Positions 1 through 35,971 of a DNA stretch of 35,971 bases are shown in pieces. Both the position numbers and the translations under genes were made by a program. The notes beneath the pieces are model-generated. The model was not told the DNA's origin and searched no databases. It worked only from the letters and a program-made list of their open reading frames with translations. Origin of the DNA: an uncultured Kordiimonadaceae bacterium. Lineage in GTDB: Bacteria > Pseudomonadota > Alphaproteobacteria > Sphingomonadales > Emcibacteraceae. The stretch spans positions 1-35,971 of the forward strand of contig CALDNY010000297.1 in assembly GCA_937914685.1 (NCBI GenBank), given 5' to 3'. Within the stretch, counting starts at the first letter, position 1, and each line of letters starts with the position of its first letter.

Positions 1-205
1 CGCAGCAATATAATATCGCCGCTTCAGTGGACTAGTTTGTCACCGCCGTTTACATATTGGATTGATTATTAAAAAACAAGATAGGATTGAGAATAAGAAG
101 CACAAGCCAGCGGATTCAATCACATTTTCCCTAAAATATTAACAGGGAATTGTCAGATGAATGTGGGATTTATCAGTGAGTTTAAAATATAGAACTGAGA
201 ATATT

Positions 206-1780
206 TCATAGTCCAAGTGAGCCGGGATTTATCAGGTTTTTCGGGTCCGTGTAATTCTTAATAGACCTGATCATATTGAAACTGTTCTCTTGCAAACCTT
301 CTGCAAAGAGGTAGGTCTTTCCGATTTGCAGGTGGACCGCTGCGTGGTCCTTGAACAGATTGATCAGCTGGGTTCGCAGCCCCGCAACGAATTCGCGTAT
401 TTCCAGATTTTCCTCAAAGCCTTTCAATGAGTTGAGATGGTTCTTTTCGACGGACATGAGATGCAGTTCTTTAAGCGCATCTTGCCAGAAAAATACCGGT
501 TCAATTAACGAAGCCCCCGCCCCAACCGTTAAATACATGTATCCTACACCAACATCATACTCAGCGATTTTTTCAGCATTCGCGGCGAACAACTTCTCCA
601 CAGCCGCATGAAGTTCAACGACTTTTGAGTGAGCGGTCATACCATGCAGGGGTGCCCATCTCTCACCTTCTGGTCCGATCATATTATTTAGTGGTAAAAA
701 CGGATTGGCATTTATCAGTGTGGGAATGCTGTTTTCTATTTCCTTACCACCCGCACTTATGGCTATTTCTCTTATTTCTGCCATGTCAGCCTGTGCCGCC
801 TGTTTTGAGCGATTTTCACTGGTTGTATGAAACGAGTATAAAACGTCTTTCATGTATCCACGTCCTGCGAGCGCGAGCTTAGTTCCCTTCTTAACGGCAT
901 CAAGCACACCATCACTGGCTTTTAAAACCCCAGCCAGGCTTTTGATATCTTTGGAGAGACTTTCCCGCTTCATTCTTTGCGCTTGTAAATATGGATCAAA
1001 TCCGAAACTTTCGCTGGCAAGGCCTCGACGCGAAATTTCACTCATCGCCGGAAGCATATCTTCGTATCGATCAAAACTAAATGATCCAAATTCACGGTAT
1101 TTTGGATTTACCATCAGCTTTAATGTGACAGTTGCTTTAACACCGAGCGCACCAGTATCGCCAAGGAATATTCCGGTTAAATCAGGGCCGTAATGACGGA
1201 AAAACGCGTTTCCGCCTTTTATAGATGCTGAACCGGTGCGAATAATTTCTCCGTTCGCTGCAATCACCTCAAGCCCGATCACGCTATCCACCGCTGAGCC
1301 ATAAAGACCGCTACCGAAAAAAAGGCTGTTCTGACTGACACCACCGCCGACTGTCGATTTAAGTCCCGAAAGCGTCCCCCAGAACGGTGGCCTAACACCA
1401 TCATCCTTAAGAGCCTCGTTAATTTGCGCCCAGGTACAGCCTGCTTCGACGGTAATGTACCTATCTTCAAGGTTTATCTCTACAATCCCATTCATCCGCG
1501 ATAAATCGAGCGATATGGATTTTTCCTGGCTCGGTAGATATCCGCTCGTATAAGACATACCGCCTCCGCGTGGGAAAATAGCATAACCTGCGCCTGTCAC
1601 CGCTTTAATCGCTTTTGATAATTCAGCAATATTTCCCGGCTGAATAACGGCGTGGGCTACATAAGCTGCTTCACTAAAAACATCCTGCGAAAAAAGACGG
1701 CACTCGCCGTCATCAGTAAGGACATATTGATCACCTAATATTTCCACAAGTTTCTCATGTAGTGGTGCAAATTCGCTCAT
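206..1780 (-). CDS. FAD-binding oxidase of the VAO/PCMH (vanillyl-alcohol oxidase / 4-cresol dehydrogenase-like) family
   Basis: 524 aa ORF; PCMH FAD-binding motifs (AVIQPGNIAELSKAIKAV, FPRGGGMSYTSGY, GGGVSQNSLFFGSGLYGSAVDSVIGLEVIAANGEI) and C-terminal DPKNLINPGSLGL typical of VAO-type enzymes. Confidence 0.85.
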   Translation of the reverse strand: MSEFAPLHEKLVEILGDQYVLTDDGECRLFSQDVFSEAAYVAHAVIQPGNIAELSKAIKAVTGAGYAIFPRGGGMSYTSGYLPSQEKSISLDLSRMNGIVEINLEDRYITVEAGCTWAQINEALKDDGVRPPFWGTLSGLKSTVGGGVSQNSLFFGSGLYGSAVDSVIGLEVIAANGEIIRTGSASIKGGNAFFRHYGPDLTGIFLGDTGALGVKATVTLKLMVNPKYREFGSFSFDRYEDMLPAMSEISRRGLASESFGFDPYLQAQRMKRESLSKDIKSLAGVLKASDGVLDAVKKGTKLALAGRGYMKDVLYSFHTTSENRSKQAAQADMAEIREIAISAGGKEIENSIPTLINANPFLPLNNMIGPEGERWAPLHGMTAHSKVVELHAAVEKLFAANAEKIAEYDVGVGYMYLTVGAGASLIEPVFFWQDALKELHLMSVEKNHLNSLKGFEENLEIREFVAGLRTQLINLFKDHAAVHLQIGKTYLFAEGLQENSFNMIRSIKNYTDPKNLINPGSLGL

Positions 1781-1850
1781 CTGTCAGTTTTCTTTCTTAA
1801 GGTTCACGGGCATAACGAAACAAAGTATAACAACGATTTAGAGACCTATA

Positions 1851-1864
1851 ATGATATTTGTCAT
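1851..1864. promoter_or_regulatory. Candidate Crp/Fnr-type operator ATGATATTTGTCAT in divergent promoter
   Basis: ATGAT-ATTT-GTCAT, near-palindromic; minus-strand TATACT (1829..1824) lies exactly 21 nt from its edge, as in class II Crp/Fnr-dependent promoters. Confidence 0.6.
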
Positions 1865-1924
1865 TGCCATTTTTACCAAACAAATAAATCATCTACCTTA
1901 AACATAAAGATAAAGGGAACCTAA

Positions 1925-2836
1925 ATGGCTATCACAAGAGAAAACGGTGACACTGAAGGTCGCATCAAAATGGCCACGGTCAGTGCACCGGATATCAACG
2001 CCACCTGCAAAAGTTATCAGGATCATTTTGGCTATAAAATTATTGAAGAAAGCACAGTAAGTGAAGCACAAGCCACATCTTGGGGGACCCCAAAGATGGC
2101 GGGACGCAGACAAATTATTACCGGCCCTGAAAGCGGTGCAGAAGTTTATATTCGTCTGGTGGAAAATGACGACGTTCCGGAATATGAATATCTGAAAAGC
2201 TTCGGATGGAATGCTATTGAAATCACCGTGACAGACGCCGACGAGCTTCACGAGAAACTTAAAGATAGTCCATTTGAGATTATTGGTGAGCCCACCGAAT
2301 TTGACTTTAGTGACGCCATTTATCCCATGCAGGCGGTTGGTCTTTCAAAAGAGCTTTTTTATCTAAATCAAGTGCGCGGCAATCTGCCTGCATATGATCT
2401 GCCAATGGCCCAGTCTTTTGTAGATCATATATTTATCATGATCCTTGCCACACCAGATGTGAAAGAGGCGGTACAGTTTTATGTGGATGCCTTTGGATGG
2501 GCAGAAGGCAACACCTTCCATATTCCTTATAGTGTTCTCAATAATGCGTTTGATCTTCCGGATGACACCAAACATTTTCTATGTATGTCGTGCAATGATC
2601 GGGTAGTGAACAATGAAATTGATCAATACCCTGAAGGAACAATTGTCAGGCCAAGAAATGACGGTATGTTGGAACCGGGTATTGCCATAACCACATATAT
2701 GGTAGAAGATCTGGATAAGGTAAATGTACCGCTTCTCACCTTGCCGCAACCTTTCTCCGGTGCAGGTTACAGTGGCCGGCGCAGCGCCTGCTGTGTTGGA
2801 TCGGCTGGCGAGTTAATTGAACTGATTGAGTTATAA
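1925..2836 (+). CDS. VOC (glyoxalase/bleomycin resistance fold) family protein, two tandem VOC modules
   Basis: 303 aa; repeated VOC patterns (INATCKSYQDHFGYKII; VKEAVQFYVDAFGWAEG); purine-rich RBS just upstream. Confidence 0.75.
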   Translation: MAITRENGDTEGRIKMATVSAPDINATCKSYQDHFGYKIIEESTVSEAQATSWGTPKMAGRRQIITGPESGAEVYIRLVENDDVPEYEYLKSFGWNAIEITVTDADELHEKLKDSPFEIIGEPTEFDFSDAIYPMQAVGLSKELFYLNQVRGNLPAYDLPMAQSFVDHIFIMILATPDVKEAVQFYVDAFGWAEGNTFHIPYSVLNNAFDLPDDTKHFLCMSCNDRVVNNEIDQYPEGTIVRPRNDGMLEPGIAITTYMVEDLDKVNVPLLTLPQPFSGAGYSGRRSACCVGSAGELIELIEL

Positions 2837-2842
2837 AAAATT

Positions 2843-3904
2843 ATGTCTGACGAACAAAAAATACTAGGACCTTCTTATTACGGCATTGCGCTACAAACGG
2901 CCGTTGATGCTATTAATGACTGTACTGACCGCGTAGAAGCTCAGGTGGTTATGAACGCAACAATAAAACGGCTGGAACGTGAAATACCCGCCAGCAAACG
3001 TTTCGTTGGCCCCGATAGCAAAGTCATCGTCCTGCCTGAATATTTCCTGACCGCTTATCCGCTGGGCGATACCATCGAAGGTTGGGCAAAAAAGGCCTGT
3101 ATCGAAGTCCGCGGCGCGGAATATGAAGCGCTCGGCAAGATAGCACAAGATAATGATATTTATCTGGCAGGCAATGCCTACGAACTTGATGACCATTTTC
3201 CCGGCCTATATTTCCAGACCTGTTTCATCATCGGCCCGAGCGGCGATGTTATATTAAGATACCGAAGACTGAACAGCATGTTTGCACCAACCCCACATGA
3301 CGTATGGGATAAATATTTGGATATTTACGGCATGGATGGCGTATTTCCAGTCGCTAAAACTGAGATTGGAAATTTAGCCGCCATTGCATCGGAAGAAATT
3401 CTTTACCCTGAAATCGCCCGCTGCCTTACCATGCGCGGTGCGGAGGTTTTCCTCCACTCCACCGGGGAAATGGGCAACATGAGCGAGACACCAAAACAGA
3501 TCGCCCGAAAAGCACGTGCGCTTGAGAATATGGCCTATGTTATTTCCGCAAATTCCGGTTCAATCCGCGGCCATGAACTTCCAAAAAGCTCAACTGATGG
3601 CCGCTCAGCCGTCATCAATTATAAGGGTCAGATTATGACCGAGGCCGGGTACGGAGAAACCATGACCGCTAATGATTGCATTGATCTTCATGCGCTTCGC
3701 AAATACCGCAGAAGACCGGGCATGAGCAACTATCTAGCTCGCCAACGATTTGAAATGTTCGCTGAAACTTACTCTAGCGAAGGCAGTCAGAAAGCAAATG
3801 CCCTACTAGATGAAAATGGCAATCATAAAATACCCGACCGCGCCCATTTTATCTCAGCTCAAACAGAGACGATAGCAAAGCTTGCCAAGAAAAATATTAT
3901 TTGA
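2843..3904 (+). CDS. Nitrilase-superfamily (carbon-nitrogen hydrolase fold) protein with substituted catalytic residues
   Basis: 353 aa; Glu motif VIVLPEYFLTAYP, YRRLN where the catalytic Lys is expected, and IASEEILYPEIARCLTMRGAEVFLHST aligning with the usual C-x5-PE-x-AR motif. Confidence 0.85.
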   Translation: MSDEQKILGPSYYGIALQTAVDAINDCTDRVEAQVVMNATIKRLEREIPASKRFVGPDSKVIVLPEYFLTAYPLGDTIEGWAKKACIEVRGAEYEALGKIAQDNDIYLAGNAYELDDHFPGLYFQTCFIIGPSGDVILRYRRLNSMFAPTPHDVWDKYLDIYGMDGVFPVAKTEIGNLAAIASEEILYPEIARCLTMRGAEVFLHSTGEMGNMSETPKQIARKARALENMAYVISANSGSIRGHELPKSSTDGRSAVINYKGQIMTEAGYGETMTANDCIDLHALRKYRRRPGMSNYLARQRFEMFAETYSSEGSQKANALLDENGNHKIPDRAHFISAQTETIAKLAKKNII

Positions 3905-3908
3905 ATTC

Positions 3909-4496
3909 CTACAAATAGGCCCACGGACGCTTTACACGGTCATTATTTTCAAATGATCTAATGTCATCGACATGCTTTAAATTTAATTCGATGTCATCAA
4001 GTCCGTCAAGCAGCATTTCTTTATCTGCGGGCGCGATCTCAAATGATATATCGTCATTAATCAATTGATTTTCTAGGTTTATTTTAAGTTCCTTGCCGGA
4101 TAATGGCTCAATGTTTTGATCGGATAATAGGATGGGCAAAATACCGTTACGAATACAGTTCTTATAAAAAATTGCCCCGAATGAAGGCGCAATTATAACC
4201 CGAATTCCATATTCATGCAGCGCCCACACCGCGTGTTCACGGCTTGACCCACAGCCAAAGTTATCCCCACCCAACAGTATTTTGGCACCGTTATACTCAG
4301 GATCATTAAGAATAAAATCAGGCTCTAGTTCTCGGCTATCATTTGATTTATAACGCCACCCTGCGAACAATCCTTCGCTAAGTCCTCTTTTTGAGACACG
4401 CTTCATTTCCCGTGACGGAATAATCGCATCGGTGTCGACGTTAATCAGCAAAAGAGGGATCGCTTTAGAGTTTATTGTTTGGAAGCCCTCCATCAT
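3909..4496 (-). CDS. leuD: 3-isopropylmalate dehydratase small subunit-like (LeuD-type aconitase swivel domain)
   Basis: 195 aa; NVDTDAIIPSREMKRV, LLGGDNFGCGSSREHAVWAL, IIAPSFGAIFYKNCIRNGILPI signatures. Confidence 0.92.
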   Translation of the reverse strand: MMEGFQTINSKAIPLLLINVDTDAIIPSREMKRVSKRGLSEGLFAGWRYKSNDSRELEPDFILNDPEYNGAKILLGGDNFGCGSSREHAVWALHEYGIRVIIAPSFGAIFYKNCIRNGILPILLSDQNIEPLSGKELKINLENQLINDDISFEIAPADKEMLLDGLDDIELNLKHVDDIRSFENNDRVKRPWAYL

Positions 4497-5905
4497 ACTT
4501 CCTCCAGATCAGCGGCCGCGCATATATGACCGGCAATAGCGGAAGCGGCAACCGTTTCAGGGCTTGCTATATGCGTTCGCGTTTTTGGCCCCTGCCGTCC
4601 TTCAAAATTTCTGTTGGTGCTGCTGATCACCCGTTCCTCAAAACCAAAACTTTCACCGCCTGCAAAAAAACACATTGAGCAACCGCTCTCCCGCCACTCA
4701 AATCCGGCGTCTTTAAATATCTGATCAAGCCCTTCTGCTTCGGCGTCCTGCTTGACTTTCGTCGAACCCGGAACACAAATAGCACGTATGCCTTTGGCCA
4801 CTTTTCGGCCTTGCAAAATTTTAGCTACCCGCCTTAGATCGGTCAGTCGGCTGTTGGTGCATGACCCAATAAAGGCTGCATCAATTTTAAGATCATTGAG
4901 GCGTGTACCTGGAGTAACCGCCATATATTTTTGCGCATTTTTGGTTGCAATATTTTGGTTTCGCTCTGTGAAACTCTCCGGTGATGGGATTGTTTCACCA
5001 ATGGCAATGGATTGTCCCGGACTTGTCCCCCAAGAAACGGTTGGGTTTATTTTACTTGCGTCTACTACAATTTCTTTATCAAACTTTGCACCGGAGTCAG
5101 ACTTTAGATCTTCCCAATCTTTTACCGCCTGATCCCACAGGGCGCCTTGCGGAGTAAAAGGACGACCCTCAACGTAATCAACGGTTTTCTCGTCGACCGC
5201 GATCATTCCAGTAAATGCACCAAACTCCACCGCCATATTGCAAAGGGTCATGCGACTTTCCATAGATAAAATAGAAACTGCAGTGCCTGCAAACTCAACA
5301 GCATATCCCACGGCGCCTGAAGTCGAGTATGCCGATATCAAATGAAGGATCATATCTTTTGCTGTCACGCCGGCAGACAGTTCACCGTCAAATGTGACTC
5401 GCATGTTTTTCGGCTTTTCCACCCTTAGTACATTGGTGGCAAGCGCCTGCTCGGCCTCAGTCGAACCAATACCCCATGCGAGAGCACCAAATGCCCCTTG
5501 GGTACAGGTATGACTATCCGGGCAAACAAGTGTTAAACCAGGAAGTACAATACCTTGTTCAGGCGATGTTACGTGAACGATACCTTGTCGTTGATCGCCA
5601 ATATCAAATAGTCTAATACCGGCTTGTGCCGTGGCCTGTCGTGTCATTTCAATAAATTCACGGCCACCTTCCATCGTCGTAGTGTCGCTACGGCCCGGGA
5701 CTGTATCAATAATATGATCCATTGTGCAAAACACTTTTTCAGGATTGGCGACTGCACGTCCTTCATCCTCAAGCCCTATTAACGATATGCTTCCGGTACG
5801 TTCATGAAGAAATATCCGGTCGATATAAAGTAAAGCCACACCATCGCCAAGATCAGCAACGGTGTGGCTATTCCACAATTTATCGAAAAGCGTCTTTTCA
5901 CTCAC
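4493..5905 (-). CDS. leuC: 3-isopropylmalate dehydratase large subunit-like (LeuC-type aconitase family)
   Basis: 470 aa; MSEKTLFDKLWNSHTV, VCPDSHTCTQGAFGALAWGIGSTE, FIGSCTNSRLTDLR, GCSMCFFAGGE Fe-S cysteines; stop overlaps start of leuD-like gene. Confidence 0.93.
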   Translation of the reverse strand: MSEKTLFDKLWNSHTVADLGDGVALLYIDRIFLHERTGSISLIGLEDEGRAVANPEKVFCTMDHIIDTVPGRSDTTTMEGGREFIEMTRQATAQAGIRLFDIGDQRQGIVHVTSPEQGIVLPGLTLVCPDSHTCTQGAFGALAWGIGSTEAEQALATNVLRVEKPKNMRVTFDGELSAGVTAKDMILHLISAYSTSGAVGYAVEFAGTAVSILSMESRMTLCNMAVEFGAFTGMIAVDEKTVDYVEGRPFTPQGALWDQAVKDWEDLKSDSGAKFDKEIVVDASKINPTVSWGTSPGQSIAIGETIPSPESFTERNQNIATKNAQKYMAVTPGTRLNDLKIDAAFIGSCTNSRLTDLRRVAKILQGRKVAKGIRAICVPGSTKVKQDAEAEGLDQIFKDAGFEWRESGCSMCFFAGGESFGFEERVISSTNRNFEGRQGPKTRTHIASPETVAASAIAGHICAAADLEEV

Positions 5906-5910
5906 AACTG

Positions 5911-6822
5911 TTAATTATGTCCTCCGAACGGTAATCGCGCTGGATCATTGCGATCTTTAAACACAGTCCACGTGGTTGCATTTGGACGCATATCATCACC
6001 AGGAGGTGGCGTCTTATACTCTGGAACATGTTCATTGATATAATCCTTGATCACGTCTGGCAATCCATCAAACGTTTCTACACTTTTACCGATCGCGTTA
6101 ACGTAAAACAATCCTTCGCGACCCTGCATTTCCATCCATGGCAGCCACTCTGAAATCCTTGACCATGCTACGTCAACATTTGCCACGTCTTTATCACCAT
6201 CTAAAAGATCGGCGGTCTTGCCAATGAAGCTGAACATTTCGGTAGCATGATATGCACCACCAACATATTTCTGATAATCACCCTGCATCGGATTGTGATA
6301 GAAAAGCGGAACGGTGAGGTTCATGAACCAGCTGTCACCGATTTCCTTACCAAACCAGCGCGCTGCTGGCTTACCCTCAGCATCATATGGAAAGCTCGGG
6401 CGTTGATTTACCGGATCGTTTTCAACATGCATCACGTCTACGTCGCGTTGAAGATAAGGATTGTGCCATTTGTCCATCGCTTTGCCAGTTTTTGGATCGA
6501 TATATAGCATCACTTCGCGGGTCACAAGTTTATAACCATCGCCTTTTACCTCGTCCTTAACGGTTACACATTGACGAGTGCTCATTCCAGAAACAAGGAA
6601 GAGTGTTTTGTCTGCTTCACCGCGTTTACGGCCAAATGCAGTTCCCTCGAATCGATAAAACATCGGTTTTTCGTCCGCACTGCGACAATAAATCTTGCGC
6701 GTTGCTTCAATAACACCTTCCGGTGTGGACAGATCAATTTGGTCCGCCATTGCCGTCGAGACCGCACAGGCACTGAGCAAAATACCAGATGCCACCTTTT
6801 TTATATTTTTTAGAATATTCAT
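5911..6822 (-). CDS. DUF1838 family protein with predicted signal peptide
   Basis: 303 aa; N-terminal hydrophobic signal (ILLSACAVSTAMA), DUF1838-like body (EGVIEATRKIYCRSADEKPMFYRFEGTAFGRKRGE...). Confidence 0.7.
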   Translation of the reverse strand: MNILKNIKKVASGILLSACAVSTAMADQIDLSTPEGVIEATRKIYCRSADEKPMFYRFEGTAFGRKRGEADKTLFLVSGMSTRQCVTVKDEVKGDGYKLVTREVMLYIDPKTGKAMDKWHNPYLQRDVDVMHVENDPVNQRPSFPYDAEGKPAARWFGKEIGDSWFMNLTVPLFYHNPMQGDYQKYVGGAYHATEMFSFIGKTADLLDGDKDVANVDVAWSRISEWLPWMEMQGREGLFYVNAIGKSVETFDGLPDVIKDYINEHVPEYKTPPPGDDMRPNATTWTVFKDRNDPARLPFGGHN

Positions 6823-6861
6823 TATTCTCTCCTTAATAGGATCGCATTACCAGATAAATTA

Positions 6862-6881
6862 AAGATATACTATTATATCTT
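6862..6881. promoter_or_regulatory. Perfect palindrome AAGATATA-CTAT-TATATCTT upstream of DUF1838-leuCD-like operon
   Basis: 8-bp perfect inverted repeat with 4-nt spacer, 40 nt upstream of the ATG. Confidence 0.5.
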
Positions 6882-6917
6882 ATCTAAAAAGCAATATCTG
6901 TTAATATTTTAGGGCGT

Positions 6918-9182
6918 CTAAAATTTAAACGTCCCTGTAAGACCGAATTGTTGCTTCCTTGGTAAGCTAACCGCAAAAGCTCTTCTAGAGAAAAAGCTGG
7001 GAACATCAACATAACGAAGGATCGACGTAGGTGTCTCATTGTCAAATGCGTTTTTAGCCCAGAGTGCTATACTATATTGCTCGTTTTCCACACCCACCCG
7101 AAAATTGGCAATACTGCGGCCACCTGTTCCAGCGAAGTTATAAACTTGAGCGTAACGGGTAGAGGAGTAAATAAAGTCACCTCTAGCAAAAAACTCTAGA
7201 TCCATGTTTGCAATTGGCGTTCTAAACTCACTACTCAAAGTTAATGTATGTTGCGGTGATTGTGGTGTAAAAGTACCCTTGACAATCCCATCAGCAAATC
7301 CAAAATTAAGCGCTTCCTGACGACTGTCCGCTGACAAATCAAAATTTTGAATTTCAGGATGAGTATAGGCATAAATAGCCTGCACTGAAAGTGCATCCGT
7401 TAGTTGGATACGTGTGTCAACTTCCATACCCCATGTTTCTGTTTTACCGACGTTATCAAGGTAGGAGAACGGCGAGCCTCCACCTTCAGGAATAAAATTC
7501 TGCGTAAGCTGCTGGTTAGTCCAATCAAGATAGTAAGCAGACATATTGAGAACCACCCGATCATCAAATAACGAAGATTTAAAACCAGCCTCATAACTCC
7601 AAATGTTTTCCTCATCAACAAGTTGTAACCCGGATGGAAGGGCTGAATTGGTGTTAAAATCACCCGGTTTGTTCCCTTTAGCGATTACGCCAAAAATCAT
7701 AAAATCATCGTTTATCTGATAATCTATAGTAATTTTTGGTGTCCATGATTTGTAAGTAGCCTTAAAGTTTTCCATACCACTTGTAATCGCTTCCAGCTTG
7801 TCTTCGGCATAGCGCATTTCTGCACTGATGCTAAGTTGATCGTTGATATCGTATTCTGCTTGGCCAAATACAGCGTAGTTGCTCACTTTACTACTGCCAT
7901 TAAACACGTGATCTGCGTCAGGCGCATCGCCGGAGCCGCGGGAATTAACCTCAACATTTTCTTTGTAATAATAACCGCCAACAATATAACGGAATGGATT
8001 TTCACCTGGCGATGTTAACCTCACTTCCTGCGAGAAATCGTCTCGCATGCTCATATCATCCGATATAAAACCCATTCGGAAAAAACCACGATTATCTTCA
8101 CCCGCATAGGTTTGGTCCTGAATAACCCGCCCGTTTTCATCAGAATAAGCGGTGATCGACGTCAATGTGTGCCCATTGTCAAAATCATAATTCATGGTAA
8201 GGCTAGTACGAATAGTTTCTTGACTTACGCCTGATCCCTCAGAATAATAATCGGTTTCCTGACGCGGTGCGTCCGCGGGAATTGAAACATCGCCGCAATA
8301 ATACTGACGGGCTACATCAAGGAAACAGTTGTTAGCTGACGCATCCTGCAATCCGATTGAATAAGCACCATCATCATCTTCAGAGTAGTTGACGCGGCCA
8401 ATAATTTCGAAATTTTCAGTTGGATAGAAAAGTAGTGCACCACTTACAGTGGTTGTTTGCTCCGCACCAATTTTCCCACCTTCAAGTCCCGGGAATGTGT
8501 TTTCGTAATCTCCACCGAAATCATAATATTTTCCGCCGATTTCAAAAAAGACCTTATCTTCAACCAATGGGCCACTTAAAAATCCAGATAATTCATAATT
8601 TTCGTGTTCAGCGGCAGTTCCAGTAAATCTGCCAGATAATTCATTTGTTGGTCTGCGCGTTACGTAATTGATCGCCCCGCCAAATGTCGCGCGTCCATAG
8701 AGCGCGCTTTGTGGGCCATTGATTACTTCTACGCGTTCAAGATTATCGAGCAGGATGGATTGACTTGAGCCACTAACATAAACGCCATCAACGAATACAG
8801 ATGCATTGGCACCGCCCTGAATACTGGACATACCACGAAAAACTGGACGATCACCCTGTCGGCCAAAGGCCGAAGCAAAACTGAAACCAGGAGAGAAATC
8901 AGCGATATCAACAATACTCTTAATATTCGCCCGCTCTAATCCTTCTGCAGAAAATGCAGTGATTGAAAGCGGCGTTTCTTGCAGCAATTCCTCACGTTTA
9001 CGTGCAGTAACCACCACAACATCTGTTGTATTGCGGTTATCTACCGCAATCTCGTTGTCCGCCTCTTGTGCTATGGTAGTGTTTATTTGCAATGATAACA
9101 GAACCGTTAATGCTGTTGATGCATATAAAGCTTTTTTACTCGTCTCTCTAGCCGTCATTTCTTCTCTCCGAATACAATTCAT
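6918..9182 (-). CDS. TonB-dependent outer-membrane receptor
   Basis: 754 aa; signal peptide, VVVTARKREELLQETPLSITAFSAEGLERANIKSIVDIADFSPG plug domain, RVEVINGPQSALYGRATFGGAINYVTRRP, beta-barrel ending in aromatic-terminal strand (GLTGTFKF). Confidence 0.95.
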   Translation of the reverse strand: MNCIRREEMTARETSKKALYASTALTVLLSLQINTTIAQEADNEIAVDNRNTTDVVVVTARKREELLQETPLSITAFSAEGLERANIKSIVDIADFSPGFSFASAFGRQGDRPVFRGMSSIQGGANASVFVDGVYVSGSSQSILLDNLERVEVINGPQSALYGRATFGGAINYVTRRPTNELSGRFTGTAAEHENYELSGFLSGPLVEDKVFFEIGGKYYDFGGDYENTFPGLEGGKIGAEQTTTVSGALLFYPTENFEIIGRVNYSEDDDGAYSIGLQDASANNCFLDVARQYYCGDVSIPADAPRQETDYYSEGSGVSQETIRTSLTMNYDFDNGHTLTSITAYSDENGRVIQDQTYAGEDNRGFFRMGFISDDMSMRDDFSQEVRLTSPGENPFRYIVGGYYYKENVEVNSRGSGDAPDADHVFNGSSKVSNYAVFGQAEYDINDQLSISAEMRYAEDKLEAITSGMENFKATYKSWTPKITIDYQINDDFMIFGVIAKGNKPGDFNTNSALPSGLQLVDEENIWSYEAGFKSSLFDDRVVLNMSAYYLDWTNQQLTQNFIPEGGGSPFSYLDNVGKTETWGMEVDTRIQLTDALSVQAIYAYTHPEIQNFDLSADSRQEALNFGFADGIVKGTFTPQSPQHTLTLSSEFRTPIANMDLEFFARGDFIYSSTRYAQVYNFAGTGGRSIANFRVGVENEQYSIALWAKNAFDNETPTSILRYVDVPSFFSRRAFAVSLPRKQQFGLTGTFKF

Positions 9183-9202
9183 TATTTCATAATCGTAATT
9201 AA

Positions 9203-9224
9203 TTATATTGATATACTAATATAA
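9203..9224. promoter_or_regulatory. Inverted repeat TTATATT-GATATACT-AATATAA upstream of TonB receptor gene
   Basis: 7-bp perfect inverted repeat with 8-nt spacer, about 20 nt upstream of the ATG. Confidence 0.5.
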
Positions 9225-9269
9225 CATTTCGCAGTAAAGAAACACTAAAGCTTATAAAACTGACAACCA

Positions 9270-10262
9270 TCAGATGTTAATGTGTTGATTATCGTACTGT
9301 TGAAGCACGCCCTTAAGAATAGAATACATTAGTGCCACAGAAGGTGTAAGTTGAGAATGTTTGCGTTTAAGCATCAATACTGGACGCGTTACACGCAAAC
9401 TGGGGTGATCAATCGCTTGCATAATCCCAGAATCGAGTTCATGTATCACCAGTTCGTGAGGCATTAAACTCAATGCATCACCCTCAATAACATGGCCAAT
9501 TGCGAGCCTTATTCCATCTAACCTGAGCAAATCTGTCGGCGGATCAACCCCCTCAGAAGCGAACATGTCAACAACACCCGACCAAATACTGGACAGTCCC
9601 ATTGGAACAACCCACGGAAATCGAGCATAATCACTCAAAGTTCTATCAAGAATATCTGTTAGAGGATGATTAACACGCCCCATTACCACATCGATTTCTT
9701 CATATATTTTTTCAACCTCGAGCTCAGCATCTATATAAGTTCCATGTGGTGGAGCGACCACCGCAAACTCAATTTCACCTGCAAGGATCATAGGTATAAG
9801 TTTGCTTGATAGACCAACATACGATTTTACGCCAACATCATTTGTCCGTTGTTTTAATCCCTTCACCGCACGCGGAAACAATCGAGACGTAAAACTCGGC
9901 CCCACGCCTACCCTGATTTCACCTTTGCTATAACCACGAAGTGCTAATATTTCAAGGCTAGCGTTACGACTTTCAGCTAATATTAGTTTAGCACGTCGGA
10001 CCAAGTGATCTGCGTAAATAGTAGGCTTAACTCCCGTTGGTAAGCGCTCAAACAACTTCACTTCAAGCACCTCTTCGAGCTTCGCAATTGCCTTACTCAC
10101 TGCTTGCTGAGATACTGAATTCAATGCCGCAGCATGATGAAAGTTTTTCGTCTCATAGGCAGCCAAAAAATGTTCCAGACGATGAGGCTCCAGATAGGTT
10201 TTTGATGCAACAGGCAATTTTTGCAGTTCATTTAATGTGATTTGGTTGTCAGTATCGTCCAT
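9270..10262 (-). CDS. LysR family transcriptional regulator
   Basis: 330 aa; N-terminal HTH (LEHFLAAYETKNFHHAAALNSVSQQAVSKAIAKLEEVLEVKLFERLP) and LysR substrate-binding region. Confidence 0.92.
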   Translation of the reverse strand: MDDTDNQITLNELQKLPVASKTYLEPHRLEHFLAAYETKNFHHAAALNSVSQQAVSKAIAKLEEVLEVKLFERLPTGVKPTIYADHLVRRAKLILAESRNASLEILALRGYSKGEIRVGVGPSFTSRLFPRAVKGLKQRTNDVGVKSYVGLSSKLIPMILAGEIEFAVVAPPHGTYIDAELEVEKIYEEIDVVMGRVNHPLTDILDRTLSDYARFPWVVPMGLSSIWSGVVDMFASEGVDPPTDLLRLDGIRLAIGHVIEGDALSLMPHELVIHELDSGIMQAIDHPSLRVTRPVLMLKRKHSQLTPSVALMYSILKGVLQQYDNQHINI

Positions 10263-10375
10263 ATGATTGTTACAAGATATGTGTACATTGATGTAAACTT
10301 ACTTGCACTACTATTCCTTTTTCTGATGAAAATAAGCCTTGAACTAAGTTGGATTAACATAAATAACTCACTAAA

Positions 10376-11368
10376 TTAGGAAACTTTGATAATCGTTTTA
10401 CCAAAATTTTTGCCGTTCATTAAACGTGCGAACGCTTCTGGCGCTTGATCAAGTCCATCGGACACGTCTTCGGTATATTTTATTTTATCACTATCCAAAA
10501 GTGGTATAGCGTAGTCTAAGAATTCCTGTATTTTATCAAAGAAATCGTAAACCACTAAACCACGCACAGTTGCGCGGGCTTTAATAATAGTAGCCGGATT
10601 TGGTCCAGGAGGAATAACGTCAGTGTTGTATTGGGCCATAAGACCACAAAGAACGACCCGTGCACCGATGGCTAATTGCTGCATCACAGTATCAAGCATA
10701 TCACCGCCGACATTATCAAAATAATAATCAACCCCATTAGGACACTCGCGTCTAATAGCGTCCGCCAGTTCTTCGGTTTTATAATTGATTGTTCCGTGAA
10801 ATCCTGCAGTATCATGCAGCCATCCGCACTTTTCATCTGATCCTGCAATACCGATTACCCGACAGCCTAAATTGAGCGCCATCTGTCCTACCATTGAACC
10901 CACTGCACCAGACGCTGCGGAGACAAGAACGGTATCAGTTTCTTTCAATTCACCAAGATAAAATACTCCCGCATATGCCGTTAGTCCTGGCATTCCCATT
11001 ATTCCAAGCGCGAGCGAGGCAGGTTCCAGGCGCGAATCGACGGGCTTTACATCACTTGCAGGAGCGGTAAAATACTTCTGCCATCCGCCATGAAACGTAA
11101 TTTTATCGCCAATTTTGAAGTCTGCACCATTTGGATCAATTACTTCCCCTACGCACTCGCCGCGCATCAGATCACCCGGATTAATGGTGCCCGAAATATG
11201 CCGTCCGCTAATCTGACCCCTCATATAAGGATCAAGCGACAGATAAAGCGTTTTACACAAAATTTCACCATCAGCAGGAACGGGAGTATTGGCAGCTATA
11301 ACCTCGAAATTATCCGTATTAGGATTTCCTTCTGGCTTGGATTTTAGTTTGACTTGAGTATTTGACAT
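10376..11368 (-). CDS. NADP-dependent MDR-family oxidoreductase (CurA / leukotriene B4 12-hydroxydehydrogenase-like)
   Basis: 330 aa; LYLSLDPYMRGQ, VLVSAASGAVGSMVGQMALNLGCRVIGIAGSDEKC, YFDNVGGDMLDTVM. Confidence 0.92.
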   Translation of the reverse strand: MSNTQVKLKSKPEGNPNTDNFEVIAANTPVPADGEILCKTLYLSLDPYMRGQISGRHISGTINPGDLMRGECVGEVIDPNGADFKIGDKITFHGGWQKYFTAPASDVKPVDSRLEPASLALGIMGMPGLTAYAGVFYLGELKETDTVLVSAASGAVGSMVGQMALNLGCRVIGIAGSDEKCGWLHDTAGFHGTINYKTEELADAIRRECPNGVDYYFDNVGGDMLDTVMQQLAIGARVVLCGLMAQYNTDVIPPGPNPATIIKARATVRGLVVYDFFDKIQEFLDYAIPLLDSDKIKYTEDVSDGLDQAPEAFARLMNGKNFGKTIIKVS

Positions 11369-11377
11369 CTTGGAGCC

Positions 11378-12634
11378 CTAAAGTAAGAAAAGTGATAAAG
11401 AAGGCCAGAACGTAACGATCAGTAGGCCAATGAACATAAGAAGTAGGAACGGCAGCACCGACTTGGCTATTAGCCAAAAGTCTTCTTTGAAGACCCCCAT
11501 GGCAACAATAAGGTTAAGACCAAGTGGCGGGGTCAAATAACCCAGCTCAAGATTTACGATCATGACCACGCCGAAGTGAGTGAGGTCAACACCCTGTGCC
11601 AAAGCAAGCGGCGCAAGAAGCGGAGCCAAAATGAGGATCGCTGAGCCAATATCAACGAAGCAACCAACAACAAGTAGACCCACCAAGGTCATCAGCAGGA
11701 ATGATGTCTGACTGGTGACATTTGCCTGAATAATCTCAACTAGGGCATGCGGCACATGCTCATAAGCCAAAAACGTATTGATGGAAAGGGCCATCATCAG
11801 AAGCGGAATAAGAGAGCCGAGCATAGTCGCCGTTTCAATGATGACCTTTTGCAGATCATCGAAGTTCATTTCCTTATGAACGAATATCTCAATGATGACC
11901 GCATAAAATACTGCGACCGCAGCGGATTCTGTAGCGGTGAAAAGACCAGAGTAAATGCCGCCCAAAATAAGCACGGGCATAAAGAGCGCGAATACCCCCT
12001 TTTTAGTCACCATGATCATTTCAGAAATATGAAACTGACCGCGCTCCACTTTCCTATTTCGAACGAGCGCATAAATTCCCATCATTACCGTCAACAAAAC
12101 CGCCGGACCGATGCCAGCTTTGAACAGGTCCGCGATGGATGTTTGGGTCATGACGCCATAAAGAATAAGCGGAATACTTGGCGGGACAATAATCCCAAGT
12201 GTACCCGCTGCACAAAGTGACCCGAGGGCGAACTTTTTTGAATAACCTGCTTTAAGTAGTGCCGGATACATGATCGAACCCACCGCGATCAGTGTCACCG
12301 TTGATGATCCAGAAATCGCGGCGAAAAAAGCGCAAGAAAGAATGGTTGCAATGGCCAGCCCACCGGGAACCGGCGCCGTCGCCACCCGCATCATGGTAAT
12401 AAGGCGCTCAGCAATACTGCCTTGCGACATAATATTACCCGCGAGGATAAACAGCGGTATAGACAGAAGCACTTCCTGATCAGCCGCCGCCCAAAGGTCC
12501 ATGACAACATAGCTTAGCTCCCCATCACCCCAAACCACATAACACCACCCGGCAACAAACCCGAGGATCACAACAATGCGTTGCCGCAGCAGAAGACCAA
12601 TAACAATGAGTGCGATAAAAAGAAAAGTCATCAT
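11378..12634 (-). CDS. TRAP transporter large permease subunit (DctM-like)
   Basis: 418 aa polytopic protein; IPLFILAGNIMSQGSIAERLI, GSLCAAGTLGIIVPPSIPLILYGVMTQTSIADLFKAGIGP, LGYLTPPLGLNLIV. Confidence 0.95.
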   Translation of the reverse strand: MMTFLFIALIVIGLLLRQRIVVILGFVAGWCYVVWGDGELSYVVMDLWAAADQEVLLSIPLFILAGNIMSQGSIAERLITMMRVATAPVPGGLAIATILSCAFFAAISGSSTVTLIAVGSIMYPALLKAGYSKKFALGSLCAAGTLGIIVPPSIPLILYGVMTQTSIADLFKAGIGPAVLLTVMMGIYALVRNRKVERGQFHISEMIMVTKKGVFALFMPVLILGGIYSGLFTATESAAVAVFYAVIIEIFVHKEMNFDDLQKVIIETATMLGSLIPLLMMALSINTFLAYEHVPHALVEIIQANVTSQTSFLLMTLVGLLVVGCFVDIGSAILILAPLLAPLALAQGVDLTHFGVVMIVNLELGYLTPPLGLNLIVAMGVFKEDFWLIAKSVLPFLLLMFIGLLIVTFWPSLSLFLL

Positions 12635-13152
12635 TCTTTTAGACCCTCTTTTGTTGCCATATCGCTGTTATCGCCGGGTCTTAATTCGGGATATAACGCG
12701 TATAATCCATGCCTGACAAATCCAACAAAGAATGCGAGCGGAATTACCGACTGCATCGGCCATATAACAATGCGAAGCATTCGCGAAGTTTCTTCAAGCA
12801 GATAAGTTTCATAAACAACCCCGACAGCGACAACTGCGAACACCAAACAAAACAGTGCATGCAGACTTTCCTGTAGGGAAATAATTTGAAATTCCCATAA
12901 TTTGGGAAGAAAATTATCAGCAAACTTTGGCCTTAAATGTCGACCCTTATGAGACGCCAGTCCAAAGCTAATGAGCGCGGTTACAATCATCGCGTAAACG
13001 GCAATACGCATTGCCCCAGCAATGCCAACTCCAACCAACTTTCTGATAATCACATCAGCAATAATAACCAGCGTCATTACCGAAAACGCAAATACCGCGA
13101 CCGCTTTTTCAAAACGGTAGACTTTATCAAGGAAATCTTTTGCATTTTCCAT
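12631..13152 (-). CDS. TRAP transporter small permease subunit (DctQ-like)
   Basis: 173 aa, four predicted TM segments, immediately upstream of and overlapping the DctM-like gene. Confidence 0.9.
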   Translation of the reverse strand: MENAKDFLDKVYRFEKAVAVFAFSVMTLVIIADVIIRKLVGVGIAGAMRIAVYAMIVTALISFGLASHKGRHLRPKFADNFLPKLWEFQIISLQESLHALFCLVFAVVAVGVVYETYLLEETSRMLRIVIWPMQSVIPLAFFVGFVRHGLYALYPELRPGDNSDMATKEGLKE

Positions 13153-14235
13153 TTATTGTGCGCCCTTTTTTGAAACGCGCCTTCGATAGTCTTCGCGTCC
13201 CTCAATCATTGCATCATAAATTTCCTGTGACCGACCACCGATCTCGGCAATTATTTGTTTATAATTGTCTTTTGTCGCTTCTTTCCAAACTGCCTTTTGA
13301 GCATCATCGAGATCATAAACATTTATCGCCTCATTACTTCTCAAATTTGCAAGCAAGCCATCGGACATTTTACGAACACTTGCCCGTGATTCCTCGGATG
13401 CAGGAAATGCATTTCTTACCTGTTCCTGATCCGCTGGTGACAGGCTGTCAAACCATTCCTTATTGGCAACGAGCACACCTGAATCGTAGGAATGTTGGGT
13501 AAGCGTCAGGTGATGCGCCTCACTGGATAGACCGGTAAAGGCATAAATAACCACATTTGTCTCACCGCCCTGAATAAGACCAGTTTGAAGCGACGGAATA
13601 ACGTCACCCACTTCCATCTGATGAATATCACCGCCAAGAGATAGCATCATAACCTGTGCTGCTTCAGATGCTTGTGTTCGCAGTCTAAACCCATTCGCAT
13701 CTTGCGGTAAAATTAGTGGATCCCTGGCATACATATGAGCCCAACCCACTTCGACCCACCTAAGCAGCACCATACCTTTTTCGGCAAACAGTGGCTGAAA
13801 AACATCGAGCATGTGATTGTCCATCACATAATCAACCTCTTCGAAACTATCAAAAACATACGGGGACAAAAGCACCGACATTTCCGGAATAACCGCTGAG
13901 CCGCCGCCAATGGTAAAGCCGCCAAACTGTATTCGGTTGCGCCTTACGTTCGTCATAGAGATAGGTTCGCCGCCCACTTCACCACGGATCAATAGCTTAA
14001 CGTCAAAATTGCTGCCTGTTTCATTGGCGGCCAAAAGGTTTTTGTTAAAAATTTGCCAGTCCGCATCCCACGGCGTACCTGGTGCAGCAAAGGCACCAGC
14101 AATTAACTTGACCTGCGCACCTTCCTCTAGATCCGTTTTGTCAGTTGAAAGTAAAAAGAAATAGAGACCAAAGAGCATCGGGATGATAAACAAAACCCAT
14201 CCACCTAGCGCCTTTAGTCTCGACCTATCATCCAT
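13153..14235 (-). CDS. TRAP transporter substrate-binding protein (DctP-like)
   Basis: 360 aa; N-terminal signal/anchor, DctP-type body (GLRLRTQASEAAQVMMLSLGGD-like segment, VGDVIPSLQTGLIQGGETN), adjacent to DctQM. Confidence 0.9.
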   Translation of the reverse strand: MDDRSRLKALGGWVLFIIPMLFGLYFFLLSTDKTDLEEGAQVKLIAGAFAAPGTPWDADWQIFNKNLLAANETGSNFDVKLLIRGEVGGEPISMTNVRRNRIQFGGFTIGGGSAVIPEMSVLLSPYVFDSFEEVDYVMDNHMLDVFQPLFAEKGMVLLRWVEVGWAHMYARDPLILPQDANGFRLRTQASEAAQVMMLSLGGDIHQMEVGDVIPSLQTGLIQGGETNVVIYAFTGLSSEAHHLTLTQHSYDSGVLVANKEWFDSLSPADQEQVRNAFPASEESRASVRKMSDGLLANLRSNEAINVYDLDDAQKAVWKEATKDNYKQIIAEIGGRSQEIYDAMIEGREDYRRRVSKKGAQ

Positions 14236-14253
14236 AGTATTACCTTTTTTACC

Positions 14254-16110
14254 TTAACCCCAGGTTGGCTGAATGGGCGCTTCAAGCCCTGTTTCTTTCA
14301 GACAATTAGCGCGAAGCTCATCCATTGATGGCCCCAAATTGAAAATCTGGTCCGTCTTAATGGTTGGTGCCATTTCAACGCGAAGTGCATCTGTTGCCGC
14401 CACATCGATTGAAAAATCATCGTTTATCACCACACCGTATGATCTTGCGCCTTCTATACCTATTAAGCCCCGTTTCACTTCAAGTGCTACTTTATCAGCG
14501 TCACGCTCAAGCGGGTTGCCCCATCCGGCACCGCCCCATGTATTGTAATAAAGTATATCGTCCTTTTCGACTTCAATATCATCACATTTGGACGGCAGCG
14601 CCACTTCCTTGCCATCGGCGCGCACCAATGTTTTTGTTGAACGCATTCCAGGATTTCCGCCATTTACGCCCCACGGATAAATAAACCAGCGATCATCATG
14701 GATCGAAATAGTGCCTTTTTCAAGGAAGCGGTATTTAATGGATATACCGTTACCACCGCGGTTCAGACCAGCTCCACCGCTATCAGCAATGCTTTCATAG
14801 CGTTCAATGCGAAGCGGAAAATAGGCTTCCAAAAATTCATTGGGAACGTTGGTAAATCCTGGCCAAAGTGAATGGCCATCCGGACCATCACCAAACGGAC
14901 GTCCCGGTATACCGCCAAATCCAATTTGAAACAGCTGGAACCATTCACTGTTTTTATCATATCCTGAATACATAAGATGCGGGCTTGATGAAAATCCGGC
15001 CGCACTTAAAAACTCCGGCTGCCGTTGACCAAGAAGGGCACCGAGCACATCGAAAATTCGCCCAAGTGCGTGGGTCCGACAACTAAGTGCTGCCGGGAAT
15101 TTCGGCTTAAGAAGTGACCCTTCCGGAATACGAACATCGACAAGGTCATAAAAACCGTCATTGAACAAAATTTGCGGATCAAACACCATGATCATATATA
15201 TGCCAAAGAACATCTTGAGCATATTTTCATTCATCAGAAAATTAATGGAGCTTTCCGACTGTGGATCCGTCCCTTCCCAGTCCAGTATCACACGACCATT
15301 TTCTTTCCACATGGTACATTTGATTTTGTAGGGGCCGTATCCACGACCATCATCACAAACATAATCTTCGAAAGATACTTTTTCTTCACCGATTGAGGTT
15401 TCAATCAAATGGGCCATGGCACGCTTATTACGCTCTAAAAGCTTATCGGTGGCGGAAACAAAAACATCATCGCCAAAACGTTCACACATTTCAAGAACCC
15501 TGCGTTCTGCCATCCGGCACGCGGCGACGATTGCGTTGAGGTCTGCGCCTGCCCATTCAGGCATACGGCATTGATGGAGAACGATCTTTAAAATGTCATC
15601 CTGCCTCTCACCCTTTCTATACAGCTTGATCGGCGGGACCCTGATTCCTTCCTGGAATATGGAGATAGCCCGTGTAGGAAGCGATCCCGGAACCATACCA
15701 CCCACATCAGTCATATGGCCAAACATCGCACCCCATCCCACAAGCCGTTCTTCACGGTAAACAGGCATGAGTATCAACCAGTCGTTGGCGTGGCTCACCG
15801 CCCCGTCACAAGTATATGGATCAGATAACCAGAACACGTCACCTTCTTCGATGTCGCCGTCATAACCATCAAGAAATCCTTGAATGAAGGAACCAAACTG
15901 CCCCGCAAGCATTGCACCGTTATGGTCAGCGATCAGCGGGAACGCGTCCCCCTGTTCACGGATACCCGGTGACATGGCGGTGCGGAACAATGTCGCATCC
16001 ATTTCATGCCGGGCATTTTTAAGTGAATTTTCGATCAAATCTAAAGTAATTGGATCGACATCCACAGTGTTAAATGGCGAAGAGTTGTTTTCTATAATTT
16101 TTGCAACCAT
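14254..16110 (-). CDS. Hydantoinase B / 5-oxoprolinase B family protein
   Basis: 618 aa; VDPITLDLIENSLKNARHEMDATLFRTAMSPGIREQGDAFPLI, DVFWLSDPYTCDGAVSHANDW, GGAGLNRGGNGISIKY, GGAGWGNPLERD. Confidence 0.93.
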   Translation of the reverse strand: MVAKIIENNSSPFNTVDVDPITLDLIENSLKNARHEMDATLFRTAMSPGIREQGDAFPLIADHNGAMLAGQFGSFIQGFLDGYDGDIEEGDVFWLSDPYTCDGAVSHANDWLILMPVYREERLVGWGAMFGHMTDVGGMVPGSLPTRAISIFQEGIRVPPIKLYRKGERQDDILKIVLHQCRMPEWAGADLNAIVAACRMAERRVLEMCERFGDDVFVSATDKLLERNKRAMAHLIETSIGEEKVSFEDYVCDDGRGYGPYKIKCTMWKENGRVILDWEGTDPQSESSINFLMNENMLKMFFGIYMIMVFDPQILFNDGFYDLVDVRIPEGSLLKPKFPAALSCRTHALGRIFDVLGALLGQRQPEFLSAAGFSSSPHLMYSGYDKNSEWFQLFQIGFGGIPGRPFGDGPDGHSLWPGFTNVPNEFLEAYFPLRIERYESIADSGGAGLNRGGNGISIKYRFLEKGTISIHDDRWFIYPWGVNGGNPGMRSTKTLVRADGKEVALPSKCDDIEVEKDDILYYNTWGGAGWGNPLERDADKVALEVKRGLIGIEGARSYGVVINDDFSIDVAATDALRVEMAPTIKTDQIFNLGPSMDELRANCLKETGLEAPIQPTWG

Positions 16111-16120
16111 GTCGACCTCC

Positions 16121-18172
16121 TTAATTTGCTGGATTAATTAAAATGTTACCGTAAGCATCGACCGCTGCCACATGATCACTTAAAATCAGTGTGGTCGAAT
16201 CCATTTCGGTAATGATGGCGGGTCCTGATATTTTATCACCCGACCTCAGTTTATCCCGGTCATAGACGCTGGCCTGCTTATCGCTATCGTCTATCCATAC
16301 TGTTGAATGTTCAATAAAGGCCGCTTGCGGATTACCGTCACCGCTTTCAATTTTACTGGCCTTCACATTTGCAGCCTTTCCAAGCACCGTAACCCGCAAG
16401 TTGACGAGCTCTATTGGCACATCAAGTCTGAAGGTGAAGAGCTTTTCATGTTCTTTGTGAAACGCATCAGAAAGTACGGAAAGTCCGCTAGCAGCAAAGC
16501 CATCAAGCTTGATCGGTAGAACCACCTCAAAGCCTTGACCCTGATATCGAACACCGGCTTCATATTCAACTTCCTGCTCATTTTGTGGCACACCTTGTCC
16601 AGCAAGTTCATCACTAACGTTAGATGCCATTTGTTTGAGAACAGCTTCAAGCTCCGCGCCGTCCGCCGTATCTAGCCTGCTTGAAAAACTGCGCGCCATT
16701 TCAGAACGCATCCTCGTTGTCGCGTCTCCGTAAGCACACAGCACACCTGGTGCACTTGGTATGATCACCGGCCATGATTGCGCAAGCTTACCAATGGCAT
16801 TTGCGTGCAGTGGTCCTCCACCGCCAAAAGCCATTAATGCGAAATCGCGGCTATCATAGCCCTGCTGTACAGAAACCAATCGGATCGCCCCGAACATATT
16901 CTCGTTTACAATATCGATAATGCCGGATGCAGCTTGTTTTAATCCAATGCCGAGTGCATCTGCTACTTTTTGCACTGCCACTGATGATGCATCCACATCA
17001 AGATCCATTTCACCACCAAGCAGTGACTTGGGCAGATAGCCTAGAACCACGTTGGCATCTGTCACCGTAGGAAGATCACCACCTTTACCGTAACATGCCG
17101 GTCCGGGCACCGCGCCAGCGCTTTCTGGCCCGACCCGCAGCGCTTGCGTAAGTTCAGGTACGTGGGCAATAGATCCGCCGCCGGCTCCAACGGTCTTTAC
17201 ATCAAGTGACGACGTCCTGACCGTTAAATCTCCCACTTCTGTATCACGAGTAAGGCGGGGCACACCATTTTCAATCAGCGACACATCCGTCGATGTCCCG
17301 CCCATATCGAGAGTTAGAATATTTTTAAATCCCGCGTGTTTTGCCACCCATACCGCACCGGTCACACCACCAGCAGGCCCGCTCATCAATAGCGCCACCG
17401 GCAGTTCTTCGGATTTTTCCACGGACATAAGACCGCCGTCTGAGCGAAGCAAATTAAGCTGCCCGTTCATATCCTGACCGCGAAGCTCATTCTTTAGATT
17501 GCGTACATAATTGGCCACGGTTGGACGAACTGCGGAATTTGCCACGGTTGTTAGCGCTCTCTCGTACTCTTGTTTTTCAGGAAGAATGTCAGAAGAAACA
17601 GATACCGGAATATCCGGCATTTCTTCTTTAACGATTGCCTCAACTTGTTTTTCATGAATATTATTGGCAAATGAGTTGATAAGGCAGACAGTCACCGCCT
17701 CCACATTTTCATCTCTTAAAACCTGAATTCGCTTGCGAAGGCCTTCTTCATCGAGCGCCTTCAGCACATTACCTTCTGAATCGAGGCGTTCACCTACTTC
17801 AATAGTACATTCAAGTGGCGCTAGCGGTTCCGGCTTATTCCAAATGATCCAGCCAGCGAGACCGCCCGGCACTAATGAGCGCGCCACATGAAGTACCTGA
17901 CGATATCCATCGGTTACAATCAAACCAACACGAGCAAATTTTCCTTGCAGAACTGCGTTTGTCGCCACGGTCGTACCGTGCATAAAGAATGATAGATCGG
18001 ACGGCTTTATACCGGCCATGTCACAAATTCTTTGCGTTCCACTGAGCACAGCCCGTGAAGGGTCATCAGGTGTAGACGGCACTTTACTTCGGTAAGTGCG
18101 TCCTGTTTCATCCTCTATCAGTAGCAAATCCGTGAAGGTCCCTCCCACATCTACGCCTAATCGATAATCCAT
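16121..18172 (-). CDS. Hydantoinase A / 5-oxoprolinase A family protein
   Basis: 683 aa; MDYRLGVDVGGTFTDLLLIED, FFMHGTTVATNAVLQ, LLMSGPAGGVTGA, TLDMGGTSTDVSLI, GGGSIAHV. Confidence 0.94.
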   Translation of the reverse strand: MDYRLGVDVGGTFTDLLLIEDETGRTYRSKVPSTPDDPSRAVLSGTQRICDMAGIKPSDLSFFMHGTTVATNAVLQGKFARVGLIVTDGYRQVLHVARSLVPGGLAGWIIWNKPEPLAPLECTIEVGERLDSEGNVLKALDEEGLRKRIQVLRDENVEAVTVCLINSFANNIHEKQVEAIVKEEMPDIPVSVSSDILPEKQEYERALTTVANSAVRPTVANYVRNLKNELRGQDMNGQLNLLRSDGGLMSVEKSEELPVALLMSGPAGGVTGAVWVAKHAGFKNILTLDMGGTSTDVSLIENGVPRLTRDTEVGDLTVRTSSLDVKTVGAGGGSIAHVPELTQALRVGPESAGAVPGPACYGKGGDLPTVTDANVVLGYLPKSLLGGEMDLDVDASSVAVQKVADALGIGLKQAASGIIDIVNENMFGAIRLVSVQQGYDSRDFALMAFGGGGPLHANAIGKLAQSWPVIIPSAPGVLCAYGDATTRMRSEMARSFSSRLDTADGAELEAVLKQMASNVSDELAGQGVPQNEQEVEYEAGVRYQGQGFEVVLPIKLDGFAASGLSVLSDAFHKEHEKLFTFRLDVPIELVNLRVTVLGKAANVKASKIESGDGNPQAAFIEHSTVWIDDSDKQASVYDRDKLRSGDKISGPAIITEMDSTTLILSDHVAAVDAYGNILINPAN

Positions 18173-19101
18173 ATTCTATTCCTTGCTCTTCTTAGTTCTT
18201 GATTTATTGGCGGAAAGATGCCTGATTTTGCCACCTGTGCAGGTACAGACTTATTCAGGACGGTTTCCAGCCATAGTGATGTTTCAATAATTTTGTTAAG
18301 ATCAACACCGGTTTCGATACCGCTACGATCCAGCATATAAACCAGATCGTCCGTTGAAATATTTCCTGTTGCGTGCGGTGCAAACGGGCAACCACCGATA
18401 CCGCCAATACTGGCATCAAGCACTTCAACTCCAGCGTCGATAGCCGCGATCGCATTAGCAAAGCCGGTATTTCGACTGTTATGAAGATGACAGCGCAGCT
18501 TAATATCCGGCACTTCATTCTTGACCGCATTAATCACTTCGGTGATTTGTTTTGGAACTGCCACACCGATAGTATCAGCCAAGCCGATTTCCGATGGCCC
18601 GGCTTTTGCCACTTGTTTTGCAATATTCACCACTTGATCGGTCGAGACTTCACCTTCAAAAGGACATCCAAATGCAGCACCAATAATGATATGCGCCTGC
18701 ATATTCGCAGTGTGCGCGTCATCGGCCATTTGGTTCCATTGTTTTATGGTTTCTGCGACCTCGACACCTTGATTTCGTTTGTTGAAAGCTTCGGTCGCGA
18801 CGACGGCGCAGCCAATTTCATCAAGCTCCAATGCCCGCGCCCTCTCGAACCCACGGTAATTGAGAACCAGCCCGGTATATCGCACATCATCATGTGCAGG
18901 TAGCATCCGCACTAGTTCTTCAGCGTCCGCCATTTGCGGAACGCGTTTAGGGTTCACAAAACTTGTCACTTCGATTCGGCGAAGTCCAGCGTCAATGGCC
19001 CGCGTGATCAACGCAAGCTTGTCAGCTGTTGCAACAAACTCTTTTTCGCTTTGTAATCCGTCCCTTGCAGACACTTCAACGATTTCGATATTGGTGGTCA
19101 T
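18157..19101 (-). CDS. Hydroxymethylglutaryl-CoA lyase family protein
   Basis: 314 aa; IVEVSARDGLQSEKEFVATADKLALI, LRCHLHNSRNTGFANAIAAIDAGVEVLDASIGGIGGCPFAPHATGNISTDDL with catalytic loop Cys. Confidence 0.93.
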   Translation of the reverse strand: MTTNIEIVEVSARDGLQSEKEFVATADKLALITRAIDAGLRRIEVTSFVNPKRVPQMADAEELVRMLPAHDDVRYTGLVLNYRGFERARALELDEIGCAVVATEAFNKRNQGVEVAETIKQWNQMADDAHTANMQAHIIIGAAFGCPFEGEVSTDQVVNIAKQVAKAGPSEIGLADTIGVAVPKQITEVINAVKNEVPDIKLRCHLHNSRNTGFANAIAAIDAGVEVLDASIGGIGGCPFAPHATGNISTDDLVYMLDRSGIETGVDLNKIIETSLWLETVLNKSVPAQVAKSGIFPPINQELRRARNRIWIID

Positions 19102-19219
19102 CCGTCCTCATACTTGCATTTAATTTATTATTGAATTTATTCTATACAAGGATGGACTATAATGGCAAGATATTATATCATTATATCATTATTACTATTA
19201 AACGTGGGATTATTAAAAA

Positions 19220-20437
19220 ATGACTGACAAAAAAGATCGAAATTTTGACGGCCCATTAAACGGCGTCAGGGTCATCGAATTGGGACAATTGCTCGCTGGA
19301 CCCTTTTGTGGGCAGCTACTCGCAGATTACGGTGCAGAAGTCATTAAAGTTGAGCAGCCGGGCGTTGGCGACCCCATGCGCGTATGGGGTCGTGAAAAAT
19401 CCCACGGTAAATCATTATGGTGGCCAATCATTGCCAGAAATAAGAAATCTGTAACCCTAAATTTACGCACAGAAGAAGGTCAGCAGGTAATCCGTGATCT
19501 GGTGGCAAAGTCGGACATTCTACTTGAAAATTTCCGCCCTGGTACAATGGAACGTTGGGGGCTTGGCTATGAGGAGCTAAAAAAAATCAATCCCGGCTTG
19601 ATTATGATACGGGTGTCTGGCTACGGCCAAGACGGCCCTTATTCCAAAAAAGCCGGGTACGGCGCCATTGGTGAAGCCATGGGCGGTATGCGTTACGTGG
19701 TTGGTGACCCATCAACACCACCAAGCCGAATGGGCATATCCATTGGTGACCATTTGGCCGCAACTTTCGCTTGCCTCGGCGCGCTGGCGGCGCTCCATCA
19801 TAAAAACATGACTGGCGAAGGCCAAGTGATCGACAGTGCAATTTATGAAGCATGTCTTTCTATGATGGAAAGCCTGATCCCAGAATATACCGAAGGCGGT
19901 TACATCCGCGAACGGTCTGGCTCTATCCTACCCAAAATAGCACCGTCAAATATATATCCAACCAAAGATGAAAGTATGGTGCTTGTCGCCGCCAATCAAA
20001 ACACTGTCTTTGCCCGTCTTGCAGAAGCGATGGAGCGACCGGAACTGGCTGAAGATCCAAAATATAAAACCCATGTCGCCCGCGGAGATAATCAGGATGA
20101 GCTGGACGATATGATCGGCGAATGGACAGCAACACTAACTGCTGACGAACTCCAAGCTAAACTTGATGAATATGGCATACCACAAGGCAAGATTTACCGT
20201 GCCCCGGATATGCTTGATGATCCACATTTCAAGGCGCGTGAAGCGATTCTGAAAATTGCTCATCCACAGTTTAAAAATCTACAAATGCAAAATGTTTTTC
20301 CAAAATTCTCAAAAACACCATCCACTGTGCGTTGGACCGGCCCTGAGCTGGGTGAGCATAATGATGAAATATATAAAGGCATCCTCGACATGAGTAATGC
20401 GGACATTGACGGTTTTAAAGAACGTGAGATCATATAA
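19220..20437 (+). CDS. CaiB/BaiF family (class III) CoA-transferase-like protein
   Basis: 405 aa; LNGVRVIELGQLLAGPFCGQLLADYGAEVIKVEQPGVGDPMR, NFRPGTMERWGLGYEELKKINPGLIMIRVSGYGQDGPYSKKAGYGAIGEAMGG. Confidence 0.93.
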   Translation: MTDKKDRNFDGPLNGVRVIELGQLLAGPFCGQLLADYGAEVIKVEQPGVGDPMRVWGREKSHGKSLWWPIIARNKKSVTLNLRTEEGQQVIRDLVAKSDILLENFRPGTMERWGLGYEELKKINPGLIMIRVSGYGQDGPYSKKAGYGAIGEAMGGMRYVVGDPSTPPSRMGISIGDHLAATFACLGALAALHHKNMTGEGQVIDSAIYEACLSMMESLIPEYTEGGYIRERSGSILPKIAPSNIYPTKDESMVLVAANQNTVFARLAEAMERPELAEDPKYKTHVARGDNQDELDDMIGEWTATLTADELQAKLDEYGIPQGKIYRAPDMLDDPHFKAREAILKIAHPQFKNLQMQNVFPKFSKTPSTVRWTGPELGEHNDEIYKGILDMSNADIDGFKEREII

Positions 20438-20886
20438 TGAGCAAAAAAATCAATTTTCAACGGGCCAATTATGTAGTCACCAATCTTGCGCGCGCACTTA
20501 AACTGTACCGTGATGTTCTTGGATTTAAAGTAATTTTCAGCAAGGACGCCCCGGAAGATAGTTATTCATACGATGTGTTTGATATCGAACGTGGATCAGA
20601 CATGGGATTTTGCGTCCTTGGCACCGATGATGAACCTAACTGTTTGGCACTTACTGAACTTCGAGGTGCCACACTTGATCCTGTCCCGAGCCCACGGCGG
20701 GCGGCTATCGTATTGAGGCTGGAGCATTTCGATGTAGCGGTCGATGGGGCCAAAGCACTGGGACTTAAAACATATAAAGAAGACAGGCTGGAGACCAACG
20801 ACGGCCGAATTGGCAGGGAACTTGGTATCGTCGATTTTGACGGTAATCTAGTTGTGATCTATTGCATCTTGAGTGCAACAAAATAA
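20437..20886 (+). CDS. VOC family protein
   Basis: 149 aa; ANYVVTNLARALKLYRDVLGFKVIFSKD; start overlaps stop of upstream CoA-transferase (TAATG). Confidence 0.8.
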   Translation: MSKKINFQRANYVVTNLARALKLYRDVLGFKVIFSKDAPEDSYSYDVFDIERGSDMGFCVLGTDDEPNCLALTELRGATLDPVPSPRRAAIVLRLEHFDVAVDGAKALGLKTYKEDRLETNDGRIGRELGIVDFDGNLVVIYCILSATK

Positions 20887-20909
20887 CAAAAAAACAGAGG
20901 GAAAAACAA

Positions 20910-22241
20910 ATGTCAGAAGTTACCGAAGACGAGGAGAACGGCGACTATCCGTCGAGCAGTTACGCCTGGTATGTGGTCGCGCTTTTAACAATTGGCTATA
21001 TATTATCCTTCCTTGACCGAAATATTCTCGTTCTTCTTGTGGAACCCATCAAGGCGGATTTCAATCTTTCTGATACTCAAATTGGCCTGCTTATGGGTTT
21101 GGCATTCTCAATTTTTTATGCCACCATGGGAATACCTCTTGGATGGCTCGCCGATAATATGAAAAGAAGAACACTGGTCGCTATGGGTATGTTCGTTTGG
21201 TCCGCGGCAACTTGTCTTTCTGGTTATACGAAAAGTTTTCTCAGTCTTTTTACTGCCCGGGTGGCTATTGGCGCCGGTGAAGCGACCCTCTCCCCTTGCG
21301 CCATATCACTAATTTCAGACATGTTCCCTGAAGGAAAACGAGCAAAAGCAATCGCCGTTTATTCGTGCGCGCTTTCTATCGCTGCGGCCTTTTCATTTAA
21401 ATTAGGCGCAGAAATTCTGTCATGGGCAAACACAACTGATACATCAGAAATGTTCCTGATCGGCGGTCTAAAACCCTGGCAGATTGTGTTTGTTATCGTC
21501 GGCGCTCCCGGCGTTATCCTCAGCGCACTTATGATGCTGGTTCGTGAACCAAAAAGACAAATCAAAAAAGTCGAAGGCGAAAAACCAATAAAATTCAGCA
21601 GGGCTTTTTCTTATTATAAGGAAAATACCGGTGCGTTTCTTGGCCTCAGTTTACTGGTCGGCGTTATGACGATCATTGCCTATAGTCAGGGTTTTGTCGC
21701 AGCCATGTTTGAACGGACCTGGGGCTGGACCGCTTCCGAATTTGGTTCGAGGAACTCAATCGGTCTTCTTCTTTTCGGCCCACCAACCGTTCTTTTTTCA
21801 GGCTGGCTTATCGACCGGATGCATTCAAAAGGTGTAGAGGACGCCGCATGGAAAGTCTTTAAAGTTGGTTTCTGCCTCATGGTCCCGTTAAACACCATTT
21901 ATCCGCTCATGCCAAATCCGTGGATTGCACTTTTTGTTTCCTTTTCCGGGATTATTGGCATCGCAACGGTAACAGCCGCAGGTGTTCCAGCGATCCTCAA
22001 AATTATACCAGGCAAAATTCGTGCCCAATCCATCGCTATGTACTACATGATCATAAGTCTATGCGGCCTTTTGCTTGGACCAACGACTGTTGGCATCATC
22101 AGTGACGCGTTTGGTGATCCGACGATGCTACGCTACGCGGTTGCTCTGGTACCCGCTGTGTTTGGCTCCATCGGCCTTCTCTGCCTGCCGATGATTAACC
22201 GCATTTATTTGAAACAGATCAAAAAAGAAATTACTCTATAA
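20910..22241 (+). CDS. MFS transporter
   Basis: Track ORF 20862..22241; start re-assigned to ATG 20910 (MSEVTEDEENGDYPSSSYAWYVVALLTIGYILSFLDRNIL) preceded by purine-rich RBS (acagagggaaa); 12-TM-like sequence with GWLADNMKRRTLVAMGMFVWSAATCLSG. Confidence 0.92.
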   Translation: MSEVTEDEENGDYPSSSYAWYVVALLTIGYILSFLDRNILVLLVEPIKADFNLSDTQIGLLMGLAFSIFYATMGIPLGWLADNMKRRTLVAMGMFVWSAATCLSGYTKSFLSLFTARVAIGAGEATLSPCAISLISDMFPEGKRAKAIAVYSCALSIAAAFSFKLGAEILSWANTTDTSEMFLIGGLKPWQIVFVIVGAPGVILSALMMLVREPKRQIKKVEGEKPIKFSRAFSYYKENTGAFLGLSLLVGVMTIIAYSQGFVAAMFERTWGWTASEFGSRNSIGLLLFGPPTVLFSGWLIDRMHSKGVEDAAWKVFKVGFCLMVPLNTIYPLMPNPWIALFVSFSGIIGIATVTAAGVPAILKIIPGKIRAQSIAMYYMIISLCGLLLGPTTVGIISDAFGDPTMLRYAVALVPAVFGSIGLLCLPMINRIYLKQIKKEITL

Positions 22242-22257
22242 AATTAGGAAAAACCAG

Positions 22258-22716
22258 ATGACTTCAATTTTAAAACGTACCACCTTAATCGTAAGAGATA
22301 TGGAAAAATCCATTGAATTTTATAAGGGCGTACTTGGTATGACAAAATATTATGACAATCAAATCACCCTCGGCGGAGACCTTCTCCCTGCTGGAAATAA
22401 AGGTGACGTGACCCATCTAACCATGTGGAAGTGCGAAGATCCCGTGATCGGTATGATCGGTCTGCTGGAATGGCTTGACCCAGTTTGGGAAGCACCCGAA
22501 ATTTCCTATAAAGTTGGTTACGGTAACCCGGTTTTCGTTGCGGGTGTCGATGACGCTGAAGAGGTATATGAAAAAGCCAAGAAAATGGGATGCGTCATTC
22601 GTGCACCACTTTCAGAAGCAGAATACCCGGCTGCAGCAGGCGGCGTTGTCCGAGTTCGTTCTGTCGGTGTTTTTGATCCTGATGGTCACTTCTTTGAACT
22701 CAATCAAACGCTTTAA
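22258..22716 (+). CDS. VOC family protein
   Basis: 152 aa; LKRTTLIVRDMEKSIEFYKGVLGMTKYYDNQI and VRSVGVFDPDGHFFELNQ. Confidence 0.85.
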   Translation: MTSILKRTTLIVRDMEKSIEFYKGVLGMTKYYDNQITLGGDLLPAGNKGDVTHLTMWKCEDPVIGMIGLLEWLDPVWEAPEISYKVGYGNPVFVAGVDDAEEVYEKAKKMGCVIRAPLSEAEYPAAAGGVVRVRSVGVFDPDGHFFELNQTL

Positions 22717-23634
22717 TTATTGCTGGTTCTGCCAGTGTTCGAGTATTTCACTAGCGCTGGCAGACCACACATCTTCATTGCTCATCAAATAATCTAGAAT
22801 ATCTTCAAGCACTTTTATGCGGTGCGGCTGTCCCATCATCCACGGATGAAGGGAAAGACCGAGCACCCTTCCGCCTTGCTCTTGCGCCTCAGAGATAAGC
22901 ATATCAGCTGCATCTTTAATCTGATCTGCGTATGATTGCTCTGAGTGAAGGTTTGAAAGAAGTATGAAACGATCTTCGAGCTCATTTGAAAGCGGCATAG
23001 CGATGAGTGGGCCATTACCCGTGCGAAATTCATATGGCATGTCATCATTGACCCAGTCACAGAAATATTTGACACCTGTATCCACCAGGTATTCAGGTGT
23101 CTTATCGCTTTCAAAACGGCCTGGACTAAGCCAGCCAGAAACTTCTCGCGATGAATATTCAGACAACACATCAAGGGATCTTTTGATGATATCTGCTTCA
23201 TCTTCCATGTCATTGTGATGAATGGTGTCCATATTCCAACCGTGACCCAGAAATTCTGCGCCCCGCTCTTTCAAAGCAGACATCAGGTAAGGCACTCGTT
23301 TTGTAAGCTCAGCATTCACTGCATATGTCGCCTTAACGTTATATTTATCAAACGCCTTAAGCAGTCTGTATATTCCGACACGATTTCCGTAATCACGCAG
23401 TGAATAATGGCGAAGGTCCGGATAAGGCATGGTCATACCACCCGGCGGCTTGATCGGCACTCCTTTTTGATCAAGCGGAAAAAACTGAAGGCTGACATTG
23501 ATCCACAGCGCCAGTTTCTTGCCATTTGGCCAGTTTACTGCCTTCCTATCCGTGAGCATTGACCAGTCATATCGGTCGTGATCCATACCGCGGGATCTGT
23601 GAGGATATTCAAGGTAAGATTTATCAAGAGGCAT
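22717..23634 (-). CDS. Polysaccharide deacetylase / PuuE-like amidohydrolase family protein
   Basis: 305 aa; YSLRDYGNRVGIYRLLKAFDKYNVKATYAVNAELTKRVPYLMSALKERGAEFLGHGWNMDTIH, GLSLHPWMMGQPHRIKVLEDIL. Confidence 0.87.
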   Translation of the reverse strand: MPLDKSYLEYPHRSRGMDHDRYDWSMLTDRKAVNWPNGKKLALWINVSLQFFPLDQKGVPIKPPGGMTMPYPDLRHYSLRDYGNRVGIYRLLKAFDKYNVKATYAVNAELTKRVPYLMSALKERGAEFLGHGWNMDTIHHNDMEDEADIIKRSLDVLSEYSSREVSGWLSPGRFESDKTPEYLVDTGVKYFCDWVNDDMPYEFRTGNGPLIAMPLSNELEDRFILLSNLHSEQSYADQIKDAADMLISEAQEQGGRVLGLSLHPWMMGQPHRIKVLEDILDYLMSNEDVWSASASEILEHWQNQQ

Positions 23635-24575
23635 TATGACACCTCCTTCTTCTGTGCAATATCAGCAAGCGCAGCGTCATAGCTATTTTCAATAAAATGC
23701 TCGGCAATTTCACGGCCAGTGGTCACCCAAACATCTGAATGACCGGTGATATATTCAAGTGCTTCTTCAAAAGCTTTCAAGCGGTGCGGACAGCTGACCT
23801 GATAATTGTGGGTCGGGATACACATAACCGTGCCGTTTTCTGCGCCTTCTTCGTATAGGCGGTCAAAGTTATCTTTGATGATCTGACCGTAGCGTCTTGG
23901 CTCAATCTTATTGACCACATAAGCTATTGTATCGTTCATTTCCAATGAGTATGGGATTGAGACAAATCTTTTGCCGCTTCGCAAATGGATGGGTGTCGGC
24001 TGATCATCATGGAACAAATCACAGGTATAAATCCCACCTTCATCACCAAACAACTCTGTTCCCACTTCCGCGAATAGATCGAGCGTAAGTTCCGAATGGG
24101 AAAGTGCCGGTGCTAAATAGCCTGCACATTTTTGTCCTGTATGCTTGAATATGGTTTCCATGGCATCACGGATCATATCCCGTTCCTGCTGCTCATCCAT
24201 TCCGTATGTGTAGCGGGTGTTATAAATACCGTGACTGAAAAATTCCCAGTCGCGTTCCTTGCAAAGCTCGATAATTTCCGGGTGATGATCACAAAGGGCT
24301 GTAGAAAGAGAAATTGAGCCACGAATACCATATTTCTCAAGCAGTTTCATCTGCCGCATATGACCAACTCTATTGCCATAATCTCGGATCGAATACCCTG
24401 CTATCGCTGGACTTGGCGCTGGCCACGGTTTGCGCTGCGGGTTTTCCGGTGGGTCCAGCTCATAATATTCAATATTAGGCGCAACCCAGAAAGCCATCTT
24501 TGCACCACCAGGCCAATTAATCTTCGGACGGTTTTCATAGGGCCAGTAGTCGTAAAATCCCGGATCGTTCTTCAT
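23634..24575 (-). CDS. Polysaccharide deacetylase / PuuE-like amidohydrolase family protein (paralog of 22717..23634)
   Basis: 313 aa; YSIRDYGNRVGHMRQMKLLEKYGIRGSISLSTALCDHHPEIIELCKERDWEFFSHGIYNT, IPTHNYQVSCPHRLKAFEEAL. Confidence 0.87.
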   Translation of the reverse strand: MKNDPGFYDYWPYENRPKINWPGGAKMAFWVAPNIEYYELDPPENPQRKPWPAPSPAIAGYSIRDYGNRVGHMRQMKLLEKYGIRGSISLSTALCDHHPEIIELCKERDWEFFSHGIYNTRYTYGMDEQQERDMIRDAMETIFKHTGQKCAGYLAPALSHSELTLDLFAEVGTELFGDEGGIYTCDLFHDDQPTPIHLRSGKRFVSIPYSLEMNDTIAYVVNKIEPRRYGQIIKDNFDRLYEEGAENGTVMCIPTHNYQVSCPHRLKAFEEALEYITGHSDVWVTTGREIAEHFIENSYDAALADIAQKKEVS

Positions 24576-25237
24576 TACTGGCCATCCAAATATTCAAATA
24601 CTTCCTTCACGTCCACCACATCAGCATATTTGAGAAGCAAATCGGTTAGGTTAGCAAAATGATAGCTTTCGTGCTTATCCGCTACACATTCTTCCGGCAC
24701 GATGGTTCGGTAGCCGCGCGATAAACTATCAACGGCGGTCGCACGAATGCAACCGGATGTCGATCCACCAGTAATCACAAGTGTATCAACCTGATGCCAG
24801 ACCAGCAGGCTTTGGAGTGGCGTTTCAAAGAAAGCTGACGGCATTTTTTTCAAATAGACGGCGTCTTTTATCTGGTCGATCTCAAGCCTGTCATCAAATT
24901 CTGATCGGCGTGAACCAAATTTAATATTTTGCAGACTATCAGCCGTATCCGTTCTAGTACCCCAAATGCCAGCGTCCGATGCATCATCCATATACGCAAC
25001 ATGGGTCCAGATAACGGGCCAGTCGAGCGCGCGAAACCCGCTTGCCAGTTTATTGATATACTCCATTTGACGGGGATCGGTTTCGTATGCGGTCTTAAAC
25101 TCATTCAAACAAGTATAGGCCTTTTGCGGATCCACATTTACCAGTGCCGCTTTTTTGCCAAATCCAAATTTGGCACGTGCGGGATTAGATTTTACATCTT
25201 GAAATATTTCGCGGGCCGTTTTGTCGCTGAGTTCCAT
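24575..25237 (-). CDS. Isochorismatase-family cysteine amidohydrolase
   Basis: 220 aa; Asp (ALVNVDPQKAYTC), Lys (YLKKMPSAFFETPLQSLL) and Cys (VITGGSTSGCIRATAVDS) motifs all present. Confidence 0.9.
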   Translation of the reverse strand: MELSDKTAREIFQDVKSNPARAKFGFGKKAALVNVDPQKAYTCLNEFKTAYETDPRQMEYINKLASGFRALDWPVIWTHVAYMDDASDAGIWGTRTDTADSLQNIKFGSRRSEFDDRLEIDQIKDAVYLKKMPSAFFETPLQSLLVWHQVDTLVITGGSTSGCIRATAVDSLSRGYRTIVPEECVADKHESYHFANLTDLLLKYADVVDVKEVFEYLDGQ

Positions 25238-25299
25238 TCTTGCTCCTCCAATATATACGCTTTTATCTTATAACTATATCAGGCGAAATTGTAGCGGAA

Positions 25300-25313
25300 A
25301 TGACTTTTGTCAC
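25300..25313. promoter_or_regulatory. Candidate Crp/Fnr-type operator ATGACTTTTGTCAC upstream of isochorismatase/PuuE-like operon
   Basis: ATGAC-TTTT-GTCAC; minus-strand TATAGT (25278..25273) exactly 21 nt away. Confidence 0.6.
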
Positions 25314-25327
25314 TCGACAAAATGAGC

Positions 25328-26029
25328 CTACGAATTTGGCCCAAAGTGATCAGCAACTTCCGCCAACTTATCTTTATCTTTGAGGTGCACCACCCAATTT
25401 TGCGAAAGTTCAATTAACCCTTTTTTCTTTAGAAGCGAAAAGGCGCGGCTAACTGTTTCGACCGTTATGCCAAGATAGTCAGCAATATCGGCGCGTGTCA
25501 TCGGCAGGGTAAACTCGTCTGTATGGCCATCATATTTGACCTGGCGCTTATCAATATAAAGAAGAAAATAGGCTATTTTCTCTACCGCATTTTTGCGCCC
25601 AAGAACAAAAATTTGGTCCATGGTAGCGGCCAGTACTCGGGTGGCGATCTCATAAACGCGGTGTTCCAGTTCAGGATGTTTCACGTATAGCGCTTCGATA
25701 TCTCTGATGTGCCATTTGCAAGCCGTGACGTCAGTAAGTGCCCGGTCGCTGAAGCTGTAAGCAGGACCAGACGAAATGCCAATAAAGTCCCCAGGATATA
25801 CAAACGCGATTATTTGCCGCCGACCATCGCTGGCGAGCCGTTCTACCGCGGACACACCGGAAGACAAGTTATAGACATATTTGGTACTATCTTCTTCATG
25901 TAAAAGATAGCTGCCTTTTCCAACTTTTACAGAGTGCGCTAACGAGAATAGATCCGCGATGTTGTCATCGTTAAAAACAGAGCAAAGCTGACTACTCCTC
26001 GCCTTACAATTCTGACAATCAATACCCAA
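25328..26029 (-). CDS. Crp/Fnr family transcriptional regulator, FNR-like with N-terminal C-x2-C-x7-C
   Basis: 233 aa; MGIDCQNCKARSSQLCSVF, cNMP-like beta roll, central Cys (DVTACKWHIRDIE), FNR-type recognition helix MTRADIADYLGITVETVSRAFSLLKKKGLI. Confidence 0.92.
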   Translation of the reverse strand: MGIDCQNCKARSSQLCSVFNDDNIADLFSLAHSVKVGKGSYLLHEEDSTKYVYNLSSGVSAVERLASDGRRQIIAFVYPGDFIGISSGPAYSFSDRALTDVTACKWHIRDIEALYVKHPELEHRVYEIATRVLAATMDQIFVLGRKNAVEKIAYFLLYIDKRQVKYDGHTDEFTLPMTRADIADYLGITVETVSRAFSLLKKKGLIELSQNWVVHLKDKDKLAEVADHFGPNS

Positions 26030-26102
26030 TGTGTGTTCCTAATTATTTTATTTTATTGGATATAGTTTTGACACAGGGAAAGGAGATTACAAAGGAAAAA
26101 AA

Positions 26103-26738
26103 CTACTTGTTGTTTTGAATAAAATTGATGATGTGCTCTTCTGAAACCACCTCAGCATATTTCGCCTGCAGATCAAACAGGTTTGCTTCATGGGGTCGCG
26201 GGTCACGGTCACCGACCGCATCACGCACCACAAGCGGCACAAAACCATACTGGCATGCGTCAACAGCAGTAGCGCGAACACAGCCAGAAGTCGATAGCCC
26301 CGTAATGATGAGGCCATCTATATTTTTGGCCGTCAAATATTCAGAAAGACCCGTATTAAAAAAGGCACTGGCATATTGTTTGGTAATAATATGTTCTTCC
26401 GAATGAGGCATTAGATTAGGTAGAAATTTGCCAAATCGACTACCTTCGTCAAAGAGTTTTAAGGCTTTTACTTTTTGATAGAAAACACCACCATCTTTTC
26501 CACCGTCATGATATTCAACATTGGTGAATATAACCGGAATTTCAACACCGCGTGCTACTTTTAAAATTCGTGTCGCGCTTTCAACAGCGTCCTCAACCCC
26601 GGCGTAGAGAGGAGACGCCGGGTCGAGGTATGCCGTGACAAAATCTACGAGGATCAGGGCGGGGCGCTGCACAGCAGGCATCGAACCACCGAAAAGCGCC
26701 CCTTTATAATCTTCGAGTAGATCATCATCGTTTGTCAT
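26103..26738 (-). CDS. Isochorismatase-family cysteine amidohydrolase (second copy)
   Basis: 211 aa; Asp (ALILVDFVTAYLD), Lys (HIITKQYASAFFNTGLSEYL), Cys (IITGLSTSGCVRATAVDA). Confidence 0.9.
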   Translation of the reverse strand: MTNDDDLLEDYKGALFGGSMPAVQRPALILVDFVTAYLDPASPLYAGVEDAVESATRILKVARGVEIPVIFTNVEYHDGGKDGGVFYQKVKALKLFDEGSRFGKFLPNLMPHSEEHIITKQYASAFFNTGLSEYLTAKNIDGLIITGLSTSGCVRATAVDACQYGFVPLVVRDAVGDRDPRPHEANLFDLQAKYAEVVSEEHIINFIQNNK

Positions 26739-26750
26739 AGCGCGGCCTTA

Positions 26751-27797
26751 TCAATCATGATCATGATCATGATGGTGGTGGTGGTGATGTCCATCGGCGT
26801 GACTATGGCCATGATCATCCGGGTGATGATCATGATGGTTGTGATGTTGCTCACCGTGATAATGATGAGGTTCATCTCGGTCCCCATGCAAATGACGCAC
26901 CTGTGTATCCATATGATAATCTTTATACTCAAAGTCCTGCGGACCATGTGGATGGTTATGACCGTGGGTCGCCGTCCATTTGTAAAGTTCAGGACGTTGA
27001 CGGTACATCATTGCCGCTGCGCGAAGCTTGTTTTCGTCCGGATTTGACCAAGGATTATAATGGAAATAGTTATGAAGTTTACTGTCCGTGCGTCCAAAAG
27101 CGATGGTTCCCAGTTTACAGCGGAACGAGCCATGGTTGATGTATGGCGGACGCCAGAAATAACCGCCGGTTGGCAAATTACCAAACTGCATCATCCAGCT
27201 CTCACCCCAAATATGATAGCTTTCTTCGGCGCAATCATGATAGGAAATATTATCCTGCATGAACTGTGGTGTCATACAGTAAAGAAATGACATCGCCTCT
27301 GTATATGGGTCATAGCGTAGAAGTTTAAGCAGGCAGCCCGCCGCAACAGATGGCGTAACCACGTTGCCTGGCGCCCAAGGCGCATCTTCGTAACCATTTA
27401 GGGAGACAAAAGCTTCTGTCATACAGTGAGGGTGGTTTTCATCAGATTCCACATAAGTTGGCTCACCATCATTATACATTACGAGTGCCTCGCAGCCATT
27501 TGGCACATCAATAGCACCAAGCGCCATACCAGCAGGTACGAACATATAATGTCCTTCAACACAATTTGTGTCGCCGATTTTCATTTCGCCTTTAAGGACA
27601 AATAATTCCATATCGGAATAACTCATTCCTGGCTTTCTCTTGTATCCACCGTCAAATTGCATTTTGAGGGTAGATGATCCAAGATCCTTATCAAGGGAGA
27701 GTACCTTATAGTGACTGCCACCAGCAAAGCCGGGCAGGCTAAAATTTTTGTAACTGTTATTCAGTTCGACGTAAGGCTCAATATGCGGACGCGCCAT
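26751..27797 (-). CDS. Cupin-domain protein with long C-terminal His/Asp-rich tail
   Basis: 348 aa; MELFVLKGEMKIGDTNCVEGHYMFVPAGMALGAI cupin-like motif; tail HGDRDEPHHYHGEQHHNHHDHHPDDHGHSHADGHHHHHHHDHDHD. Confidence 0.75.
   Translation of the reverse strand: MARPHIEPYVELNNSYKNFSLPGFAGGSHYKVLSLDKDLGSSTLKMQFDGGYKRKPGMSYSDMELFVLKGEMKIGDTNCVEGHYMFVPAGMALGAIDVPNGCEALVMYNDGEPTYVESDENHPHCMTEAFVSLNGYEDAPWAPGNVVTPSVAAGCLLKLLRYDPYTEAMSFLYCMTPQFMQDNISYHDCAEESYHIWGESWMMQFGNLPTGGYFWRPPYINHGSFRCKLGTIAFGRTDSKLHNYFHYNPWSNPDENKLRAAAMMYRQRPELYKWTATHGHNHPHGPQDFEYKDYHMDTQVRHLHGDRDEPHHYHGEQHHNHHDHHPDDHGHSHADGHHHHHHHDHDHD
26754..26880. repeat. Low-complexity CAT/GAT/GTG-rich segment encoding the His/Asp-rich tail
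   Basis: catgatcatgatcatgatggtggtggtggtgatg... visible in the plus strand; corresponds to poly-His/Asp codons on minus strand. Confidence 0.8.
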
Positions 27798-27829
27798 GAC
27801 CTAATCCTTTCTTATTTCTCTATTAATGA

Positions 27830-28102
27830 TTACCAAACAACTTTGTCTGCGTCGGGACGGTCCGGGCGTTCCGGAATGTCTTCTTTTTTGATCTGCACAC
27901 GCGTATCACCGTTCACGTTGAAGCCTTTATTTTGAATAATATCAAGGAACCGGGCGTACCAGCCATTGCGTTCTTCCTGAATGCCTTCCATTTCGGCGAC
28001 AATCTCGCCGTAACGTTCTTCTTGCTCAACAATTTCCTGGTCAATCCATTCGCTCACTTCCTTCGAGCGTTTTGGCTTTTCATCTTGCACTCTTTTCTTC
28101 AT
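27830..28102 (-). CDS. Small charged protein of unknown function (90 aa)
   Basis: ORF in tight operon context between cupin and CoA-transferase genes, RBS-like agagag upstream of ATG; highly charged, no recognised motif. Confidence 0.65.
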   Translation of the reverse strand: MKKRVQDEKPKRSKEVSEWIDQEIVEQEERYGEIVAEMEGIQEERNGWYARFLDIIQNKGFNVNGDTRVQIKKEDIPERPDRPDADKVVW

Positions 28103-28123
28103 TTGCTTCTCTCTCTTTCTTCG

Positions 28124-29323
28124 TTATTCCGGGCGCTTGGTCACGCCCTGCTCAAACATCTTAATTATCTGATCTTCTGAATATCCTACTTCACGCAGTA
28201 TTTCCTCACTCTGCTCACCAAGCCTTGGCGGCAGCCGCGTAATATCCGTTGGTGTCTTCGAAAAATTATAGGGCGATTTCGCCATGCGGATTTTACCCTC
28301 GGTGGGATGATCATGTATTTGCCAAAACCCGCTTTCCACAAGCTGAGGATCATTGATCAAGCCATCAAGGGTATTTACAATCATATGCGGCACATTTGTC
28401 GGCGCTAAAAGCTCAAGCCATTCAGCCGTAGTTTTCATTGAAAGTGCCTTACCGGTTTCCGCGTAGCTAACATCGATATTGGTAAGTCGGCTCTGCATAT
28501 CTTTAAACCTTGGATCGCTCAGCAAGTCCGGACGGCCCACGATCTCGCAAAATGTTCTCCAGTGGTTATCCCAGTATGGCAGCACCGCAACATAACCGTC
28601 TTTGGTTTTATAAGGGCGGCGATGTTCGCTCATCAGCCGCACATAGCCTGCTTTGCCGATCGGTGGCTCAAAGGTCTGACCCCATTGATGCTCGGCCATC
28701 ACGAAACTAACCATAGTTTCATACATGGGCACTTCAATTTCCTGGCCTTCGCCGTGACGTTCTTTATAAAAAAGCGCCGCCGTAACCGCATTGACCACCG
28801 CCATACCTGTTGTCTTATCGGCAATGATGGTTGGAAGATATCTTGGTTCTCCTTCCACCATGCTCATGAGCATGGCGATACCGGATCCCGCCTGAATACT
28901 GTCATCAAGCGCCCCCTTATCGCCGTACGGTCCTTTTTTACTGTAGCCATATGTGGCGCAATAAATAATTTCTGGATTAACCTCTTTCACCGCATCGTAA
29001 TCAAGGCCCAGTTTGACCATGGCTTGCGGGCGAAAATTATGGATCATCACGTCTGCACCAGCGGCTAACTTTAACGCGGCTTCTTGTCCTTCAGGGTTTT
29101 TAAGATCAAGAACGATGCTGCGCTTATTGCGGTTGCACGTCATGAACAATGCGCTCATATCGCTGTTATTTCGGTTGGGTCCCAAATTCCGATTGGTATC
29201 ACCGACCGGCGGCTCCACCTTAATAATATCCGCACCCATATCGCCGAGAATTTGGCAAGCCCACGGTCCCAGTACAACACTGGTAAATTCAACTATTTTT
29301 ATGCCGTTTAGTGGCCCGCTCAT
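28124..29323 (-). CDS. CaiB/BaiF family (class III) CoA-transferase
   Basis: 399 aa; LNGIKIVEFTSVVLGPWACQILGDMGADIIKVEPPVGDTNR, MIHNFRPQAMVKLGLDYDAVKEVNPEIIYCATYGYSKKGPYGDKGALDDSIQAGSGI. Confidence 0.94.
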   Translation of the reverse strand: MSGPLNGIKIVEFTSVVLGPWACQILGDMGADIIKVEPPVGDTNRNLGPNRNNSDMSALFMTCNRNKRSIVLDLKNPEGQEAALKLAAGADVMIHNFRPQAMVKLGLDYDAVKEVNPEIIYCATYGYSKKGPYGDKGALDDSIQAGSGIAMLMSMVEGEPRYLPTIIADKTTGMAVVNAVTAALFYKERHGEGQEIEVPMYETMVSFVMAEHQWGQTFEPPIGKAGYVRLMSEHRRPYKTKDGYVAVLPYWDNHWRTFCEIVGRPDLLSDPRFKDMQSRLTNIDVSYAETGKALSMKTTAEWLELLAPTNVPHMIVNTLDGLINDPQLVESGFWQIHDHPTEGKIRMAKSPYNFSKTPTDITRLPPRLGEQSEEILREVGYSEDQIIKMFEQGVTKRPE

Positions 29324-30217
29324 CTAAACATCCTCCGAAACGAGTTCGACGCCATGTTTTTCAAGCCCATAAAGCCTGATCACGTTATTTCGTAGGAATT
29401 TACGTTCAACAATTGGCTTAAGACCACGTTCTTTAATTTCACCAACCGTGCGGCCAAAGCGAAGAACCGGAAAATCGGTGCCAAAAATTACTTTATTTTG
29501 CCCGTAAGAATTCAGGTATTTCCACACGCTCTCCGGCCAGTATTTCGGACTATGGGCATCGGTGCAGATATATACATTTTCATGTTTCCAGGCCATGGCA
29601 ATCATTTCATCATGCCAGGGAATGCCAACATGAGAGCCGATCAGTTTAAGTTCCGGCAGATCACAGGCAATGTCATCAAGATATATGGGCCGCCCTACAG
29701 AGCGGCAGCGATTATCTTTGGCATAGATCAGCGACTGGCCTACTTGCATTTGGATCGGGATGTCCAGCTCAATACATTTGGCATAGAACGGATAATATTT
29801 TGCATGATTTGGCGCGAGTTCAAACCAGTGGGGATAAAGATGAGCACCGATGAAGCCTTTATTTTTAACATCATCCTCAAGCGCACGAACGCCGTCCATT
29901 CCCTGGTAAGGATCAATGCCTACAAGACCAAAGAAACGTTTTGGGTATTTTGCAACAGCCTCTGCGACTACTTCGGGCGGCATGTGATAGCAGCCCGGAA
30001 GGCCGGGACGTCCGGTTTTCGCAGCGATCAAAAACGCATATTCAATACCCGCCTCATCCATCTGATCTATCATTACTTCCAGCGACGTTCCTGCGGAACT
30101 ATGCTCGCCTTTTATTTTGCCAACAAAAAAATCATCGGTCCAGTTGGGGCGATGAGAAAGCGCCTCCTCCGTCCAGATATTAACCACTGCATCAATTGCT
30201 TTGAAATCCTGCGCCAT
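29324..30217 (-). CDS. Amidohydrolase-family (ACMSD-like, amidohydrolase_2 type) protein
   Basis: 297 aa; IDQMDEAGIEYAFLI, YPKRFFGLVGIDPYQGMDGVRALE, FIGAHLYPHWFELAPN, LKLIGSHVGIPWHDEMIAMAWKHENVYICTDAHSPKYWP, KVIFGTDFPV. Confidence 0.88.
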   Translation of the reverse strand: MAQDFKAIDAVVNIWTEEALSHRPNWTDDFFVGKIKGEHSSAGTSLEVMIDQMDEAGIEYAFLIAAKTGRPGLPGCYHMPPEVVAEAVAKYPKRFFGLVGIDPYQGMDGVRALEDDVKNKGFIGAHLYPHWFELAPNHAKYYPFYAKCIELDIPIQMQVGQSLIYAKDNRCRSVGRPIYLDDIACDLPELKLIGSHVGIPWHDEMIAMAWKHENVYICTDAHSPKYWPESVWKYLNSYGQNKVIFGTDFPVLRFGRTVGEIKERGLKPIVERKFLRNNVIRLYGLEKHGVELVSEDV

Positions 30218-30226
30218 TGTATCCTC

Positions 30227-30952
30227 CTACAAACCAAACGCTAACATACCAACAGCACAAAGACTTATGGTACCGCCAGCAAAGGCGTGTGAATATTTTT
30301 GAAGGCCGTTTGTGGAAACGGATTTAATCCCCCAAGATGAAAGCATCACCACGCTCAGCATTGTTGTGATAGTGACCGCCGTAAATATGCCAACAGTCAT
30401 CGCCACACCCATATAATTTCCTGCGGCCGCAGGTACCATCATCAACGGGATGAGTGGCTCGCAAGGGCCAAGTATGAAAATAATAAACAATGCCCAGGGA
30501 GCAAAAATTTTCATGCTGAATTTCTGAGCCGCCTTTTCCGCATGCACGTGAGCGTGATCACTTTGATGATTATGGTTATGAGTGTGACGCACTCCATCGG
30601 CATGGGTATGCCAATGGTTGTGAGATTTGGCGTTGAAGGATTTGCGAATTCCCCACGCGGCATATAAAAAACCAAAACAAAGAAGTGACCATGCAGCGAC
30701 ATCACCGCGAACACTTTCAATATTTAAAAGCCTCGTTACATATCCGCTGGCATATACGCCAATAAAACCAAGTAAAATTGAACCAATTGAATGACCAACG
30801 CCGCACATGAGAGTTATTAATCCCGTTTTTGGAAGGCTCCAGCCACGGGCCTTACCGACGGCAACAAACGGCAAATAATGATCTGGACCGAGCAATGTAT
30901 GGACAAACGCTATTGATGCGGCACCCCATAATAATACGAGTTCATTTTCCAT
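30227..30952 (-). CDS. NicO/HoxN/UreH-type metal (Ni/Co?) transporter with His-rich loop
   Basis: 241 aa membrane protein; LLGPDHYLPFVAVGKARGWSLPKTGLITLMCGVGHSIGSILLG (H-x4-D-like and GxGHSxGS), loop SHNHWHTHADGVRHTHNHNHQSDHAHVHAEK. Confidence 0.85.
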   Translation of the reverse strand: MENELVLLWGAASIAFVHTLLGPDHYLPFVAVGKARGWSLPKTGLITLMCGVGHSIGSILLGFIGVYASGYVTRLLNIESVRGDVAAWSLLCFGFLYAAWGIRKSFNAKSHNHWHTHADGVRHTHNHNHQSDHAHVHAEKAAQKFSMKIFAPWALFIIFILGPCEPLIPLMMVPAAAGNYMGVAMTVGIFTAVTITTMLSVVMLSSWGIKSVSTNGLQKYSHAFAGGTISLCAVGMLAFGL

Positions 30953-31019
30953 TTGCTCTGATACCCTTTACATTTGTGTTTCTATATTTTGATCTTCCAC
31001 CAGCGTTGATCTTGACGAG

Positions 31020-31033
31020 ATGACATTTGTCAT
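31020..31033. promoter_or_regulatory. Candidate Crp/Fnr-type operator ATGACATTTGTCAT upstream of metal transporter operon
   Basis: Perfect ATGAC-N4-GTCAT inverted repeat between ALDH stop and transporter start. Confidence 0.6.
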
Positions 31034-31046
31034 CGCCATGTGCTTA

Positions 31047-32483
31047 TCATGGGAAATTAGCGTTCTTTTCGTCAAATGCTTCAATGGGAAATGCGTCAGC
31101 GGTATTAGTCATAATAGCTTTTTTACGAAAAAATCGGTGATAGCCCGCTGGCCCCATGCGCGATTCTCCCATACCGGAACATTTGAACGAATTTTTCTCG
31201 GCTTCGTGCATAAAGCCCGTGAGGCTGCCTTCATTGATGCTGATCCCCCCCGCGTCTATTTTCATAGCGATCTTGTTAGCATGCGCCAAATCTGTCGAAT
31301 AAACGGAACCACTCAGTCCGTAAATAGTATCATTGGCAAGTCGTAATGCCTCCTCGTCATCCGCAAACGACATAATTGGCATTATCGGACCAAAGGTTTC
31401 GTCCTTCATAATAGTCATATCATGGTTGACTTCAGTCATAACCGTCGGGCGGCACCACAGGCCGCCGCCGTGATGCTCGATCTCTCCGCCGGTGTGGACG
31501 GTGGCACCTTTCGCCACCGCATCTGCAAGCTGGGATTTAATAATTTTTGCCTGTTTTTCAAAAATGATCGGACCGATATGGCCACTCTCAAGATCAGGAT
31601 AATTAAGTTTAACGCTCTTTGCTTTTGCAATTATTTTTTCAACAAATTCACCGTATAAGCTTTTATGAACATAAATGCGCTCTACCGACTGGCAAGCATG
31701 GCCCGTATTGACAATCGACGCTCTCAGCAGCGATGTCGCAGCGCGCTCCACATCTGCATCCTCCAACACTATCGCCGGATCTTTTCCACCAAGTTCAAGG
31801 ATTGATGGGATAAAATTACGCGCCGCAGCCTCTGCTACCTTGCGGCCGGTGACAACGCTGCCGGTAAAACAAACCATATCCACATGATCGATGAGCGCAG
31901 CGCCGGTGCTGCCGTCGCCATCAACTATATGAAGGATGTCTTTAAGCTCTTCGACTTCTGAAATTGCTTTTCTCATAGGCTGCGCAAATCGAGGCGTTAC
32001 CTCACTTGGCTTGATGATCGCCGTGCCGCCTGAGAGCATAGCTGGAAGCGCATCAATCATCGAAAGCGTCATGGGGAAATTCCAGGGACTGATCGCCCCC
32101 ACTACCGCATAGGGTTCTTTCTCACTTCGATATTCGATAAATGGAAGCGCACCGGAATTCTTGGTCTCTGGCGCTTTATCAGCCCGCGCCACTGCAATCC
32201 ACCGATCAATGGCATTTGCGATACCGTCCACTTCTGCCACAGAAATATAGAGTCTACCCGTATCTGCTGTCAGCGCATTGATAAGTTCTGTACGGTGATT
32301 AGCAATTGATGATTTGAGTTTTTCCAAAATTGATATACGATACGCCAAGTCCTGCTCACGCCAGTGTATCTGCGCCGTTCTCATGCGCTGCGTCAGCGCT
32401 GCAATTTCTTCGGCTGTTGTTACGACAATTTCATAGTCATTCGCGCCAGTGCGTGGATTTCGAACAGAAAGTTTATTACTCAT
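31047..32483 (-). CDS. NAD(P)-dependent aldehyde dehydrogenase family protein
   Basis: Track ORF 31047..32696; start re-assigned to ATG at 32483 (MSNKLSVRNPRTGANDYEIVV), because the upstream extension overlaps the DUF1330 gene; GAISPWNFPMTLSMIDALPAMLSGGTAIIKPSEVTP, LELGGKDPAIVL, NTGHACQSVERIYV catalytic Cys. Confidence 0.93.
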   Translation of the reverse strand: MSNKLSVRNPRTGANDYEIVVTTAEEIAALTQRMRTAQIHWREQDLAYRISILEKLKSSIANHRTELINALTADTGRLYISVAEVDGIANAIDRWIAVARADKAPETKNSGALPFIEYRSEKEPYAVVGAISPWNFPMTLSMIDALPAMLSGGTAIIKPSEVTPRFAQPMRKAISEVEELKDILHIVDGDGSTGAALIDHVDMVCFTGSVVTGRKVAEAAARNFIPSILELGGKDPAIVLEDADVERAATSLLRASIVNTGHACQSVERIYVHKSLYGEFVEKIIAKAKSVKLNYPDLESGHIGPIIFEKQAKIIKSQLADAVAKGATVHTGGEIEHHGGGLWCRPTVMTEVNHDMTIMKDETFGPIMPIMSFADDEEALRLANDTIYGLSGSVYSTDLAHANKIAMKIDAGGISINEGSLTGFMHEAEKNSFKCSGMGESRMGPAGYHRFFRKKAIMTNTADAFPIEAFDEKNANFP

Positions 32484-32484
32484 T

Positions 32485-32778
32485 TTATGCCCCGTCCAGT
32501 AGCCGCACCGTGACCCTCGCTTTTCCGAGGCGTAATTTTTTAACCTCAGCATACTCTGGTGAGTTCCAGAATTCTTGGGCCGCTTCCATGGAAGGCCATT
32601 TGGAAATAACGACTTTTTCTTCTTCCGGCCATTCGCCTTCCAAGGTAACCGCGCCTTGGGCACCGCGAACAATATATTCACCGCCGAACTGCCCAATCAG
32701 ACTCGCTGCCGCGATCGCATAATCGCGAAATCCCTTTGGATCATCTAATTCTGCAATGATAAGCATATAAGCTGACAT
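32485..32778 (-). CDS. DUF1330 family protein (dimeric alpha-beta barrel-like)
   Basis: Track ORF 32485..32790; start probably at internal ATG (MSAYMLIIAELDDPKGFRDYAIAAASLIGQFGGEYIVRGA ... VVISKWPSMEAAQEFWNSPEYAEVKKLR). Confidence 0.85.
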   Translation of the reverse strand: MSAYMLIIAELDDPKGFRDYAIAAASLIGQFGGEYIVRGAQGAVTLEGEWPEEEKVVISKWPSMEAAQEFWNSPEYAEVKKLRLGKARVTVRLLDGA

Positions 32779-32862
32779 ATTAATCCTCATTTGTTGGTCG
32801 AAATCGGAAAATTCTTCTTGTGGTTTAACTCATAAACGATATATCATTATAACCAATCAACA

Positions 32863-32876
32863 ATGACTTTTGTCAT
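32863..32876. promoter_or_regulatory. Candidate Crp/Fnr-type operator ATGACTTTTGTCAT in DUF1330/GntR divergent region
   Basis: Perfect ATGAC-N4-GTCAT inverted repeat; weak minus-strand -10-like TATCGT (32841..32836) again 21 nt away. Confidence 0.6.
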
Positions 32877-32913
32877 TGATATCAGCGTCTATCCTTAATT
32901 AGCGGAATTTTAT

Positions 32914-33711
32914 ATGACTGACAGAATAGTAGCAGCAAAAAATACGATAGACGATAGTTTGCCAACCCCTCTTTATCACCAGATTTACGTGCTCATTCGT
33001 GAAAAAATTTTTTCCGGTTCTTATGCAAACGGAACGCTCATACCAACTGAAAATGAGCTCGAGAAAATGTTTAATGTTTCGCGCATCACCGTAAAGCGTG
33101 CGCTCGATGAACTTGCTGCTGAAGGACTGGTAACTAGGCAACGTGGCCGCGGCACTACCATAACATTTGATAACCCGGTTTCATCATCGCCCACCAATAT
33201 GGACGGCCTGCTTGAAGATTTAGCAACAATTGCTAAAGAAACCAAGGTCACAGTTCTTGAGTTTGATTATGTTAAGGCACCACCACAAGCCACCGATGCA
33301 CTTAAGCTTCCCGCATCATCCATAGTACAAAAAGCAATTCGCGTACGCCTGAAAAATGAGACACCATTTTCTTTTGTGATTACGTATGTGCCGGAAGAAA
33401 TTGGTCGCTCTTTTTCATATGACGAGCTTGAAAATGAACCGATCCTTGCACTTATCGAACGCTCAGGGAAAACTATCTCACGCGCCCGTCAAACCATCAC
33501 CGCAACCCTAGCTGATGGTACCACGGGTCCCGCGCTTTCTGTAAACATAGGGTCCCCGCTCCTGAAGGTGAGCCGGATTGTCTATGATGATGAAGACAAG
33601 CCTGTCGAATATATTACCATCTATTACCGTCCAGATCATTATCAACTTAGCCTGGAACTTTCACGGGTTAAGGGTGAGAAGTCGAATTTTTGGTCCGCAG
33701 AACAAAAGTAA
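32914..33711 (+). CDS. GntR family transcriptional regulator, HutC/UTRA subfamily
   Basis: 265 aa; PLYHQIYVLIREKIFSGSYANGTLIPTENELEKMFNVSRITVKRALDELAAEGLVTRQRGRGT wHTH plus UTRA-like C-terminal domain ending PVEYITIYYRPDHYQLSLELSR. Confidence 0.94.
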   Translation: MTDRIVAAKNTIDDSLPTPLYHQIYVLIREKIFSGSYANGTLIPTENELEKMFNVSRITVKRALDELAAEGLVTRQRGRGTTITFDNPVSSSPTNMDGLLEDLATIAKETKVTVLEFDYVKAPPQATDALKLPASSIVQKAIRVRLKNETPFSFVITYVPEEIGRSFSYDELENEPILALIERSGKTISRARQTITATLADGTTGPALSVNIGSPLLKVSRIVYDDEDKPVEYITIYYRPDHYQLSLELSRVKGEKSNFWSAEQK

Positions 33712-33739
33712 TTATAGAGAAGCGATTGAAATTCACATT

Positions 33740-33777
33740 CGGATAAGTTATAAGGTTATGTCATTATAATTTATCCG
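33740..33777. promoter_or_regulatory. Long AT-rich inverted repeat between GntR and amine oxidase genes
   Basis: CGGATAAGTTATAA - 10 nt - TTATAATTTATCCG, 13 of 14 positions pair. Confidence 0.65.
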
Positions 33778-33786
33778 GACTTAAAA

Positions 33787-35214
33787 ATGAGCAATAATTT
33801 TAAATTTCCATCACGAAGACAAGTCCTCGCAGGCCTCGGAGCCGGAGCGAGCTCGCTTGCCCTGGCGTCCTGCGGACAAACAGGCGAGTCATCAAAAAAA
33901 TATGACACGATTGTCATAGGTGCCGGATTATCCGGCCTACACGCTGCGCGCTTACTCGAAGATGAAGGTTCCAGTGTCGTTATACTCGAATCCAGCATGC
34001 GAACTGGCGGTCGAATTTTCACCATGGATGATGTCCCGTCAAAACCGGACGCGGGGGGAATGGAAATCGGGCAAATGTACGCACGTGCCCGCTCCACTAT
34101 CGCTGACCTCAATATTGAACTCAGCGCTTTCCCGTCGTCTCCACCAGGAATGATGATCAATTACGGCGATCTTAATACAACCATGTCCGAATGGGCTACT
34201 TGGCAACATAACCCCTTACCGGAAGCCCTTAAAAAAATACCGCCATTTGCATTATTGCGCGGCGCCATGCCGAAACCCAATCCGCTTGCAGAGCTGGATA
34301 GCTGGCTTGAAAAAGACGCGCAGCAATTTGACGTTCCGCTGTCTGATTATTTAAAAAACCTCGGCGATAATGATGTGATCCGCAACATGATTAACGTCAG
34401 TCTTCAAGGAGATAGTGTCGACCATATATCTATGCTTGGGGAACTTAGAAAAGGCCGCGTGGGACAATTTGAACGCAGCAATGGTCCCTCGGAAATGATT
34501 GTAGGTGGTGCAAGCCGCCTGCCAGAAGCTATGGCTGAAAGTTTAAAATCATCCATTATGCACGGCAAAAGAGTTACTCAAATAAAACGCAGCGGTAACA
34601 TTTCCATTGTCACTTGTGATGACGGCAGTGAATATAGTGCTGAACATGTTATTTGTACGGTCCCTTACGCCGTACTTCAAAACATTAAGATCGACCCCCC
34701 ATTACCTGCGCTGCAACAACAGGCAATCAATGAAATCCCATATCTGCCGGCAACGGCATTTTATTTTACCTCGAGCGAACCATATTGGCAGAGCGACGGC
34801 TTGCCGCCGACAATGTGGACCAACAGTGTAATTGAAAGAGTCTTTGCTCTGGCCTCTGCCGATACATCGGTGGCCATTTTCTGGGGGCTTATTAACGGCA
34901 ATAATGCGCTTGCATTTGATAAATTATCACGCGCCGATCAGGAACAAACAATCTTAAGTGAAATGGCACGAATCAGACCCGCTTGCACAGGAAAACTAAC
35001 CGTTCATAAAATTCATTCATGGACCGCGTATCCACACAATAAGGGGGTATGGGCTTACTGGAAACCGGGTCAGATTACAAAGTTTGGCGAAGTTTACCGT
35101 TCCACTCATCAAAACATCCATTTTGCGGGCGAGCATACCTCCACATTTGCCGCCGGCATTGAAGGCGCATTTGAAAGTGGTGAACGCGCCGCTTTCGAAA
35201 TTCTGGGAGTATAA
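33787..35214 (+). CDS. Flavin monoamine oxidase family protein, predicted Tat-exported lipoprotein
   Basis: 475 aa; PSRRQVLAGLGAGASSLALASCG (twin-Arg plus lipobox-like LASC), YDTIVIGAGLSGLHAARLLEDEGSSVVILESSMRTGGRIFT, C-terminal IHFAGEHTSTFAAGIEGAFESGERAA. Confidence 0.92.
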   Translation: MSNNFKFPSRRQVLAGLGAGASSLALASCGQTGESSKKYDTIVIGAGLSGLHAARLLEDEGSSVVILESSMRTGGRIFTMDDVPSKPDAGGMEIGQMYARARSTIADLNIELSAFPSSPPGMMINYGDLNTTMSEWATWQHNPLPEALKKIPPFALLRGAMPKPNPLAELDSWLEKDAQQFDVPLSDYLKNLGDNDVIRNMINVSLQGDSVDHISMLGELRKGRVGQFERSNGPSEMIVGGASRLPEAMAESLKSSIMHGKRVTQIKRSGNISIVTCDDGSEYSAEHVICTVPYAVLQNIKIDPPLPALQQQAINEIPYLPATAFYFTSSEPYWQSDGLPPTMWTNSVIERVFALASADTSVAIFWGLINGNNALAFDKLSRADQEQTILSEMARIRPACTGKLTVHKIHSWTAYPHNKGVWAYWKPGQITKFGEVYRSTHQNIHFAGEHTSTFAAGIEGAFESGERAAFEILGV

Positions 35215-35217
35215 AAA

Positions 35218-35971
35218 ATGGCTGCAAATCTAGTATTAAATAATGGTTGGCACGAAGCCGTAATTATGGTGAGTGATCTAGACCGTATCGCAAAAGATCT
35301 TGAAATTGTCGGCAACTGGAAAGTCCTTGACGAAGGAAAAGTTGATCGCGCTCAATTAAACTTATGGGGCCTTTCGGACGAGGTGACGGGCCAGTATAAA
35401 CTCATAAAAAATCCTGAAGCCAATAAAGGATTTATTAGGTTTGTGACGCTTGATAAACAACCACAAAAACAAATCAGACCGGCCGGACAGATTTGGGAAA
35501 GTGGTGGTATATTTGATTTAAATTTCCGCGTAACTGACATCAATCAGAAATTTGAACAGCTTCTTAATCGTGGCTGGGCCGCTTATAACGAACCGGCACA
35601 ATATGAATTTGGACCGGTCGTTGTTAGCGAAGTACTTATGGTTGGCCCAGACGGGGTTTGCTTTGCCCTCATCGAACGTATTGCACCACCCCTTGAAGAA
35701 AAGGGCAATGCCAACGAAATTGGCCGCACATTCAATTCCACCATGATCGTGAGCGATCTTGAAAAGTCGTTTAAGTTCTTTAATGAGACTTTGGAATTTA
35801 AAACGGCAATGGAAGTTATAGGACACAGCCTTCCGCCTGGTCCCAATGTCTTGGGGATTGCTCATAACATTGCACCTAATCATCCAATGAATGTCTATAT
35901 TGTTCATCCAAACGGCGTTACAGACGGCTCCATCGAGCTGCTTACTCTGGACGGCCTTGAAGGCAGAGATT
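35218..35971 (+). CDS. VOC family protein, two VOC modules (truncated by window edge)
   Basis: ORF absent from the track because it runs off the end; ATG 35218 follows the amine oxidase stop by 3 nt; MAANLVLNNGWHEAVIMVSDLDRIAKDLEIVGNWKVL... NEIGRTFNSTMIVSDLEKSFKFFNETLEFKTAMEV. Confidence 0.85.
   Translation, partial: MAANLVLNNGWHEAVIMVSDLDRIAKDLEIVGNWKVLDEGKVDRAQLNLWGLSDEVTGQYKLIKNPEANKGFIRFVTLDKQPQKQIRPAGQIWESGGIFDLNFRVTDINQKFEQLLNRGWAAYNEPAQYEFGPVVVSEVLMVGPDGVCFALIERIAPPLEEKGNANEIGRTFNSTMIVSDLEKSFKFFNETLEFKTAMEVIGHSLPPGPNVLGIAHNIAPNHPMNVYIVHPNGVTDGSIELLTLDGLEGRD

Follow-up and report, generated by a model that had tools for sequence, protein, structure and literature searches.

A cupin with a lineage-variable His-rich tail and a putative divalent-metal transporter in one predicted catabolic operon of an uncultured Kordiimonadaceae bacterium

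A degradation gene cluster of an uncultured Kordiimonadaceae bacterium encodes, in a single predicted operon, a cupin that ends in a His/Asp-rich tail and a membrane protein that carries a His-rich loop; among relatives of the cupin the tail comes and goes, whereas the residues of its putative metal site are invariant. Our preferred reading, which is tentative and to which we give somewhat less than an even chance, is that the cupin is catabolic and metal-dependent and has an optional metal-buffering His tail, and that in one lineage its operon includes a metal transporter. Tail and transporter vary separately among the genomes compared, which argues for two separable aids to metal supply.

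The window (the whole stretch of DNA that was analysed, 35,971 nucleotides from a host that we take to be a marine bacterium) is a catabolic island. Its ORF translations include a TRAP transporter, hydantoinase-like A/B subunits and LeuC/D-like proteins, and family matches add two allantoinase-like deacetylases, FAD enzymes, a nitrilase-type hydrolase and several VOC proteins. Within it, the co-directional run from 30952 to 26103 that was originally described comprises six minus-strand genes, in the order membrane protein, Amidohydro_2 enzyme, CaiB-type CoA-transferase, 90-aa protein, cupin and isochorismatase-fold hydrolase, followed by an FNR-like regulator (Table 1). As the gaps between the six genes range from immediate adjacency to 32 bp, it is plausible from their layout that they form one operon, in which the transporter gene lies four genes from the cupin gene. 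The aldehyde dehydrogenase (ALDH) gene, which ends (31047) 94 bp upstream of the transporter gene, may be a further member of the run. The regulator is retained with the module in most Emcibacterales clusters, which suggests oxygen-responsive control. A count of FNR boxes was uninformative (40 seen versus 32 expected by chance), and no metal riboswitch or other known RNA was found in the clusters.

Table 1. Coordinates of the predicted operon, its flanking genes and the sequence features discussed in the text (positions in the window).
Feature	Position	Strand	Remarks
FNR/FnrL-like regulator, N-terminal Cys motif CQNCKARSSQLC	25328-26029	-	adjoins module in most Emcibacterales clusters
Isochorismatase-fold hydrolase	26103-26738	-	nearest solved relatives N-carbamoylsarcosine amidohydrolase, 3ot4
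Cupin ORF, 348 aa	26751-27797	-	PF14499 E=1.4e-19, Cupin_7 E=2.8e-7
Hypervariable His/Asp-rich tail, cupin residues 306-348	26754-26882	-	21 His in 43 residues
HNHPHG motif of C-terminal extension, cupin residues 280-285	26943-26960	-	HNHPH in at least 90% of 32 homologues
H222, His of cupin motif 2	27132-27134	-	invariant in 32 homologues
H187...E191, canonical second His and Glu of cupin motif 1, C-terminal barrel	27225-27239	-	invariant in 32 homologues
90-aa protein	27830-28102	-	no known family, no Pfam match; next to cupin in nearly all loci
CaiB-type (family III) CoA-transferase	28124-29323	-	PF02515 E=5e-111
Amidohydro_2 enzyme	29324-30217	-	PF04909 E=2e-39
Putative divalent-metal transporter, six-helix, LysE-clan-like, 241 aa	30227-30952	-	six hydrophobic segments; weak family matches
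His-rich loop of transporter, helices 3-4, residues 110-140	30533-30625	-	11 His
HTLLGPDH signature of transporter, residues 18-25	30878-30901	-	H18, G22, P23, D24 and H25 invariant in 13 homologues
Aldehyde dehydrogenase, true start uncertain	31047-32696	-	PF00171 E=7e-114

The cupin belongs to the DUF4437 family, as it scores 70.7 bits against the family model (PF14499; cut-off 24), and all 32 homologues match both PF14499 and Cupin_7 (E up to 0.001). The predicted model of its core resembles structure 2qdr, a putative dioxygenase, with a TM-score (target) of 0.76. When the cupin motifs are defined as in PMC4416304, the likely metal ligands are confined to the C-terminal barrel, and the N-terminal barrel has none. 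Ser185 takes the place of the first His of motif 1, leaving three of the four canonical ligands, H187, E191 and H222, which are unchanged in the homologues down to 45% identity, whether these are tailed or tailless; E192 and H195 are invariant as well. The equivalent of H222 is not conserved in the distant DUF4437 protein 2qdr. The cupin is probably an oxygenase that depends on metal, or an enzyme related to one.

In nearly all loci with enough sequence, from both Alpha- and Gammaproteobacteria, the gene directly upstream of the cupin gene encodes the 90-aa protein (the exceptions are L025 and L026). Judged by gene neighborhood, the constant partner of the cupin is this small protein and not the transporter, and it has the appearance of a small subunit or an obligate partner. 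Gammaproteobacterial loci combine the pair with genes for an isochorismatase-fold hydrolase and a PuuE-like deacetylase, and a Rieske oxygenase is often encoded close by. The 90-aa protein and the cupin represent an undescribed enzyme module that is common to alpha- and gammaproteobacterial degradation clusters.

The original prediction drew attention to the end of the cupin, some 70 residues packed with His and Asp, and the composition bears this out: the last 70 residues contain 27 His and 12 Asp, against a background of 1.9% His in the other proteins of the window, whose richest 70-aa stretch has 6; a count this high in 70 residues would arise by chance with a probability below 1e-27. The tail consists of two parts, a conserved extension (residues ~269-305) and a hypervariable His/Asp run (residues ~306-348), and the model predicts residues 309-348 to be disordered (pLDDT <50). 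It is not one expanded triplet, because its His codons (19 CAT, 9 CAC) show the same mix as those of the cupin core (7 and 3); with CAT and CAC mixed, birth by single-triplet slippage is not favored. The CAT/CAC repeats account for the antisense ORF that overlaps the tail on the plus strand (26757-27047).

The membrane protein has, as was also pointed out originally, its own His-rich loop, which accommodates 11 of its 15 His residues. None of the 11 varies across 13 homologues, among them that of G737, a genome that lacks the cupin, and a positive-inside charge count indicates that the loop is probably cytoplasmic. Based on its sequence the protein is a putative divalent-metal transporter; the narrower label first given to it, NicO-type, is weakly backed. 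At the curated cut-off the NicO/NiCoT model (PF03824) matched neither the window protein nor the 13 homologues, the model had no match in G000, and the HupE Pfam model matched neither the window protein nor its homologues up to E=0.1. The NiCoT signatures, (R/K)HAXDADH(I/L) and LGX(D/E)T(A/S)(T/S)E in TM5 (PMC7689651), are absent, as the window protein reads HTLLGPDHY and LGPCEPLIPL at these sites and has only the GHS of TM3 in common. The HTLLGPDH sequence is closer to HPXXGXDH, the first-helix signature of HupE/UreJ (PMC7689651), from which it differs by a P to T replacement, than to the HAXDADH of NiCoT. The best sequence hint is a DsbD_2 match in two homologues (2.5e-5), and an RcnA-type efflux model (NCBIfam, PRK10019) weakly matches seven of the 13 homologues (best E=3.2e-4) and not the window protein. 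Comparable His loops occur in transporters of hyp operons, and an hhalign comparison with the UreH-like proteins among hyp genes (L063) gave a probability of 97% with the loop and 5%, still collinear, once the loop was removed; since the score depends on the loop, we rejected it as proof of profile homology. RcnA-type exporters likewise bear His-rich loops (PMC11247825), so the loop does not fix the direction of transport. The predicted structure of the transporter is poor (pLDDT 52, pTM 0.39).

Cupin and transporter are tightly linked in Emcibacterales. Among 61 relatives, each is present in 14 genomes and both in 13 (Fisher p ~3e-11, kinship uncorrected); within the window's own genus the distribution is patchy, three genomes having both and 11 having neither close orthologue. 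The transporter lies beside the cupin module in Emcibacterales and in one Cellvibrionales genome. Decay is suggested in another member of the window's genus, G695, where transporter-matching fragments with stops (L130, ~7660-7830) lie beside an intact GntR regulator that is 75% identical to the window's, and where the cluster seems to have decayed. In the host genome (96.7% complete), searches for NiFe hydrogenase, CobN and Ni-SOD detected none, a urease search returned only a sub-cut-off match of 37 residues that is not credible, and a search for HypB/UreG gave no strong match and weak cobW matches. The original prediction had proposed a dedicated metal supply for the cupin. The linkage, 13 of 14 in each direction, and a host without the Ni/Co enzymes tested favor a metal supply, whereas the word dedicated does not hold: of 33 cupin genomes, 10 have the transporter (always as a single copy), and strongly His-tailed cupins occur in genomes without it (L007, L019, L020, L029, L031-L034 and L036) that span Gammaproteobacteria and others. 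Three of these loci (L033, L034 and L036) retain the Amidohydro_2-CaiB-90aa-cupin order with the transporter absent.

The converse case, a transporter without the cupin, is found in G737 and bears on an alternative that we consider rather unlikely, namely that the transporter serves the island as a whole, for another metal enzyme (e.g. of the VOC/glyoxalase type) or for the export of surplus metal, and is adjacent to the cupin module merely because they share an operon. The locus in G737 is a recognizable version of the same catabolic island, in which the five genes from Amidohydro_2 to isochorismatase are missing, the transporter gene lies between those of the ALDH and the FNR-like regulator, and VOC proteins (73% and 52% identity) are retained; the weak matches of seven homologues to the RcnA-type model would fit export. 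Against this, the cupin module is present in 13 of the 14 relatives with the transporter, and related islands with VOC genes exist that have no transporter (L031, L036).

We regard as improbable the original proposal in its full form, in which a cupin dependent on Ni or Co works as one unit with its dedicated importer and built-in reservoir. It had itself named independent variation of tail and transporter among homologues as evidence against it, and such variation is what we found: the two do not always occur together among the relatives compared, and tails come and go over invariant active-site residues. Membership of the transporter in NicO/NiCoT is, moreover, not established. The proposal draws support from the tight linkage in Emcibacterales, from a host in which no other recognized Ni/Co customer was found among those searched, and from the cupin QueD, for which Ni is the likely physiological metal (PMC4416304). 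The tails themselves add a weak hint: when any NicO-type gene is counted, such genes are present in 0 of 11 genomes with a complete non-His tail, every one of which is without both transporter types, versus 11 of 19 His-tailed genomes (p=0.0016); this association is post hoc and uncorrected for kinship. The other NicO-type transporters in these genomes are located in a hyp operon (G030) or a B12 operon (G006), or stand alone as UreH-like genes, and because G006 also has a window-type transporter, the jobs of the two appear to differ.

To survey the tail we compared 37 loci from public genomes. Emcibacterales, Porticoccaceae-like genomes and some of the Gammaproteobacteria have a His-rich variable part. 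In L010, L013 and L018 this part is rich in Lys instead, in L014, L015, L019 and L020 it is mixed, with a block of His ahead of a Lys/Arg end, in L024, L028, L030 and L035 it is missing, and the second cupin copies of L016 and L017 have a short one. A tree of cupin cores requires seven changes of the His-rich state, at least five of them by supported branches. Because relatives have Lys-rich tails or none, the tail is dispensable for catalysis, and the occurrence of the same core with a His-rich, Lys-rich or absent tail in close relatives provides a natural experiment on tail function. The window cupin and that of L001 share 289 of 306 residues in core and constant extension (123 synonymous codon changes versus 17 replacements) and 19 of 42 in the variable tail, which is His-rich in both. 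That composition is kept though the sequence turns over fits a metal-buffer role and is no proof of one. It is quite improbable that the tail has no metal role and is simply a disordered, hydrophilic, fast-drifting segment with no constraint on its composition (His, Lys or none), as its predicted disorder and the Lys-rich or short tails of close relatives might suggest, since His composition survives strong sequence turnover in Emcibacterales, the separate His block and Lys/Arg end of the gammaproteobacterial mixed tails suggest separate selection, and UreE and SlyD have comparable His-rich tails that bind metal (PMC7055735). Disorder plus charge could be the common denominator of the tails.

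Several further observations concern tails and cupin copies. The PuuE-like protein neighboring the cupin in L018 also has a Lys-rich N-terminal extension. An HxHWHxH motif is found both in the transporter loop (window, L001, L002 and L027) and in the cupin tails of L027, L029 and L036, possibly as convergent metal-binding motifs. Second cupin genes are present in tandem in L016, L017, L019, L020 and L022, often as one long-tailed and one short-tailed copy, and L014 has a partial second copy. Two genomes of one alphaproteobacterial family (G455 and G570) each have at least eight distant DUF4437 cupins, which in the loci read (L073, L074, L082, L083 and others) are without a tail or 90-aa partner.

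We return to our preferred reading, a metal-dependent cupin with an optional buffering tail. The cupin would be a catabolic enzyme, probably an oxygenase, that holds its metal in the C-terminal barrel through H187, E191 and H222 and cooperates with the 90-aa protein of the adjoining upstream gene. The tail of the cupin, disordered by prediction, may serve as an optional reservoir that binds divalent metal with low affinity and enriches it locally for this site, a role modeled on proposals for Ni chaperones, whose His tails are removable. The membrane protein with the His loop would belong to the wider catabolic island and transport divalent metal, more likely into the cell. For the metal of the cupin, Ni or Co is plausible, and Fe or Mn is possible. 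In favor of this reading we count the co-occurrence and its patchiness within one genus, the host's apparent freedom from the three Ni/Co enzymes named above, the invariance of the putative ligands and of the transporter loop, the conserved His composition, the at least 16 His in each of the seven complete tails from the transporter-bearing genomes surveyed, and the additional NicO-type transporter of G006; against it count the His tails without a transporter, the Lys-rich or absent tails, G737, the weak family assignment, the His-looped RcnA exporters and the missing riboswitch. If the tail binds metal, a catabolic enzyme can carry its own metal buffer. A bolder version, which we think has a small chance of being correct, is a naturally Ni/Co-dependent ring-cleaving or related cupin whose tail is its metal store and which, in Emcibacterales, is transcribed together with an importer of a new family; if true, a metal supply line would be built into a degradation operon.

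Our literature search found no paper on DUF4437, no title or abstract describing a His-tailed catabolic cupin, and no paper on the set of cupin, His-rich protein and nickel transporter or on a cupin/isochorismatase/deacetylase cluster. His-rich tails are known from metal chaperones, and HypB also has His-rich stretches. The closest precedent for the cupin tail is, by analogy, that of UreE, which is dispensable for urease maturation and variable between lineages (PMC7055735). Like the Ni chaperones K. aerogenes UreE and H. pylori SlyD, the window cupin has a His-dense extension outside the folded core that varies among orthologues; unlike them, it is a catabolic cupin, with genes for neither a GTPase nor a maturation partner in its neighborhood. 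It shares a two-barrel fold and a family match with the DUF4437/ChrR-like cupins, including 2qdr, whereas its subfamily adds the HNHPHG extension and the 90-aa partner. A cupin metal site, putative in the window protein, is also a feature of the Ni-quercetinase QueD and other metal-promiscuous cupin dioxygenases, in which the native divalent metal can be other than Fe (PMC4416304); however, QueD uses 3His/1Glu, whereas the window cupin, as read from its sequence, would use 2His/1Glu. Finally, the transporter resembles HupE/UreJ, UreH, NiCoT and RcnA in its six predicted helices and RcnA and the hyp-operon UreH-like proteins in its His-rich loop, and its HxxxGxDH signature is close to the HPXXGXDH of HupE, yet it differs from these families in matching neither the NicO nor the HupE model and in lacking the NiCoT signatures.
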